From Thermococcus radiotolerans (GTDB taxonomy: Archaea > Methanobacteriota_B > Thermococci > Thermococcales > Thermococcaceae): DNA of 64,000 nucleotides. Below the pieces are notes generated by a model that did no database searches, had not been told where the DNA came from, and saw nothing but the letters and a program-made list of their open reading frames with translations. Positions within the stretch are counted from its first letter, which is position 1. Each line of letters begins with the position of its first letter. This document shows, one piece after another, positions 1-64,000 of the stretch. The position numbers were made by a program, and so were the translations under genes. The stretch spans positions 434,001-498,000 of the forward strand of contig NZ_CP015106.1 of assembly GCF_002214565.1 (NCBI RefSeq). Reading direction: 5' to 3'.

Positions 1-202
1 ATACCTTATCGATGGCATAGAGGTCGTGGGGGGTTATCTTTACGGTATCGACGAGATTGGCGAGGTCCTCGAGGGACAGTCCATCGGGGTCAACGCTTGA
101 GAACTTCTCCTGCCAGAATCGTGTCGTCTCCAGGGCTTTTCCAAGGGTGTACCTGAAGTCATCAAACCCCTCCCCATCAACCCTTCCAACAATCAAAGTC
201 AT
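1..202 (-). CDS. PaaK/LuxE-like adenylate-forming enzyme, N-terminal fragment cut by window edge
   Basis: Only the first 67 codons are inside the window; the gene runs off the left edge. It starts with ATG at 202, preceded by GGTGAG. The visible part has the layout of the N-terminus of phenylacetate-CoA-ligase-like enzymes: a short helix ending in TTRFW, then a 'sleDLa ... K.t..dL' type segment. The divergent gene at 322 has a similar TTPYW segment in its N-terminus, so the two are probably distant paralogs. What is seen: the motifs and the divergent arrangement. Inference: an ATP-dependent acyl-adenylating enzyme of unknown substrate. With so little sequence the family call is moderate. Confidence 0.5.
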   Translation of the reverse strand, partial: MTLIVGRVDGEGFDDFRYTLGKALETTRFWQEKFSSVDPDGLSLEDLANLVDTVKITPHDLYAIDKV

Positions 203-321
203 GTACACTCACCGGAACAATACATCGCGCTAATGGTATATAACCGTTGGGGTTTGTCCAACCAACTACGGATGAATTCCAACAAGAAAGGTTTTTATAT
301 GGTTCCTGTTAAATCATCTCC
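203..321. promoter_or_regulatory. Divergent promoter region between two PaaK/LuxE-like genes
   Basis: A TATA-like stretch on the minus strand (about 237-246, reads GGTTATATACC) lies about 25 bases before a probable start point near 213 for the leftward gene, leaving a short leader with GGTGAG. On the plus strand TTTTTATAT at 292-300 lies 22-30 bases before the ATG at 322, so the rightward gene is probably leaderless. No other signal is evident. Confidence 0.55.
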
Positions 322-1380
322 ATGAACTATCGAGAAATATTGGATAACCTCTATAAGGATCCGCTGAAAATCGATGACTCAGATATAAAGGAGTATCTCA
401 GAGAGGTTTTTGAGTTTCATTTTCAAACTACCCCTTACTGGAGAAGAGTCTCCGCAGAGCTTCGGCTGGATTTGGATTCGATATTCCAAGGAACTCTGGA
501 GGAGATTTTCGAGAATATTTTTAATTCCGGCCTCATCGTGGAGGAGGAATACCTCCGGCACAACTGGGTGGAGTTCGTTCCCGACGGGTACACCGGGAGG
601 ATCAGGTTCTATCAATCCTCCGGAACCACCAGGGAACGGGCCATCGGCCACTGGGATAGAGAGTACCTTATCGCGGTCCGCAGGTATCTGAGGACCTCTC
701 TCGATGAGATTTACGCCCTCGATAAAACTTACGATGAGAGCCACCGGATGAGAACGATCGCTCACGGTCCCTACGGATGGTTTCAGGAGGAGATCAGCGA
801 GCTGGTGTGGAGCTACGGGGGTTTGCTATACTTCATAGGCATGGAAACCGATGGGCTGAAAAAAGTCTACGAAACCCAGGGATTGCCTGCGGTTTTGAAG
901 ATACTGGATCCGCTGGTCAGGTACACGAACCGCATCATGGAGCGGGACTCCATAAACACCGTACGCTCGGCGCCTCCGCTGATGACTCTCTTTGAACCGT
1001 ACAGCGAGGACATCGAGACGGCGATAATCAGCGGTGTAGGTGTGAACCACGAATTCTTCGAGGCCCTGGGTGAGAAATTCGAGGGCGCAAAGCTTATACC
1101 CCTCTACGGCTATTATCTCATTGGCGATCTGATGGGCATACACAAGGGCAGGGAGTTCTGGTACTATCCCAACTACCCGTTCACGATAGTCTTCCCAATG
1201 AAGAGGGAGGGGGATGGGTACAGGATAGTGAAGCACCACGAACGCGGAAGGGTGGCCATGCTGATAGCCAGACCCGAAGTCCTGGTTGTTAAATTTGAGG
1301 ACGAAACGGCGCTCAGAACCCCTCCGTATGGGCCGTTTAAATGGGACGGATTCGGAGACCCCGAAAGGAAAGTGGGGTGA
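322..1380 (+). CDS. PaaK/LuxE-like adenylate-forming enzyme (uncharacterised)
   Basis: A 352-residue protein with hallmarks of the ANL adenylating superfamily: the phosphate-binding loop YQSSGTTRER near residue 98, a LYGYYLIGD segment near residue 262 in place of the usual YG.TE motif, and a GRV..LI stretch before a K-FED segment near residue 315. Family knowledge: such enzymes activate a carboxylate with ATP to an acyl-AMP, then pass it to CoA or a protein. The protein is shorter than PaaK (about 430 residues) and lacks a clear C-terminal catalytic-lysine domain, so it may stop at the adenylate or rely on a partner. Start ATG follows a TATA box by about 25 bases (leaderless). It lies 3 bases before the DUF835 gene, so the two are probably one operon. 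Confidence 0.6.
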   Translation: MNYREILDNLYKDPLKIDDSDIKEYLREVFEFHFQTTPYWRRVSAELRLDLDSIFQGTLEEIFENIFNSGLIVEEEYLRHNWVEFVPDGYTGRIRFYQSSGTTRERAIGHWDREYLIAVRRYLRTSLDEIYALDKTYDESHRMRTIAHGPYGWFQEEISELVWSYGGLLYFIGMETDGLKKVYETQGLPAVLKILDPLVRYTNRIMERDSINTVRSAPPLMTLFEPYSEDIETAIISGVGVNHEFFEALGEKFEGAKLIPLYGYYLIGDLMGIHKGREFWYYPNYPFTIVFPMKREGDGYRIVKHHERGRVAMLIARPEVLVVKFEDETALRTPPYGPFKWDGFGDPERKVG

Positions 1381-1383
1381 GAT

Positions 1384-2481
1384 GTGTTGGATGGCATTCA
1401 TGCGTTGGTGCTTACCGAGGCCGCAATGGTCCTGATAGCGGACCTAATGGCCGCAGGATGGATATTCCGCATATACCTTCGTAATCGGAGAAGATCAGCC
1501 CTGGCCTTCTCGTTGGCGTGGATATTTGATTTCCTGGCTATTCTCTCCACAACCCTTACAAACCCCACAATTCAGATGATCGGTATACTCCTGCTGCCGG
1601 CGTTCTCTGCCTTACTCTTCTACGGTGCTGTGAGGTTCCTTGAGGAGGAGTCCATCACCGTCAGGTACAGAACTCTGGCCGTACTGGCGGTAATGCCAGT
1701 GGCGTTTATGGTATACATGGTTGGGGTGTATCTCTACACCGGAGACGCTGTGTGGACCATAACGAGCGCCGCCACCCTTGGAATAACGGGCGTGTTCGTC
1801 ATAGCGGGAGGGCTCCTGTTGAGGGAGACCGAGGAGATTTACAAGAGCGCCGTTAAATACCTCTACATCAGCATAATTCTCTTTGGGCTGCACCTGATTC
1901 CCGCCGCGCTCTTTGGAATCGAGGAGTGGTACAAGGCCGTTGGTTTCACGCTCTCCACGATACTGATAGTGAGCATGGTAGTGGCCATGGTAAAGCTCAC
2001 ATCCTCGGAGTCATTCACGCCGCGGAGGGAAAGGGTTACTGCTCCCGTCGATCTGAAGCCGGGAGTCGTTATAGTCAACGGAAAGGAATATCAGAAGCTC
2101 AAGGAGAAGCTCAAGGACAGGCCGGTTCTGGCCTTCGTCAGGGACGTTACCCAGGTTCCGGATGGCTGGCAGTACTACTTCGTCACGACGATACCGTTCC
2201 AGGGGAGGTTCAAGAACACCATAAACCCGACAAACCTCGCCAGAATGACCGAGCTGTCGTACAAGTATCTGGAGGAGTTCGCCAGAATGGGCGACCACGG
2301 AATAATAGTCATCGACTGCCTCGAGTACCTCACCGTCTACAACTCCTGGGAGAGCCTCATGAAGTTCCTGTCGAAGCTCAGGGACTTTGTGATAATCAAC
2401 AGGGGCACCTTGATACTCGTCATCGAGAAGGAGAGCCTTGAGAGCAGGCTCTACGCCCAGCTCAGGAAGCTCATGGAGTGA
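1384..2481 (+). CDS. Membrane protein with C-terminal DUF835 domain
   Basis: A 365-residue protein with about six or seven hydrophobic helices in residues 5-210 and a soluble C-terminal part (about 225-365) that matches the archaeal DUF835 pattern: a Walker-B-like strand HGIIVIDCLEYL near residue 320, then a 'NSWESLMKFL' helix. Family knowledge: DUF835 domains occur mainly in Archaea, often joined to membrane sensors; the function is unknown. Starts with GTG whose ribosome binding site GGGGTGA overlaps the stop of the upstream adenylating enzyme, so the two are translationally coupled. A signalling or regulatory role is only inference. Confidence 0.65.
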   Translation: MLDGIHALVLTEAAMVLIADLMAAGWIFRIYLRNRRRSALAFSLAWIFDFLAILSTTLTNPTIQMIGILLLPAFSALLFYGAVRFLEEESITVRYRTLAVLAVMPVAFMVYMVGVYLYTGDAVWTITSAATLGITGVFVIAGGLLLRETEEIYKSAVKYLYISIILFGLHLIPAALFGIEEWYKAVGFTLSTILIVSMVVAMVKLTSSESFTPRRERVTAPVDLKPGVVIVNGKEYQKLKEKLKDRPVLAFVRDVTQVPDGWQYYFVTTIPFQGRFKNTINPTNLARMTELSYKYLEEFARMGDHGIIVIDCLEYLTVYNSWESLMKFLSKLRDFVIINRGTLILVIEKESLESRLYAQLRKLME

Positions 2482-2486
2482 GACAG

Positions 2487-2497
2487 CTTTATATACC
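2487..2497 (+). promoter_or_regulatory. Strong TATA promoter of the H/ACA guide RNA
   Basis: CTTTATATACC just after the stop of the DUF835 gene. The centre lies 26 bases ahead of 2518, the first base of the first RNA stem, the standard archaeal spacing. The 20 bases between are AT-rich and contain no ribosome binding site, consistent with a promoter for a non-coding RNA. Confidence 0.7.
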
Positions 2498-2515
2498 TCT
2501 TCTTTTAACTTTAAA

Positions 2516-2732
2516 ATGCCCCTGCGCGAGGACCCCGGGGAGAATGAACCGGGGGGCGATGCGGGGGCTACAGCTCGGCCTCAGCGAGGTCCCCGCGGGA
2601 GGGCCTTCCGCGTTACGGAGCACGATGGCCGCGGGAAACCCAGGCCGAGCACAGTCCAGGCCCGCCTGGGTTAACCCGCCTGAGTTCGCCGTTAGGCACC
2701 GATGGGGGCGGGTGTTACGGGCGGGCCATAGA
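2516..2732 (+). ncRNA. Three-hairpin H/ACA guide RNA (rRNA pseudouridylation)
   Basis: Three consecutive hairpins, each with a lower stem, an internal pocket, an upper stem and an ANA box. I: lower stem 2518-2522/2564-2568, upper stem CCCCGG/CCGGGG 2533-2538/2549-2554, ACA 2570. II: GCTCGGCC/GGCCGAGC 2573-2580/2643-2650, upper stem 2592-2598/2629-2635, ACA 2651. III: GGCCCGCC/GGCGGGCC 2659-2666/2720-2727, upper stem 2674-2680/2706-2713, AUA 2728. The distance from the pocket top to the ANA box is 15, 15 and 14 bases, the 14-16 rule of H/ACA RNAs. GA-containing internal loops above stems II and III resemble L7Ae kink-turns. Guides of II fit UGGGUU-UA-GACC and guides of III fit CGUAAC-UA-UAAC, both conserved 23S rRNA segments recalled from memory. 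The target of I was not found. Pyrococcus is known to have a three-hairpin H/ACA RNA. Confidence 0.8.
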
Positions 2733-2820
2733 CGCTTCGCCGAAACATTTTCAACGATGCCCTCTGGTGTGTTGAAAAAGTTTATTAAGTGCTAGATGAA
2801 AGAGTCACACGGAGGAGACC

Positions 2821-3036
2821 ATGAGGATTGCGGGCAAAAACAAGTGGGAGATTCTTCTGAAGTACTATCCCCCCTGGCAGGGATACCCACCCAAGAAGAG
2901 AAGAGAGAGGAAAACGACGGAAGTCATTGAGGTATTTGAGATGTTGGGCGACCCACGGAAGCTCAGGGACATACCCGAGGACGTCCGCGCCATCCTGAAG
3001 TTCATCAGGCTGGAGTCTTTTCTCCAGGAGGCTTAG
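2821..3036 (+). CDS. Small conserved-looking protein of unknown function
   Basis: A 71-residue, highly basic N-terminal half (KKRRERK near residue 25) followed by an acidic helical half. I do not recognise the family. It is likely real: a perfect GGAGGA lies four bases before the ATG, a TATA-like TTTATTAAG sits at 2781-2788 about 35 bases upstream, and the stop is directly followed by the convergent moeA stop. No membrane segment, cysteine pair or known motif is visible. The location next to moeA may be chance, since it is on the other strand. Confidence 0.65.
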   Translation: MRIAGKNKWEILLKYYPPWQGYPPKKRRERKTTEVIEVFEMLGDPRKLRDIPEDVRAILKFIRLESFLQEA

Positions 3037-4227
3037 TTAGTAGAGTACGACCTCGACGGTCTCTCCTTCGAGGTACCCCTCGCTGTCCTCTGGGATTTCT
3101 ATGTACCCGTTGCTCTCCACGAGCGAGCTTATTATCCCGCTGCCCTTCTTCTTGATCGGTCTGGCTTCCCCGTTCTCGTACCACACCTTCACGAACTCGT
3201 GCCTTCCGAGCTGGCTCGAAACGCGCTCGGTGAGCCTTGCCCGAACCCTGACCTCGTAGTTCCTAGCCCCCACCAGCTTCGCAAGGACGTGCTTGACGTA
3301 AAGGTGGAACTGGGCGAAGACGGCTACCGGATAACCGCTCATGATGAAGACTCTCTCGCCGTAGCCTACCGGCCTTCCGGGCTTTATCGTCGTGCCGTGG
3401 AAGAGGAGTTTGACGAAGCGGTGGGCGAAGTCCTTATCGCCGAAGGCGGAGCCGCCGGTGACGAGAACTAGGTCGCATTCTTTCTTTGCCCGCCCTATCG
3501 CAGATCTGGTGGCGTCTTCATCATCTGGAATGACGCCGTAGAAAACCGGCTCACCGAAGTACTGCCGAACCAGCCCAGTGAGCATGATCGAGTTGCTCTC
3601 CATGATTTTTCCAGACCTCAGTGCGTCCTCATCGAACTCCTCGATGAGCTCGTCGCCCGTGATTATTATCCCGACGCGGGGCTTCCTCTTGACCTTCACG
3701 CTCCTGAAGCCGATGCTCTTGAGGAGCGCCAGGTCCTGGGACCTTAAAACCTGCCCCTTTCGGAGGACAACCTCTCCCTTCCTCACATCCTCGCCGGCGA
3801 AGGCCACGTTCTGACCCGGGGCGACCGGCCTGAGAACCCTTATGACGTTCCCATCGCGCTCGGCCATCTCCTGCATAAGAACTGCGTTTGCTCCTTCTGG
3901 TATCTTTGACCCCGTGGTTAGCTTTACGGCAGTCCCTGGCTCAACCTTCACCCTGCTCTCATCGCCGGCGACTATCTCATCAATAACTTTAAGCTCAACG
4001 GGACTGTACTCCCTCGCCTGGAATGTGTCCTCGGCGCGCAAAGCATAGCCGTCCACTGCAGAGCGGTCGAAGGGCGGGCTGTCTATAGGGGAAACGACGT
4101 CTTCAGCCAGAACCCGTCCGAGGGCCTCTGAGAGGGGAACCTTCTCGACCTCCTCAAGCTCGCTAACGTCCTTCAGCACCATCTCAAGGGCCGCTCTATA
4201 CGGGGTCAGCCGTTTGAACTCCCTCAC
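3037..4227 (-). CDS. moeA: Molybdopterin molybdenumtransferase MoeA
   Basis: A 396-residue protein, the usual MoeA length. N-terminal MoeA signature PPFDRSAVDGYA near residue 52, central MoCF-type domain with TGGSAFGDKDF near residue 262, a PG/SG loop (MSGYPVA, near residue 302) and a C-terminal beta domain. MoeA inserts the metal into adenylylated molybdopterin; in Thermococcales the metal is mostly tungsten for aldehyde oxidoreductases (established knowledge). GTG start at 4227 with GGGAGG upstream; only one base separates it from the moaB stop, so the genes form an operon. The SG at the metal-site loop differs from the common PG; whether this matters is not known. Confidence 0.93.
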   Translation of the reverse strand: MREFKRLTPYRAALEMVLKDVSELEEVEKVPLSEALGRVLAEDVVSPIDSPPFDRSAVDGYALRAEDTFQAREYSPVELKVIDEIVAGDESRVKVEPGTAVKLTTGSKIPEGANAVLMQEMAERDGNVIRVLRPVAPGQNVAFAGEDVRKGEVVLRKGQVLRSQDLALLKSIGFRSVKVKRKPRVGIIITGDELIEEFDEDALRSGKIMESNSIMLTGLVRQYFGEPVFYGVIPDDEDATRSAIGRAKKECDLVLVTGGSAFGDKDFAHRFVKLLFHGTTIKPGRPVGYGERVFIMSGYPVAVFAQFHLYVKHVLAKLVGARNYEVRVRARLTERVSSQLGRHEFVKVWYENGEARPIKKKGSGIISSLVESNGYIEIPEDSEGYLEGETVEVVLY

Positions 4228-4228
4228 G

Positions 4229-4744
4229 TCACTCCCTCCCGTGCTTGAGTACGTGGCCGGCCTCTTTGAGGATGATTTTGATCCCAGTCCTTGCCGCGCC
4301 GAGACTGCCGGGCAGGCAGAAGACGGCCATGGTTCTGCCGGAGCTCCTAATTATTCCGGCGGTTGCCCTCGTCATGACCACGGCTGTGCCTATCTCCTCG
4401 TAGCTGAGGAGTCTGAAAACCTCGCCGAAGCCAGTCAGTTCCTTATCGAGAAGGGGCCTGATGCTCTCTATCGTCACATCCCTGCTGGCTATCCCCGTTC
4501 CGCCGGAGGTTACCAGGACCTCCGCCCCCGCTCTGAAGGCCTCGACAACAGCACCGATTATCGCGATCTTCTCGTCGGGAACGACCGCGTAGTAAACCCT
4601 CTCATGTCCGGCCTTCTCCAGCTCTTCAATGAGAAACTTCCCGCTCTTATCCTCCTTCTCCCCCCTGCTCGCGGTGTCGCTGACAGTTATGACCGCGAAC
4701 TTAAACTTCTTTGGAGCCTTTCTCTTGTGTTCCTCTGCCCCCAT
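4229..4744 (-). CDS. moaB: MoaB/MogA-family molybdopterin adenylyltransferase
   Basis: A 171-residue protein with an N-terminal strand FAVITVSDTASRGE, the MoCF signature TSGGTGIASRDVTIE near residue 79, and a C-terminal LPGSLGAA loop. The family binds molybdopterin and activates it with ATP to MPT-AMP, the substrate of MoeA. In archaea the MoaB type does this job. It is the first gene of the moaB-moeA operon. The basic first 14 residues are extra compared with bacterial MogA. Confidence 0.9.
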   Translation of the reverse strand: MGAEEHKRKAPKKFKFAVITVSDTASRGEKEDKSGKFLIEELEKAGHERVYYAVVPDEKIAIIGAVVEAFRAGAEVLVTSGGTGIASRDVTIESIRPLLDKELTGFGEVFRLLSYEEIGTAVVMTRATAGIIRSSGRTMAVFCLPGSLGAARTGIKIILKEAGHVLKHGRE

Positions 4745-4845
4745 ATTACCACCCGATTAAGCTTGTTCCCGAACTTAATAACCTTTCAGCAAACGGAAGC
4801 GTTTAACGGCGCAAGCGTTATATCCCCCGGAGCGGACCGTTATTC

Positions 4846-5430
4846 ATGAGGTTCGATCACTTCATCGAGCGCTTCAACGGCCCGCTACTGGCACTGAGCA
4901 ACGCCCCGTACAGAGGAGGCCTCACGAAAGCAAACGGTTTCTTCTTCATGATGGTGCACAAGAATTACGCCGGGGATTACAAGGCCGACTGCCGCGCCTT
5001 TGAGCTGGACCACAGGCTGAAGAACTTCGTGGGCTTTATGACTGCCGCAGAGGTGGGCAAGGTTCTCTCGATTGCAAGGAGCGGAAGCGTTACCGCCTAC
5101 GTCACGGCCGGGATAACGAACCCCGCTGTGGCCGGTGATGTGCCACCCCCCTGGGCACCGGGGACGATAAACATCGCCCTCGTGGTTGATGAGGGTCTGA
5201 CCGTCGGGGCCATGGCGAACGTCATCATGACGGCTACCGAGGCGAAGACGTACACCCTCCTCAGGCTCGGCTACAATGCCACAGGGACGACGAGCGATGG
5301 AATAGGTGTTTTTGCTCCTGAAGGAGAGGTAGAATGGGCGGGGACGGCGACGGAACTTGGAGTGAGCATAGGGAGAGCCGTAAGGAATGCCCTCAAGGAG
5401 AGCATTGAAAAATGGGAGAGGACGAGATGA
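4846..5430 (+). CDS. cbiZ: Adenosylcobinamide amidohydrolase CbiZ
   Basis: A 194-residue protein carrying the CbiZ hallmark LSNAPYRGG near residue 17, a TAGITNPAVAGD stretch near residue 87, and the C-terminal LGYNATGTTSDGI block near residue 142. CbiZ cleaves the aminopropanol side chain of adenosylcobinamide to give adenosylcobyric acid, so that imported corrinoids can be rebuilt with the cell's own lower ligand. A TATA box GCGTTATATC (4815-4823) is about 25 bases before the ATG: probably leaderless. It opens the cobalamin salvage cluster that extends to about 13.4 kb. Confidence 0.9.
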   Translation: MRFDHFIERFNGPLLALSNAPYRGGLTKANGFFFMMVHKNYAGDYKADCRAFELDHRLKNFVGFMTAAEVGKVLSIARSGSVTAYVTAGITNPAVAGDVPPPWAPGTINIALVVDEGLTVGAMANVIMTATEAKTYTLLRLGYNATGTTSDGIGVFAPEGEVEWAGTATELGVSIGRAVRNALKESIEKWERTR

Positions 5431-5431
5431 G

Positions 5432-6445
5432 CTATCCTCCTGCCGCTTGAAGCGTCATCAACTGACTGTACAGCTCCTCCACTTTGGCCGATACGTCCTT
5501 CGGGGAGAATCCGGCTTTAACGGCGAGCCAGGTTGCTCCCCCCGCACCAACACCTTCCTTTACGTAGCCCCTCTCGTAGTCCCTCAATCCCTTGAACTCG
5601 CTCTTCGAGAAGTCCAGGTCCGCGGCGTAGGTGATCACCCCGATTTCCCTTGCCGTCTTGAGGAACGTGGCGCTTTTGTCGTTTACGACCCATTTGGTCG
5701 TTGCTATCATGAACCTCTCCATATCCTCGTTGAGGGCCCTCAAGAGGGCGGCCACCGCTAGCATCTGGGTGCCTCCTGCTAGGACGACGTTCTTTCTGAA
5801 TCCCAGGGAGATTCCAACTACCACGGCAATCATGGGGTCGCCGAACTGTCTGAGGGCTTCAAGCGGCCTCTCCGCTAGGTCTCCTGCCTCAATCCCGGCC
5901 CGCCGAAAGCCTTCCGCAATGACCCTCTCCTTGAGGTCGATCGGATTGCTGGGAGCTGCAGAGGAAGTTCGCGCGTCATAGCCAAGGGCCCGTAAGACCG
6001 CCTGGGCCGTGGTGGTCCCTCCGGGTGTGGATTCGCCGATAACAATCTCTTCAAAGTTGGTTTTATTGAGCTCCTCGCCGAAGAGCTTGGCAAGGCGAAC
6101 GATTTCCCCGAACTCCGGAAGGGCTGGTTCCTTCCTGAAATCCCTGCCAACGTGCCCGCTGATGTGGACGTGGGGTACCAGTGGGGCCAGATACGTGCCG
6201 GCGCGCACCACTATTATAGGAAAGCCGGCCAGTTCCCTAGCTGCCTTGGTTATGATCGCCGGCGTTGGATGCTCCTCCGGGGTGACGGGTATCGCGTCAA
6301 TAATCCTAGGCCTCTCGTAAAAGAGGTATTCCGCATCCGCCGGAGGGGTGAGCTTTGTCAGTTCGGGCGTCGCTCCCGCAACGCTTATCCCCGGAACGGT
6401 GCTTATCTTCGTGTTTCCTAAGACCAGCAGGAAGAGGCTCTTCAT
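5432..6445 (-). CDS. cobT: UPF0284/CobT-like phosphoribosyltransferase
   Basis: A 337-residue protein of the archaeal CobT-like group (UPF0284). It has the CobT-fold marks: [15 protein letters not shown] near residue 162, then [13 protein letters not shown] and [14 protein letters not shown] blocks. CobT links a lower-ligand base to ribose phosphate from NaMN to give alpha-ribazole phosphate; the archaeal family is assigned to this step mainly by context. An upstream extension in frame to 6559 is possible, but ATG at 6445 is preceded by GGTGAT, begins right at the first conserved strand and lies just past the divergent promoter. It is divergent to cobQ and convergent with cbiZ. Confidence 0.8.
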
Positions 6446-6512
6446 GACATCACCGCTGGAGTTTTTATCCAAGGATTTATATGTCCTTCGGCCAACTCCG
6501 AACAGTGGGAGA
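6446..6512. promoter_or_regulatory. Divergent cobT/cobQ promoter with a shared TATA element
   Basis: GGATTTATATGTCC at 6474-6487 reads as a TATA box in both directions. On the plus strand it places a start point a few bases before the GTGGGAG site of cobQ (ATG 6513); on the minus strand it places one about ten bases before GGTGAT of the cobT-like gene (ATG 6445). Whether both directions use the same element is inference; a weaker ATAAAAA at about 6462-6470 is an alternative for the minus strand. Confidence 0.45.
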
Positions 6513-7964
6513 ATGGGAGAGTCGTTGATGGTACTCGGGACCTCATCCGGTGCCGGCAAGTCACTCCTCGTTACTGCCCTATGCAGGATTTTCTCGAACC
6601 TCGGCTATGACGTCGTTCCTTTCAAGAGCCAGAACATGAGCCTGAACTCCGCGCCGAGCATCGAAGGCGGTGAGATAAGCAGGGCGCAGTATTTACAGGC
6701 GATAGCTTGCAGGAAAAGGCCGAGCGTGAGGTTCAACCCGATTCTGCTCAAGCCGGAGGGAAACATGAGAAGCCAGGTCGTCTTCATGGGGAAGCCTATT
6801 GGGAGCGTTTCGGCAAGGGACTACATGCTATCGAGGAAGGAGGAGCTCTTCAGGAAGGCGATGACTGTTCTGGACGAACTTAAGGAGAAGCACGACTTGG
6901 TTATAATCGAGGGCGCGGGAAGTCCGGTTGAGATTAACCTGAAGGACTACGACATAGCCAACACGAGGGTCATGCTTTACGCCGGAGCCAAGGGGATCCT
7001 CGTTACCGACATATACCGTGGTGGAAGCTTCGCGAGCATAGTCGGCACGATGGAGCTCTTGAAGCCAGAGGAGAGGGAAGCGATAATCGGCTTCGTCTTC
7101 AACAAGTTCCGTGGAGACCCGTCTCTCCTCGGACCGGGCTTTGAGTATCTGGAAGAGCGTTACGAAAAGCCGACCCTCGGCGTTATCCCCTACGTGGAGC
7201 ACCGTTTACCCGAAGAGGATTCACTCACGGAATTCCCCAAGGTTAGGGGAGAGCTTCACATCCAGATAATCAGGCTTCCCCACATCAGCAACTTCACAGA
7301 CTTTGAGCCCCTCCACTGGGCAAACGGCGTTGATTACGTGACAAGAGCCGAGGAGATCAAGGGCGACGTGGTGATAATACCCGGGAGCAAGAACACGGTC
7401 GAGGATTTGCTCTGGTTGCGTGAGAACGGCTTTGAGGATGCCATCCTCGAAGCACACAGAGACGGCTCTTTCATCGTTGGACTCTGCGGCGGCTTCCAGA
7501 TGCTCGGTGAGAAAATCCTTGACACCGTCGAGTCCAAACGCGGAATCGTTAAGGGAATCGGCCTCCTGCCAGCTAAGACAGTTTTCGAGAGGGTTAAGCG
7601 GACGAACCACCTCCGGGCGGAGGTCCTCTGGGAGCCAGCTCGCGGAATGGCCGTTGAGGGCTACGAGATACGCTTTGGCCGGAGCGTATCGGAGAGACCG
7701 TTCTCCGTTATACGGGCGATTAATAGCGCCAAAGCTTTCGAGCCTGAGGGGGCCGTTGGTGAGAGGGCTTTCGGCACGTACCTCCACGGCATCTTCCACA
7801 ACTTCGCCTTCACCGAGCGCTTCCTCAACCTCCTGAGGGAAGAAAGGGGGCTCGAACCAATATCCATTGAGGACTGGAGCATCGAGGAGGAGATAGAGGG
7901 GTTCGCGAAGGTCGTTGAGAAGAACCTCGACGTGGAGAGGATTTTAGCGAAGCTGGGGATTTAA
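6513..7964 (+). CDS. cobQ: Cobyric acid synthase CobQ/CbiP
   Basis: A 483-residue glutamine-dependent amidotransferase, the normal length for the family. P-loop GTSSGAGKS at residues 9-17, [10 protein letters not shown] near residue 36, and a class I glutaminase domain with the nucleophile in GLCGGFQ (Cys325) and the partner His425 in LHGIFHN. It amidates four side chains of adenosylcobyrinate a,c-diamide to give cobyric acid. Upstream in-frame codons are open back to 6348 but have no family match; the ATG at 6513 follows GTGGGAG and matches the family N-terminus. No cbiA-like gene is visible nearby, so CobQ may act on partly amidated corrinoids taken up from outside. Confidence 0.93.
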
Positions 7965-8179
7965 AAATAATCCTCTGGACTCTCAAGCTCCTTAGGGGGA
8001 TGCTTCTTCCTCCACCATCCCTTAACGGCACCCACTATGAGGAGGATTATTATTAGCGGGATTAAGACCACCAGGAAAGCGGCCGCGAAGAGGAAGAACC
8101 CCAGTATTATTATCACGCCGATTATTGCCAGTATTATGAACATCACGAAGCCGCCTAGGGAAGAGCCCGCATCCTCCAT
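7961..8179 (-). CDS. Small two-helix membrane protein, unknown
   Basis: A 72-residue protein, almost all Ile/Val/Leu/Phe in residues 10-53 (enough for two transmembrane helices or a hairpin), followed by a basic WWRKK segment and an acidic tail. The ATG follows GGTGGTGGT. Its stop overlaps the convergent cobQ stop by four bases and it lies about 36 bases downstream of cobY on the same strand, so it may be the last gene of the cobS-cobY operon. No family recognised; a role in corrinoid handling is not supported by anything but position. Confidence 0.6.
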
Positions 8180-8215
8180 CAGACCACCACCCTTGAGTTT
8201 TCCAGACGGCTTAAA

Positions 8216-8755
8216 TCATTTTTCCACAAGCCTCGCTATCTTCTCCGCGAGCTTTAACTCTTCCGGCGTGTTCACGTTCAAAGCCAGAAGAGGGTTGCTC
8301 AGCTCGAATAACCGCTCACCTTCGGTCCCAACGGCGTTCAGGCCAACTATCGCGTATCCCCGATACACGGTGGGGTTCAGGTCTTGTGGGATTTTTTCGA
8401 GGGACAGAACCCCGGTCAGACTCGTTCTCCCATCGAAGGCCTTCTCTATAATTTGAAAATCGCTCGCCTTTATGAAGGGCAAATCCGCGGAGACACTGAT
8501 GAATGGCCCAAACTCCCTCAGGAGCCATTGAATATCCTCAACGTAGCCCCTTCCGGGCGTTTCAACGGAGGGAATCCCCTCGCGCAGGCAGAGCTCCTTC
8601 GTTCTGGGGGTATTCCTTGAGAGGGCCACCACGACATCGTCCACGACCTTCGCCTGCCCGTAAACCCGGAGAAGCATTGGTTTTCCACCCACCCTGATGA
8701 CGGGCTTCTCAACACCCATCCGCCTAGAACGGCCTCCTGCCATGATGACTATCAT
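8216..8755 (-). CDS. cobY: GTP:adenosylcobinamide-phosphate guanylyltransferase CobY
   Basis: A 179-residue NTP-transferase-fold protein. It starts with MIVIMAGGRSRRMG, the nucleotide-binding loop of the family, with K17 after it, then ISVSADLPF near residue 95 for the metal/GTP site and a C-terminal NVNTPEEL motif typical of MobA/CobY. CobY is the archaeal replacement for bacterial CobU transferase and makes adenosylcobinamide-GDP. Only four bases separate its start from the cobS stop, so it is co-transcribed with cobS upstream. Confidence 0.9.
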   Translation of the reverse strand: MIVIMAGGRSRRMGVEKPVIRVGGKPMLLRVYGQAKVVDDVVVALSRNTPRTKELCLREGIPSVETPGRGYVEDIQWLLREFGPFISVSADLPFIKASDFQIIEKAFDGRTSLTGVLSLEKIPQDLNPTVYRGYAIVGLNAVGTEGERLFELSNPLLALNVNTPEELKLAEKIARLVEK

Positions 8756-8759
8756 TGGC

Positions 8760-9446
8760 TCACCTCACCAAGGCCAGTGTGAGGAGCGTCCCTGCCCGTG
8801 TGATCTCCGCTACAGCCCCAATGCAGTCGCCATTAAGACCCCCGAAGTTTCTCAGCGAGAGGTAGATGACGTAAGCCCCGGTAAGTAGCCCAAGGAGAGA
8901 CACGAGCGAGCGCGGTTCGATGAAAACTATAGGCAGGAGCAGGAGAACGTAGAGGGCCGTTCCAATAACCAACTGCCCTTCCTTCATTCCTCCCATGAAG
9001 TACGCCCCGAGACCATCTCCCAGCGGCCTCTTCGTCGCCAGGGCGAGGAGCATGGCGAACTTGGAGTTCAGCTCCGCCAGGAAGAGGGCATAGAAAGGAA
9101 CGAGCTGAAGGGAATAGACCTGGAGGAAAAGAACTATCACGACCGCAAAAACTCCGGCTATACCGGTGTTGAGGTCCTTCATTGCCTTTACCTTCCTCTC
9201 CCGGTCGCCCTTGACCATCATCCCGTCCGCCCAGTCCGCCAAGCCATCAAGATGAAGGAGCCCTATCGTGAAGTAGAGCGCAAGAACCGCTAAAACATTC
9301 CCGAGGGGAAGGTTAAGGTAGAGAACTGCGGTTGGAAGGGCCGAGCTTAGGAGGGCAACCAGCGGAAGTGCCCAGAGCTCTCCTCTGGCCTTCTCGAAGT
9401 CTCCCTCAACCGGCAGGCGGGTAAAAAAGGGAAGGATGTTTTTCAT
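8760..9446 (-). CDS. cobS: Cobalamin synthase CobS
   Basis: A 228-residue integral membrane protein with about six or seven helices. The family signature [11 protein letters not shown] lies near residue 66, and the acidic/Gly motif [14 protein letters not shown] near residue 203. CobS joins adenosylcobinamide-GDP to alpha-ribazole (phosphate) in the membrane, the last bond-forming step. The ATG at 9446 overlaps the cobZ stop by four bases. Slightly shorter than many bacterial CobS proteins (about 250), as is common in archaea. Confidence 0.93.
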
Positions 9447-9865
9447 GGCATCTCCCCCGTCCCCTGGAAGAGCCTCGTCATGCAGCCGGCTATGAAGCCG
9501 CCTATCGCATCGTCGAGGAACGGCGGAAGCTCGGCTAAAATGCCGGGCTTTCTCGTGTCGTAGTAGAAGAAGTTGAAGAGCCCCATCTTGCCGCCGATGT
9601 ATTCGGCGAGGTTTATTCCGATCAGCTCATCGGCAACTAAGTTGACGGGGTCGCCCTCGACCTCAAAGTTCTCTTCGAGAAGGAAGGCCGCCATCAAGAG
9701 GGCTCCGACGTTGATGTCCTCAAGGTAGTGGAGCATGAGCTTATGCAGTTCTTCCTTGACCTTCTCGCGATCTTCTCCTATGTAGAGCTCCAGCGCTGTG
9801 TCGAGCATGGAGTCGAAGGTTATCCCTTTAGATTCGAGTAGCTGAGGGATGTCCGCTCCCCTCAT
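9443..9865 (-). CDS. cobZ: Alpha-ribazole phosphatase CobZ (PgpA-like fold)
   Basis: A 140-residue helical protein resembling archaeal CobZ and phosphatidylglycerophosphatase [18 protein letters not shown] near residue 81 and [15 protein letters not shown] near residue 115, with the DD and D/E residues of the metal site. CobZ removes the phosphate from alpha-ribazole phosphate or from cobalamin phosphate. Its start overlaps the stop of the PP-loop gene upstream by four bases and its own stop overlaps cobS by four, a tight operon that supports CobZ rather than a lipid phosphatase. Confidence 0.85.
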
Positions 9866-10503
9866 ATTCCCACCAGCCCGAACCTGAGCCAGTAATAGGC
9901 TTCGCTCTCCTCCTCGGAAGTGACATCAATATTGAACCTCCCCTTAAACAGCGGTGAAGCCAAGACTACCGTATGGAACTCGGCAAACTCACCAAGGGGA
10001 TCAACGCTGGGATTTTCATCGAGGAAGAACTCCAAATCGTCTATTGAAGCGAAAGTGTAGCCGAGCCACTCCCGGCCGAGCTTCTCTTTATTCACCGCGA
10101 TTATCGCGTACTCGAAGCCCGCCTTTAGAATTTCCTCCGCGAGCTTTCTCGTATCCCTTCCCCAGAGGGGCTCGAGGGGCTTGAGCCCGGCTTCATCCGC
10201 AAGGCGCTCAATCCACTTCAAGTGATCTTCCAGCAGAACGTCTCCGGCTATGAGGTAGTCCACATCGAGCGAGGAGATGAACTCCCCCAGCGCCTCACTG
10301 CCCTTGGCCATATCGAATGTGAGAAGTTCTTTCCCCATAGCTCTGGCGAGAGTTTTTAAAGCCCCGAAATTCTCCCAGTGGGGCGAGAGGCCTATCGTCG
10401 TTTTCAACGTTAGCAGGTAGGGAATATTGATCCCACTCTTTTCCGCCAGATAAACGGCATAGAGACCGTCCTTGCCCCCGGAGAAGAATGCAACACCTCT
10501 CAC
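9862..10503 (-). CDS. N-type PP-loop ATP pyrophosphatase (Dph6-like), in cobalamin operon
   Basis: A 213-residue protein with the PP-loop FSGGKDG at residues 7-13 and the family segment GDVLLEDHLKWIERLADEAGL near residue 102, the pattern of diphthine-ammonia ligase and relatives. A Pyrococcus member of this group has been noted as lying beside vitamin B12 genes. Here it overlaps cobZ by four bases, so operon context suggests a role in corrinoid metabolism, for example an amide or adenylation step, rather than diphthamide. That is inference; a diphthamide role remains possible if no other dph6 exists in the genome. Confidence 0.75.
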   Translation of the reverse strand: MRGVAFFSGGKDGLYAVYLAEKSGINIPYLLTLKTTIGLSPHWENFGALKTLARAMGKELLTFDMAKGSEALGEFISSLDVDYLIAGDVLLEDHLKWIERLADEAGLKPLEPLWGRDTRKLAEEILKAGFEYAIIAVNKEKLGREWLGYTFASIDDLEFFLDENPSVDPLGEFAEFHTVVLASPLFKGRFNIDVTSEEESEAYYWLRFGLVGI

Positions 10504-10751
10504 ACCTTTCCCTCCGTTCTGAGTACTTCAAACTCCTCCCGCAGAATCGAGAGCTTGGTTTTGCTTACATAAGGTATTAAGGCTCCGCAATCGAGACAGA
10601 GCCACACCCTGCCGTACACAGCCTTGTTAAGTATTCCAGTGACTTTGCTTTTCCAGGGTGGGACCCAGAAGTACGTCGAGTATCCATACCTTTCAACTTT
10701 ACTCGGCACCATCGTGCCCCCGCAGAGGGGACACTTCTTCGTCTCAACCAT
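10500..10751 (-). CDS. Small zinc-ribbon protein
   Basis: An 83-residue protein with CPLCGG near residue 7 and CLDCG near residue 54, the two knuckles of a zinc ribbon, separated by a basic, aromatic-rich stretch. The ATG at 10751 is preceded by GGTGGT; an in-frame extension to 10820 runs into the promoter region and is unlikely. It overlaps the PP-loop gene by four bases and is first in the cobS operon. A minus-strand TATA-like ATAAAAAG lies at about 10785-10792. The role is unknown; zinc ribbons often bind nucleic acid or partner proteins. Confidence 0.75.
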   Translation of the reverse strand: MVETKKCPLCGGTMVPSKVERYGYSTYFWVPPWKSKVTGILNKAVYGRVWLCLDCGALIPYVSKTKLSILREEFEVLRTEGKV

Positions 10752-10794
10752 GGGAACCACCAAACCTATAAACCCCCTGGACTTTTTATCCATT

Positions 10795-11541
10795 ATGCTC
10801 TTAAACCTGGAGAACCTCAAAAGGGTGGGCGAGCTCTACATAAACCCGGCCAACTTCAAGGTCGTCCCGTTGGTCCTCCGTGACTGGAGGGACTTCCTGA
10901 GCCTGGACGAGAGGACCTACGGAATCTACGCAAGGACGATATACAACCCCGGTGAGCGCTTCCTCGTCGTGAACGAGGGGGATGAGAGAACCGCCCGGGA
11001 GCTTGAAAATCTCTATCTCGAGCTTCTCAAAGACCCCCTGAGGTTCTGCCGCGAGGAGTACCACCGCTATCAGCTCCAGGTGGGCGAGTTCGAGGGACTG
11101 CCCTTCGCCAATGGCTGGGCTGGCTCAGGGATTGTTCTCGTCGGGGAGGCTCCGGGGAGAAAGGGCTGCGGAAAGACGGGAATATGCTTCTACCGCGACG
11201 CCTCGGGTACCTTGCTTAGGAAGACGCTCTTCACCTTAGGCATCAATCCGGACTTCGTCTACATGACTAACGTCGTGAAGTGCAACCCGCCCGATAACAG
11301 GCTGAGGGGCTTCGGTGAGGGTGAGCTTGAGCTTCTCGGGAGGGAGCTTGAGGTTGTGAAGCCGAGGAGTATCTTCGCCATCGGCAGAACGGCCGAGAAG
11401 GCCCTGAGACGGCTCGGCTTTGAGTTCATATACCTCAGACACCCGGCATGGTACGTGCGGAGGGGGCTGAGGGAACCGAACGAGGAGATGCTGGAGGAGT
11501 ACTCGGCGATAAAGGAGGCCTTTGGGAAATGGACGTTCTGA
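10795..11541 (+). CDS. Uracil-DNA glycosylase superfamily protein
   Basis: A 248-residue protein with the UDG superfamily motif 1 in [14 protein letters not shown] (GEAPG at 117-121) and motif 2 near HPAW (206-209). It has four widely spaced cysteines (85, 125, 131, 163) that could hold an iron-sulfur cluster as in family 4 and 5 enzymes, but the spacing is not the classic one. Such enzymes excise uracil from deaminated DNA. ATG 10795 lies about 25 bases after CCTATAAACC (10765-10774), so probably leaderless; open codons further upstream lack family similarity. Its last 13 bases overlap the start of cbiB, an odd coupling of repair and cobalamin genes. Confidence 0.8.
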
Positions 11542-12413
11542 CGGTCTTTCTCCTCGCCCTGCTCTGGGACATACTCTTTGGGGAGCCACCGGCATTAGTC
11601 CATCCAGTGGTGTGGTTCGGAAGGATAGCGGGCTTTCTCGACGGGAGATGGGCGAGAAAAGGTCCCCTCCCCGATTTCCTCGCGGGAACTCTAACGGCCC
11701 TGCTCGTGGTTGCCTTTGCATTGGTCCTCTCGCTCATACCTTCTTGCCTTCCATTCCCGCTGAACTACGCTCTGATGGTTTATCTCCTCAAAAGCTCCTT
11801 CGCCATAAGAAGTCTCCATGAGCACGTCGCGAGGACGGTAACTGAGGACATCGAGGAGAAGAGGAAGGCCGCCTCTATGATAGTGAGCAGAAACACCGAC
11901 CCCCTCGATGAGGCCCATCTAAATTCCGCCTCGGTAGAGAGCCTCGCCGAGAACCTCAACGACTCCGTAATCGCTCCTCTGTTTTACTTCCTCCTCTTCG
12001 GCCTCCCCGGGGCTTTAATCTACCGCGCGGTGAACACGCTCGACGCGATGCTCGGCTACAGGAACGAGCGATACGAATTCTTCGGCAAGTTTTCGGCGAG
12101 GCTTGATGATGTCCTCAACTTCATACCTGCTCGCTTAACGGTTCTCCTGTACCTCCCGTTCGGAGGGAGGAAGGTTCTCAGACACTGCCGCCTCGCGAGG
12201 TTCAAGCTCAACTCGGACAAGCCGATAGCCGCGATGAGCGCCGTCCTTGGCGTCTGGCTTGAGAAACCCGGCGTTTACCGCTTTCCCGGCAGGGCTCCGG
12301 GGAACGAGGATATAAGGCGAGCGTTGAGGGTTTACTGGCTTGTGGTTGTCGAATGGGTGGGAGTTGTCACCGTGCTCCTGCTGACGGGGGTGGTTCCATG
12401 CTTGAGCCCGTGA
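11529..12413 (+). CDS. cbiB: Adenosylcobinamide-phosphate synthase CbiB
   Basis: A 294-residue membrane protein starting at the ATG inside the end of the glycosylase gene. It has the family marks: [18 protein letters not shown] near residue 12, [20 protein letters not shown] near residue 135, [17 protein letters not shown] near residue 172 and a [13 protein letters not shown] segment near residue 237. CbiB attaches (R)-1-amino-2-propanol phosphate to cobyric acid. The cobD gene for that side chain starts inside its 3' end, and cbiZ in the same cluster does the reverse cleavage. Confidence 0.93.
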
Positions 12414-13366
12414 AGTTCTCAACCTATCACGGTGGTGCGAGGGAAGAGGGATTGCTCGACTTCTCGGCGTCTCTCAACCCCTATCCCCCGGAGTGGCTTG
12501 ACGAGATGCTTGAACGTGCCAAAGAGATAAGCAACCGGTATCCCTACTACGGGGGGCTTGAGGAGGAACTGGCCGAGCTAGTCGGTGAACCGCTGACGGT
12601 AACGGCCGGCATCACCGAGGCGCTCTACCTTCTCGGAATCCTCGCGCTTCGCGGGAGGAATGTCGTAGTCCCTCGCCACACCTACGGCGAGTACGAGAGG
12701 GTCGCGCGGATTTTTGGCGCGAGAGTAATTAAAGGCCCAAACGAACCGGCGAAGCTGGCCGAACTCGTTGAAAGGGGCTCGGTCGTGTTTTTCTGCAACC
12801 CCAACAACCCGGATGGGAGGTTTTACCGCCTCAAGGAACTCAAACCCCTCCTCGACGCGGTGGAGGACAAAAACGCCCTCTTAATCCTCGATGAGGCCTT
12901 CATAGACTTTGTGGAGAGACCAGAAAGCCCGGAAGGGGAGAACATCGTAAAGCTCAGAACCCTCACCAAGAGCTATGGACTGCCGGGGATAAGGGTCGGC
13001 TACGTCCTCGGCTTTGAAGATGCCTTCAGGAGCGTTAGAATGCCCTGGAGCATCGGCTCGACGGGGATTGCCTTCCTCGAGTTTCTCCTCAAAGATGACT
13101 TCGAGCACCTCAGGAAGACGATGCCCCTCATCTGGCGCGAGAAGGAGAGGGTTGAGAAGGCTTTGGGCGTTAAGAGCGACGCCAACTTCTTCATCAAGCG
13201 CGTTGGGAATCCGGGAGAGTTCGTTGAGGCCCTCAAAAAGCATGGAATCCTCGTGAGGGACTGCACGAGCTTTGGACTGCCTGAGTACGTCCGCTTCTCC
13301 GTGAGAAAGCCCGAGGAGAACAGCGTTCTGATCAGGGCCTTCAAGGAGCTGGGAGAAGGGTTTTAA
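12398..13366 (+). CDS. cobD: L-threonine-O-3-phosphate decarboxylase CobD (aminotransferase fold)
   Basis: A 322-residue fold-type I PLP enzyme. NPNNPDG near residue 134, DEAF near 165, and the Schiff-base Lys191 in [10 protein letters not shown] with RVGY after it. The N-terminus [13 protein letters not shown] is typical of CobD/CobC rather than plain histidinol-phosphate aminotransferases. It makes (R)-1-amino-2-propanol phosphate for CbiB. The ATG at 12398 overlaps the 3' end of cbiB by 16 bases. A histidinol-phosphate aminotransferase role is the alternative, but the gene order argues against it. Confidence 0.88.
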
Positions 13367-13397
13367 ATCTGAAGCCCACTTCATTTTTGGTGATACC

Positions 13398-14153
13398 ATG
13401 CATGAGCTCTACACGGCCCTGGCTGAGTACTACGATGCAATTTATAGGAGAAGGGCCGAGCGGGTTTCCCGTGAGATAGACTTCGTGGAGGAGCTCTTCA
13501 AGAATGAAGCCGAGCGAGAGGTAAGGAGAATCTTAGATCTCGCCTGCGGAACTGGGATTCCGACGCTCGAACTCGCGAGGCGCGGGTATCAGGTTACCGG
13601 CCTTGACCTTCATGAAGAGATGCTCGCGGTCGCGAGAAGAAAGGCCGAAGGGAAAGGGCTTAACATCGAGTTCATCCAAGGAAACGCGCTCGAAATTGAT
13701 TTTGATAAGGAATTTGACGCCGTAACGATGTTTTTCTCGTCCATTATGTATTTCGATGATTCGGCAATTCAGGAATTATTTAATTCGGTAAACCAAGCAC
13801 TGAAACAGGGTGGGGTTTTCATAGCCGACTTTCCTTGCTGGGACTACTCGTACTACTATAAAGGGCAAAACAACGTTGTCTGGGACGAGCGGAAGGGCGA
13901 TGAGCGGCTGGTTATAACGGACTGGCGCGAGGTGGAGCCGGCGACACAGAAACTCCACTTCAAGAGACTCGTGCAGATAGTGAAGCCCGACGGGAGCGTT
14001 AGGGCCTTCATGGTGGACGACGAACTGAACATTTACACCGTAAGAGAGATGAGGCTCTTGGCCGAGAAGCACTTCAGGCGGATCAAAATCTACGGGGACC
14101 TCCACGAGCTGAGGCCCAGCGACAGGAGATACTGGCTGGTGGCGGTGAAGTAA
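13398..14153 (+). CDS. Class I SAM-dependent methyltransferase, substrate unknown
   Basis: A 251-residue protein with a Rossmann methyltransferase core: motif I DLACGTG at 47-53, acidic post-I residue in VTGLDLHEEM near 66, and FDAVTMFFSSIMYF near 108. A beta-rich insertion (residues 150-225) follows, as in the PH0226-type archaeal methyltransferases. The start is the ATG at 13398 preceded by GGTGAT. It follows cobD by 31 bases but has a TATA-like GGTTTTAAAT just upstream, so it may be transcribed alone; no cobalamin role is evident. Confidence 0.75.
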   Translation: MHELYTALAEYYDAIYRRRAERVSREIDFVEELFKNEAEREVRRILDLACGTGIPTLELARRGYQVTGLDLHEEMLAVARRKAEGKGLNIEFIQGNALEIDFDKEFDAVTMFFSSIMYFDDSAIQELFNSVNQALKQGGVFIADFPCWDYSYYYKGQNNVVWDERKGDERLVITDWREVEPATQKLHFKRLVQIVKPDGSVRAFMVDDELNIYTVREMRLLAEKHFRRIKIYGDLHELRPSDRRYWLVAVK

Positions 14154-14161
14154 CCCCAAAC

Positions 14162-14170
14162 TTTTTAAAC
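14162..14170 (+). promoter_or_regulatory. TATA box of the 14.2 kb structured RNA
   Basis: TTTTTAAAC, centre about 14166, lies 26-27 bases ahead of 14193 where the 9-bp closing stem of the downstream RNA begins. No ribosome binding site or start codon follows at a useful distance, so the transcript is probably non-coding. Confidence 0.55.
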
Positions 14171-14192
14171 CTCGGGCTCATTTCTATACCCT

Positions 14193-14283
14193 GGTGGTGC
14201 CTATCGTCCACCGTAACGCTGATTTCAACCTTTGAATCCCATGCGTTCCGCGCTTCTTGGTTAGCCCTTACTCCGGCACCACC
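14193..14283 (+). ncRNA. Structured small RNA of unknown family upstream of valS
   Basis: A perfect 9-bp stem GGTGGTGCC/GGCACCACC closes the element (14193-14201 with 14275-14283). Inside, AACGC/GCGTT (14215-14219 with 14233-14237) encloses a GATT.CAA/TTGAATC hairpin. There is no tRNA T-arm, no C/D box pair and no ACA box after the closing stem. It has its own TATA box at the right distance and a separate TATA (GATTTTTAAG, 14294-14303) drives valS, so it is not simply the valS leader. Length resembles the Thermococcales SscA RNA, but I cannot confirm identity. A valS attenuator is the main alternative. Confidence 0.5.
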
Positions 14284-14354
14284 GGCGTTGCTAAGATTTT
14301 TAAGTCGCCCTTCTGAGGGTAACCCATCTTCAAAAAACCGAAAAGGTGATGCCC

Positions 14355-17027
14355 ATGCTTCCTAAGACCTACGACCCGAACGAGATTGAACCGAAGTGGC
14401 AGAAGTTCTGGCTGGATGAGAAAATCTACAAGTACGAGCTCGACGAGAAGAGACCGAGCTACGCGATAGACACCCCGCCCCCGTTCACGAGCGGAACGCT
14501 CCACCTAGGTCACGTGCTCAGTCACACCTGGATCGACATCATAGCGCGCTACAAGAGAATGACCGGTTACAACGTGCTCTTCCCGCAGGGCTTCGACAAC
14601 CACGGTCTGCCGACCGAGCTCAAGGTGGAGAAGGAGTTCGGAATAAGCAAAGACCAGCCCGAGCTCTTCCTCAAGAAATGCGTTGAGTGGACCTGGCAGG
14701 CCATCGAGGCCATGCGCAACCAGTTCATAAGGATAGGCTACTCAGCCGACTGGGACTTGGAGTACCACACGATGGACGACTGGTACAAAGCTGCCGTGCA
14801 GAAGTCCCTCCTTGAGTTCTACGAGAAGGGCATGCTCTACCGCGACAAGCACCCGGTCTACTGGTGCCCGCGCTGCAGAACGAGCCTCGCTAAAGCCGAG
14901 GTTGGCTACGTTGAGGAGGACGGCTTCCTCTACTACATCAAGCTCCCGCTGGCGGATGGAAGCGGCTACGTCCCCATAGCCACCACGAGGCCCGAGCTTA
15001 TGCCCGCCTGTGTTGCCGTCTTCGTCCACCCGGAGGACGAGCGCTACAAGGACGTTGTGGGTAAGAAGGTTAAGCTCCCGATATTCGAGAGGGAAGTGCC
15101 GGTTATAGCTGATGAAGACGTTGACCCAGAATTTGGAACCGGTGCGGTCTACAACTGTACCTACGGTGACGAGCAGGACGTCGTCTGGCAGAAGCGCTAC
15201 AACCTGCCGGTTATTATCGCAATCAACGAGGACGGCACGATGAACGAAAACGCCGGGCCATACAAGGGACTGAAGACCGAGGAGGCGAGGAAGGCGATAG
15301 CCGAGGACCTCGAAAAGATGGGCCTGCTCTATGACAAGAAGAAGGTCCACCACCGCGTGCTGAGGCACACCGAGAGGAGCTCCTGTATGGCCCCAATCGA
15401 GCTGCTCCCCAAGACCCAGTGGTTCATCAAGGTGAAGGACTTCACGGACGAGATAGTGAAGGTGGCTAAGGAGATAAACTGGTACCCCGAGGACATGTTC
15501 CTCCGCCTGAAGGACTGGGCGGACTCAATGGACTGGGACTGGGTTATAAGCAGGCAGAGGGTCTTTGGAACGACGCTCCCGTTCTGGGTCTGCAAGAACG
15601 GTCATGTGGTTCCTGCTAAGGAGGAAGACCTGCCTGTCGACCCGCGCTTCGACAAGCCGCCCGTGGAGAAGTGCCCGGTCTGCGGTGCCGAGCTCGAGCC
15701 CGTAACGGACGTCCTCGACTGCTGGATAGACTCCAGCATAACCCCGCTCATCATAACCCGGTGGCACGAGGCCATCGAGGGCGACGAGGAAGCGAAGCGC
15801 TGGTTTGAGCACAACTTCCCCACCGCGCTCAGGCCGCAGGGAACGGACATCATAAGGACGTGGGCATTCTACACGATATTCAGAACTTACGTTCTCACCG
15901 GCGAGAAGCCCTGGGACGATGTCCTCATCAACGGAATGGTGGCCGGGCCGGACGGCAGGAAGATGAGCAAGAGCTACGGCAACGTCGTAGCTCCGGACGA
16001 GGTTATTCCGAAGTACGGCGCCGATGCGCTCCGCCTCTGGACTGCCCTCGCTCCGCCCGGAGAGGACCACCCGTTCAAGTGGGAGACCGTCGACTACAAC
16101 TACCGCTTCCTCCAGAAGGTCTGGAACATCTACCGCTTCGCCGAGAGGCACCTAAGCGATTTCGACCCGAGCAGCGCTCTGGGGGAGCTTGAGCCGATCG
16201 ACAGGTGGATACTCTCAAGGCTGCACCGCGTCATCAAGTTCGCCACAGAGGAGATGGAGCGCTACCGCTTCAACCTGCTCACCAGGGAGCTGATGACCTT
16301 CATCTGGCACGAGGTGGCCGACGACTACATCGAGATGATCAAGTACCGCCTCTACGGCGACGACGAGGAGAGCAAGCTCAAGGCTAAGGCCGCCCTCTAC
16401 GAGCTGCTCTACAACGTCATGCTCCTGCTCGCTCCGTTAGCTCCGCACATAACCGAGGAGCTCTATCAGGAGATGTTCAAGGGCCACGTCGGTGTCAAGA
16501 GCGTGCACCTCCTCGAGTGGCCGAAGTACGACGAGGGCAGGATAAGCGAGGAGGCTGAGAGGCTCGGCGAGCTCGCCCGCGAGATAGTCGGTGTCATGAG
16601 GCGCTACAAGAACAGCCACGGCCTTGCCCTCAACGCCAAGCTCAAGCACGTGGCCATCTACGCCACCGACTCCTATGAAGCCCTGAAGGCCATCGAGAAG
16701 GACATCGCGGGAACGATGAACATCGAGAGGCTGGAGATAATCCAGGGTGAGCCCGAGCTCGAAGAGCGCATCACCGAGATAAAGCCCAACTTTAGAACGG
16801 TCGGGCCGAGATACGGCAAACTCGTGCCGAAGATCGCTGCCTACCTCAAGGAGAACGCGGAAGAGGTTGCAAGGACCCTCAAGGAGGCCGGAAAGGTCGA
16901 GTTTGAGGTGGAAGGCCAGAAGGTCGAGCTGAACAAGGAGGACATAGTGCTCAGGAAGGCCGTGTTCAGCGAGGGTGAAGAGGTCGAGACGGCAGTTGTT
17001 GGAGATGCAGTGGTAGTGTTCTTCTGA
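14355..17027 (+). CDS. valS: Valyl-tRNA synthetase
   Basis: An 890-residue class I synthetase. HIGH-type motif TLHLGH (residues 48-53), KMSKS at 536-540, an inserted editing domain (about 190-330), a zinc knuckle CPVCG near residue 440, and a C-terminal anticodon-binding helical domain. Length fits archaeal ValRS (about 890) and not IleRS (about 1060). Start choice: AGGTGAT at 14345-14351 lies four bases before this ATG; GTG/ATG codons at 14346 and 14349 overlap that site and are less likely. Confidence 0.93.
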   Translation: MLPKTYDPNEIEPKWQKFWLDEKIYKYELDEKRPSYAIDTPPPFTSGTLHLGHVLSHTWIDIIARYKRMTGYNVLFPQGFDNHGLPTELKVEKEFGISKDQPELFLKKCVEWTWQAIEAMRNQFIRIGYSADWDLEYHTMDDWYKAAVQKSLLEFYEKGMLYRDKHPVYWCPRCRTSLAKAEVGYVEEDGFLYYIKLPLADGSGYVPIATTRPELMPACVAVFVHPEDERYKDVVGKKVKLPIFEREVPVIADEDVDPEFGTGAVYNCTYGDEQDVVWQKRYNLPVIIAINEDGTMNENAGPYKGLKTEEARKAIAEDLEKMGLLYDKKKVHHRVLRHTERSSCMAPIELLPKTQWFIKVKDFTDEIVKVAKEINWYPEDMFLRLKDWADSMDWDWVISRQRVFGTTLPFWVCKNGHVVPAKEEDLPVDPRFDKPPVEKCPVCGAELEPVTDVLDCWIDSSITPLIITRWHEAIEGDEEAKRWFEHNFPTALRPQGTDIIRTWAFYTIFRTYVLTGEKPWDDVLINGMVAGPDGRKMSKSYGNVVAPDEVIPKYGADALRLWTALAPPGEDHPFKWETVDYNYRFLQKVWNIYRFAERHLSDFDPSSALGELEPIDRWILSRLHRVIKFATEEMERYRFNLLTRELMTFIWHEVADDYIEMIKYRLYGDDEESKLKAKAALYELLYNVMLLLAPLAPHITEELYQEMFKGHVGVKSVHLLEWPKYDEGRISEEAERLGELAREIVGVMRRYKNSHGLALNAKLKHVAIYATDSYEALKAIEKDIAGTMNIERLEIIQGEPELEERITEIKPNFRTVGPRYGKLVPKIAAYLKENAEEVARTLKEAGKVEFEVEGQKVELNKEDIVLRKAVFSEGEEVETAVVGDAVVVFF

Positions 17028-17075
17028 CCCCCTTTCTTTTCATTCTCCGATTTCTACACAGGATAAAAGAAAGCC

Positions 17076-18194
17076 TCAGCAGTTATAGCACAGCATCGCG
17101 GCCTTCTTGAGGAGAATTACCCTGTAGAGCTTTCCGTTTATTATCCTCGCGTTGGAGATCTTGTTGAGGTGGTGTATCCTCTTCCTTTCAAGCGCTATCA
17201 GGTCAAGCTCCCGCAGCACCTTCACGAAGTCCTCCCAGCGGATTTTTAGCCATTTAGAGTACTCATCGAACAGCTCCTTCTCAACCACCCTGTAGGTCTT
17301 GCCGTTCACTTTGTATCTGATCGCGCGCTTGGGGAGCTCCTTCCTCAGGCGCCAGCGGGCGTGTAGCGGCTCCTGAAACTCGTAAACCGCTTCATCCATG
17401 GACTTCCCTTCCACCATCATCTTGAGGATTATGCCAAGGATGCGGTTTATCCTGTCGGGGACGCCAACGATGTCGCCTTTGAGAACGATCTTCCTTCTGC
17501 GTACCCTTATTCCGGCCCTCTCAAGCTCCTCGCCTATTTTGGGCGTAGTCTTCTTCTTGTTCCCGCCGGTGTCCACGATACCGCCGATTATAAAGGCCCC
17601 GACGTCGAAATCCTTCTCACCCAGAACTTCCTCCGCCCAAGGGTCGAGGAGAACAACCTCTTCAATGCCGTTTTCCCTTAAAAATTCCGCCGTCGGCCCG
17701 GCGTAGGTCGTTATTCTCTCGATGGGCCCGTTGAACATTCTCTCAAACTCATCGCTAGCCCACGTTACGGCAAGCTCTCTCCCAGTGAAATAGTCCCTCA
17801 GCAGGCCGTAGCTCTGGCTCACCTGCAGGCAGACCTTGCCCTTCTCCTTCTGGGTGTGCTTGTCCCAGTGGTATAGGTCTATTATGAAGTAGGGCCACTC
17901 TGGGAGCTTTGAGCGGAGCTCTTCGGGCGTCAGAACCGGCTCGAACTTCTCCTTCATGCACAGCGGGGCGTAGGCGTAGTAAGAGCCCTCGACGCGGTTG
18001 CCGTTTAAGTCCCACGCAACGGCGGTTTTTTCGGGAACGCGAAATATTGCCCCTTTTCCGTTGATTATCTCCACCGCTACGTCCTGGAGCTTGTTCTTTG
18101 ACTTCCTAAAGCGCTTTGAGAGCACCCCGAAGCTCTCGATCCCCTTCTCCCTCAGCGCTTCCCTGAAAACATCGGCGAGCGTCTTCATGGCCAT
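17076..18194 (-). CDS. trm10: tRNA (purine-9-N1)-methyltransferase Trm10
   Basis: A 372-residue protein resembling archaeal Trm10, the SPOUT-fold enzyme that methylates N1 of residue 9; the Thermococcus kodakarensis homolog is known to act on both A9 and G9. Marks: YFIIDLYHWDKHT near residue 101, the SPOUT trefoil knot region FDVGAFIIGGIVDTGGNKK near residue 199, and RVRRRKIVLKGDIVGVPDRIN near residue 235. Extra N- and C-terminal domains are typical of the archaeal form. Two in-frame ATG codons (18194 and 18188) have no clear ribosome binding site; a minus-strand TTTTAACT about 25-30 bases upstream suggests a leaderless message. Confidence 0.85.
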   Translation of the reverse strand: MAMKTLADVFREALREKGIESFGVLSKRFRKSKNKLQDVAVEIINGKGAIFRVPEKTAVAWDLNGNRVEGSYYAYAPLCMKEKFEPVLTPEELRSKLPEWPYFIIDLYHWDKHTQKEKGKVCLQVSQSYGLLRDYFTGRELAVTWASDEFERMFNGPIERITTYAGPTAEFLRENGIEEVVLLDPWAEEVLGEKDFDVGAFIIGGIVDTGGNKKKTTPKIGEELERAGIRVRRRKIVLKGDIVGVPDRINRILGIILKMMVEGKSMDEAVYEFQEPLHARWRLRKELPKRAIRYKVNGKTYRVVEKELFDEYSKWLKIRWEDFVKVLRELDLIALERKRIHHLNKISNARIINGKLYRVILLKKAAMLCYNC

Positions 18195-18306
18195 CGGTTG
18201 AGGGTCGGGATGGGAGTTAAAAGGTTTTCGCGGAGGACGGAGGAAAAATTAAATACCCGAAAGTGTACATGAGACTGCCACTGCGTAGCTTATTGGGGGC
18301 AAACTC

Positions 18307-19926
18307 ATGAACAGAGGGCTGCTTTATGCCATATTCTCTGTCCTTTTGACCATGGCTTTTGTGGGTAGTCTGAAGTCTATTCCAGGCCCCCCGTACGGGG
18401 GCGATCTGTATTTCCACAACGGCATCGCCGAGGCGATATTTCACGGCACTTCCGTCTTTAGGGACCCAACGAACTATGAAGGCTACGCTTTTTACCCTTG
18501 GCTCTACCATTCCATCGTTGCACTCTTCGGGCATGTTGCCGGAGGTGTAATACCCGTAACAGTCTATGTAATGCCTGTTTTCATACTTCTACTGTCTATG
18601 ATCACGGTGTACTTTCTCGTAGGTGAGCTGACAACAGAAAGCGTGGCGATGCTGGCTCCTCTCCTCCCCCTCGCGCTTCATTTTCCAGATCCCCATCCCC
18701 ATACCCTCATGCTGATGGTATTTATCCCCCTCTTCTATTTCGCGCTTGTTCGTTATTTAAAGGCTCCATCAACCAGAAACGGGATCTTTCTGGGCATCTC
18801 CTGGGCCCTTGCGGGCCTAACTCATGTTCTAGGAACTTTCGGGATTGGGGCAGTGATTCTTTCGAACGTGGCTTGGGACGTTGGTCGGAACAGAGAGCTA
18901 TCGGCAGTGAAGAGATGGATTACACCGTTCCTTGTTGCCATTCCACTGTTGCTCCTCTACTGGGGCCCACTTCTATTTGTTTACCATGCTCGAACCCCAA
19001 ATCCCTATCAGAGCTTAGTCTGGGCCCATTATACAATCGTCAGCTTCACGGCTGATATGATAACATTTTTTGTCTCTTATTCCTGGAGGGGGATGCTTTC
19101 CCTTCTCGCCCTTGCTGGCCTGTATGTCGTTGTAAAAAGCAGACCGTATCCTGCGTTTAGAATTGTTATATCATCGCTCCTGGGTATGTACGCAGCGGGA
19201 ATCGTGTTCATACTGCTCGGAAATCCCCTGATTGCAAAGAAACTGAGCCTGTATTTCTTCACGCTGGATGTTATACTGGTCTCCCTAGGGATCACATATC
19301 TCATCTCTAAATTCCCCCAAAGGAAGTCACTGGCCGTAGTGACTGCTATACTCCTGGTGTTCTCTGGGGTCACTGTGGTGGGGTTTGCGTCCAGCCCATG
19401 GGTCCAGGTCGGTTTCCACGAGTTTCCCTTCTCAAGTCTTCAGGCATGGCTCCTCGAGAACACGAACGTTAACGATGTCATTCTCAGCAACTACGAGGCC
19501 TCTTTCATGCTGTTCTCAATATCGGGCAGAAAAACCGTACTATTTAGAAGAACTCACGCGTCGCCCTTTGTTGACTACGATAAGAGAAGCGCCGATATAA
19601 TGGTGGCACTGTTGGGGAACAACAGCACAAAAGCGCTTCAAATCCTGGAGAAATACCATGTAAAGTATATCTACGTGGATAAAACCGCTTCGATTGATCC
19701 CCTCTGGGTTCCGGTTTCCTACAAGGACTACCTTGAGGGCAATGGTGTCCCCTGCCACGTTGAGTGGGTGAGATACGACCCTGCCGACCCCAGTAGTGTA
19801 AAGATTGAAGCATGCGTTGCACAGTTTAACATCTCCCAGTTGACCCCGTACCTCCGAGAGACGTTTAAGAAAGGAAACTCCGTACTTTTCAGGGTATGTT
19901 ATCCCGATGAATTTGGAGAATCATGA
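18307..19926 (+). CDS. Multispanning membrane protein, GT-C glycosyltransferase-like
   Basis: A 539-residue protein with about 10-12 hydrophobic helices (residues 5-375) followed by a soluble C-terminal domain (about 385-539). The first loop has GGDLYFHNGIAEAI with an acidic residue, placed like the catalytic first-loop Asp of GT-C glycosyltransferases, and a later PDPHPH loop. This layout fits a lipid-linked-sugar glycosyltransferase, but no family is recognised. Codon choice is less GC-biased than neighbouring genes (many AT-ending codons), which could mean acquired DNA. ATG is preceded by GGGGGC; TATA-like AAATTAAATAC lies near 18243-18253. It ends 26 bases from tRNA-Glu. Confidence 0.65.
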   Translation: MNRGLLYAIFSVLLTMAFVGSLKSIPGPPYGGDLYFHNGIAEAIFHGTSVFRDPTNYEGYAFYPWLYHSIVALFGHVAGGVIPVTVYVMPVFILLLSMITVYFLVGELTTESVAMLAPLLPLALHFPDPHPHTLMLMVFIPLFYFALVRYLKAPSTRNGIFLGISWALAGLTHVLGTFGIGAVILSNVAWDVGRNRELSAVKRWITPFLVAIPLLLLYWGPLLFVYHARTPNPYQSLVWAHYTIVSFTADMITFFVSYSWRGMLSLLALAGLYVVVKSRPYPAFRIVISSLLGMYAAGIVFILLGNPLIAKKLSLYFFTLDVILVSLGITYLISKFPQRKSLAVVTAILLVFSGVTVVGFASSPWVQVGFHEFPFSSLQAWLLENTNVNDVILSNYEASFMLFSISGRKTVLFRRTHASPFVDYDKRSADIMVALLGNNSTKALQILEKYHVKYIYVDKTASIDPLWVPVSYKDYLEGNGVPCHVEWVRYDPADPSSVKIEACVAQFNISQLTPYLRETFKKGNSVLFRVCYPDEFGES

Positions 19927-19952
19927 ACTATTAGATTTCTGTAGTAGAATTC

Positions 19953-20030
19953 TGGTGCCCCGGCCGGGATTTGAACCCGGGGCGCGGGCTCGAAAGGCCC
20001 GCATGTTTGACCGGGCTACACCACCGGGGC
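19953..20030 (-). tRNA. tRNA-Glu (anticodon TTC), CCA encoded
   Basis: On the minus strand the acceptor stem GCCCCGG pairs with CCGGGGC, followed by A and an encoded CCA. The anticodon stem CGGGC/GCCCG encloses the loop CTTTCGA with anticodon TTC, and the T arm contains GGTTCAAATCC. No intron. A minus-strand TATA (TTTTTAAAC, 20052-20061) lies 27 bases ahead of the 5' end, the normal distance for an archaeal tRNA promoter. Confidence 0.95.
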
Positions 20031-20109
20031 CCGATACTAGGGAAGGGCGAGCGTTTAAAAATCTTTCGTCGGGGCAATTCTTTTTAACCCCACAGTCCAT
20101 CTTCCCCCG

Positions 20110-21105
20110 ATGCTCGCCGTAAAAGTCCCCAAGCGAGAGGCCGAAAAAATCCGCAGGAGATTAATTGAACTCGGCGTTCTGGCCAGAGGATATGTCCCCA
20201 AGCGGGAGGGCGAGTTCGTACTCTTCCCTGTCACAGAGCCAGTAGAGGGCTTCGAGCTCGTTGAAACAGACTTTGAGAGGCTTGAGAGAAGGCCCCACAG
20301 CTATCGTGAGGTCGTCGAGGTTCCGGACGAGGTTAGACCGCTCCTCCCGAGCTCCTTCGACATAATCGGTGACATTGCTATAATCGAGCTTCCCGAGGAG
20401 CTGATGCCCTACGGAGAAGCAATCGGAGGGGCCATCCTCAGGGTTCACCGGCACATAAAGGCCGTCTTTGCCAAGGGGAGCAAGGTCTCCGGGGAATACC
20501 GTGTAAGGGAGCTAATTCACCTCGCCGGCGAGAGTAGGACTGAGACCATCCACCGCGAGAACGGAATAAGGCTGAAGCTCGACGTTGCTAAAGTCTACTT
20601 CTCCCCCCGCCTTGCAACGGAAAGGATGAGGGTTTTCAAGAAGACTCAACCAGGAGAGGTCGTCTTTGACATGTTCGCCGGCGTCGGGCCGTACGCGGTG
20701 CTTCTGGCCAAGAAGGCAAAGCTCGTCTTCGCCTGCGACATCAACCCCTGGGCGATTCGCTACCTTGAGGAGAACATCGGGCTGAACAAGGTTAACAACG
20801 TCGTGCCTATCCTTGGAGATGTTAGGAAGGTCGCTGGAAAGCTCGAAGCCGACAGGGTGATAATGAATCTCCCCAAGTTCGCTGACCGCTTTCTTAAGGA
20901 GGCCATGCTGAGCGTCAGGGACGGTGGCGTGGTCCATTACTACGGCTTCGGTCCGGAGGAGAACCTGTTCTCCGAGCACGAAGCGAAAATAAAGGCGGTC
21001 TCAAAAGAGCTCGGTTTCAAAGTTGAGTTCCTGGAGGAAAGGAAAGTCCGCCCCTACGCGCCGAGGCAGTTCAACATCGCGATTGACTTCCGGGTTCTAA
21101 AGTAG
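20110..21105 (+). CDS. trm5b: tRNA (guanine-37-N1)-methyltransferase Trm5b
   Basis: A 331-residue protein closely patterned on Methanocaldococcus Trm5b: N-terminal D1-type domain, then YRVRELIHLAGESRTETIH near residue 129, DMFAGVGPYA near residue 187 (SAM binding) and the catalytic NLPK at 253-256, with the C-terminal RPYAPRQFN segment. It methylates N1 of G37 beside the anticodon, guarding reading frame. TTTTTAAC at 20079-20086 lies about 25 bases ahead of the ATG, so the message is probably leaderless. The intact D1 region favours Trm5b over the wyosine-pathway paralog Trm5a. Confidence 0.9.
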   Translation: MLAVKVPKREAEKIRRRLIELGVLARGYVPKREGEFVLFPVTEPVEGFELVETDFERLERRPHSYREVVEVPDEVRPLLPSSFDIIGDIAIIELPEELMPYGEAIGGAILRVHRHIKAVFAKGSKVSGEYRVRELIHLAGESRTETIHRENGIRLKLDVAKVYFSPRLATERMRVFKKTQPGEVVFDMFAGVGPYAVLLAKKAKLVFACDINPWAIRYLEENIGLNKVNNVVPILGDVRKVAGKLEADRVIMNLPKFADRFLKEAMLSVRDGGVVHYYGFGPEENLFSEHEAKIKAVSKELGFKVEFLEERKVRPYAPRQFNIAIDFRVLK

Positions 21106-21182
21106 TGTTTCGTGGGGAGAACAGGCTTTAAAAAGAAGTTATTTCCCCCGGTAAAACACCCAAAAGGTTAGAAAAAGGAAAA

Positions 21183-22508
21183 TCACTTCCCCGCTATCTT
21201 CACGTTCTCGAACTTCACGAAGGGCGTTATGATGGTCGTCATGAAGGGCATTACGATTTGCTCCTTCGAAACTTCACTCGCCTGCTTTAGCAGTTCATAG
21301 ACGTTGCCCGCAACGAGGAAGACGCTCGCCCCTTTGACCTCTCCGTCCTCGATGAGGAAAGCCGGGTTTGCAGTTACCGCGAAGTTTCCGTTGTCCGGGT
21401 TGCTCGAGTGTGCACCCTGGAAGCCGTCCACGAAGTAGCCGTGCTCGATTTCCGCTATGATGTCCTCCAGCGAGCGCTTTCCGTTCTCGATTACCATGCT
21501 GTGGAATCCGATGTTTATGCCGCCACTTCTGAGGTCGCGCTTCCCGTTTCCGGTGCTCTCGGTGCCATAAACTTTGGCCCAGTAGTTGTCCCACACGAAG
21601 CCCCTGAAGGTTCCGTTCTCGATGAGGACGTTCTTTCTCGTTGGAACCCCCTCTCCGTCGGCTATAATGGGCTCGATGGCCAACTCGTGGAACGGGTCGT
21701 CGTATATCGTGAGCACGTCGCTGGCTATCTTCTCCCCCACCTTTCCTGCAAGAGGCGTCGTCTCCTTGACCAAGCGCTCACCGCTGAAGGCTGGGAAGAG
21801 TGCATAGCTGAAGAGACCCGCTATCGCCCATGGGCCGAGTATTATCGGAACCTCCTCGTTTTTGCTTGCCTTGACGTCGTACGCCCACTTGACCTTCTGA
21901 ACCGCTCTCTCGACGACCCCGTCAACGTCCAGTTTGAGGTCCCTTCTGGCATCGAAGTCGAAGATTCCGGGGGTAACGGTGCCCTCCTTCCTTCCCACCA
22001 GCTCGAGGAAGAAAAATGCAGCACCGCCTTCCTGGAAGACGTCTATTCCGTGGGAGTTGACGATGTGGCGCTCCTCCCACGAAACGCCGCCCTCTCCTCC
22101 TGCCACGATGACGTTCTCATCCTTCTCGCGGGCGAGCTTTATGCCGCGGACGAGCATCTCAACGAGCTGATCTGGGGAGGCCTCCTTCAGCTCGTAGTTG
22201 GGCTTCGGCTTCTCCCTGTATTTACCCGGCTCGGGAAGAGAGACCCACTTCTCGTCCCTGCTGTTCAGCTTTGCCATCTTCGCCGCCTGCTCTATGGCCT
22301 CCCTTATCCTGGCGGGTTCATCGCTGTCTATTATGGCCAGCCCGAGGCGCTTGTCCTTTATTCCGCGTAGTATCGTGACCGCCCCGCTCCTCGCGGATGC
22401 CATTGAAATCTCGTTGAGCTCGACGTTGGCGCTCACATCCTTGGAGCGGTAAACGGCAATCTCAAGCTCGTCGAAAAACTTCTCGCCGTATCTTATGAGT
22501 TCCTCCAT
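21183..22508 (-). CDS. tldE: TldE/PmbA-type metalloprotease subunit
   Basis: A 441-residue protein of the TldD/PmbA family that lacks the HExxxH metal motif, as TldE does. Marks: NELNEISMASARSG-like N-terminus, NSHGIDVFQEGG near residue 155, GTFRGFVWDNYWAKVYG near residue 298 and AHSSNPDNGNFAVTANPAFLIEDGEVKG near residue 362. It pairs with TldD as a heterodimer that degrades peptides. ATG at 22508 follows GAGGTGGTG in the ten-base gap after tldD; the open frame further upstream lies inside tldD and is not used. Confidence 0.9.
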   Translation of the reverse strand: MEELIRYGEKFFDELEIAVYRSKDVSANVELNEISMASARSGAVTILRGIKDKRLGLAIIDSDEPARIREAIEQAAKMAKLNSRDEKWVSLPEPGKYREKPKPNYELKEASPDQLVEMLVRGIKLAREKDENVIVAGGEGGVSWEERHIVNSHGIDVFQEGGAAFFFLELVGRKEGTVTPGIFDFDARRDLKLDVDGVVERAVQKVKWAYDVKASKNEEVPIILGPWAIAGLFSYALFPAFSGERLVKETTPLAGKVGEKIASDVLTIYDDPFHELAIEPIIADGEGVPTRKNVLIENGTFRGFVWDNYWAKVYGTESTGNGKRDLRSGGINIGFHSMVIENGKRSLEDIIAEIEHGYFVDGFQGAHSSNPDNGNFAVTANPAFLIEDGEVKGASVFLVAGNVYELLKQASEVSKEQIVMPFMTTIITPFVKFENVKIAGK

Positions 22509-22518
22509 CTTCACCACC

Positions 22519-23886
22519 TCACCCGATGAGGATTCCTCCGTCAAAGCGCATGTGCGGTCCACCGGAGCTAACATAGGCAGTCTGTCCCTTTCCGCAGAAG
22601 CCGACCTCAAGGCCGAAGTCTTTGCCGACCGCGCTTATCTTCTTCAGTGCCTCGATGGCAACGCCGGTAATCGATGTGTCCCTTATTGACTCGGCTATCT
22701 CGCCGTTTCTAATCACGTAGCCCTCCTGAACGCCGACCTGGAAGGCGCTGTTGAGCTGGGCCTGGCCGCCGCGGAAGTCAACGACGTAGTAGCCGAACTT
22801 GATGTCCTCGATGAGCTCCTCGAAGCTGTGGTCGCCGGGCTCGAAAATCGTGTTCCTCATCCTGATTATCGGTGGGTGGCGGTAGCTCTCGGCCCTCGCG
22901 TGGCCGTTCGGCTCCATGCCCCACTTTGCGGCGTACTCGCGGTTGAGCATTATCTCCTTGAGAATGCCGTTCTCGATGATGCGTATGTCCCTCACCGGAA
23001 CACCCTCGTCGTCGTACTTGTCATTTCCAAAGCCGCCCTCGACGTAGCGCTCGCTCATCGTGACGTACTCCGGGGCTATCTGCTTGCCGATGAGGTCCTT
23101 GAAGGGCGAATTTATGGTTAAGTCAGCCTCCGCGAGGTGGCCCAAAGCTTCGTGGGCGATTATGCCGACGACTATCGGCCCTGCAACGATGGGGAACTCG
23201 CCGCGCTTCGGGGCAACGCCCTTGAGCTGGCTGTGCATCTTTCTCAGCAGTCTTTCAGTGACCTTCTCGTTTGGTTCGTGCTCCGTCATGAGCTCCCAGC
23301 CGTAGTCCACAGCGCCTATGCTGTCCCTGGCCATGGCCAGCTTTCCATCGGCCTTTCCGGTGACGTAGGTCCCCTGGTAGAGGTAGTTGTAGTCCCACTC
23401 TATGCGCGTTCCCTCATTGGTGAGGAGGATTTTTTGCCCACCGCCATCCTCGTAGCGAACCTGGACGCTCTTAACGGCCTCGTCCTCTTTGAGGAGCCTC
23501 TCCAGCTCCCTGAGGTGTGCGACCTTCTCCTCTATGTCGACCTCCCTCGGTTTGACCCTCATCCTGCTCTTCACGAAGTCCTCAACGGGTTTTATCTCTG
23601 CCAGCTCTATCTTCTCCCTCTTGGTCTTGGCGGCTGCCTTCGCCAGCTTGTAGGCGCCCTCGATGGCCTTCTCGAGGTTGTTGAGGTCACTCGTTGAAGA
23701 GAATCCCCAGGCGCCATCAGCCAGGACCCTTATCGCAACGCCCTGGTGAAGTTTCCCAGTGAAGCTGGTAAAAACGCCGTCCTTGAGGGCAAGTGTTGTT
23801 TTCTTCAGATCCTCATAGCGAAGCTCTACATAGTCCGCTTTCAGGTTCTCCTCCGCCCATCGGAGGGCCTTTTCCAGTTTCTCCAT
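22519..23886 (-). CDS. tldD: TldD metalloprotease subunit
   Basis: A 455-residue protein with the TldD zinc-site motif HEALGH at about residues 245-250 and a downstream GFCGKGQ segment with Cys near residue 434. TldD and TldE form a proteolytic complex; in bacteria it matures microcin and CcdA antitoxin, while in archaea the natural substrates are unclear. Start: ATG at 23886 preceded by GGTGAT; GTG/ATG codons at 23895 and 23892 fall within that site. It is first in the tldD-tldE operon. Confidence 0.9.
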   Translation of the reverse strand: MEKLEKALRWAEENLKADYVELRYEDLKKTTLALKDGVFTSFTGKLHQGVAIRVLADGAWGFSSTSDLNNLEKAIEGAYKLAKAAAKTKREKIELAEIKPVEDFVKSRMRVKPREVDIEEKVAHLRELERLLKEDEAVKSVQVRYEDGGGQKILLTNEGTRIEWDYNYLYQGTYVTGKADGKLAMARDSIGAVDYGWELMTEHEPNEKVTERLLRKMHSQLKGVAPKRGEFPIVAGPIVVGIIAHEALGHLAEADLTINSPFKDLIGKQIAPEYVTMSERYVEGGFGNDKYDDEGVPVRDIRIIENGILKEIMLNREYAAKWGMEPNGHARAESYRHPPIIRMRNTIFEPGDHSFEELIEDIKFGYYVVDFRGGQAQLNSAFQVGVQEGYVIRNGEIAESIRDTSITGVAIEALKKISAVGKDFGLEVGFCGKGQTAYVSSGGPHMRFDGGILIG

Positions 23887-24016
23887 AGCCATCACCGCCT
23901 GTAGTTGTCCATCAGTGTCTGGGTTCCGGAACTATAAAAGTCTTTTGAACATTTCGATGGAAGTCGAAAGGATAAAGCTTTTCAACTTTGGGTACCATCT
24001 ATCCGGGGGATGGGGC

Positions 24017-24361
24017 ATGAAGGCCGAAATCAAAAACCTCATAGACAGGGGCACCTACCGGAAGCTTCCGCTCTTCGAAGGCGAACTGCCCGAAGGCTCG
24101 TACGTCCAGATAGTGGAGGTCAAGCCCGGACAGACCGTCGGGAAGCACTATCATCTTCACCAGTACGAGCTGTTCTACATAATGGACGGAGAGGCAAGGC
24201 TCGGCATCGGTGAGACCGAGTACCCCGCGAGGCCCGGCGACATATTCCTCGTCAAGCCCAAAACCGTCCACTGGGTGGTCAACGAGCGTGATGAACCCTT
24301 CAGGCTCTTCGTGGTGAAGCTGAACTACCGCGGGGATGACTCCGTATGGCTGGAGGAGTGA
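24017..24361 (+). CDS. Single-domain cupin protein
   Basis: A 114-residue cupin. Motif 1 HYHLHQYELFYIMDGEARL (near residue 44) supplies two His and a Glu, and motif 2 PGDIFLVKPKTVHWVVN supplies the fourth ligand His. Such proteins are metal-binding isomerases, dioxygenases or sugar-binding proteins; the substrate cannot be read from sequence. GGGGGA lies before the ATG at 24017, and open codons upstream to 23915 have no cupin similarity. Its 3' end overlaps the start of the racemase gene by 16 bases, hinting at a shared pathway. Confidence 0.8.
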   Translation: MKAEIKNLIDRGTYRKLPLFEGELPEGSYVQIVEVKPGQTVGKHYHLHQYELFYIMDGEARLGIGETEYPARPGDIFLVKPKTVHWVVNERDEPFRLFVVKLNYRGDDSVWLEE

Positions 24362-25056
24362 GGGAGAGAACCATCGGCATCCTCGGCGGCATGGGGCCCC
24401 TGGCGACCGCCGACCTCTTCAGAAGGATAGTCGAAAAGACTCCTGCGAAGAGGGACCAGGACCATCCCAGGATAATCATCTACAACGACCCCAAAATTCC
24501 GGACAGAACGGCGTTCATCCTGGGGAACGGGGAAGACCCGAGACCTGCCCTTATAGAGGGGGCGAGAAAGCTCGAGAGCTGGGGGGCGGACTTCATAATA
24601 ATGCCCTGCAACACCGCGCACTTCTTCGCCGAGACCATCCAGAGAGCGGTAAAGATTCCGCTCGTCAGCATGATCGAGGCGACGGCGGATGAGATAGAGC
24701 GCCTCGGCCTGCGCAGGGTCGGCCTCCTCGCAACGGACGGCACCATAAAGGGGCTCGTCTACCACCGCGCGCTCCTCGACAGGGGCGTCGGGATAGCCGT
24801 CCCAGGAAAGAACGACCAGGAGAAAGTTATGCGGGCGATCTACGGGGGCGTGAAGGCGGGGAACATCGAGCTGGGAAGGAGGCTCCTCCTGGAGGTTGCT
24901 AGGAAACTCGAACGCAGGGTGGATGGAATAATAGCCGGCTGCACCGAGGTCAGCGTTGCCCTTAGGGCGGAGGACCTGAAGGTTCAGCTGATCGACCCCC
25001 TCGACGTGATAGCCGAAAAGGCCGTGAGGCTCGCCCTCGGCCTTGAGGAGCTCTAA
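24346..25056 (+). CDS. Aspartate racemase family protein
   Basis: A 236-residue protein of the Asp/Glu racemase family. It has the N-terminal IGILGGMGPLATADLF block, and both catalytic cysteines: Cys88 in MPCNTAH and Cys199 in AGCTEVS, as in the Pyrococcus horikoshii aspartate racemase, to which the whole sequence is close in pattern. Start is uncertain: ATG 24346 inside the cupin gene, or GTG 24358 which gives a family-length N-terminus. D-aspartate in archaea may serve in peptides or as a free metabolite; the role here is unknown. Confidence 0.88.
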   Translation: MAGGVRERTIGILGGMGPLATADLFRRIVEKTPAKRDQDHPRIIIYNDPKIPDRTAFILGNGEDPRPALIEGARKLESWGADFIIMPCNTAHFFAETIQRAVKIPLVSMIEATADEIERLGLRRVGLLATDGTIKGLVYHRALLDRGVGIAVPGKNDQEKVMRAIYGGVKAGNIELGRRLLLEVARKLERRVDGIIAGCTEVSVALRAEDLKVQLIDPLDVIAEKAVRLALGLEEL

Positions 25057-26036
25057 ATCCACCCCTTCTTTCGGAAGTACGCGAGCATTCCCATGGCTAT
25101 TGCCAGCATCGCAAGGAGTGATGCAGGATATCCATAGCGCCAGTAGAGCTCGGGCATGTAACGGAAGTTCATTCCGTAGAGGCCGGTGATGAAGGTCAGT
25201 GGAATGAATATCGTCGAGACGACCGTTAGTATGCGGATTATGTCGTTGGTCTTCATCGAGATCGTTGAGTAGTAGAGCTCGACGAGGCTGTTGGCGAGTT
25301 CCCTCTGCCCCTCGAGTATCTCCAGCACCTCGAGGACATGGTCGTGGAGCTCCCCCATGTAGCTCTGGGTCTCCTCGGTGAAGAACCTCTCGCCCTCAAG
25401 CTCAAGCTTCCTGAACGCCTCCAGCAGGGGAAATATCGTGCGGCGCATGAAGAGTATCTCTCTCCTGAGGCCGTGTATTCTGTGGAGAACCCCCTTCTCG
25501 CCCTTCGAGAGTATCTGTGCCTCGAGGGATTCCATCTTCGAGCTGATCCTCTCTATTATTGGAACGTAGTTTTCGACTATCGCTTCGAGAAGGGCGAAGA
25601 GCAGGTAATCCGCGCCGCGCTCTCTGAAGAGGCCCTCCCCCTCACGGATGCTCTCCCTGATGGGGTCAAAGACGTCCCCTTGTATCTCCTGCACCGTCAC
25701 CACGAGGTTGTCCTTGAGCAGGAGGCCTATCCTTTCCCTCTTCAGCCCACCGTCTATCTCGTAGACCTGGTGGAGAATGAGGAACAGATAATCCGGAAAC
25801 ACGAAAACCCTGGCGTGTGTACTCGCCCTTCGCAGGACCTTCATGGGCCTATCGTGGATGTTGAGGGCCTCCATTATCTCTGGAACTGCCTCGACAGTGT
25901 CCACGTTTGCCCAGACGACGTCATAGCCCTCGATTTCGAGGACTTCTTTCATGCTCGAGACCTTCCTGCTGAGGAAATCGTCCCTCGAATAGGCAATAAC
26001 GGTTATCCTGGGCTTTTCCTCGGCTTCCTCTGCCAT
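25053..26036 (-). CDS. corA: CorA-family divalent metal transporter
   Basis: A 327-residue protein with a large cytoplasmic alpha/beta and helical domain and two C-terminal membrane helices. The pore signature GMN is present in TGLYGMNFRYMPEL near residue 287, and the C-terminus is basic (RKKGWI). CorA channels carry magnesium, sometimes cobalt or nickel; with a B12 cluster in the window cobalt is conceivable but not shown. Its stop overlaps the racemase stop by four bases (convergent). Confidence 0.9.
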   Translation of the reverse strand: MAEEAEEKPRITVIAYSRDDFLSRKVSSMKEVLEIEGYDVVWANVDTVEAVPEIMEALNIHDRPMKVLRRASTHARVFVFPDYLFLILHQVYEIDGGLKRERIGLLLKDNLVVTVQEIQGDVFDPIRESIREGEGLFRERGADYLLFALLEAIVENYVPIIERISSKMESLEAQILSKGEKGVLHRIHGLRREILFMRRTIFPLLEAFRKLELEGERFFTEETQSYMGELHDHVLEVLEILEGQRELANSLVELYYSTISMKTNDIIRILTVVSTIFIPLTFITGLYGMNFRYMPELYWRYGYPASLLAMLAIAMGMLAYFRKKGWI

Positions 26037-26045
26037 GCTATCACC

Positions 26046-26873
26046 TCAGAATTCCACGACCATTCCGGAGTGCAGCTTATGGAAGCGCTCGCCGTAGGCC
26101 TCCTGGAATGCCGCCTCGGCCCTCAGCCCGGTGCAGTGCCCCGTGTAAACCTCCTCCACTCCGAGTTCCTTGAACTCCTTCACAGTTCTTTCGATGCGTT
26201 CGTCGCCTGCGTCTATGAGGTGGAACCCGCCTATGACCGCGCGGACGCGTCTCTCCCCGGTCATCCGTATCGCATGCTTTACTATGCTCACTATACCTGC
26301 GTGGCTGCAGCCGCTCACGATAACCAGACCCTCAGACGTTTTAGCCACGACGCTCATGTCGTCCATAATGCTGTCCTCCATTACCTGGCCGTCCTTCAGC
26401 GTGTAGACCCCTATATGCCCCTGTTCGAAGTCCTCGCGGTTGCGGATCTCCCCCGTGGAATACAGGCCCTCAACTATTTCGAGAGGCTTCGGGGCGAGGT
26501 ATAGGTCAGCGAGTTCCTCAACCTCCTCCCTCCTGAAGGGAATCCCAACGTCCCTGAGGTAGGGCTTCATAACGAAGTGCCTTCTGAAGATACTCGGATG
26601 CGCTATAACCAGAACCCGCCTTCCGATGGCCTTTAGGATGCCTAAGAGTCCACCCGTGTGGTCGTAGTGGCAGTGGCTCAGAAAGATGTAATCGATGTGT
26701 GAACTCGGATCGAGGCCGAGGAGCCTCATGTTGTGGAGTATCGGCTCGGCGCTCTGGCCGGTGTCGAAGAGGATTCCCTTTCCGGCCTTCTCTATCAGGA
26801 AGCTTATCCCGTGCTGGGCCAGAAAAGGGCTTTCGTAGCCAGAATAGTCCTCGACAAGGACGTATATTCGCAT
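26046..26873 (-). CDS. Metallo-beta-lactamase-fold hydrolase (MJ0301-like)
   Basis: A 275-residue protein with the metal motif HCHYDH at residues 67-72, later SGCSHAG near 198 and GGFHL near 225 and TGHCTG near 252. This spacing and the long N-terminus fit the group annotated as dihydropterin-ribofuranosyl-aminobenzene phosphate synthase in methanogens; in Thermococcales the reaction is unproven. ATG at 26873 is preceded by CCGGTGA; a GTG nine bases earlier overlaps that site. It lies ten bases ahead of corA, so the two are probably one operon. Confidence 0.8.
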   Translation of the reverse strand: MRIYVLVEDYSGYESPFLAQHGISFLIEKAGKGILFDTGQSAEPILHNMRLLGLDPSSHIDYIFLSHCHYDHTGGLLGILKAIGRRVLVIAHPSIFRRHFVMKPYLRDVGIPFRREEVEELADLYLAPKPLEIVEGLYSTGEIRNREDFEQGHIGVYTLKDGQVMEDSIMDDMSVVAKTSEGLVIVSGCSHAGIVSIVKHAIRMTGERRVRAVIGGFHLIDAGDERIERTVKEFKELGVEEVYTGHCTGLRAEAAFQEAYGERFHKLHSGMVVEF

Positions 26874-26966
26874 GGGTTTCACCGGAAGAATTAGGAAAAA
26901 GGTGAAGTTATAGTTTTCGGCCGAAACCCCTTAAAACCCTCCCGCGAAGTTAGGGCGGTGGTGAGT

Positions 26967-28160
26967 ATGGAGATAGGTGTCGTTGGAAAGCCAAACGTTG
27001 GAAAGTCGACCTTTTTCTCGGCCGCTACGCTCGTTGACGTTCAGATCGCCAATTATCCGTTCACGACGATAGACGCGAACGTTGGGGTCACCTACGCGAT
27101 AGCCGAGCACCCCTGCAAAGAGCTCGGCTGTCAGCCAAACCCCCAGAACTACGAATACCGGGACGGAAAGGCGCTAATCCCGATAAAGATGATTGACGTT
27201 GCGGGTCTCGTGCCCGGGGCGCACGAGGGGCGCGGTCTGGGCAACAAGTTCCTCGATGACCTGAGGATGGCCTCGGCCTTAATCCACGTCGTTGATGCCA
27301 CCGGAAAGACCGACGAGGAGGGACAGCCCACCGACCACCACGACCCGGTGGAGGACATAGAGTTCCTCGAGAGGGAGATAGACTACTGGATATACGGCAT
27401 CCTCAGGAAGAACTGGGAGAAGTTCGCGAAGAGGATAAAGCTCCAGCACCTCAAGCTCGCCCAGGCAATAGCCGACCAGCTGACTGGAATAGGTGTTACC
27501 GAGGAAGATGCGTTTGAGGCCATCCACAAGCTCGGCCTCGACAACGACCCGACGAAGTGGAGTGATGAAGACCTCTTCTCCTTCGTCCGCGAGCTGAGGA
27601 AGATAAACAAGCCGATTATTATAGCGGCCAACAAGGCCGATGCCGCCGCCGATGCCCAGATAGAGCGTTTAATAAAGAAAGGCAAGAGCAGGGGATACAT
27701 AGTCGTTCCGACGAGCGCGGCGGCTGAACTGACGCTGAGGAAGGCCGCCAAGGCGGGCTTCATCGACTACGTTCCTGGTTCGAGTGACTTCAAAATCCTC
27801 AAACCGATGAGTTCCAAGCAGGAGAAGGCGCTCCAGCTGATAAAGGAGAAGGTCCTCGACCGCTTCGGCTCCACGGGAGTCCAGGAGGTAATAAACAGGG
27901 CGACCTTTGAGCTGCTCAACCTCGTGCCCGTTTATCCAGTTGAGGACGAGCACAAGCTCACCGACCAGTTCGGCAACGTTCTGCCCCACGTTCACCTCCT
28001 CCCCAAGGGTTCAACGCCCCGCGACCTGGCCTACAAGGTGCACACAGACCTGGGAAGGACCTTCCTCTATGCAGTCAACGCGAGAACCCACAGGCGCGTT
28101 GGAGAGGACTACGAGCTGGGCTTCAACGACATAATCAAGATAGTCGCGACGGCTCGCTGA
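26967..28160 (+). CDS. YchF/Obg-related redox-regulated NTPase
   Basis: A 397-residue P-loop NTPase: G1 GKPNVGKS at 7-14, G3 [16 protein letters not shown] near residue 77, G4-type ANKAD near residue 217, and a C-terminal TGS-like domain ([13 protein letters not shown]... near 335). It belongs to the archaeal MJ1332-type branch of YchF/OLA1 proteins, which bind ribosomes and prefer ATP in some members. GGTGGTGAGT precedes the ATG at 26967. Highly conserved housekeeping gene transcribed from its own promoter (CCTTAAAACC about 26929-26938). Confidence 0.88.
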
Positions 28161-28164
28161 GGCC

Positions 28165-28680
28165 TTATTTCTTTTTCTCCATTTCCCTGATGAGCTCCTG
28201 GTAGAGCCTCGGCTCCACGTCCTTTTCGCTCAGGCCAAGTTTTCTGGCGGTGTCCCATATCTTCCGCTTCGCTTCATCGATATCGTCGGAGATGACCTCG
28301 ATGTCCAGAAAACCGCCGAGCCCCTCGACCTCGCTCAGCTCGAAGGTAACCTTCCCCAGGCGGTAGACCAGGCGCCGCTTCTTGACCCAGACATCCTCCT
28401 TGAAGCCGAGGCGCCTCAGAATCTCCAACGTGGTCTCGAAGTCACCCACCTCGACCTCAACCTCGTCGAACTCCTCGTTCCTGCCGGGGTCGGCTATGCG
28501 CTTGTACGTCATAAAAGAACGGTTTAGGTTGCTTATCCTCCTCACCCGGAGGAGTTCGGGTAGGGGAACGGAGAGGTAAACATCCTCCTGTATCTCCTCC
28601 CTGATGAACGTCGCTCCGAGGGATTCTATCGCCCTTCTGGCGGAGTTGAAGTCAACGCGGAACTTGACCTCTATCTCCAT
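28165..28680 (-). CDS. cyaB: CyaB/CYTH-domain phosphohydrolase or class IV adenylate cyclase
   Basis: A 171-residue CYTH protein: the N-terminal EIEVKF gives the ExExK motif, and alternating charged beta strands (RVRR, TYKR, EVEVEVGD, KKRRLVYRLG, FLDIEV) line the triphosphate tunnel. Family members include class IV adenylate cyclase, thiamine triphosphatase and inorganic triphosphatases; sequence alone does not decide. The ATG directly follows the stop of the Lrp regulator gene, so it is the third gene of the ubiX-lrp-cyaB operon. Confidence 0.8.
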   Translation of the reverse strand: MEIEVKFRVDFNSARRAIESLGATFIREEIQEDVYLSVPLPELLRVRRISNLNRSFMTYKRIADPGRNEEFDEVEVEVGDFETTLEILRRLGFKEDVWVKKRRLVYRLGKVTFELSEVEGLGGFLDIEVISDDIDEAKRKIWDTARKLGLSEKDVEPRLYQELIREMEKKK

Positions 28681-29163
28681 TCAAACCCCCACTAGGAAGC
28701 CCACCAGACCGTCGCCCTTGCTGAATTCATCGAGGGTGAAGACCTCGACCCTCTTGAGCGTTGGGAGAACCCTGATGGTCTCATCAACGAAGCGGTTGAG
28801 CTTTTCGGGCGTGTCTTCCCCGATGAGTGCAACGACCCCGTCCTTTCCACTCCTGGCAACAGCAAGAACGTTGGGGAGCAGGGAAAGCGTCTTCATGATG
28901 TGGCGGATGTATCTCTCGAGGAAGTCTTCGATTATCGGGGTCTCGGCCTGGATGTAGACTATCGCAAGGCTCTTCGGCTGGAGGTTTTCGCCGAGAACTA
29001 TGGTGTACTTATCAATTATGTTTCGCTCTTGGAGCTTTTTTATCCTGAAATGGATTGTAGATTCGGGGCGGTTGAGCCTGTCGGCGATTTCTGATATTGT
29101 TAACCTTGCATCCTCCTTCAGGATGCGGAGGATAGCCCTATCAAGGTCATCGAGCTGGACCAT
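28681..29163 (-). CDS. Lrp/AsnC-family transcriptional regulator
   Basis: A 160-residue protein with an N-terminal winged HTH (LDRAILRILKEDARLTISEIA, then STIHFRIKKLQERNII, residues 7-49) and a C-terminal RAM-type ligand domain (about 65-150). GGAGGAG lies right before the ATG at 29163, so the longer upstream frame is not used. Lrp-type proteins bind amino acids or other metabolites and act as dimers or octamers. It sits between ubiX and cyaB with no gaps; the target genes are unknown. Confidence 0.85.
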   Translation of the reverse strand: MVQLDDLDRAILRILKEDARLTISEIADRLNRPESTIHFRIKKLQERNIIDKYTIVLGENLQPKSLAIVYIQAETPIIEDFLERYIRHIMKTLSLLPNVLAVARSGKDGVVALIGEDTPEKLNRFVDETIRVLPTLKRVEVFTLDEFSKGDGLVGFLVGV

Positions 29164-29164
29164 G

Positions 29165-29698
29165 TTAACTCCTCCATCGAGGGTATATCTCGTTCTCAAT
29201 CCCAAGAAGGTCTAAGATTTTTCCAATTATAAAGTTTACCATATCGTCCAAAGTTTTGGGCTTTGTGTAAAATCCTGGGGAAGCTGGCATAATTATCCCC
29301 CCAGCTTGTGTAACCCTTACCATGTTTTGGAGATGTATCAAGTTCAGAGGAGTCTCTCTGACGACCAGGATGAGTTTTCTGCGCTCTTTCAGCGCCACGT
29401 CGGCCGTTCTGGCTATCAGGTTATCGGCGTAGCCGTTGGCTATCGCAGCGAGGGTCTTCATGGAGCAGGGGACTATGACCATGGCGTCGAACGGATTTGA
29501 ACCAGATGCTATTGGGGCGAAGAGGTCATCCTCCATGTAGTCGGGCTTGAACTCAACCCCGGTCTCGTGCCTCATAACCGCGAGGCCGGTTCTGGAGGCT
29601 ATGGTGACGACCTCGTGGCCAAGCTCCCGCAGGACATCAACCAGCCGCAGGCCGTAGATTGAACCGCTCGCGCCGGTGATTGCGACAACTATCCTCAT
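29165..29698 (-). CDS. ubiX: Flavin prenyltransferase UbiX/Pad1-like
   Basis: A 177-residue flavoprotein-fold protein. Marks: [12 protein letters not shown] near residue 8, [16 protein letters not shown] near residue 75, and [13 protein letters not shown] near residue 114 with the C-terminal PASPGFY segment. UbiX attaches a dimethylallyl group to FMN to make the prenyl-FMN cofactor of UbiD decarboxylases; no ubiD is in this window. ATG at 29698. It is the first gene of the ubiX-lrp-cyaB operon. Confidence 0.9.
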
Positions 29699-29800
29699 CT
29701 CTCACACCAAAAAGGCTTCGTCGGGTTATGTTTTAACGTTTTCTAAGGACGGTAGGTTTTTATACCTGCTGGAGTTACTCTATCAACGGTTGGTGAGAGT

Positions 29801-30604
29801 ATGGGGAAGAAAGTTCCCGAGGTTCTGATAAAGGGTGCGGTGGACGTCGTTGAGGCCCTCGACGGGAAGGCCCTCGTTATTCTGGAGGATATTGAGCCCG
29901 AGAGGGTCCCCGATGTGGACGTCACCGTTGTAATCGTTAGTTCTTCCTTCGATGTGGAGAGCGATAGGGTAAAGAGGGTCTCGATCCCGCAGAACCTCGA
30001 CATCAACAACGTTCTCAACCTCATCTCCGCCTTCCTCTTGGAGCACGACATACTCAGGGAGGGCGACTCCTTTGTCTACGTCACCCGAGAGCTCATTGGA
30101 ATCAAGACGGTTAAAAAGAGCATCTCCGCGATGAGGGGATTTTTCGCCCAGAATCAGAACGTCCTGCAGAGGCTCCTTGAGATAACGATAGAGTTGAGCA
30201 TCGAGGGCAGGGAGGGCGTTCCCGTTGGAACCATCTTCGTCATAGGCGACACGAGGCGAGTTCTCAGGCACTCCCACCAGCTCATACCCAATCCATTCAA
30301 GGGTCACAAGGTAAACGTCCTCGACAGGAACAGCAAGGAGATAATAAAGGAGTTCGCCCAGCTCGACGGGGCCTTTATAGTCAGGGACGATGGCAGAATA
30401 GCCGCGGCCGGGAGGTATCTCGAAGTCGAGCCAAAGGTGATAGACCTAATGCTCCCTCCGGGCCTCGGAAGCAGACACATAGCCGCCGCCGGCATAACCC
30501 GACTAACAAAGGCGATAGCGATAACACTCTCGGAGAGCGGCACGATAAGGATATTCAAAAACGGCCTCATGCTCCTGGAGTACAACCCGAGGATAAGGTA
30601 CTGA
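29801..30604 (+). CDS. dacZ: Diadenylate cyclase DacZ (c-di-AMP synthase)
   Basis: A 267-residue protein. The C-terminal DAC domain (about 85-260) carries both signature motifs: DGA at 189-191 (LDGAFIVRDDG) and RHxAA at 225-229 (RHIAA), with SESGTIRIFKNG after them. The N-terminal domain (1-85) is the archaeal DacZ type, not the DisA or CdaA type; no membrane helix is seen. DacZ condenses two ATP to c-di-AMP, known from Haloferax where it is tied to osmotic balance. TATA GGTTTTTATACC at 29755-29766 and GGTGAGAGT before the ATG support a monocistronic gene. The CRISPR leader begins right after it. Confidence 0.88.
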   Translation: MGKKVPEVLIKGAVDVVEALDGKALVILEDIEPERVPDVDVTVVIVSSSFDVESDRVKRVSIPQNLDINNVLNLISAFLLEHDILREGDSFVYVTRELIGIKTVKKSISAMRGFFAQNQNVLQRLLEITIELSIEGREGVPVGTIFVIGDTRRVLRHSHQLIPNPFKGHKVNVLDRNSKEIIKEFAQLDGAFIVRDDGRIAAAGRYLEVEPKVIDLMLPPGLGSRHIAAAGITRLTKAIAITLSESGTIRIFKNGLMLLEYNPRIRY

Positions 30605-31076
30605 TTCTTTGGTATCATGCTAGGTTTATTCGTTTTTTGATTTCCTGCCCCATTAGGGCGATTTGTCCCGAAAGGAGACTTATTTGGACTTGGGAACTCG
30701 ATTTCCATCGTTATATAAATGTAACCTTCCGTTTTGGATCATGTGGAGAACATAACGAATTTTATTCGGAGAACGTAACAGGAGTTCTAGGAGCGCGATA
30801 TACGCTGTCATTGTATAGAAACCGATTCTTTTTGAGATTTCACGGATGAGAGGGGAACTAAAGCGATTTTAAGAAACCTCAATTGCCGGGAACTCGTGTG
30901 TACGCATATTGACATTTTCTAATGGCTGGTTATAATGGGTGTTCTCCCGATATCCACCTCCAAATTGGCCCCTTTAACAGTGTTCTCGTGGGTTCTAAAA
31001 GGGGGCTTCGTCAAAAAGGTTTTATATCGGAGCATGCATTAGAGTCTACTGAGGAAACGGGGCAAAAATGTGCCCT
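30605..31076 (+). promoter_or_regulatory. CRISPR leader region
   Basis: About 470 bases without a credible gene, visibly richer in A and T than the flanks. It lies at the end of the array where repeats are most uniform, opposite to the degenerate repeats, so it is the leader side. GGTTTTATATCGG (TATA at 31020-31027) about 50 bases before the first repeat is the likely pre-crRNA promoter; another TATA-like TTATATAAATG is at 30712-30722. A 70-codon frame at 30637-30849 has no ribosome binding site or family match and is rejected. Confidence 0.7.
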
Positions 31077-31975
31077 GTTGCAATAAGACTCTAGGAGAAT
31101 TGAAAGCAGGCTCCGAAGCCTGACCGAGGCGCCAGGTCACCACGTTGCAATAAGACTCTAGGAGAATTGAAAGAAGAAGATCAACGTGGTCTACGATCCG
31201 TCGTTCTACAGTTGCAATAAGACTCTAGGAGAATTGAAAGCTATCGTATCGTGTCTAACAGGGGCGTATTCGTGCGCGTTGCAATAAGACTCTAGGAGAA
31301 TTGAAAGCCGAACTTTGCCCCTCCTCGGGAGCCTCACACGGCCGTTGCAATAAGACTCTAGGAGAATTGAAAGCGGTTAAATGGGCGAAAGCGGATAAAA
31401 GGGACGTTGGTGTTGCAATAAGACTCTAGGAGAATTGAAAGTCGTCGTTTACCCGGCGATAAAGTGAGAGGTGGGTTAAGTTGCAATAAGACTCTAGGAG
31501 AATTGAAAGTACGTGCCAAAGCTCGAAAAGCCCAAGTGGCCAAGGGTTGCAATAAGACTCTAGGAGAATTGAAAGATATTTCCATGCCTTTATTTGGGCG
31601 TCCATACTCGTTGCAATAAGACTTTAGGAGAATTGAAAGGGACAGGAGGTGCTCAGGGAAACGGCGTTCGAAATCGTTGCAATAAGACTTTAGGAGAATT
31701 GAAAGAGATCGAACCGGAGGAGATTCTGAATCTCATCGAGGAGTTGCAATAAGACTTTAGGAGAATTGAAAGCGAAGAACATCCCCTCGTCAAAGTCTCC
31801 CTGCTGTCCGTTGCAATAAGACTTTAGGAGAATTGAAAGTGGGATGTGAATGAGCCTGTTTGATGAGACCCTGACGAGTTGCAATAAGACTTCAAGAGAA
31901 TTGAAAGAATTTCGACTTTTTCATGGCTATGGCTGAGGACCCGGTGTTGCAATAAGACTCCAGAAGAATTAAGAG
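31077..31975 (+). CRISPR. CRISPR array, 14 repeats and 13 spacers, no adjacent cas genes
   Basis: The 30-base repeat begins GTTGCAATAAGAC and ends ATTGAAAG, the 8-base crRNA tag known in Pyrococcus/Thermococcus. Repeats start at 31077, 31144, 31211, 31278, 31344, 31412, 31480, 31546, 31610, 31676, 31743, 31810, 31878 and 31946. Spacers are 34-38 bases. Repeats 1-8 read ACTCTAGG, repeats 9-12 read ACTTTAGG, repeat 13 reads ACTTCAAG and repeat 14 is degenerate at its 3' end (AATTAAGAG), so the old end is on the right. No cas gene lies in the window; processing must rely on Cas6 and effectors encoded elsewhere. Confidence 0.98.
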
Positions 31976-31993
31976 GCAAAAATCAAAGGGAAC

Positions 31994-32641
31994 TCACTCC
32001 CACTCCCCCATATCGAAGGGATACTTCGTCTTCAGCACCGCTATCGTCATCAGCCCTGCGCCGATGTACTCCATTATGATGTCCCTGATCTTGTTGTTTA
32101 TCGGTTCGTCCACGTGGGGCAGTATCGTGAGCGAGGCAGCGAGCTCTATAAACTCCCACAGAATGCCAATGACGAGCAGGGCACCCATCGAGTACTTGAC
32201 GATTGTCTTCGCGGTCCAGCCCTTGTTGTTGATTTTGGAGTATTCCAGGGCCGTCTTGGCGAATATCGTCCACATCATCAGGCCGCCGAGGGAATGGCCG
32301 ATTATGTCACCGTTCTCGTAGACGTTGTAGAGGTCAACGTTGAGTATCGGGACGTTGAGGAGCGTCACGTGGAAGAGGAAGAACACCGCGACTATTATCA
32401 TGACGCCGTTGTCGTATATCGAGCTGATCCACGGCCATACCTTTTTGCTCGGATTGGGATAGAACTTTCTGACTGAGAGGGCGAACAGGAGAACCACCAG
32501 CGCGAATATCGAGGTTCTGAGCTGGGTATCACTGTTGTGCACTATGGAGTTGACGAAATCGAGGAACACGACGAATATCGCCAGCGCCAGCGCAACGTCT
32601 TCCCTGCAACTGAGCTTTCTCTTTTCGTAGAATTCCGCCAT
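31994..32641 (-). CDS. Six-helix membrane protein, DUF2238/YjdF-like pattern
   Basis: A 215-residue protein with about six hydrophobic helices. It shows DIIGHSLGGLMM near residue 112 and WEFIELAASL near residue 161 followed by a later acidic/Gly helix (KIRDIIMEYIGAG), a pattern reminiscent of the DUF2238/YjdF family. Function unknown. The gene begins 85 bases upstream of the nucleotidylyltransferase stop on the same strand but ends 19 bases from the last CRISPR repeat; no functional tie to the array is suggested. Confidence 0.6.
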   Translation of the reverse strand: MAEFYEKRKLSCREDVALALAIFVVFLDFVNSIVHNSDTQLRTSIFALVVLLFALSVRKFYPNPSKKVWPWISSIYDNGVMIIVAVFFLFHVTLLNVPILNVDLYNVYENGDIIGHSLGGLMMWTIFAKTALEYSKINNKGWTAKTIVKYSMGALLVIGILWEFIELAASLTILPHVDEPINNKIRDIIMEYIGAGLMTIAVLKTKYPFDMGEWE

Positions 32642-32725
32642 GAGTTTTCACCTTCGATTAACTACGAGGTTCGAGAATAAAAACCTATTGCCCGAAGGTC
32701 GGGAAAAGGAGTATGAAAAAAGAAC

Positions 32726-33967
32726 TCAGAAGAGCCACTGGTTCTCTATGCACTCGTCGCACGGCGGCTTCTCTCCGGCAATGGCCTTGAACTTGGTGTA
32801 GATACACTCGGGCAGGCCGAGCGGGCAGCGGTCCGGGGTGACCCCCGGCCTCACCTTGGTCGGGTCGAGCTTTATCTTGATGTAGGCCTCGTACTCCTCG
32901 ACCTTCTTCCATGGGAGAACCTTGGCACCGTAGATGACCAGGTTGTCGTATATCCTAGCGTAGTCGCCGACGACGGCGTTCTCCTTGAGGATGACGTTCT
33001 TTCCTACGACGACTCCCTCGCCGAGGATGCTGTCCTTTATCTCGGAGCGCTCCTTGACGATGTCGTTGCCTATGAGGATGGCGCGCTTGAAGTAGGCCTT
33101 GTCCTCGACTATGGTGTTCGGCCCGATGTAGGTGTAGGCCTTTATCTTGACCCCGTGTCCTATCTTGGCGCCCTCGTCGATGTACGCCGGACCCTGTATC
33201 TCGACATCCTCAGGAACCTCCGCGCCTTCAGCGATGGTGTAGTAGCCGTTCTGCTTGGTTATCTCGTCCATGGCGAGCTGGTGCGCGTAGAACAGGTCGT
33301 CGGGCGTTCCAAGGTCAATCCAGTAGTACTCACGGGGTATCTTGTGCGCGTACACGGCCTCCTGACCCACGAACCTGGGGAGAACCTCCCTCTCGAAGTA
33401 GACCTCCTTGCCCTTGGGTATGGCCTCCAGAACCTTCTTGTTCACCATGTATATTCCGGCATCGACGAGGTTGGTCTTGGGCCTTTTCGGCTTCTCCTCG
33501 AAGTGCACGATCTTTCCGTCCTCGTCCATCTCAACGACGCCGTATTTTTCCGGGTCGTAGACCTTGGTGACGGCCACCGTTATGAGGCCATCGTTTCTCT
33601 TGTGCGCCTCTATGAGTTCGCCGAAGTCAAAGTTCGTGAAGACATCACCGTATATGACCAGAAAGTCCTCGCCCACGTAATCCTCAACGTTCTTGAGGGC
33701 TCCTCCGGTCTCTAGGGGCATCGGGTCGTTGACGAACCTTATGCCCTTCGGGTAGTCGCTCATCTTCTCGTCGATGAACTCCCTTATCTCGCCGCGCATG
33801 TAGTGAACGGACAGGATTATCTCGTCGATCTCCGGTATCTTCTCCAGGCTCTCCAGGAGGTACTGGAGGTTGGGCTTTCCGAGAACTGGCACCATTGGTT
33901 TCGGTCTGGTCGATGAGAGTGGCCTTAACCTGGTACCAAAACCACCAGCAAGAATAACAGCTTTCAT
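32726..33967 (-). CDS. Sugar-phosphate nucleotidylyltransferase with hexapeptide domain and 4-Cys tail
   Basis: A 413-residue protein. N-terminal NTP-transferase domain (1-235) with LAGGFGTRLRP at 6-16, IYGDVFTNFD near 108 and EEKPKRPK near 160; then a left-handed beta-helix of hexapeptide repeats (about 245-350). Such enzymes make GDP-mannose, UDP-sugars or similar; GDP-mannose or glucose-1-phosphate substrates are likely but unproven. Unusual: a C-terminal tail with Cys381, Cys388, Cys403 and Cys406 (CPLGLPEC then CDEC), spaced like a metal or Fe-S site. ATG at 33967 follows GGTGAT; the longer upstream frame covers the promoter (minus TATA near 34000). Confidence 0.85.
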   Translation of the reverse strand: MKAVILAGGFGTRLRPLSSTRPKPMVPVLGKPNLQYLLESLEKIPEIDEIILSVHYMRGEIREFIDEKMSDYPKGIRFVNDPMPLETGGALKNVEDYVGEDFLVIYGDVFTNFDFGELIEAHKRNDGLITVAVTKVYDPEKYGVVEMDEDGKIVHFEEKPKRPKTNLVDAGIYMVNKKVLEAIPKGKEVYFEREVLPRFVGQEAVYAHKIPREYYWIDLGTPDDLFYAHQLAMDEITKQNGYYTIAEGAEVPEDVEIQGPAYIDEGAKIGHGVKIKAYTYIGPNTIVEDKAYFKRAILIGNDIVKERSEIKDSILGEGVVVGKNVILKENAVVGDYARIYDNLVIYGAKVLPWKKVEEYEAYIKIKLDPTKVRPGVTPDRCPLGLPECIYTKFKAIAGEKPPCDECIENQWLF

Positions 33968-34054
33968 GGTATCACCGTTTAACATTCCGGTGGGAAACTT
34001 ATATATTTTACGGCCATTAAATATGCCCAACGATGAACCGGAAGGAGGACGCGC

Positions 34055-34309
34055 TCATTTCTGTGCATCAACCCGAAATTCGGTCACCGTGTACACCTTT
34101 CCCTTGAACCTGAAGCACGACCCTGGGCAGACGCTTTTCAGCGGACAGCTTTCGCAGGCAGAGCTGCCGAGCTCCACCCGCTCAACGTATCCCATGCTCT
34201 CCAGAACGCTGAAGGCTCCCTCGACCTCCTCCCGGGGGATCGAAAGCTCCCGCGCTATCTCATCAACGCCCTTCCCTTCCTTTATTAGTTCCAGTATCCT
34301 CTCCAGCAT
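34055..34309 (-). CDS. feoC: FeoC-like iron-sulfur winged-helix protein
   Basis: An 84-residue protein: winged-HTH-like N-terminal half (ERILELIKEGKGVDEIARELSI...) and a cysteine cluster Cys52, Cys55, Cys61 and Cys65 (CESCPLKSVCPGSC). This fits FeoC-like proteins, which bind an Fe-S cluster and modulate FeoB stability or feo transcription. It starts nine bases after the feoB stop, so it is the third gene of feoA-feoB-feoC. The assignment rests on layout and context. Confidence 0.78.
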   Translation of the reverse strand: MLERILELIKEGKGVDEIARELSIPREEVEGAFSVLESMGYVERVELGSSACESCPLKSVCPGSCFRFKGKVYTVTEFRVDAQK

Positions 34310-34318
34310 CCCTACACC

Positions 34319-36295
34319 TCAGTATCCTAGGACGACCCCCAGGTTCCAGACGAGTATCCCCACGATGCTCGCAAGGCCTATCATGTAGACGACCGTGAAG
34401 AGTGCCCATTTCCAGTTGCTCTCTGCCCTTATTGCCCCTATCGTAGCGATGCACGGAACGTACAGCGTCGTGACGAGGGCAAGCACGAAGGCCTGAAGTG
34501 GCGTCATGGCACCGACTATTGCCTCCTCGCTGCCGTAGATTATGCCGTAGGTGGAGATGACGTTCTCCTTGGCGATGATTCCAAAGAGCAGGCTCACCGC
34601 GGCCTTCCAGTCGAGTCCCATGAGGCGCATGTAGGGCTCGAAGAAGGCCCCCAGCCTCTCGGCGTAGCTCTGCCCGGTTCCTATCTCGACCGGGTAGGTG
34701 CTGAGGTACCAGATGACCACCGAACCCAGCAGGATTATGGTTCCGGCCTTCTTGACGAACTCCTTGCTCCTCTCCCACGAATGGAGCGTTACGGTCTTCC
34801 ACGATGGTATGAGGTACTCCGGCAGCTCTATTATGAATGGACTCTCCTCTCCCCTGATCACGAAGCGGCTGAAGAGCCATGCCATGAGCAGTGCCAGCAG
34901 TATGGCCGTCGCGTATATGCTCACCGCGATTAGCGCTTGGTTCCCCACGAAGAAGGCCCCCGCAAGGAAGCTTATAACGCTCAGCCTGGCGCTGCACGGT
35001 ATGAGCGGGTTGACCAGCATCGTTATCAACCTGTCCCTCTCCTCGTCCAGGGTTCTCGTTGCCATAACCGCCGGAACGTTGCAGCCGAAGGCAAGAACTA
35101 GGGGAATGAAGCTCTTTCCCGGGAGGCCGAACTTCCTCATGATGCGCTCCATGACGACCGCGGCCCTCGCCATGTAGCCTACGTCCTCGAGGATCGACAT
35201 GGCGAGGAACAGCAGGAAGACCAGCGGGAAGAAGCTCAGGACCGAGCCGACACCAGCGATGACACCGTCAACGAGGAGACCGCGGAGCGTTTCGTTGGCG
35301 ATGTGAGGTGCCAGCCACTCGCCGAAGGCGGAAAAGGCTTCATCCAGCAGGCCCTGCAGGGGCAGTCCAAGGGCGAAGACAAACTTAAACAGGACGTAGA
35401 ACACGCCGAAAAGTGCGAGGAGGCCGTAAACCGGGTGCGTGAGGAACCTATCCAGCTGGTCGCTGAAGGTCTCGCCCTGCTCGTGGGAGTACCTCACGAA
35501 GCGGTGCATGAGGCCGTCTATGAACTCGTACTTCTGGCTGGCTATGATTAGGTCCATCGCCCTCTTGTAGCGCTCCTCCACCTCGGCTATGTGCCCCATA
35601 ATCTCGTCGAGCTTCTCCTTTCCGAGGTGCCTGAGGATGAGTTTTATCACACCATCGTCCCTCTGGAGGAGCTTCACCGCGAGCCAGCGGAGGTTGTACT
35701 CCTCGGCGAGCTTGGTGTGCTCGAGGGCCTCGATTATGTGCCCTATCTCCCTCTCGACCTCGGGGTCGTAGGTGGGGACGGTGGGCTTGGTCTCAATCTC
35801 TCCGTTCGCCATCCTGTGTATCTTGTCCTTGAGCTCGTCCAGGCCGACTCCTTCCTTGGCGTTCAGCGGGACAACGGGAACCCCTAAGAGCTCCTCCATC
35901 TTCCTGGCGTTTATCTCGATGCCTCGCTTCTCGGCGAGGTCCGTCTTGTTGAGCGCTATTATAACGTTCTTCAGGCCCATCTCGAGTATCTCCATCGTCA
36001 GGAAGAGGTTCCTCATGAGGGCGGTCGCGTCAACGACGTTCACAACTACATCGGCGCTTCCCTTGAGAAGGAAATCCCTGGCGACCAGCTCGTCAACTGA
36101 ATGAGCCGTCAGGGAATATATTCCGGGGAGATCAACCACGAGAAACTTTTGGCCTTTGTATTCGAGGATTCCTTCCTTCTTCTCAACGGTCACGCCGGGC
36201 CAGTTGCCAACGTGCTGGCGCATTCCCGTGAGGGAGTTGAAGATTGTGGTCTTTCCAACGTTGGGATTCCCTGCCAGAGCCACTACCTTCATCAT
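34319..36295 (-). CDS. feoB: Ferrous iron transporter FeoB
   Basis: A 658-residue protein. N-terminal small GTPase with G1 GNPNVGKTT at 9-17, G3 DLPGIYSLT near 55 and G4 NKTD near 115; helical GDI region (about 165-270); then about eight to ten membrane helices with the Gate motifs ([13 protein letters not shown] near 404 and IPCSARL near 430). It imports Fe2+ across the cell membrane. ATG at 36295 is preceded by GAGGTG; a GTG nine bases upstream lies at that site. Ten bases separate it from feoA. Confidence 0.95.
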
Positions 36296-36305
36296 GGTGG
36301 GCACC

Positions 36306-36533
36306 TCACAGCCTTCTTACCATGACCTTGCTGGCCATTCCCCTACCTATGGCGAACCGCACACCGCCGACGGAGATTATTATAGGGCCTAGAGGATGCG
36401 ACTCCAGCACCTGAACCGTCGCTCCAGGGGTCAACCCCATTGAGACGAGCCTCTGTCTGGCGTTATGGCCGCCGATGATGTTAACGACAACACCCCTCTC
36501 GCCGGGCCTCATACTGTTTAAAGGTACAATCAT
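36306..36533 (-). CDS. feoA: FeoA SH3-like ferrous transport protein
   Basis: A 75-residue SH3-like protein: [13 protein letters not shown] near residue 9, [16 protein letters not shown] near residue 26, and [16 protein letters not shown] at the C-terminus, the FeoA pattern. It binds the FeoB N-terminal region and is needed for transport. ATG at 36533 sits six bases after GGTGAT; codons further upstream overlap that site. It opens the feoABC operon behind an iron-box-like operator pair. Confidence 0.92.
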
Positions 36534-36544
36534 GAGCATCACCG

Positions 36545-36607
36545 TTAGGCTCTCCTAATTCGATATTCCAATCTCTCGATGACCTTAAAAAGCTTTGGTG
36601 AGCCTAA
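36545..36607. promoter_or_regulatory. Paired DtxR-type operator flanking the feo TATA box
   Basis: Two 14-base dyads match TTAGG-N4-CC(T/A)AA: TTAGGAGAGCCTAA on the minus strand at 36545-36558 (perfect arms) and TTAGGCTCACCAAA at 36594-36607 (one mismatch). They lie 49 bases apart, on either side of the minus TATA GCTTTTTAAGG (36583-36593). Family knowledge: DtxR/IdeR/SirR regulators bind TTAGG...CCTAA palindromes in front of iron genes. Inference: iron-bound repressor occludes the feo promoter. Confidence 0.7.
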
Positions 36608-36756
36608 CAAAACTCAGGGGTTCGAGATCAGAAATGGGTGGGTTCTGAGACGTTAAACGCACGGCGTCGGTCACGGAAAGTCGTGTTAAAACTTTGGAAA
36701 GGTATTTAAGGGATTGGAGAGAATACAACTGATTGAAGTTCGGAGGTGCATCGATT

Positions 36757-37119
36757 ATGGAAGAGATTCCACCTGAAGAACCCAAGAAGACTTCCTTGGG
36801 TATGGATGAGAACGTCGAGGGATTGCTGGCATACGTGCTTGGATGGCTTACTGGGATAATATTCCTGTTGCTCGAGAAGGAGAGCGACTTCGTCCGTTTC
36901 CACGCTATGCAGTCAACGATAACGTTCCTGGGACTAACGATACTCAGCTTTATCCTCGGGTTCATACCAGTGATCGGAGCCGTCCTTGGAGGCCTGCTCT
37001 GGATCGTCGGCCTGATATTCTGGATACTCGGAATGGTCAAGGCCTACCAGGGCGAACGCTACAAGTTCCCGGTCTTTGGAAACCTGGCTGAGCAGTGGGT
37101 CGGTAAGGTCAACGTCTGA
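36757..37119 (+). CDS. DUF4870-type small membrane protein
   Basis: A 120-residue protein with an acidic N-terminus, then three hydrophobic helices (about 28-47, 62-82, 84-103). LEKESDFVRFHAMQS near residue 47 and a short basic tail match the DUF4870 pattern. Function unknown. GGAGGTG lies nine bases ahead of the ATG at 36757, with TATA-like GGTATTTAAGG at about 36701-36711. Transcribed alone, divergent to the feo operon. Confidence 0.75.
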   Translation: MEEIPPEEPKKTSLGMDENVEGLLAYVLGWLTGIIFLLLEKESDFVRFHAMQSTITFLGLTILSFILGFIPVIGAVLGGLLWIVGLIFWILGMVKAYQGERYKFPVFGNLAEQWVGKVNV

Positions 37120-37156
37120 GGCTCATATTTTTAAGCCTCCCCAATTATTTTTTTCT

Positions 37157-37972
37157 ATGATAACTGAGGCGGTCAGGGAAGTCAGGGAATTCTCAAGGCG
37201 GGCCGGTATTGACAAGAAACGGATTCTCGTCCTCTTTTCGGGCGGGAAGGACTCAAGCTTAACCCTGTACCTCCTGAGGAAGGCGGGCCTTAACGTATCG
37301 GCGCTGACGTTCTTCCACAGATGGAGCTGGGAGGAGCCGCTGAGGTGGGCCATGGGATTCACCCAGGAGCTTGGAGTGGAGCACTACCTCGTGGACATCA
37401 CGGACGGTCTTCTCAGAGAGGTCACCGGGAGGAAAGGGCCTGTATGCATTAACTGCAAGAAGGTCATGCTCTGGAACGCCAAGTGGTTTGCCCTCAACAA
37501 CGGCTTTGATGTGCTGGCCAAGGGCGACAACGCCAACGACAAGGTAATCGGCGCCCTCCTCGACCAGTGCGAGGGTGACATTAGGCTCTGCGGGCTTCCG
37601 AGGATGGGGATTCCATTCTTCCGCCCGCTCATAAAGTACACCGCAGAGGAGATCGAGGCGCTCGCCGAAGAGGCTGGAATAAGACCTTACCGCATGTACG
37701 AGCACTCACGGAGGAGGCAGTGGCGTGAGGGCTGTCCCCTCCAGTACATTGACCGGGAGGAGATAGTAACGCCCGCACTGATGGATTTGACCTACCAGGT
37801 CAACGTTGAGGTGAGTGGGCTGGCGAGAAAGAGGAGAATTCGCATGAGCGTTCGCGTGCCGAGTTTCGAGGTCATGTGCTGGGGCTGCGACGGGGAAATC
37901 CTCCGAGAGGTGAGGGAAATTATCTCGAAGTTTGGAGGGAATGAAGGTGAAGCTTCCGCTCGGAAAACTTAG
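37157..37972 (+). CDS. PP-loop ATPase with paired cysteines, possible sulfur/tRNA-type modification enzyme
   Basis: A 271-residue protein. PP-loop LFSGGKDSS near residues 27-34; GDNANDKV near residue 123, like the GHNADD motif of TtcA/TtuA thiolases; cysteines at 97 and 100 (CINC), 138, 145, 193 and 251/254 (CWGC). The pattern suggests an Fe-S- or thiol-using adenylating enzyme, but the N-terminal zinc finger of TtuA is absent. TATA ATTTTTAAG (37127-37135) is about 25 bases before the ATG: leaderless. Its 3' end overlaps the AIR-synthase-like gene by over 30 bases, so the two proteins probably work together. Confidence 0.7.
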   Translation: MITEAVREVREFSRRAGIDKKRILVLFSGGKDSSLTLYLLRKAGLNVSALTFFHRWSWEEPLRWAMGFTQELGVEHYLVDITDGLLREVTGRKGPVCINCKKVMLWNAKWFALNNGFDVLAKGDNANDKVIGALLDQCEGDIRLCGLPRMGIPFFRPLIKYTAEEIEALAEEAGIRPYRMYEHSRRRQWREGCPLQYIDREEIVTPALMDLTYQVNVEVSGLARKRRIRMSVRVPSFEVMCWGCDGEILREVREIISKFGGNEGEASARKT

Positions 37973-38957
37973 AAACGATGTCCTGAGGGACGTTGTGTTC
38001 CCCAACCTGGGAGTAGAGGACATGAGGGTGGTGTACGGACCCAGGGAGGGGTTTGACTCGGCAGTTCTCGAATACGACTGCGACCACTACCTGGTGGTTG
38101 CCACCGACCCCACCCTCGGCGTCCCCGGAGAAACCTTCGGGTTCTTCTCGTACCACTTCGCGGCCAGTGACGTGGCCGTTTTTGGAGCGAGACCGAGATG
38201 GCTGGTAGTTGACATCCTCCTTCCTCCGGGGAGCGAGAGGGCTTTTATTGAGAAGGCGATGCGTGACTTGAACGCCGAGTGCAGGAAGTACGGGAGCTCG
38301 ATAATCGGGGGACACAGCGGTGTTTACCCAACGATCACCGAGCCAACTTCAACGACCACCGCCATGGGACTGGTAAAGAGGAACGAACTGAGGCTTCCGC
38401 TGGCGAAACCGGGCGACAGAATTGTGGTCACGGGCAAGGTTGGCCTTGAGTTCGCCGTTTCTGCTGCATATTTCCGCGAGAAGGAGCTGAGAAAGCTCCT
38501 GAGCTTCAGGGAGATAGCCAGACTCAAGAGATCCTTCAGGTTTGAAACCGTCGTTCCGGATGCCCTCACGGCAAAGCCTTTCGTGAGGGGCATGCACGAT
38601 GCCACCGAGGGTGGTTTAACCGCTCTCCACGAAATAGCCGACAACTCTGGGGTCGGATTCAGGGTCTACGCCGAGAGACTTCAGCTCGATCCGATGGTGG
38701 GAAAGGTCCTCGATTTCTACGGCCTCGATCCGTGTAGTGTCTCCTCAACCGGCACGCTGATAGCGATAGTCCCTCCCGAGAACGTCGGTTCCTTAATTGC
38801 AGAATTCAACAAAAATGGAATTATTGCGTTCGAGCTGGGCGAGTTCACCGCAGATAAAAAGCGCCTTTTAATCGAAAACGGGGAAGAGAAGGAGTTCCCA
38901 ACGTTTAAGAGCGACCCCTACGTGGAGCTTTACGGGGAGGGGTTCACTTCACCCTAA
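37941..38957 (+). CDS. AIR-synthase-related (PurM/HypE/SelD-like) ATP-binding protein
   Basis: A 338-residue protein of the PurM fold. FDSAVLEYDCDHYLVVATDPTLG near residue 42, a glycine-rich SSIIGGHSGVYP near residue 117, and the C-terminal MHDATEGGLTALHEIAD block near residue 220 are the family landmarks. Members activate substrates with ATP (HypE, ThiL, SelD, PurM). This one lacks the HypE C-terminal Cys and the SelD N-terminal Cys/Sec, so it is neither by sequence. Start uncertain: ATG 37941 or GTG 37947, with GGAGGG upstream. Overlap with the PP-loop gene suggests one pathway, product unknown. Confidence 0.75.
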   Translation: MKVKLPLGKLRNDVLRDVVFPNLGVEDMRVVYGPREGFDSAVLEYDCDHYLVVATDPTLGVPGETFGFFSYHFAASDVAVFGARPRWLVVDILLPPGSERAFIEKAMRDLNAECRKYGSSIIGGHSGVYPTITEPTSTTTAMGLVKRNELRLPLAKPGDRIVVTGKVGLEFAVSAAYFREKELRKLLSFREIARLKRSFRFETVVPDALTAKPFVRGMHDATEGGLTALHEIADNSGVGFRVYAERLQLDPMVGKVLDFYGLDPCSVSSTGTLIAIVPPENVGSLIAEFNKNGIIAFELGEFTADKKRLLIENGEEKEFPTFKSDPYVELYGEGFTSP

Positions 38958-40017
38958 ACCTCAGCAGCGCCGCCAGACCGCCCAGAGCCTTCAGCTTGTC
39001 GCCTCCCTCGTGCTCGGAGCTGACCACAACGACCTCGCCGCGGGAGTAGCGAACCGAGTCCATAAGCTCCTCTATCTTCTCCCTGTGCTCGCCCTTCAGG
39101 AGCTCGTCGAGAACCAAGAGAGTCTCGACAGCCCCGTAGTTCACGGCCTCTTCAACCTCCCTGAGACCGTAAGCGGCCAGGCCGTTGTTCCTCGCCACGT
39201 TCTCAAGCACCTTCTCGACGAGCTGGACTTCCTTGGCCACGCGATTCTCGTGGTAGACCTTGTCAACCGTGCCGCGCCGTATGACCTCGTAGATGCCCGT
39301 CCTCCCGGTCACGCTCGTGTCCTCGATTACCACCTTCTTTGCCAGCTCGGGGTAGTTCTCGCGCAGGAACTTGTAGAAGTCCTCCTTGACGAAGCCCGGG
39401 CCTGCGACTATTGCCCTCTCTATGCCCTCACGGCTGATTATCTCCTCCATGCTCTTCGCCACGTCGTGGAAGAACTTCTTCTCCTCGCTCTCGCGGTTGG
39501 TGTTGTAGCGCTTCCCGCCGAGGTTGTAGCGTATCCCCTTGAGTATCTCGACGCCGTACTCCCTGATTATCGCCATGTCCGCCTCGCCGTCGTCTATAAC
39601 GACTATCATGACCCTTGCCCTCTTGGAAGCCTCGACGGCCTCCTTGAGGCGCTCGATGTGGTGCTCCTTCCAGCGGGACTTCTGGATCGTGACCACCGTG
39701 CCTTCTTCGATCGCTATCGTGTGGTACTTGCCTAGGGGAACGTCGTCTCTGCTGGCGTACACTATCGGCCCGGTAACGCGGACTTGGTTGGCGAACTTGT
39801 GGAAGTTTATCTTCTCGGCCTTGACTCCGAGAAAGACGGGAATTACCTCGACTTTCTCAGCCCTCAGCGAGTCCGAGCGCTGGGCCTGCTTTCTAAGTGT
39901 TTTCGCGTAAACGGTGTCGCCGGGGTCTATGATGTGGTAGAGGTGCCAGAGGTCGTCGAGCGTTTCGGCCTTGACCTTTATCTTGCCCTCCTTGACGTCC
40001 TGGTGGATTATCTGCAC
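38944..40017 (-). CDS. pelA: Archaeal Pelota (Dom34) ribosome rescue factor
   Basis: A 357-residue protein with the three Pelota domains: N-terminal Sm-like domain (1-130) starting MQIIHQD.KEG, central eRF1-like domain 2 (about 135-265) and C-terminal L7Ae-like domain 3 (about 270-357, NYGAVETLLVLDELL near 308). Unlike eRF1 there is no GGQ. With aEF1A and ABCE1 it splits stalled ribosomes. Its 3' end overlaps the convergent AIR-synthase-like gene by 14 bases. Confidence 0.95.
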   Translation of the reverse strand: MQIIHQDVKEGKIKVKAETLDDLWHLYHIIDPGDTVYAKTLRKQAQRSDSLRAEKVEVIPVFLGVKAEKINFHKFANQVRVTGPIVYASRDDVPLGKYHTIAIEEGTVVTIQKSRWKEHHIERLKEAVEASKRARVMIVVIDDGEADMAIIREYGVEILKGIRYNLGGKRYNTNRESEEKKFFHDVAKSMEEIISREGIERAIVAGPGFVKEDFYKFLRENYPELAKKVVIEDTSVTGRTGIYEVIRRGTVDKVYHENRVAKEVQLVEKVLENVARNNGLAAYGLREVEEAVNYGAVETLLVLDELLKGEHREKIEELMDSVRYSRGEVVVVSSEHEGGDKLKALGGLAALLRFRVK

Positions 40018-40073
40018 TCCCTCACCCCCAGAGAAGAGTATGCGATGGCCTTTAAAAAGTTGTTAGGAGGGGC

Positions 40074-41120
40074 CTAAATCAGCTCCCTCTCGGTCTTGGT
40101 GAGCCTCAGTGCACCGTCCTCCGTTATGAGCACGGTGTCCTCTATCCTGACGCCGCCAAACTTGGGGAGGTATATCCCGGGCTCGATCGTGATGACCATC
40201 CCGGGCTTGAAAACCGTCTCGTCGTGCTGGCTCACGCCCGGCCACTCGTGAATCTCCAGGCCGACGCCGTGTCCCGTGGAGTGTATGAAGTAGTCGCCGT
40301 AGCCGTACTCCTTGATAACGTCCCTGACGATGGTGTCCAGCTCTTTGGCGGTCATTCCCGGCCGTGCCACCTCGACTCCCTTCTTCTGGGCCTCGAGGAC
40401 CGCCTCGTAGATGTCCCTCTGCTTCTCGTTGGGACTGCCAACGACTATCGTTCTGGTCATGTCAGAGTGGTAGTGCCTGTAGAGCGCTCCCTCGTCGATG
40501 ACGACTAGGTCGCCCTTCTCTATCCTCTTGTCGCTGGCTACCCCATGCGGCAGGGCGGCGCGCCAGCCGCTGGCTATTATCGTGTCGAAGGCGGGCTTTT
40601 CGGCACCGTTCATCTTCATGACGTACTCCATCTTGGCCGCTATTTCCCTCTCGCGCTTGCCCTCGCTTATCTCCTCCAGGGCTGCCATCATCGCCATGTC
40701 CGCTATCTCGCAGGCGGCCTTTATGACCTCGATTTCCTCGGGGGTCTTAACTATCCTGAGCTCTTTGATGACGTCGTCGACCACAACGAAGTCCTCGACG
40801 CCGAGCTTTTCCCGGTAGGCCTGAACGGATGAATAGCTTATCCTGCCCTCTATTCCAAGGCGCCTGAGGCCGAACTCCTTGAGCTTCTCGTAGAGTTCGC
40901 CTCCCCTCTTGAACTTGTCAACCGGAACGCGGGAAGTTTCCCTCGCCTCCTCGTACTCCAGCTCGGGAACAAGGAAGATGGTATCGTCCGGGGTCACGAG
41001 CAACGAACCCCCGAGGACGGGCGAACTCCCCGTGAAGTAAAAGAGGTTCGGCTTTGATGTGATTAGAACACCGTCGAGTTCCTTTTCGGCTATGAACTCT
41101 TTGAGCTTTTCAATCCTCAT
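40074..41120 (-). CDS. pepQ: Xaa-Pro dipeptidase (prolidase)
   Basis: A 348-residue M24 metallopeptidase matching Pyrococcus furiosus prolidase in length and pattern. Metal ligands are visible: Asp in VVIDEGA, Asp in SDMTRT, His in GHGVGLE, Glu in TIEPGIY and Glu in RIEDTVLI. N-terminal creatinase-type domain spans 1-120. It cleaves dipeptides with C-terminal proline and helps peptide use, the main carbon source of Thermococcales. ATG at 41120 with GGTGG upstream; a longer frame to 41174 is unlikely. Transcribed next to pelA (56 bases apart). Confidence 0.93.
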   Translation of the reverse strand: MRIEKLKEFIAEKELDGVLITSKPNLFYFTGSSPVLGGSLLVTPDDTIFLVPELEYEEARETSRVPVDKFKRGGELYEKLKEFGLRRLGIEGRISYSSVQAYREKLGVEDFVVVDDVIKELRIVKTPEEIEVIKAACEIADMAMMAALEEISEGKREREIAAKMEYVMKMNGAEKPAFDTIIASGWRAALPHGVASDKRIEKGDLVVIDEGALYRHYHSDMTRTIVVGSPNEKQRDIYEAVLEAQKKGVEVARPGMTAKELDTIVRDVIKEYGYGDYFIHSTGHGVGLEIHEWPGVSQHDETVFKPGMVITIEPGIYLPKFGGVRIEDTVLITEDGALRLTKTERELI

Positions 41121-41226
41121 TCGACAACCACCCGTTCCCTGTAACCCCGCCGAGAATAAAACCCTTTCGGGCAACCCGCCGGTCGGGCTGGAAAAAGTTA
41201 TAACCCCGTCAGTGATACATTATGGC

Positions 41227-41895
41227 ATGGTGACGTACCTCTTTGACTTCGATGGAACCCTCGTTGACAGCACCGAGGCCGTTGAGAAGGCCCTTCGGAT
41301 AGCCATCGAGAAGACTGTGCCTGCGGTTATAGAGAGCGACCTCTACGACGACTACTACAAGGCCCTGTTCCTCTTCATCAAGGGGAAGCTGACCTACCAG
41401 TACCTGGGGGTCATACACGAGCTGGTGGCTCAGGGAACGATACACGAGTACTACAAGCTCATGCCGCGATACATCAAGGACTTTCCCCACGCGAGGAGGG
41501 TTATCCGGGAGCTCAGAGCACGGGGGAGGCGCGTAATAAGCTTCTCTGGTGAGCATACTTACCCAGGCGGAAAGGTCATCTTCATGAAGAAGACGAACTG
41601 GTACGATGAGTTCGATGAGGTGATAACCTTCAGGGGCACGAAGGACATGCTCAAGAAGTTCCAGACCCTGAGGGAGTTCTATCCGGATGAGCCCTTCGTC
41701 TGGGTGGACGACAGCCCGAGCAGGTTCACGTACATACTGGACGAAAACACGCTTCTCGTTCAGAAGGCCTCCCCCTACAAGAGCGACGTTGCACTGCTCT
41801 TCGAGAGGCAGAACTTCCTGAAGATAAAGAGCATCAGGGAAGTGCTGGAGATAGACGACGGGCTCTCCGCCTTCGCCGAAGGGGATAAAGCTTAA
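41227..41895 (+). CDS. HAD-superfamily hydrolase
   Basis: A 222-residue HAD protein. Motif I DFDGT at residues 7-11, motif II SFSGEHT near residue 110, motif III Lys in the FMKKTNWYD region and motif [13 protein letters not shown] near residue 160. A helical cap (about 15-90) fits a phosphatase for a small metabolite; the substrate is not predictable. AAAGTTATAACCCC at 41195-41208 places the start point close to the ATG at 41227, so the message is probably leaderless. It lies just upstream of the L35Ae gene. Confidence 0.8.
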
Positions 41896-41936
41896 AAACA
41901 CCGCCGGGCGAACCCTCTCTGGTGGAGGTGGGGACG

Positions 41937-42203
41937 ATGGCCAGGGGAAAGGCTCTCGTCCTTGCCTACGCCGGGACCAAGGAGCACCAGGACAACCACC
42001 ACATGATTCTGAAGCCCCTCGGCATCGACGACAGGAGCGCTGCCTCGATGCTCATAGGCAGGAGGGTTGTCTGGAGGACGCCGACCGGCAGGAAAATGTA
42101 CGGTAAAATCCTCAGGACCCACGGCAAGGGGGGCGAGGTTAAGGCCTACTTCAAGCCAGGCCTGCCGGGACAGGCGGTCGGTGACTACGTCGAAATACTC
42201 TGA
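41937..42203 (+). CDS. rpl35ae: 50S ribosomal protein L35Ae
   Basis: An 88-residue basic protein: [13 protein letters not shown] start, [13 protein letters not shown] in the middle, [24 protein letters not shown] near the C-terminus, which is the L35Ae pattern of Thermococcales. It is a large-subunit protein that also binds tRNA-like structures in eukaryotes. GGAGGTG precedes the ATG at 41937. Within 60 bases lies trm1, giving a small translation-related cluster. Confidence 0.92.
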
Positions 42204-42249
42204 GCGCAACCCTTTAAACCTCCCAACCTTTTCTTTCTCCGGTGAGAGA

Positions 42250-43386
42250 ATGGAGTTCGTTGAGGTGCGCGAGGGTCTTGCAAGAATCCTTGTCCCGAAG
42301 GCGGAGAGGATATACGACGCTCCTGTCTTCTACAACCCGGTCATGGCATTAAATCGGGATATAAGCGTCCTGGCCGTGGGAGTACTCAAACCGCGGACCG
42401 TTCTCGATGCCCTCTCTGCCACTGGAATCCGAGGCATCCGCTACGCCCTCGAAACCCCCGTCGAGGAGGTCTGGCTCAACGACATAAGCGAAGAGGCCTT
42501 CAACCTGATTCTGAAAAACGTCCGGCTGAACCTCGGCGTCGATGGGGAGAGGATAGGCGAGAGAAGGTTCTCGTTCGAAGGAGAGAAGAAGGTTATAGCC
42601 AACCTCGACGATGCCAACAGGCTTATGGCCGAGAAGTTCCGCTACTTCGACTTCCTCGACCTTGACCCCTTCGGCTCCCCGGTGGAGTTCCTCGACACCG
42701 CCCTGAGGAGCGTCAGGAGAAGGGGAGTTTTAGCAGTCACCGCCACCGACACCGGCGTCCTCTGCGGCGCCTACCGGCACGCCTGCCGCAGGAAATACCT
42801 GGCGGAGCCGATAAGGGGCGAGCTCTGCCACGAGACAGGCCTGAGGATTCTCATCGGAACCGTTGTCAGGTACGCAGCCAAATACGACCTCGGCGTCGAG
42901 GTTCTCCTTGCCTACTACCGCGACCACTATTTCAGGGCCTTTTTGAGGCTCAAGAGCGGCGCGAGGAAGGCCGACGGGAGCATTGAACGGCTCGGCTACC
43001 TGTGGCAGGATGAAAACGGTAGGTTCGGGTACGAGAACTCCTTCCTGCCCAAAAGACCGGCCGTATACGGCCCCCTCTGGCTCGGTCCGCTGAAGAACCA
43101 GGAGTTCGTTGACGAGGTGCTGAAGCTGGCCAATGAGTACCCCCTCGCCCACAAGAAGACGCTTCCGTTCCTCGAAACCATCTCCGAGGAACTTGACGTT
43201 CCTTTCCACTACGACACCCACGCTCTGGCCAGAAGAAACAACCTCCAGGTCGGGAAGCTCGCGGAGATAATCGAGATTCTCCGCGGGAAAGGTTACTCCG
43301 CAACGAGGACACATTTCTCCCCAATGGCCATTAAGACGGACGCGCCCTTCGAGGAGGTGCTGGAGGCGCTTAGGAGCCTTCAATGA
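42250..43386 (+). CDS. trm1: tRNA (guanine-26-N2)-dimethyltransferase Trm1
   Basis: A 378-residue Trm1 protein. [14 protein letters not shown] near residue 27, [17 protein letters not shown] near residue 51 (SAM site), [16 protein letters not shown] near residue 138 (catalytic DPFG), and a zinc-binding-like C-terminal domain with PLWLGPL near residue 277. It adds one or two methyl groups to N2 of G26. GGTGAGAG precedes the ATG at 42250; TTTAAACC at 42211-42218 is a likely TATA box. Open codons upstream overlap L35Ae and are not used. Confidence 0.93.
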
Positions 43387-43434
43387 CCGACATCCATTTA
43401 ACCTAGGCCGCCGTTCTTTCCAGGGGGTGAGGGA

Positions 43435-44529
43435 ATGGACGAGATGCTGGAGCTGGCGAGGGGCTTCTACAAGGATGAATACGCCGACTCGGTTCTCTAC
43501 GCCCAGCTGGCCAAGATTGAAAAAGACGAGGAGATAAAGAAGGAATTTCTGCGGCTCTCGAGTATCGAATCAAAGCACGCCAAGTTCTGGCACGACTTCA
43601 TAAAGCGGCACGGTGGAGAGGTTCCGAAGCCTTCTGTGAAGAGGCTCACGATATTCAGCGTCAAGCTCCTCAGGAGACTCCTCGGGCCAGGCTCGGTCGC
43701 TTCGCTCCTTGAGATGGGCGAGAACAGTGCGATACAAAAGTACTTCAAGTACCTCACGACCTACGCGGACAGGTTCAGCGAGGATGAACTGAGGGAGATA
43801 AAGGACGTCATCCTGGACGAGCTGGAGCACGAGAAGTTCTTCTACGAGAGCAAGGAGCGCTTCCACGTCGAGAACACCCGCGACCTCGTTCTGGGCATGA
43901 ACGACGGGCTGGTTGAAATCCTCGGTGCCGTCACGGGTCTCTCCGCGGTGTACCCGAGCAACCCACAGCTCGTTGGAATAAGCGGCCTCATAGTCGGCGT
44001 AGCCGGTGCGCTCTCGATGGCCATAGGCACCTTCGTCTCGGTTCGCTCCCAGAGGCAGATTAAGGAATCCATCCGCGACAGGATGGAGGTCCTCTTCAGG
44101 GTTTCGCCGGAAAGGGCGGCCGAAGAGCTTGTGGAGAAGCTCGTCGAGGGAGGAATGCCCGAGGAGGTTGCGAGGGAGGTCGCAAAGGAACTCGCAGACA
44201 ACAGCGATGCGATAATGCAGCTCCTCCTTCCGGAGGCGGAGGAGAACGAGATAAGGGCGGCGCTCTACACGGGCTTCGCTTACCTCCTGGGTGTTGCCTT
44301 CCCGGTCACGCCGTACTTCCTCGCATCCAGCTCGCTGACGGCCCTTCCCTTCTCGATACTGCTGGCGGGCTCTGCCTTGGCGATAGTGGCGACCCTGATA
44401 TCGCTCCTCTCCGGAATCTCGATCAGGAAAAAGGTCGCGGAGATGGTGGCGACGGGCCTGGGTGCGGCATTCCTGAGCTATCTCTTCGGCCGGCTCATGG
44501 AGGCTCTCTTCAACGTCTCGGCGCTTTGA
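43435..44529 (+). CDS. Ferritin-like / VIT1 fusion protein (iron or manganese transport)
   Basis: A 364-residue protein. N-terminal ferritin-like (erythrin) domain (about 1-145) with ESKHAKFWHDF near 43 and DELEHEKFFYES near 127, giving the carboxylate/His metal pattern. Then a CCC1/VIT1 domain with VLGMNDGLVEILGAVTGLSA near 152 and about five membrane helices. Bacterial relatives such as MbfA export iron. Here it probably sequesters or exports Fe2+ or Mn2+, complementing the FeoABC uptake system 7 kb away. GGTGAGGGA precedes the ATG. Confidence 0.82.
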   Translation: MDEMLELARGFYKDEYADSVLYAQLAKIEKDEEIKKEFLRLSSIESKHAKFWHDFIKRHGGEVPKPSVKRLTIFSVKLLRRLLGPGSVASLLEMGENSAIQKYFKYLTTYADRFSEDELREIKDVILDELEHEKFFYESKERFHVENTRDLVLGMNDGLVEILGAVTGLSAVYPSNPQLVGISGLIVGVAGALSMAIGTFVSVRSQRQIKESIRDRMEVLFRVSPERAAEELVEKLVEGGMPEEVAREVAKELADNSDAIMQLLLPEAEENEIRAALYTGFAYLLGVAFPVTPYFLASSSLTALPFSILLAGSALAIVATLISLLSGISIRKKVAEMVATGLGAAFLSYLFGRLMEALFNVSAL

Positions 44530-44536
44530 TCTGTTT

Positions 44537-45907
44537 TTACACCTTCACGTATTTCCATTTTCCTCTCTTGAACGCCCACCAGAAGAGGGCCGCCGTGGTG
44601 AACGTTTCGAGGCTCATCGCTATCCACGCGGCTATGACGCCCAGTCCCTCAAAGTGTATTGGGCCGATTGTAAAGCCGAAGCCGAGAAGATAAGCCGGAA
44701 CTATGCGGAAGAGGAGCTTGCTGGTGGCGGTGATGTACATCGGAGTCTTGGTGTCTCCCGCTCCCCTCAGTGCACCGCCGAGGACGAAGAGCCAGCCGAG
44801 GGGAACTTCGCTTATTCCAACTATTATGAGGTATATGCTCGCTAGCCTCATAACCTCGCTGTAGTTCGGGTCGCTTGGGTTTATGAAGGGCATGACGAGG
44901 TAGCGCGGGAAGACTATCAGGATAACCGCCATGACGCTCATGAAGAGGCCCACCATCTTCAGAGCCTCGTAGACCGTGCGTTCCGCCTTCTCCGGGTTTC
45001 CCTCCCCGAGTCCTTGGCCCACCAGGGCGGAAGTTGCGACGTTGAAACCGAAGGCGGGCATATAGGCTATGCTCTCGACGCGCAGTCCTATCTGATGCGC
45101 CGCCAGGGCAAGGGTTCCGAAGCGGGTCACGATACTCATGTAGAGGAGATTGTAGAAGCTGAATATACCGCGCTCGACCATCGTGGGAACTCCCACGCGG
45201 AGGATTCTCTTCGCCATGTCGAGATGGAAGCTCCAGCTGGGCCTAAACCTGAGGACGAGCCTCCCGCTCCAGAGGAGGTAGAGGCCGATGAGGAACGAGG
45301 TCGTTATGCCCAACCCGGAGGCCCAGGCAGCGCCGACCGGGCCGAGCTCGGGGAAGCCGAGCTTCCCGAAGATGAGGAGGTAGTCAAAGACCGCGTTGAT
45401 TATGTTCATCAAAATGCCCAGCTTCATGGGAGTTCTCGTGTCCCCCGCCCCCCTGAGGGCTGCGAAGGCCGTGAAGCCCGCGAACCGTATCGGATAGAAC
45501 GCGAAGATTACCTTGATGTACTCATAACCCAAGGCAACCACGTCGGGCTTGGCCCCCATTATCCGCAGGATGTCATCCCCCAGGAACCAGCCGAAGAACA
45601 TAACCGGAATTCCGAGGAGGAACGCCAGGTAGAGGCTCTGTTCCAGCGCGAGAGTGGCGTTGGCATCGTCCTTCGCTCCAACGAACCTCGCCACCAGCGC
45701 AAGTGTTCCTGTTGCAACCGCCGCCATTATGGGCATCATGAACCAGCTCACCTGGCCGCCAAGGCCGACGGCGGCCAGAGCCAAAGCGCCGAGCTGTCCG
45801 ACCATCATCATGTCCACTAGGTTGAGAAGCGTCTGGGATATGTTGCCCATTATCGCGGGCCAGGCGAGCTTCCAAAGGCGGCGCTGATCCTCGTTGAGGC
45901 GAATCAT
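44537..45907 (-). CDS. MATE-family multidrug/organic cation antiporter
   Basis: A 456-residue protein with twelve hydrophobic helices in two similar halves. NLVDMMMVGQLGALALAAVGLGGQ near residue 26 and the matching ALVGQGLGEGNPEKAERT near residue 290 are MATE landmarks; RGAGDTRTPM and RGAGDTKTPM repeat in each half. MATE pumps expel drugs or metabolites using sodium or proton gradients; substrate unknown. The stop is seven bases from the convergent VIT1 gene. Confidence 0.92.
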   Translation of the reverse strand: MIRLNEDQRRLWKLAWPAIMGNISQTLLNLVDMMMVGQLGALALAAVGLGGQVSWFMMPIMAAVATGTLALVARFVGAKDDANATLALEQSLYLAFLLGIPVMFFGWFLGDDILRIMGAKPDVVALGYEYIKVIFAFYPIRFAGFTAFAALRGAGDTRTPMKLGILMNIINAVFDYLLIFGKLGFPELGPVGAAWASGLGITTSFLIGLYLLWSGRLVLRFRPSWSFHLDMAKRILRVGVPTMVERGIFSFYNLLYMSIVTRFGTLALAAHQIGLRVESIAYMPAFGFNVATSALVGQGLGEGNPEKAERTVYEALKMVGLFMSVMAVILIVFPRYLVMPFINPSDPNYSEVMRLASIYLIIVGISEVPLGWLFVLGGALRGAGDTKTPMYITATSKLLFRIVPAYLLGFGFTIGPIHFEGLGVIAAWIAMSLETFTTAALFWWAFKRGKWKYVKV

Positions 45908-46029
45908 TAAGACGTCCCTCTAAACGATGAAGTGGCTGTAGAAGTTAATAAGGATTGTGGTTCGGTAGAGTCTCAAAACCTCAACCTCGCCAACTGAGAA
46001 GGACTCAAATCAAAGGAAAAGAAAAGGGT

Positions 46030-46218
46030 TCAGAGGAGGTTCCTCTTCTTCTTCCACTTGTGGGACCAGCTGTACTTCCTCATGCGCCTGCTTCTGCCGA
46101 AGCCGCAAGCGGCGCAGTAGCCCTTCTTGATGTTGTAGGCGCGCCTTCCGCAGCGCCTGCACTTAATGTGAGTTGGAGTGTGGTTCCTCCTGCCCTTCGG
46201 TGCAGTCCCGCTTCCCAT
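46030..46218 (-). CDS. rpl37e: 50S ribosomal protein L37e
   Basis: A 62-residue, very basic protein with a zinc finger Cys20, Cys23 (KCRRCG) and Cys35, Cys38 (YCAACG), the L37e signature, and the N-terminal [14 protein letters not shown] block. The gene follows the Sm-like gene by 25 bases on the same strand, the usual archaeal lsm-rpl37e order. ATG at 46218 follows GGGGTGAT. Confidence 0.96.
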
Positions 46219-46243
46219 GCTATCACCCCTCTAAGGTCTCACT

Positions 46244-46474
46244 TCACTCAATCTCGACAGGGGAAATGGCCAGAACGTTGTCTCCCCTGATGACGATTTT
46301 ACCGTACTTCTTAACGACCTCGCCGTCCTGAATGAGGGCAGCATCGGCGAGGACGACGTTCAGGTGGATGTCGTAACCAATGAGCTTACCCCTGAACTCG
46401 GAACCCCTCTTCAGGAGCACGAGCACGTCCTTGTCGAGCGACCTGTGAATAACATCGAGTGGTCTTTCCGCCAT
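46244..46474 (-). CDS. Archaeal Sm-like protein SmAP1
   Basis: A 76-residue LSm protein: Sm1 motif with GSEFRGKLIGYDIHLNVVLADA near residue 24 and Sm2 motif GKIVIRGDNVLAI near residue 58. SmAP1 forms heptameric rings that bind U-rich RNA. GGAGGTG lies before the ATG at 46474; a minus TATA (GTTATAAACC) is near 46526-46535. It is co-transcribed with rpl37e. Confidence 0.95.
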   Translation of the reverse strand: MAERPLDVIHRSLDKDVLVLLKRGSEFRGKLIGYDIHLNVVLADAALIQDGEVVKKYGKIVIRGDNVLAISPVEIE

Positions 46475-46632
46475 TTTCACGCACCTCCAAATAATCAAAG
46501 CTCGTAACGATAACGAGGGAAACGGTTTATAACTCTTTCCGTCCCCTGGAGAGGAAAAGGTTCACGGTTAGACGACGCCCCTCCCAAAAGCTTTTTATGA
46601 AATGGCCTTACTCCAGTTTCAGGTGGTGAGTG

Positions 46633-48345
46633 ATGGGAGAGAAGCCCGATAAGTACGAGGTTCTTCAGGATTTGATGAGGAGAAGAGGCTTTGCCTGGGG
46701 CAGCTTTGAAATCTATGGCGGTGCGAGGGGTTTTTACGATTACGGTCCTCTTGGAGCGACGATAAAGAGAAAAATCGAGCAGAAGATACGCGAGGCCTTC
46801 CAGAGGGAGGGCTTCTTCGAGCTTGAAACGCCAGACATCACGCCGGAGAAGGTCTTCATAGCGAGCGGTCACGTTGACAAGTTCGTTGACCCCCTCGTCG
46901 AGTGTAAGAAGTGCGGGGCCAGGTTTAGGGCCGACCACCTCGTTGAGGAGGCCCTCGACATCGACACGGAGGGTATGAGCGCTGAGCACCTCACCCAGCT
47001 CATCCGCGAGCATGATATCCGCTGCCCGGAGTGTGGCGGCGAGCTTTCCGAGGTCTGGTACTTCAACCTCATGTTCGAGACTAAAATCGGTCCCTACGGC
47101 GACCAGAAGGGCTACTTGAGGCCTGAAACGGCCCAGGGCATTTTCGTGAACTTCAGACGCCTCAACGCTTTCGCGAGAAACAAGCTTCCCTTCGGTGTCT
47201 TCCAGATTGGAAAAGCCTACCGCAACGAGATTTCACCTAGACAGGGGATGCTCCGCCTGAGGGAGTTCACTCAGGCGGAGGCGGAGATATTCTTCAACCC
47301 CAAGGAGACGGAGCATCCGCACTTCGACGAGGTCAAGGACGAGGTTCTGCGCCTCTATCCGATAGAGAACCAGCTCAAGAACCTCGGAATAATTGAAATG
47401 ACCGCGGGGGAGGCCGTTAAGAACGGCTACGTTCTGAACACCTTCTTCGCCTACTACATGGTCATGGTCAAGAGGACTCTCCTCGACATCGGCATTCCCG
47501 AAAAGGCCATACGCTTCCGCCAGCAGCTGCCTGAGGAGAGGGCCCACTACTCAAGTGATACCTGGGACGTCGAGATACACAGCGAGCGCTTCGGCTGGGT
47601 GGAGTGTGTGGGTATAGCCTACCGCGGCGACTACGACCTCAGCAAGCACATGAAGATGAGCGGGGCAGATTTAACTGTCCTAATCCACTACGACGAGCCC
47701 AGGATAGTCAGGCGCCTCAAAGTGAGCCTCAACATGAAGCGCGTCGGGCCTAAGCTGAAGAAGGACGCCAAGAGGATAAACGACCTCATCCAGGGCTGGG
47801 ACGAAGAGAAGCTGAGGAGCCTGGTTGAAGTCCTTGAGAAGGACGGCAAAATCACCATCGAGGGCTACGAGCTGGAGAAGGACGACTTCATAATCAAGGA
47901 AGTGGAGGAGAAGATAACGGGCGAGAAGATAGTGCCCCACGTCCTCGAGCCGAGCTTTGGAATAGACAGGCCGTTCTACCTGCTTCTTGAGAACAGCCTC
48001 GTCATCGAGGAGGACAGAACCTACCTCAAACTGAAGAAGGACATGGCGCCGATTGAGGTCGCAGTCCTGCCCCTCGTCGCCAAGGAGCCTCTGAAGAGCA
48101 TAGCCTACGATGTATTCAGAACCCTCCAGAAGGCAGGCTTCATAGCGGTCTACGACGAGAAGGACACCGTCGGCAGGCGCTACATGCGCTACGACGAGAT
48201 AGGCACCCCCTACTGCGTGACCATCGACAACCAGACGCCCGAGGACAACACCGTCACGATCCGCGACCGCGACACGAGGGAGCAGGTGAGGGTGAAGATA
48301 GAAGAGCTACCCGAGAAGCTCAGGGAGCTTATTTTTGGGGAGTGA
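46633..48345 (+). CDS. glyS: Glycyl-tRNA synthetase (alpha2 type)
   Basis: A 570-residue class II synthetase. N-terminal RRGFAWGSFEIYGGARGFYDYGP is the GlyRS opening; zinc knuckles CKKCG near 97 and CPECGG near 135; motif 2 FGVFQIGKAYRNEISPRQGMLRLREF near 197; motif 3 EPSFGIDRPF near 440; C-terminal anticodon-binding domain (about 470-570). Length fits the archaeal/eukaryotic alpha2 form. The ATG at 46633 follows GGTGGTGAG; TATA GCTTTTTATG lies at 46589-46598. Confidence 0.95.
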   Translation: MGEKPDKYEVLQDLMRRRGFAWGSFEIYGGARGFYDYGPLGATIKRKIEQKIREAFQREGFFELETPDITPEKVFIASGHVDKFVDPLVECKKCGARFRADHLVEEALDIDTEGMSAEHLTQLIREHDIRCPECGGELSEVWYFNLMFETKIGPYGDQKGYLRPETAQGIFVNFRRLNAFARNKLPFGVFQIGKAYRNEISPRQGMLRLREFTQAEAEIFFNPKETEHPHFDEVKDEVLRLYPIENQLKNLGIIEMTAGEAVKNGYVLNTFFAYYMVMVKRTLLDIGIPEKAIRFRQQLPEERAHYSSDTWDVEIHSERFGWVECVGIAYRGDYDLSKHMKMSGADLTVLIHYDEPRIVRRLKVSLNMKRVGPKLKKDAKRINDLIQGWDEEKLRSLVEVLEKDGKITIEGYELEKDDFIIKEVEEKITGEKIVPHVLEPSFGIDRPFYLLLENSLVIEEDRTYLKLKKDMAPIEVAVLPLVAKEPLKSIAYDVFRTLQKAGFIAVYDEKDTVGRRYMRYDEIGTPYCVTIDNQTPEDNTVTIRDRDTREQVRVKIEELPEKLRELIFGE

Positions 48346-48347
48346 GT

Positions 48348-48692
48348 TTAGCAGAGCTCTCTTATCATTTTCTCTATGCTTTCTTTCAGTTCAGGTAACT
48401 GAAAACGGATTATTGTCCAGACGATATTCAAGTCAACGCCAAAATAATGGTGAATCACAACGTTTCTAAGTCCAATAATGCGCCTCCACGGAACATCGGC
48501 ATATTTTCTCTTTATCCCCTCCGGCACGTACCTGGCGGCTTCACCTATTATTTCGAGATTTCTCAGAACCGCGTCAATGGTCTTTCTATCCCGCACGAAA
48601 TCATCAAACTCATAACCTTCTGTATACTCTTCGATCCTGAGAACGGCCTCAAGTATGTCATTCAAAAACAAACAGGGGTCTCGCTTAGACAT
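48348..48692 (-). CDS. hepT: HepT-like RNase toxin (DUF86)
   Basis: A 114-residue helical protein with the HEPN catalytic motif RX4HXY as R76-NVVI-H81-H-Y83. HEPN toxins of this type cut RNA (tRNA in some cases) and are neutralised when the partner nucleotidyltransferase adds AMP to the Tyr in the motif. ATG at 48692 follows GGGGGA; a TTG six bases upstream is possible. It overlaps the antitoxin gene mntA by eight bases, as is normal for the pair. Confidence 0.88.
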   Translation of the reverse strand: MSKRDPCLFLNDILEAVLRIEEYTEGYEFDDFVRDRKTIDAVLRNLEIIGEAARYVPEGIKRKYADVPWRRIIGLRNVVIHHYFGVDLNIVWTIIRFQLPELKESIEKMIRELC

Positions 48693-48987
48693 AGACAAGG
48701 TCCCCCTTTATGTGCTCCCAGAAGCGATTCCTGCTCATGGCTGCGTTTTTTGTTATCAGATCCACCTTAACTCCAAGCAAGGATTCGAGATAGTCCTTGA
48801 GGTCGACTATCTCCCAGCCGATGGGCCGTTCAAACTCCACAAGAATGTCAACGTCGCTAAGCTCGGTCTCCTCGCCCCTCGCATAGGAACCGAATATAGC
48901 GATTGAGCTAACTCCAAACCTCTCGCGAAGATCTTCTTTGTGTGCTCTGAGGATATTCTCAACTTCGGAAAGAGTAACTCTCGCCAT
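48685..48987 (-). CDS. mntA: MntA-like nucleotidyltransferase antitoxin
   Basis: A 100-residue minimal nucleotidyltransferase: GSYARGEETELSDVD gives GSX10DXD with Gly33-Ser34 and Asp45/Asp47. It modifies HepT by AMPylation, blocking its RNase. A minus TATA (TTTTTATATT, about 49007-49016) lies about 25 bases upstream of the ATG at 48987, so the message is probably leaderless. The order antitoxin then toxin and the eight-base overlap are typical. Confidence 0.88.
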   Translation of the reverse strand: MARVTLSEVENILRAHKEDLRERFGVSSIAIFGSYARGEETELSDVDILVEFERPIGWEIVDLKDYLESLLGVKVDLITKNAAMSRNRFWEHIKGDLVYV

Positions 48988-49046
48988 CAATAAATCCTGA
49001 GTTGTGAAAATATAAAAAGGTTCAGTCCTACCCTCCCTGAGGTATC

Positions 49047-49556
49047 ATGTCCGGGAAAATCCACCTCCTCTACCGCCGCCTTCCGAACAGGCTTCTTGAG
49101 CGTGATGATGAGGTAGTTGCTGATTTGGGTGAGGTTATAGTCGCCAAATCCCGCTTCTCCGGCATGCTCGCCCCCCTCAGGGTGAATGGCGTTGAGGTCA
49201 TTAAAAACGGCTACCGCATGCTGTACTTCGCCTTCATCGGGGAGAACTACGACATCCTGAAGGTCTACGACGAAAACGGCAAGTTCAAGGGGCTTTACAT
49301 CGATGTCCTGGCCTATACGAGGCGCGAAGGAAACACCCTTGAGATGCTCGACCTCTTCCTCGACATCTTCGTCTTTCCGAGCGGGGAGGCCTTTCTCCTC
49401 GATGAGGACGAGCTTGAGATGGCATTGAACTACGGCGTGATTGACAGGGGGACCTTTAACTTCGCCTACCGTGTTGCTAGGGAGATCCTCGAAAAGATTA
49501 AACGGAAGGAGTTCCCGCCTGATATTGTGTGGGAGTACGAATGGAGGGATCTATGA
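49047..49556 (+). CDS. DUF402 family protein
   Basis: A 169-residue protein with the DUF402 core: VNGVEVIKNGYRMLYFAF near residue 47, GKFKGLYIDVLAYTRREGN near residue 78 and LDIFVFPSGEAFLLDEDEL near residue 102. Related archaeal FAU-1 proteins are RNA binding, and some DUF402 proteins are phosphatases, so a nucleotide-related role is possible. Its TGA overlaps the ATGATG at the start of the UPF0235 gene, so the two are coupled. Confidence 0.75.
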   Translation: MSGKIHLLYRRLPNRLLERDDEVVADLGEVIVAKSRFSGMLAPLRVNGVEVIKNGYRMLYFAFIGENYDILKVYDENGKFKGLYIDVLAYTRREGNTLEMLDLFLDIFVFPSGEAFLLDEDELEMALNYGVIDRGTFNFAYRVAREILEKIKRKEFPPDIVWEYEWRDL

Positions 49557-49846
49557 TGAGCGCGAAGTTCCTGAGAGAGACTAAGGATGGAACGCTTCTC
49601 CTGGTCTATGTCCAGCCGAAGGCCAAGAAGAACGAAATCGACGGGATAGACGAGTGGCGCGGAAGGCTGAAGGTCAAGATAACGGCCCCGCCGGTTGAGG
49701 GAAAGGCGAACAAAGAACTCGTGAAGTTCCTCTCGAAGCTCCTTAAGGCGGAGATTGAGCTCGTCAGGGGAGAGACAAGTAGGGAGAAGGATTTGCTTGT
49801 TAGGGGATTGAACCCGAAAGATATAAAGGAGAGGCTTAAACTTTGA
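49556..49846 (+). CDS. UPF0235/DUF167 family protein
   Basis: A 96-residue protein with the DUF167 pattern: LLVYVQPKAKKNEIDGID near residue 14, VKITAPPVEGKANKELVKFLSKLL near residue 36, and the C-terminal EIELVRGETSREKDLLVRG. Function unknown; the family is widespread. ATG at 49556 is about six bases after GGAGGGAT; the ATG at 49553 is too close to that site. The end overlaps the convergent PhzF-like gene by 11 bases. Confidence 0.82.
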   Translation: MSAKFLRETKDGTLLLVYVQPKAKKNEIDGIDEWRGRLKVKITAPPVEGKANKELVKFLSKLLKAEIELVRGETSREKDLLVRGLNPKDIKERLKL

Positions 49847-50663
49847 AAAACAGCCTGCCCTCAAGGCTTATCGTCGCCTCTCCACCGACCCAAGGCCTTT
49901 CACCTTCAAACTCAACGTAGACTCTGCCCTCACGCCTCAGCGCGTGCCCCTGCTCGAAGATGTATCTATCCTTCACGAGTTTCCCTGTGAGCCTCAGATA
50001 GCCAGCGAGAATTCCACTGGCCGTTCCGGTAACCGGGTCTTCAGGGACTCCGACGGCCGGGGCAAAGAACCTCCCCGCGGCGTCGAGCCGAGAATCGAGG
50101 GTGTAAACGTAGACTCCTATCACACCGTTCTCCCTGGAGAACTTTGCGAGCCTCCCCATGTCGGGCTCAAGCTCCATCAGCTCTTCAAACGTTGGGATTC
50201 CAACGATGCCCTCAGGAGTTCCCGTCGTCATTGCCAACGCTGGACCGACCAAGTTTTCTGTGCCGAGAATTACCTTCAGTGCTCCAATATCAAGCTCCCC
50301 AATTACCTCCGGCTTCAGCTGCTTGAGCCACACCCTTCCGTTCTTGATGAGAACGTCAATCTCCCCGGCCTTGGAGAACATCTTGTTGGTTCCCTCACTC
50401 GCCAGACCAAGACGCCAGAGCAGGTAGAACGTCGCAACCGTGGCGTGGCCACAGAGGGGAATCTCATCTCCCGGGGTGAAAAATCTCACCCGAAAGCCGT
50501 CCCTCTCCGGCCAGACGAAAGCTGTTTCAGAGAGGTTAAGCTCCCCCGCGATGGCTAGCATTGTTTCCCTGTCGAGCTCCGGACAGTCGAGAACAACGGC
50601 CGCAGGATTTCCCTTAAGCGGTGTGTCGGTAAATGCATCCACCTTAAATGCCCTGCACTCCAC
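49836..50663 (-). CDS. PhzF-family isomerase-like protein
   Basis: A 275-residue protein of the PhzF/diaminopimelate-epimerase fold. Marks: KGNPAAVVL near residue 17, LNLSETAFV near residue 43 with the catalytic-type Glu, PLCGHATVAT near residue 69, and DPVTGTASG near residue 208. The bacterial member isomerises a phenazine precursor; archaeal members have unknown substrates. A GTG at 50663 is five bases after GGTGA and gives a family-like N-terminus; a GTG nine bases earlier overlaps that site. Confidence 0.82.
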   Translation of the reverse strand: MECRAFKVDAFTDTPLKGNPAAVVLDCPELDRETMLAIAGELNLSETAFVWPERDGFRVRFFTPGDEIPLCGHATVATFYLLWRLGLASEGTNKMFSKAGEIDVLIKNGRVWLKQLKPEVIGELDIGALKVILGTENLVGPALAMTTGTPEGIVGIPTFEELMELEPDMGRLAKFSRENGVIGVYVYTLDSRLDAAGRFFAPAVGVPEDPVTGTASGILAGYLRLTGKLVKDRYIFEQGHALRREGRVYVEFEGERPWVGGEATISLEGRLFFKV

Positions 50664-50711
50664 GGCGTTCACCGGAAAAAGTTGGAGAAGGAATGTAAAA
50701 GGCTTGCGGCC

Positions 50712-51716
50712 TCACTTCAAAATCCCGAGACTCTCGTTGGTCTTCCTTATGCTCTCCCACTTGTCGGCGAGCTCGAACATTGCCCTTATTGCGTCTATGT
50801 TCTCCGGAACCACGTCGCTCTCCTGGTGGACGGCCTGGATGTAGAAGAGCCTGTTTCCGCGGACGCTGATGCTCTCCTTCCAGACGGCAATCTCGTACAG
50901 GTTGTTCCACTCGCGGTGCAGGTCACGGGCGAACTCTATGAGCTGGGCCGTGCTGTCAAATCCCCTCTCCTTCTCGAAGAGAAGAACCCTCGTCGTGCTC
51001 TCAAAGATGTCCACAACGTCCTTGGCTTCAATCGGCTTCTTCAGCTCGACCATGATGCTGTGGACGTGCATGAGCGTGGTCGGAACGACGAAGGCTGAGG
51101 TCTCGATGTTTATCGGAATAACCGTCTGGACGTCAGGGCCGTGGTGGGACGGAACGGTAACGCTCGGCGTTATGGCATTCACCGGGCCGCGCTTGGCGTC
51201 GTTTGGATCTGCCGCACGGCGAATCATGACCGCGTAGACGTAGTCGATGTACCCCCCAATCGCCGAGAGGGTCCGGGTAAGGCCCGTCGTATTGCATGAG
51301 ACGACGCGGACGTAGTCCTTTCCTAAAGCTTTTTCGTAATTGGCCTGGGCCACGAAGGAGACCTCCGCGGTGGTGGCCTTCTCGCCGCCCTGGAAAATCG
51401 CCTTAACGCCAGCCTTCTCGTAGAGGGCCTTGTTCTTAGCTCCCATCCCTCCGGGGGTGGCGTCAACGATGACATCAACCTCATTGAGAAGGTCACTGAG
51501 AGTTCCGGCGACCTCAAAGCCTACCTTCTCAAACCTTGGCAGGAATTCCTCGCTGGCGGCGTAGACCGGGATTCCGAGCTCCTTCGCGCGATACGCTTCA
51601 AAGTCCGGCTTCGTCTTGGTGACGCCTATGAGCTTCATATCGTCCTGCTTCGTGACCGCGTAGGCGACGCGCTTTCCAATTGTTCCGTATCCATTGACTC
51701 CAACCTTCACTCTCAT
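50712..51716 (-). CDS. gap: Archaeal glyceraldehyde-3-phosphate dehydrogenase (type II)
   Basis: A 334-residue protein: NAD(P)-binding [14 protein letters not shown] at residues 5-18, DATPGGMG near 85 and the catalytic Cys141 in VVSCNTTGL, with [10 protein letters not shown] near 235. In Thermococcales glycolysis uses GAPOR/GAPN, while this enzyme works mainly in gluconeogenesis (established). ATG at 51716 follows GGTGGT; the longer upstream frame runs through the promoter. A TGM-like palindrome lies directly upstream of the TATA region, the position used for activation of gluconeogenic genes by Tgr. Confidence 0.95.
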
Positions 51717-51759
51717 GCTACCACCGGAGAATTTTACCGCGATAAAATACTTAAACGTT

Positions 51760-51780
51760 GTTTTCACTCCTGGTGAAAAC
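51760..51780 (-). promoter_or_regulatory. TGM-like palindrome upstream of gap (possible Tgr site)
   Basis: GTTTTCAC-N5-GTGAAAAC is a perfect 8-base palindrome with a 5-base spacer. The known Thermococcales glycolytic motif is TATCAC-N5-GTGATA; the inner CAC-N5-GTG and spacer are the same. It lies immediately ahead of the gap TATA-like GTTTAAGTA (about 51748-51757 on the minus strand). In gluconeogenic genes an upstream TGM means activation when sugar is absent. The outer bases differ from consensus, so binding is unproven. Confidence 0.6.
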
Positions 51781-51789
51781 TGCCGTTGA

Positions 51790-51827
51790 GGGAGCCCGAT
51801 TTTTACATTTTTGTGCAAAGGGCTCCC
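51790..51827. repeat. Inverted repeat between gap and cinA promoters
   Basis: GGGAGCCC (51790-51797) and GGGCTCCC (51820-51827) form a perfect 8-bp stem around a 22-base AT-rich loop. It sits between the gap promoter and the TATA of the cinA-like gene (GGGGTTATAAGCC, 51831-51843). It may be an operator for either gene or the stem of a small RNA; its function is not known. Confidence 0.4.
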
Positions 51828-51873
51828 GCTGGGGTTATAAGCCAGTCTGCCGGATAGTCTACCGGTGGTTGAG

Positions 51874-52632
51874 ATGTTCGCCGAGATACTCACGATAGGC
51901 GACGAACTGCTCACGGGGAACACCGTGGACAGCAACTCCGCCTTTATTGCCCAGAAGCTTACCGAGAGGGGCTACTGGGTGAGGAGGAAGACAACCGTTG
52001 GCGACGACGTTGAGGAAATCAAGACCGCCATTCGGGAAATCCTCGCGAGAAAGCCGGAGGTTCTTATCATCTCCGGCGGCCTCGGGCCGACCCACGACGA
52101 CGTTACAATGCTGGCCGTTGCTGAGGCCCTGGGTAGAAAGTTCGTCCTCTGCGAGTCGTGTCTGGAAAGGATCAGGGAGTTCTACCGCAAGCTCTACGAG
52201 AAAGGCCTGATAGACGACCCTGAGCTCAACGAGGGGAGGAAGAAGATGGCCTACCTGCCGGAGGACGCGGAGCCCCTTGAGAACACCGAGGGGGCCGCCC
52301 CGGGAGCGTACATCGAACATGAAGGGGTAAAGATATTCGTCCTTCCCGGAATGCCGCGCGAGATGAAGGCCATGCTTGAGCGGGAAGTTCTACCAAGGCT
52401 CGGCGAGAGGAAGTTCATACAGAGGAAGTTGCTGGCTGAGATAACCGACGAGAGCAAGCTGGCACCGATTCTCATAGAGGCGCTGGAGCGCTTCAATGTG
52501 AGAATACACTCATCGCCGAAGGGCTTCGGCAGATACATCGGCATCATAATCTTCGGCGAGAGCGAGGGGGAGATAGAGAGGGCCAAGGCCTTCATGGAGG
52601 AGCGGGGGGTTCGCTTCGAGGAGGGCTGGTAG
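51874..52632 (+). CDS. CinA-like MoCF-domain protein
   Basis: A 252-residue protein with a molybdopterin-binding-type domain: [18 protein letters not shown] at the N-terminus, [14 protein letters not shown] near residue 65 and a [15 protein letters not shown]-type loop near residue 154. Bacterial CinA also has nicotinamide-nucleotide deamidase and ADP-ribose pyrophosphatase activities; the deamidase C-terminal domain is absent here. So an NAD-related or nucleotide-clearance role is likely but not certain. ATG at 51874 is preceded by GGTGGTT. Confidence 0.8.
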
Positions 52633-52696
52633 CGAAACGCTGATAAGGGAAAAGGCGAATTAACCGCGTTCGTGCCAATAACGCAAGGTGTTGCCC

Positions 52697-53524
52697 ATGC
52701 TTCCCCCCGAGGTTCGTTCAATCATTGAGGAGATGAGGGCCGAGAGGATCAGAGGCGCCAGCTGGCTGGCCAGAAGGGGCGCCGAGGCGTACCTCGTCCT
52801 TTCAGAACTCCTTGAGGGAGAAGAGCTTGAGAGCGCCCTGAAGGAGATGAAGAGGGAAATCCCGGCCGCCAACGGCACGATGGCCTCGCTCTACAACCTC
52901 GCGAGATTCATTCCAATAACCGGAGACCCCGACGTGGTGAGAACGAAGGCCGAGGAGTTCATCAGGCTCGGAGAGGAGGCGAAGCGCGAGATAGGCAACA
53001 TCGGGAGTGAGCTGATAGACGAAAACGAGGTTGTAATCACGCACTCATTCTCCTCGGCAGTTCTTGAGATATTCAAGGCCGCGTGGAGGAAAGGAAAGCA
53101 CTTCAGGGTCATCCTAACCGAGAGCGCGCCCGACTACGAGGGAATAGCCCTCGCGAGGGAGCTCGATTCACTTGGGGTTCCATTCGAGGTGATAACGGAC
53201 GCCCAGCTCGGCCTTTTCGCGAGGAAGGCCACCCTTGCCCTGGTCGGTGCCGACAACGTTACCCGCGATGGGGCCGCGGTGAACAAGGCCGGAACCTACC
53301 TCCTCGCCCTCGCCTGCCACGACAACGGCGTTCCCTTCTATGTCGCTGCAGAGAGTTTCAAGCTCCATCCAGAGCTGAGCTCGGGTGAGGTTGAGATCGT
53401 CGAGAGGCCCTACGTGAGGCAGGGTTACCGGGTCAGAAACATGCTCTTCGACGTTACCCCCTGGCGGTACGTCAGGGGCATCATAACGGAGTTTGGGATT
53501 CTGGTGCCTCCGAAGGAAATCTGA
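52697..53524 (+). CDS. aIF2B alpha-like protein (eIF2B/ribose-1,5-bisphosphate isomerase family)
   Basis: A 275-residue protein: N-terminal helical region, NGTMASLYNLARF near residue 56, THSFSSAVLEIFKAAW near residue 115, and the family motif VGADNVTRDGAAVNKAGT near residue 182. It is shorter than the ribose-1,5-bisphosphate isomerase of the Thermococcus AMP pathway (about 320 residues), fitting the shorter aIF2B-alpha paralog. Its role in translation is doubtful in archaea; a sugar-phosphate isomerase activity is an alternative. GGTG lies seven bases before the ATG at 52697. Confidence 0.8.
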   Translation: MLPPEVRSIIEEMRAERIRGASWLARRGAEAYLVLSELLEGEELESALKEMKREIPAANGTMASLYNLARFIPITGDPDVVRTKAEEFIRLGEEAKREIGNIGSELIDENEVVITHSFSSAVLEIFKAAWRKGKHFRVILTESAPDYEGIALARELDSLGVPFEVITDAQLGLFARKATLALVGADNVTRDGAAVNKAGTYLLALACHDNGVPFYVAAESFKLHPELSSGEVEIVERPYVRQGYRVRNMLFDVTPWRYVRGIITEFGILVPPKEI

Positions 53525-53547
53525 GAGAAAAGTAGGGAAAGAAAGGC

Positions 53548-56544
53548 TCACTCCTGGTGAGCCAGCCAGAGGAGGACTCCCTTGACGAATGGCCAGTTGG
53601 TGTTGATGTAGTTGCCGTAGTAGGCGTCGCTTATGGCCTTGCTTGAACCGTAGGCCACTATTCTGCCCTGGCCAACCTCGACGGCGGCAGCGATAATTGG
53701 CTTGGAGCCCTTCTCGTAGATGACGTTTCCGTCCTTGTCCTCCGAATACGAGGTCTTATATCCCCTGATGAGCCAAGCCACGCCTCCGCTCACCTTGAGG
53801 GTGTCGCCGCTGTAGTACATCTGGTGGTCGGCGGTGAGGAACTTCATCGCCGGGTGGTCGAGGTTGTAGATGCCAACAAGCGGGAACCATGCCCTTCCAG
53901 TGTTTACGTCGTCGTCCATCAGCTCGTCGTTGTTGAACTCGATTTCGTACTTGGCAACGACTCTGTTGAGGCTCTTGTAGTAGACGTGGTTGTAATAGTT
54001 CTCGCCAAGGATGAAGAGACCGCCGCCGTTCTCGACGAACTGCTGTATCGCCTGCGCCTCCTCGTCGGTTATGTCCTGGCTTGGGTTGGTAATTATGAGC
54101 ACGTCGTAGTCCTTGAGCTTATCGTAGGTTATCGGGTCGAGGTTGACATCGACTATCCAGCCGAGCTCGCTCTTTATGTTATCAATCAGGGTTGACATTC
54201 CGCTGGTGTCCGTCTTCGTCGGGTTGTAGTACTGCCCGTGGGATGCGTCAATGAGAACCTTGGTTATGTGGATCGTTACGTTTGTTGATGGGGTAACGTT
54301 GGTCTGGTTTGTGGGGGTCTCGTTGCCCAGTGTTGTTTCGTTGCTAGGAGCGGGCGGGTGGCAGATTGGCTCAACCTGCTCGTAGGTTCTCTGGAGGATT
54401 GGGAGTACAAATTCAATCTCCCTGAGAACGTCCCTGCTCATCATCGCGGCCTTTCTTATGTGCACCATGACAGGGTAGTAGTATGCGCTCCTGTAGGGGT
54501 TCTGCTGAACGAGCAGGCCCTTGAGGGTGTCGTAGAGGGCGTACTCCTTTTGAATCTCTGCCATAGTGGCGTTTATCCACTCCACATTGGGTTCGAGGTC
54601 GCCGAGGTTGACGCCGCAGGAGGTGAGCTCCCCAATAACCCACGTGAGGTTCTCGTACAGCGGTGTTATGTTAGCCATCTCCTTGTTGTAGAGCCTCTCG
54701 TAGTAGGGAGTGAGACCGTAGGATATCTTGTACGGATTTGGGGTAACGAAGTAGTCGTAATACCGTTCATCGGTAATATTGCCGGTTCCGTCGAGGACAA
54801 TGACTGTTATGGTGAGACTACCTGTGAATCTGGGGATATAAGTGAACTCATAAACTGCAGTCTGGTTAACCCTAATAACCTGGGTATCACGTCCGATTTC
54901 ATCACTGTTATCACGTAACACGACGGTGATGTTGTCGTCCAAGGTTCCGTGGTTGTATATCCTAACACTTATGTTTCTTGGGACACCCTCAAGCATTGGA
55001 CCAGAAACCTCGAGGCTCTCAACGCCTATCTGGGGAATATAGGGTTTAATGTCGCTGGCATATCTAGGCTCGATCTTAAACTCATCGAAGAGATACACCA
55101 CGACTCCCCTTATGTACTCGTATCTCACATAGCTTGGGGTGTAGTCGTAGAACTCGTCATCAATTATAACTGAACCACTACCATCATCAACTAACCACTG
55201 CCCATGACCGATGTCTGGATCAACAACTTTGACGTCTCTGACCTCTACGAGAACACTTTCCCACTGCTCTTGAGAGACTTCTCCAGTCTTGAGAACAACT
55301 GGTTCGGGGGATTTCAACGCTGTCATTGGAGTCAAGCTTAGTTATCGATGACACGTAGCTTATCTCGGTCAGGCCGGAGCTTTCCTTAACGGTACCAACG
55401 ACTTCAACAACGTCGCCCACCTTGACGGGAGAACTGTCGTTATAGGTCGGTACTTTATCATATGTGTAGACGAATATGCCCCTCCAGGGGCCGGTGCCGT
55501 TCTGAATGAAGAATCCGTACCTGTGGGCCCCATAACTAGTTGTCCAGTGGTCGAGGGCAGTGACGAAGCCGCGGGTCTTTACAAGGACATCCACGTAGGC
55601 GGAAGCGTCGCCGTTGGTAGTGTTGCTTTGTATCTCCTGGATAGGTACTATAGCACCCACAGTAACTTCTCTGACCTCTTGAGATAAGAGGACGCCATCT
55701 TCGTCCTTGAGTATCACACTAACTTCGTGAGTGCCCAGCTCTTCTGGAGTCCACAAGATGCTTACAGTTTTTCCCTCGCTGGCCCCTATAGAGAAGGACG
55801 TGTTCTCATAAATGATACTGCCATCTACGGACACTGTTAGATTGAAGCCTGAATAATCAATTTCGTCAGAGTTATTAACGGTTACTGCAATCTCTGTTTC
55901 CTCGCCTTTCCAGGCGATTTCTGGGACTTCAATGTTGGTTATCTGGATGTTTTTGGGAGCAATGTAGGATATTTTTAGATATGGAGGATTGCCATATATT
56001 TCAGAACCTTCCATTGAGTTAAACTTAGCTGTGTCTTGTGTAGAAGGTATTAATGCAACGCTGACCACTTTATCTCCTAAGAATTGTGTTACCACGTAAT
56101 TAGTTATATTCCAACAGAAGTATCCATCAGTGCTGACACTGACGGTGTCCAAAATCTCCTCCGAAAAACCTGGCTGGTCATTCCATGTAATAGCATCTTC
56201 GCTCCAACTGTCATTTGAAACAGGGTGGGCTTCTATTATGGGGCTTCCATATTGGGCATAGCTGTAGAGACAAATCTGAGCTTCAGTAATTTCAATATTT
56301 CCTGGAAGTGAGCTGAGATTGAACTTTAAGTACGTATATTTCCAACCATTATGGTATCCAACATCTAGAGAATTAACATAAGAGCCTTGTTCTCATTGCT
56401 GTCTGGATACTTCTCGTAGACGTAGACATCATCTGTAGGGTATATTGTCTCCTCAGTTATCCCTGCAACCGCAGGCTTCACAGCCCATCCCGGTACCAAA
56501 CTCAAAACCAAAATCAGTGCTATTATCAGAGCCCATCTTTTCAT
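53548..56544 (-). pseudogene. Secreted multidomain surface protein, two single-base frameshifts
   Basis: If restored, one reading of about 998 residues: signal peptide (MKRWALIIALILVLSLVPG), a DNRLRE-type beta domain (about 35-170), CARDB-like beta domains, an OB-fold-like segment (VLVEVRDVKVVDPDIG), a second CARDB, a helical region, an N/T-rich linker, and a C-terminal DUF4350/GATase-like domain (DYDVLIITNPSQDITDEEA, FVENGGGLFILGE). Break 1: CC at 56385-56386 lacks one base (restores ENKGSYVNSLDVG). Break 2: GGGGG at 55306-55310 has one base too many (restores VEIPEPVVLKTG). Both are in homopolymers, so sequencing error, phase variation or a true pseudogene are all possible. The 5' third is more AT-rich than its neighbours. 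ATG follows GGGTGGT. Confidence 0.8.
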
Positions 56545-56684
56545 ATAGACCACCCAAAAAAGAAGGGCTTTGATGTATAAATAAGTTTTTCCAAAAATCG
56601 TTCGTTCCAGTCATCACCTTTGGTGTTCATCAACGCCCATAAAGGCTAAAAAGCGTGGGGATACTAGTTAAAGGGGTGGTCAAA

Positions 56685-57200
56685 ATGTCCATCACTACAA
56701 AAACAGGGGATAAGGGTCTAACCGGTCTCTTCACCGGCGACCGCGTGGCGAAGTGTTCGCCGATAATGGAGGCAAACGGAAACATAGATGAACTCGACAG
56801 CTTCTTGGGGGAGGCCAAGCACTACGTTCCGGGGGAGATGGCCGAGATTCTCGAGAGGATACAGGTTCACCTATACGACCTGATGGCGGAGATAGCGAGC
56901 AAGGGGAAGTACGCGAAGGTTGGCAATGAGGAGGTTGAATGGCTTGAGGGGCTTATTCATAAATATGAAGAGGAAGTCCAGCTCCGGGCCTTCGTTCTTC
57001 CGGGTTCAACCATCGCGAGCGCCAAGCTCGACGTCTGTCGCGCGGTGGCCAGGAGAACTGAGAGGAGTGTTGCGAGGCTCGTGCTCGATTACGGCTTTGG
57101 CCAGAACGCTCTCGTCTACCTAAACAGGCTCAGCGATCTGCTCTTTATAATGGCGAGGGCGATAGAGAAGAGGGAGGGAAAGCTGAAGGAGGTCAAGTAA
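56685..57200 (+). CDS. Cob(I)alamin adenosyltransferase, PduO type
   Basis: A 171-residue helical protein with the PduO-type ATR pattern: N-terminal TKTGDKGLTGLFTGDRVAK (ATP binding), NIDELDSFLGEA near residue 33, and CRAVARRTERSVARL near residue 119 with the conserved RRTER. It makes adenosylcobalamin from cob(I)alamin and ATP, completing the salvage pathway whose other genes are at 4.8-13.4 kb. ATG at 56685 follows GGGGTGG. It is the only gene between the broken secreted gene and the MFS pair. Confidence 0.92.
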   Translation: MSITTKTGDKGLTGLFTGDRVAKCSPIMEANGNIDELDSFLGEAKHYVPGEMAEILERIQVHLYDLMAEIASKGKYAKVGNEEVEWLEGLIHKYEEEVQLRAFVLPGSTIASAKLDVCRAVARRTERSVARLVLDYGFGQNALVYLNRLSDLLFIMARAIEKREGKLKEVK

Positions 57201-58437
57201 CCCCTTCACTCTCCCCGTATTTCTGCTCCTTGAGAAGAACCTCCCGATGTCTGGCCCAGAAATATGCGACGACAGCCGCCATGCCTGCCCATATGACCAC
57301 GGTGACCTCCCAGGCGGGGAATCTGTCGAGGAGCGGTCCGACGGCGATCAGGCCGAGCGGGCTTGAGAGGTGCATCAGGACTGCCATTGCCGACATCACC
57401 CTGCCCCTGAGCTCGCTCGGTATCGCGCGCTGTATCTTCGAATTGAGGGGCACGTCTATGAAGGCCTCTATGCTGCCCCACAGGATGTTTATCCCTGCGA
57501 GGAAAAAGAACGCCCCGTTTCTCCCCAGGCCTGAGAAGGGGCTTATCGCCCACGTAAAGGCGAGTATCATCACCCCGTCCAGGAGGAGAGTGTGGAAAAG
57601 GTACCTCCCGGCTCTCTTCCCGAATTTAATCGCTATCAAACCGTTTCCGATGAGCGCCCCTCCCATGAAGGCACTCTCCAGAAGACCGAACTGGTAGCTC
57701 GAGAACTTCAGCACCTCCCTGTAGGAGTACGGCATAATAACTGCCCCAAAGGGCTGGCCGAGGGCTATCATAAAGAGGGCGAAGAACATAAGGGTCGAGA
57801 GGTATCTGTTGGAGCGGAGAAATCCGATGCCCTCTTTAAGGTCCTCGATAACCTGGGAAAAGCTCTCCAATTCCTTCGTACGCCACTCGTACTTTATCAG
57901 CATCTCAAACAGGCCAGAGCCGAAGAAGCTGACCGCATTTATGAGGATGGCCAGCCTGATACCTCCGACGGCGTAGATGAACCCTCCGAGGGCAGGACCA
58001 ACGAGGCGGGCGAGTATTGTGAATGACGAGACCGTGGAATTGGCCTTCTCGAGCTCATCGGGTTCCACGAGGTCGGGGAACATCGCTCCGGTCCCGGCCG
58101 AGAAAAACGCTCCCATGGAGGCCATTATCACCTGGACGACCAGAAGCTGGTAGATGCCCAAGAGGTCGAACGCGATGACGCCGAAGAGAAGGGCTCCCCT
58201 CGCAAGATCAAAGCCGACCATCAGGTGTTTTCGGTTGTAGCGGTCGCCCACCACACCGGCGAAGGGCATGATTATGAGAACGGGTATCATCTCGGCGAGG
58301 ATGAAGGCAGTCATCATCGAGCCGCTGTGGGTCTGGTCAAGGACATAGAGGGGCAGTGCAACGTCCTGCACCGCCCAGCCGAGCTGACTTATGAAGCGGC
58401 CGATCGCAAAGAGCCAGAAGTTCCTGTTGAGGCTCAC
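57193..58437 (-). CDS. MFS transporter (paralog 1)
   Basis: A 414-residue, twelve-helix major facilitator protein. The loop 2-3 motif reads AGVVGDRYNRKHLM near residue 62. It is strongly similar along its length to the upstream neighbour at 58434-59708 (both begin NFWL...GR.ISQ.GW.VQDVA.PLYVLDQT), so the pair arose by tandem duplication. GTG start overlaps the stop of that gene by four bases, with GAGGTGGTG before it. Substrate unknown; drug or metabolite efflux is typical of this group. Confidence 0.85.
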   Translation of the reverse strand: MSLNRNFWLFAIGRFISQLGWAVQDVALPLYVLDQTHSGSMMTAFILAEMIPVLIIMPFAGVVGDRYNRKHLMVGFDLARGALLFGVIAFDLLGIYQLLVVQVIMASMGAFFSAGTGAMFPDLVEPDELEKANSTVSSFTILARLVGPALGGFIYAVGGIRLAILINAVSFFGSGLFEMLIKYEWRTKELESFSQVIEDLKEGIGFLRSNRYLSTLMFFALFMIALGQPFGAVIMPYSYREVLKFSSYQFGLLESAFMGGALIGNGLIAIKFGKRAGRYLFHTLLLDGVMILAFTWAISPFSGLGRNGAFFFLAGINILWGSIEAFIDVPLNSKIQRAIPSELRGRVMSAMAVLMHLSSPLGLIAVGPLLDRFPAWEVTVVIWAGMAAVVAYFWARHREVLLKEQKYGESEGVT

Positions 58438-59708
58438 GGCACCACCTCCGCGTTTTCTGAGCCGATGTTTATAACGGTTTCCCTAAAGCGGAGGTAATAA
58501 TACAGGGTTATCATTACACTCGGGACGGTGAGGGTGAGGATTATCACCGTGGTTCCCGCGACGTCGATGAGGGGCCCAACGAGGGCCATGCCCAGCGGGG
58601 TAGTTGCCATCATTACCGTCTCAAAAGCCGTGAAAAATCTGGAGCGGACCTCATCTGGGACTGCCTTCTGGAGCTTTGTGAAGAGCGGGATGTTAACCAG
58701 AGTGTTGAAGAGCCCTATCAGGCCGATTATCCCAAGCAGGGACGGATAGGCCAGTTCTCCAAGGATGGAGCGCGTCACGAAGGCAAGGCCCGTCAGGCAG
58801 AGGAGCTGGGCAAACAGCGCCCCGAAGAGGAAGTCCTCTGATCTCTCGCCGAGCTTCAAGGCGATGAGCATGTTTCCGGCCAGTGCTCCTAGGGTCGCCG
58901 CCGTCTCGACGCTGCCGAACTTGACGGCGGAGAGGCCCAGTTCAATCCTGGCAAGGTAGGGAAGGACCACCGCAAACACCGGGTTGAGGAGGGTGTTGAG
59001 CAGTATCCCGAAGCTCACTAGCACCATGAGGTTCTTTGAGCTCTTCATGAAGCGGAAGCCTTCGAGCATGTCGTCCCAGACCTCGTGGAGGCTTGAGAGC
59101 TCCCGCGTTTCCCTGCGGTACTCGATCAGGATTTCAAACAGTCCCGAGCCGAAAAAGCTCACAGCGTTCACCAGGAGGGCCAGTTTGATTCCGCCGAGGG
59201 CGTAGATTAGCCCGCCGAGAATGGGGCCGAGTATCCTTAGTATCTGGCCACCGCTCTGCAGTATCGAGTTCGCCCTCGCAAGCTGCTCCCTCTCCACCAG
59301 ATCGGGAAACATCCCGACTATGCCGGCCGAGAAGAACGCCCCCATAACGCTCATCGCCATCTGAATGGCCAGGAGTTGGTATATCCCCATCAGATTGAAC
59401 CCTATGACTGCGAAGAGGAGGACTCCCCTCGCTATATCGAGGCCGTACATGAGCTTCTTCCTGTCGTAGCGGTCACCGATAACCCCGGCTATCGGGTTCA
59501 CCAGCAGTCTTGGAATTAGCTCGGCCATTATGAAGAGGCTCATCATCGCCCCGCTGCCGGTCTGGTCGAGCACGTAGAGCGGAACGGCAACATCCTGCAC
59601 GACCCATCCGGCCTGTGATATCCACCTGCCCACGGTGTAGAGCCAGAAGTTCCGGCCCATCCCCCGGAAATCCTCGAACATCCCCGCTAACCCCCATGCA
59701 TCTCTCAT
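58434..59708 (-). CDS. MFS transporter (paralog 2)
   Basis: A 424-residue, twelve-helix major facilitator protein, tandem paralog of the next gene. The motif AGVIGDRYDRKKLM is near residue 80. It is the first gene of the two-gene operon. Start at ATG 59708 with a TATA-like CTTTAATTAC about 20-28 bases upstream suggests a leaderless message; ATG codons at 59681 or 59660 would give the same start as the paralog and are alternatives. Two adjacent half-identical transporters may form a heterodimer or differ in substrate. Confidence 0.83.
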   Translation of the reverse strand: MRDAWGLAGMFEDFRGMGRNFWLYTVGRWISQAGWVVQDVAVPLYVLDQTGSGAMMSLFIMAELIPRLLVNPIAGVIGDRYDRKKLMYGLDIARGVLLFAVIGFNLMGIYQLLAIQMAMSVMGAFFSAGIVGMFPDLVEREQLARANSILQSGGQILRILGPILGGLIYALGGIKLALLVNAVSFFGSGLFEILIEYRRETRELSSLHEVWDDMLEGFRFMKSSKNLMVLVSFGILLNTLLNPVFAVVLPYLARIELGLSAVKFGSVETAATLGALAGNMLIALKLGERSEDFLFGALFAQLLCLTGLAFVTRSILGELAYPSLLGIIGLIGLFNTLVNIPLFTKLQKAVPDEVRSRFFTAFETVMMATTPLGMALVGPLIDVAGTTVIILTLTVPSVMITLYYYLRFRETVINIGSENAEVVP

Positions 59709-59744
59709 TTAATTGCCGAATTGAGTAATTAAAGAGTCAAAGAA

Positions 59745-60398
59745 TCAAATCAGCTCGACCCTCACGTCGCCGTTCACAGTGCTGGCCCTGACCTCAAACT
59801 CACCCGTCCCTATAACGGGGTCGTCAGGGTTTATGCCGACCAGCTTGACGTCTCCATTGACCCTTTTGCTGACTATCCTGGCATCGCAGAACTCTGTCAG
59901 GCGAAGCACGATGTCACCGTTGACGCAACTTACCTCGACGTCCCCCTCGAGCTCCTCGATGGTGAGCTCGATTTCACCGTTCACTGTGGAGGCCTTCAGG
60001 GGGCCGGCAACCGTTAGGTTGGCCCTTATCTCACCGTTCACCGTGCCCAGTTTTTCGGCCTCGCAGTCCTTCAGGCCTATCTCGCCGTTAACCGTCGTGA
60101 CTTCCTCAAAGCGCACACCCCTGGCCTTAAGCTCGCCGTTCACGTTCTTCGCGCTCACCGGGACGCTCCGCGGAACCTTCACCTCTATCTCAGCCCAACC
60201 GTTCTCCCTGAGCAGGTTCAGGAACTTTTTCTTCGGCTCCTCCTTGATGACGAGCCTGCTTCCCTTTTGCTCGACTTCAACGTTTACCTCGCCGTGTACG
60301 GTGTAGTTCACCTCAACGTAGTCGTTTTCCCATCCCTCGATCTCGATCTGGCCGTTGGTGGCCTTTATATCAACTTCCCGGACGTTTTCAAATATCAT
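59745..60398 (-). CDS. DUF4097 (toastrack-type) beta-solenoid protein
   Basis: A 217-residue protein without membrane helices. At least seven VNG(E/D)(I/L/V) turns recur about every 15-25 residues from residue 85 on (NVNGELKA, TVNGEIGL, TVNGEIRA, TVNGEIEL, CVNGDIVL, RVNGDVKL, TVNGDVRV), the pattern of a right-handed beta-solenoid, with alternating strands in residues 5-80. DUF4097 domains occur in LiaG/PspC-type envelope stress proteins in bacteria. The ATG overlaps the stop of the small ORF upstream (ATGA). Function here unknown; operon suggests membrane sensing. Confidence 0.75.
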   Translation of the reverse strand: MIFENVREVDIKATNGQIEIEGWENDYVEVNYTVHGEVNVEVEQKGSRLVIKEEPKKKFLNLLRENGWAEIEVKVPRSVPVSAKNVNGELKARGVRFEEVTTVNGEIGLKDCEAEKLGTVNGEIRANLTVAGPLKASTVNGEIELTIEELEGDVEVSCVNGDIVLRLTEFCDARIVSKRVNGDVKLVGINPDDPVIGTGEFEVRASTVNGDVRVELI

Positions 60399-60532
60399 AT
60401 CAAACCCTCCAGCGGATGAAATTCAAAATCGAAAAGGGGCCTCTCGTGTCCCACCCTAGTTTCGCGGCCTTCCTCCCGCCCATCGGCGATTGTGATGGTA
60501 TCGGGAGCCGTTGAGATTGCCGCGGTCTCCAT
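60395..60532 (-). CDS. Unannotated 45-residue ORF between membrane and DUF4097 genes
   Basis: ATG at 60532 lies five bases after GGTGA, within the stop region of the upstream membrane-protein gene, and its TGA overlaps the DUF4097 ATG in the arrangement ATGA. The peptide begins METAAISTAPDTITIADG and ends with an acidic/aromatic FDFEFHPLEGLI; it has no membrane helix. Coupling at both ends argues it is translated, at least to keep ribosomes moving into the DUF4097 gene. No family recognised. It could also be only a coupling device. Confidence 0.5.
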   Translation of the reverse strand: METAAISTAPDTITIADGREEGRETRVGHERPLFDFEFHPLEGLI

Positions 60533-60537
60533 CCCGC

Positions 60538-61839
60538 TCACCCCAGATAGGCAGTCAGCTCGTCGAGGAGCTCCTTCACGCGCCTGTTGAGCAGGGTTCT
60601 GTCTATGCCGAGGCCCTCTATCAGCTCGGCGCTCTGCTCTTCCACTATCTCCTTCGCCTTCCTGACCACCAGCCTGTAGGCGTCGCCGTTCTCTATTGTG
60701 TACGTTTTGCCACCGGTCCTTATGCGAACCGTGCCGTCTCTGGCGGAGATTACGACGTCCTCTATGCGTATCTTGGCTCTCCCTCTGCCAACGCTGACCG
60801 AGACGTCGCCCGAGCGCAGGGATACAGTCTCGCCAAGGCTGAGGCTCTCGTTTCCGCTCCTGTAGGTTACTCTCTCACCGTCGACCTCGATGGAGTACTC
60901 GTCCGTCTGAATCTTCAGCCTGTCCCCAACCCTGGTCAGCTGGAAGCCGTTGCGGAGCTCCCTGATGGTCAGCATGTCCGCTGGGGGCATCTCGGGGTTG
61001 CCCTCGCGGAACCTCATCGGGCCTATCTTGACCTCCTCACCGCTGGGCGTCTCTATGACCTCGATGAAGGGCAGCTTCACGTACTCGAAGCCTTCGCCCT
61101 CGTAGACCTTGATGAATCCCAGGTCAACCACGCTGTCCCTCTTGCCCTTCTGGTAGAGCCTCTCTGGGTTCACGAGGTCGTTCACCCTTGAGACAAAGCC
61201 GGGATCCGCGGAGGTCTTCCGCCCGGCTATCTTCTCCTCGGTCCACACGATGACCGGGCTGAGGAGCCTCTTCGTTATCCTTCCGAGCGGCGTGTCAGCC
61301 TCGACCGTTACCTCTCCATCTATCACCCAGGCAACGTTCTTCCTTCCGAACTTCACGGGATAGGCCTTGCCGGTCCCCTTGAGCCTCACCCCGCCGAAAT
61401 CGGCGCCTTCGAACTCGTATGCCTTGCCTTCAACTTTGATGTCGAGTCTCCTCTCATCGAACTTCGCCAGCAGGATTCCCGCTATGACGAGGACAACTGC
61501 GTAAGCGAAGGCCGTTCCCGAGTAGTCGTGAAGAGTCTCGGACATTCCCAGCCACCCTCCGAAAAACAGGAAGACGCTCGTCCAGAAGAAGCCCTTGGCT
61601 AGAGCGAAGACTATTCCGCTTATCGTCACCCCGAACCACTTGCCAACCGAGAGCAGCTCAAATGCAAACAGGAGCGCCACGATGGCGTAGACCAGCTGGT
61701 CGTTGTAGGCCTCAAGCCTCAGCGGCCCCTTGAACAGCCAGACGATGAGCAGTATCGCCGTGAGGGCTTTGATGTACTCCGCTATCCTGAACCTTGGACC
61801 TTCATGAGGAACGGCCCGATACTTCCAACCAAAACTCAT
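60538..61839 (-). CDS. Four-helix membrane protein with large beta-rich soluble domain
   Basis: A 433-residue protein. Hydrophobic helices at about 22-38, 49-64, 70-95 and 110-128, then a soluble part from 130 on with short repeated beta strands (YSIEVDGERVTYRSGNESL, VSLRSGDVSVSVGRGRAKI, VVISARDGTVRIRTGGKTY) and a C-terminal helical region (370-433). No family recognised; the strands around 310-365 look like a beta-solenoid akin to the DUF4097 neighbour. It overlaps the ArsR gene by four bases. Likely a membrane-anchored sensor or scaffold. Confidence 0.65.
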   Translation of the reverse strand: MSFGWKYRAVPHEGPRFRIAEYIKALTAILLIVWLFKGPLRLEAYNDQLVYAIVALLFAFELLSVGKWFGVTISGIVFALAKGFFWTSVFLFFGGWLGMSETLHDYSGTAFAYAVVLVIAGILLAKFDERRLDIKVEGKAYEFEGADFGGVRLKGTGKAYPVKFGRKNVAWVIDGEVTVEADTPLGRITKRLLSPVIVWTEEKIAGRKTSADPGFVSRVNDLVNPERLYQKGKRDSVVDLGFIKVYEGEGFEYVKLPFIEVIETPSGEEVKIGPMRFREGNPEMPPADMLTIRELRNGFQLTRVGDRLKIQTDEYSIEVDGERVTYRSGNESLSLGETVSLRSGDVSVSVGRGRAKIRIEDVVISARDGTVRIRTGGKTYTIENGDAYRLVVRKAKEIVEEQSAELIEGLGIDRTLLNRRVKELLDELTAYLG

Positions 61840-62249
61840 TCTTCCACCTCCTCAAGGGCAGTTATTATCTCAAGCAAGCGCAAAAAGAGACGTCCGTCGG
61901 GCGATATTTCGTACCTTTCTCCCTTTCTCACCATCCGGGTTTTCACCAGGAGCTTCAGGTGGTGGGAAACGGTGGGGCTTTCCACCCCAAGGGCATCCTT
62001 TATCTCTTTGAAGCCCATCGGCCCCTCGGAAAGCATCTTCAGGATCCTTATCCTGTCCGGGTTGGCGAGGGCCTTGAGGGTTTTCGCAGCTCTCTCCTCG
62101 TCTATCTCGGGCAGGCTTCCGCCTTCGAGCTTTCTCCTGAGGCGGGCCTTTATCGAGAGCATGACCTCATCAACGGGGTCAATGCTTTCCTCCAGCACCT
62201 CCAGCCTCTTTTTCAGCTCTTCGAGCTGAACCTTCAGGTCGTTCTCCAT
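61836..62249 (-). CDS. ArsR-family winged-helix regulator
   Basis: A 137-residue protein: coiled-coil-like N-terminal helix (1-45), then a winged HTH (about 55-110) with LKALANPDRIRILKMLSEGPMGFKEIKDAL and SPTVSHHLKLLVKTRMV. No metal-binding Cys pair is seen, so it probably senses something other than metals. It is first in an operon with the membrane protein, the small ORF and DUF4097. Palindromes between its TATA box and ATG suggest autoregulation. Confidence 0.85.
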   Translation of the reverse strand: MENDLKVQLEELKKRLEVLEESIDPVDEVMLSIKARLRRKLEGGSLPEIDEERAAKTLKALANPDRIRILKMLSEGPMGFKEIKDALGVESPTVSHHLKLLVKTRMVRKGERYEISPDGRLFLRLLEIITALEEVEE

Positions 62250-62259
62250 GGTACCACCA

Positions 62260-62317
62260 GGTACAGATTTTTGTAGTACATTTTTCTGTACCTAACTAGT
62301 GCACTAGGTATATAAAA
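62260..62317 (-). promoter_or_regulatory. arsR promoter with nested palindromes
   Basis: On the minus strand the TATA box CTTTTATATACC ends near 62308, followed at once by a perfect 12-base palindrome CTAGTGCACTAG (62296-62307), and then an inverted pair GGTACAGA (62260-62267) / TCTGTACC (62285-62292) around the start point and leader, just before GGTGGTACC-ATG. Placement downstream of TATA is typical for archaeal repressors that block polymerase; self-regulation by the ArsR protein is inference. Confidence 0.6.
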
Positions 62318-62371
62318 GTTTATCGGTTCGGATGCCAAAAACGTTTTAACGCTTAAACCCCAGTCTACTCC

Positions 62372-63253
62372 ATGAACATCGCCGAGATGCTCGCCCTCAT
62401 AGCGGTCGGCTACGTCCTCAAGAGGCTGGTTAAATCGGAGAAACCCTTCAACTACCTCCGAATCCTTGTGAACGACTTTCTCCTCGCCCTGTTCATCTTC
62501 GGAAACGTGGCGAGCAAGGACCTGAACTACCTCCTGAGCATAAAGACTGTCTTCCTCTACGTCTTCCTGATAATCTCGATAAGCCTCGGGTTTTCGTACA
62601 TCTACGGCCGTGTCGTCCTTAAGAACGACCCCTGGGCCGGTGCGCTGATGGTTCTCTCAGTCTACCCCAACACGGCCGCCCTCGGCTTTCCGATAGCGAG
62701 CCTCTTCCTCGACGACATAACGCCGGCCATACTCTACTCCACGACCAACTCGATGATAGTCATCCCAATCGTCACCTTCATAGCGGCCCACTACTCCAGC
62801 GGCGGCGCGAGCGTTAAGGACAGCTTCATCAAGGCCCTCAAGTTCCCGCCGACGGTGGCGAACCTCGTCGCTCTTGCACTTGTCATAGCCGGCGTTCATC
62901 TTCCTACCCAAATCCTTGAGCCGATAAGAACCGTCGGCTGGCTCAGCATTCCCCTGCTTATCATCTACTTCGGCTCGCGGATAACGCTGAAGAGTTTCGA
63001 CTGGCGCAAGCTCGCAGAGGTCGGGGCCTTCAGGATAGCGATTCCATTCACCTTTGTTTTTCTCACCCTCCGGTGGGCGGCCCCGGGCGTCTTCTACTCG
63101 GTCCTCGTCGAGGCCTCGATGCCCCCGGCCATAGCGGCCAACGCGATTCTAGCCCAGTACTGCCTGAAGGCCGAGGAGGCTATAAGCGTCACCTTCGTGC
63201 TGACCCTGCTCGTCATAGGGCTCTTCATGGTTCTCAGCGCGCTGATGGGCTGA
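62372..63253 (+). CDS. Auxin efflux carrier (AEC) family transporter
   Basis: A 293-residue membrane protein with about ten helices, the AEC (Mem_trans) layout of two five-helix halves with NDFLLALFIFGNVASKDLN near 34 and a PNTAALGFPIASLF segment near 109. AEC proteins move organic anions such as malonate or malate; archaeal substrates are unknown. ACGTTTTAAC at 62340-62349 lies about 26 bases ahead of the ATG, so the message is probably leaderless. It diverges from the ArsR operon and shares its intergenic space. Confidence 0.85.
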   Translation: MNIAEMLALIAVGYVLKRLVKSEKPFNYLRILVNDFLLALFIFGNVASKDLNYLLSIKTVFLYVFLIISISLGFSYIYGRVVLKNDPWAGALMVLSVYPNTAALGFPIASLFLDDITPAILYSTTNSMIVIPIVTFIAAHYSSGGASVKDSFIKALKFPPTVANLVALALVIAGVHLPTQILEPIRTVGWLSIPLLIIYFGSRITLKSFDWRKLAEVGAFRIAIPFTFVFLTLRWAAPGVFYSVLVEASMPPAIAANAILAQYCLKAEEAISVTFVLTLLVIGLFMVLSALMG

Positions 63254-63302
63254 GACCGATGCCCTTTTTAACCCTTCGACCTTTCTTTTAACGGTGGTCA
63301 CG

Positions 63303-64000
63303 ATGGAAAGGATGATTGAGATTCTCAGGGAAATTTTAGAGATACCGTCCCCAACGGGCTACACGAAAGAGGTTATGGCCTACATAGCTGGACTCCTCAA
63401 CGAAAACGGCGTGAAAACCTACTTCACCAACAAGGGTGCCCTGATAGCGGGCAACCATCCGGAGCCGGAGCTCGTCATAGCGGCCCACGTTGACACCCTC
63501 GGCGCGATGGTTAAGGGGATCCTGTCGAACGGGCACCTGAGCTTCACGAGGGTAGGCGGCCTCCACCTTCCTGCCTTCGAGGGCGAGTACTGCACGATAA
63601 TCACCCGCTCGGGGAAGAAGTACCGCGGAACGCTTCTCCTCAAGAACCCCAGCGTCCACGTCAACAAGGAGGCCGGAAAGAAGGAGCGCAAGGAGGAGAA
63701 CATGTACATCCGCCTGGACGAGCTGGTAGAGAAGAAGGAAGACACAGAGAAGCTCGGCATAAGGCCTGGTGACTTCATAGCCTTCGATCCGAAGTTCGAG
63801 TACGTCAACGGCTTCGTTAAAGCTCACTTCCTCGACGACAAGGCGAGCGCCGCGGTGATGATAGACCTGATGCTCGATTTAGGTGCCAAGACCCTTGAAA
63901 AGCTCCCGGTGGCGTTCTTCTTCTCGCCCTACGAGGAGGTCGGGCACGGCGGTTCGGCAGGCTATCCAAGGAGCATGAAGGAGCTCCTCGTCGTCGACAT
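63303..64000 (+). CDS. M42-family aminopeptidase, truncated at window end
   Basis: The first 232 codons are inside the window; the 3' end is missing. It has the M42 (TET/endoglucanase M-like) pattern: IAAHVDTLGAM near residue 59 for the first zinc ligands, FLDDKASAAVMIDLML near residue 178 and PYEEVGHGG near residue 209 with the catalytic Glu pair. These are large tetrahedral aminopeptidases that finish peptide breakdown. GGTGG lies before the ATG at 63303; TATA-like TTTTTAACC is at 63266-63274. Confidence 0.88.
   Translation, partial: MERMIEILREILEIPSPTGYTKEVMAYIAGLLNENGVKTYFTNKGALIAGNHPEPELVIAAHVDTLGAMVKGILSNGHLSFTRVGGLHLPAFEGEYCTIITRSGKKYRGTLLLKNPSVHVNKEAGKKERKEENMYIRLDELVEKKEDTEKLGIRPGDFIAFDPKFEYVNGFVKAHFLDDKASAAVMIDLMLDLGAKTLEKLPVAFFFSPYEEVGHGGSAGYPRSMKELLVVD

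Follow-up and report, generated by a model that had tools for sequence, protein, structure and literature searches.

The closest described counterparts of the RNA analyzed here are the HgcG RNA Pab40 of P. abyssi, Pf7 of P. furiosus and Tko1 of T. kodakarensis. According to PMC2584109, Pf7 consists of three hairpin motifs, each of which guides one modification, and the target of motif 3 is the equivalent of E. coli position 1915 in helix 69. For P. abyssi, PMC4652768 lists the 23S pseudouridine targets L2588 (Pab40.1), L1932 (Pab40.2) and L2016 (Pab40.3), describes a Pab40 transcript mapped by RNA-seq, with its start at the first H/ACA position, and mentions a Pab40.2 guide strand of 23 nt. 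The modification of sites 2588, 1932 and 2016 has been shown in vitro for P. abyssi. In T. kodakarensis, seven H/ACA RNAs were detected (PMC4247193), and pseudouridine 2592, which needs Cbf5, Nop10 and Gar1, was assigned to the Pab40 homolog Tko1 (PMC6138745), while transcripts of both HgcG and HgcF were seen in T. onnurineus (PMC5316973). HgcF (Pab35), which also has three motifs according to PMC4652768, and HgcE (Pab105), which has two, belong to the same class and use the same machinery, but their guides are not those of HgcG. Homologs of hairpin 2 and/or hairpin 3 are the haloarchaeal HP1/HP2, A. fulgidus Afu4 and the M. jannaschii L2015 guide, which, according to PMC2584109 and PMC4652768, direct modification at the position corresponding to E. 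coli 1915 (and 2586).

The window, that is, the whole stretch of DNA that was analyzed, comprises 64,000 nt of the Thermococcus radiotolerans genome (NZ_CP015106.1, positions 434,001 to 498,000). The initial annotation, made by reading the raw sequence, had proposed three consecutive H/ACA hairpins at 2516-2732, and these were found at 2518-2730 on the forward strand, with ACA, ACA and AUA as their ANA boxes. It had also suggested the Rfam Hgc families as a check, and the covariance model of RF00064 (HgcG, Pab40) matched at 2461-2735 (+) with 216.5 bits (E 9.7e-62; gathering score 77) over its full length, model positions 1-276 of 276. The match starts at 2461, ahead of the RNA, because the first approximately 57 positions of the model represent upstream DNA and not RNA. 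Hence, it is virtually certain that the sequence at 2518-2730 (+) is the Thermococcus ortholog of HgcG/Pab40/Pf7, a three-hairpin box H/ACA guide RNA. It shares with Pab40, Pf7 and Tko1 the order of the hairpins, the ANA boxes, the spacing and the guide nucleotides, and the 23S target sites are conserved as well, while the closing pairs of the stems and the apical parts are not alike. The element, its three-hairpin architecture, its targets and its protein partners have already been published, and the locus adds a further ortholog to a guide RNA family that is already known.

The distribution of HgcG was examined at two levels. Using blastn, it was found in 37 of 37 genomes of the same genus, and the covariance model detected it in 91 of 115 genomes at the level of the class, including all the genomes of the genus that were searched; 88 of the 91 matches exceeded the RF00064 gathering score. 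Five other genera of the family carry HgcG at similar scores. In one relative the match lies exactly at the published P. abyssi coordinates 382332-382604 (PMC4652768), and this genome was therefore taken as P. abyssi. Weak second matches in some Thermococcus genomes were considered as a possible HgcG paralog, and the two that were examined proved to be HgcE. Two class relatives outside the family (L088 and L089) have a diverged HgcG-like RNA, in which hairpins resembling 1 and 3 are kept, while the pocket sequences of the middle hairpin are not those of hairpin 2; possibly, one guide has been swapped there within a three-guide RNA. Another class relative (L090) has a sub-threshold match of 35.3 bits, the first hairpin of which keeps AGCGAGGA, and the 3′ arm of this hairpin, GCAAG, is more fully complementary to CUUGC, the sequence that flanks the pocket-1 target.

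Each of the three hairpins consists of a lower stem of 8-9 bp, a pocket, an upper stem and an ANA box located 14-15 nt from the top of the pocket. The individual distances are 14, 14-15 and 14 nt for hairpins 1, 2 and 3, which agrees with the 14-15 bases given in the initial annotation. Hairpin 1 (2518-2572, +) is formed on the lower stem 2518-2525/2561-2568, exposes the guides GCGAGG (2526-2531) and GCGAU (2556-2560), carries a K-loop on top and has its ACA box at 2570-2572. Hairpin 2 (2573-2653, +; ACA at 2651-2653) has the lower stem 2573-2581/2642-2650 and the upper stem 2592-2598/2629-2635, between which lie the 5′ guide arm CAGCGAGGUC (2582-2591) and the 3′ guide arm AACCC (2637-2641), and its upper stem is followed by the kink-turn G.A pairs at 2599-2600/2627-2628. 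Hairpin 3 (2659-2730, +; AUA at 2728-2730) also contains a kink-turn, and in it the guides GGGUUA (2668-2673) and GUUAC (2714-2718) are placed between the lower stem 2659-2667/2719-2727 and the upper stem 2674-2681/2706-2713. The folding free-energy z-score was -3.57, with one of 200 shuffles as stable as the native sequence. Most of the 85 HgcG sequences compared have, in each of their three hairpins, columns with the G.A/A.G pairs characteristic of the K-turn or K-loop. In the RNA described here, the usual G.A beside the upper stem is replaced by G.G at 2599/2628 in hairpin 2 and at 2682/2705 in hairpin 3; G.G occupies this position in 13-14 of the 85 sequences in each of these two hairpins. 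This second kink-turn pair is different than in Pab40, Pf7 and Tko1, and so is hairpin 1, which has three stacked G.A-type pairs, while its 5′ arm is two nucleotides shorter than in Pyrococcus.

The conservation of the fold was analyzed with 85 distinct HgcG sequences. The initial annotation had named compensatory changes of the stems in relatives as the test of its guide-RNA reading, and the data showed two-sided changes in both the upper and the lower stems of all three hairpins. In the upper stems, such changes affected 6 of 7 pairs in hairpin 1, 4 of 7 in hairpin 2 and 7 of 8 in hairpin 3; because the 85 sequences are related to each other, the cell counts behind these numbers do not represent independent events. 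Even so, the variety of pair types, for example C-G, G-C, A-U and U-A at 2536/2551, requires that several events took place despite the kinship of the sequences. The lower stem of hairpin 1 was paired in 100% of cases, and shifting the partners by one column lowered the pairing to about 41-66%. The pockets behave differently than the stems, as almost every guide nucleotide in the three pockets is constant; GCGAGG, AGCGAGGUC, AACCC and GUUA, for instance, are invariant in 85 of 85 sequences. The guides of hairpin 1 are invariant except for position 2560 (81/85), and those of hairpin 3 except for two positions, which deviate in one and two of the 85 sequences.

The same comparison bears on the structure of hairpin 2, for which Rfam gives two small stems. 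Across the 85 sequences these stems were 80.7% and 72.3% paired, and no two-sided change was found in them, while the upper stem 2592-2598/2629-2635, which is followed by the kink-turn G.A pairs, was 99.2% paired. Hence, the covariation strongly supports the canonical upper stem with the kink-turn as the conserved fold predicted for hairpin 2, and it does not support the Rfam fold. The 23-nt guide strand of Pab40.2 mentioned in PMC4652768 would likewise suggest an arrangement other than this canonical one.

The promoter and the neighboring genes were also compared with what had been proposed. The predicted TATA box of the RNA gene, TTTATATA, is located at 2488-2495 (+), 26-29 nt ahead of hairpin 1, which is the position expected for such a box in archaea and in keeping with the 26 bases noted initially. 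Almost all relatives likewise have a TATA-like box, at -27 to -30 relative to the first stem, although the sequence of their spacer is variable. The RNA had been placed between a DUF835 gene and moeA. These flanking genes are as named, with the DUF835 gene upstream (1384-2481) and moeA as a convergent gene downstream, but a 71-codon frame (2821-3036), which has no Pfam match, separates the RNA from moeA; among the 29 other HgcG loci compared, only 5 keep this frame, with 60-99% identity. Elsewhere in the window, at 31077-31907, there is a CRISPR array of 13 repeats with a match to Rfam CRISPR-DR6.

The presence of a 105-codon open frame over the RNA (2478-2795) could suggest that the stretch is a protein gene, or else a structured untranslated region or a terminator, rather than a guide RNA. 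This frame had already been called false in the initial annotation, and that judgment is borne out, because a Pfam search of the frame gave no match, and in the closest relative, in which the RNA region is 95% identical, the frame is interrupted by three in-frame stops, as it also is by stops in many others; the stops in relatives indicate that it is not coding. The pattern of an intrinsic terminator was looked for at the stretch, and none was found. The invariant pockets, the covarying stems and the covariance match refute all three of these explanations, to which we assign a negligible probability. For the comparison of the targets, 23S rRNA genes were located using RF02541 for the genome itself and RF02540 for the relatives, and full-length genes were obtained from both. 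The sites L2588, L1932 and L2016 correspond to U2591, U1936 and U2020 of T. radiotolerans, once the numbering of the P. abyssi 23S copy is shifted by the same 26 positions throughout. Both 23S and 16S rRNA were then scanned blind, and each guide was compared with 300 shuffled guides. For pocket 1, U2591 ranked first, with a score reached by 1 of 300 shuffled guides. For pocket 3, U2020 ranked first, with 11 of 11 guide-target pairs and a score reached by 0 of 300.

The published target of pocket 2, U1936, ranked seventh; the 3′ arm is paired in 5 of 5 positions, while the 5′ arm fits poorly. With the covariation-backed fold, the best rRNA site for this pocket is U2681, where 6 + 4 pairs immediately flank the U-N step, and this uridine was placed at the equivalent of E. 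coli 2586. The better fit of pocket 2 to U2681 than to the published target is a minor point and not a discovery, since guiding of the E. coli 2586 equivalent by Pab40 was raised in 2008 (PMC2584109). It could be proposed on this basis that hairpins 1 and 3 alone guide as published, while the canonical hairpin 2 guides U2681 rather than, or besides, U1936. The ranking of the two sites in the covariation-backed fold speaks for this explanation, as does the pseudouridine that, according to the same paper, haloarchaea have at the E. coli 2586 equivalent, with their HP1 described as a homolog of Pf7 stem II. On the other hand, the score of U2681 was matched by 17 of 300 shuffled guides, PMC2584109 describes P. 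abyssi, the guides of which are nearly identical, as lacking this pseudouridine, and the target listed for Pab40.2 in PMC4652768 is L1932. Taken together, we consider this explanation improbable.

In hairpin 2, the 5′ arm, which is invariant, contains CAGCGAGGU (2582-2590). All nine nucleotides are complementary to 23S 2592-2600, adjoining U2591, and the arm has GCGAGG in common with the guide of hairpin 1 (2526-2531). The sharing of GCGAGG and the 9-nt match may reflect a duplication of hairpins, or the RNA may contact this rRNA site twice. A composite arrangement, in which the Thermococcus hairpin 2 in its canonical fold acts on U2681 with or instead of U1936 while its 5′ arm also contacts 23S 2592-2600, seems doubtful to us. 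The match of CAGCGAGGU to 23S 2592-2600 was also considered as a guide for the orphan pseudouridine 2585/2589, and this was rejected because the other arm does not provide the required flank pairing; the 9-nt match is further weakened by other chance matches of 9-11 nt in the G+C-rich RNA.

Returning to the reading of the locus as an HgcG ortholog, the RNA would be transcribed from its own TATA promoter, and each hairpin would bind Cbf5, Nop10 and Gar1, as well as L7Ae via the kink-turn or the kink-loop. The unpaired pocket would pair with the 23S rRNA sequences flanking a uridine, and this uridine would be converted into pseudouridine by Cbf5. Two features speak against this reading, namely the poor fit of the 5′ arm of pocket 2 to U1936 and the G.G pairs in the kink-turns of hairpins 2 and 3. 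We infer that the expression of the RNA, the binding of the proteins and the three modifications also take place in T. radiotolerans. The reading of raw sequence alone can thus find a real non-coding RNA with the right strand, boundaries and mechanism. For this RNA family, the corrected fold of hairpin 2 matters to the prediction of targets and to those who use the Rfam structure.
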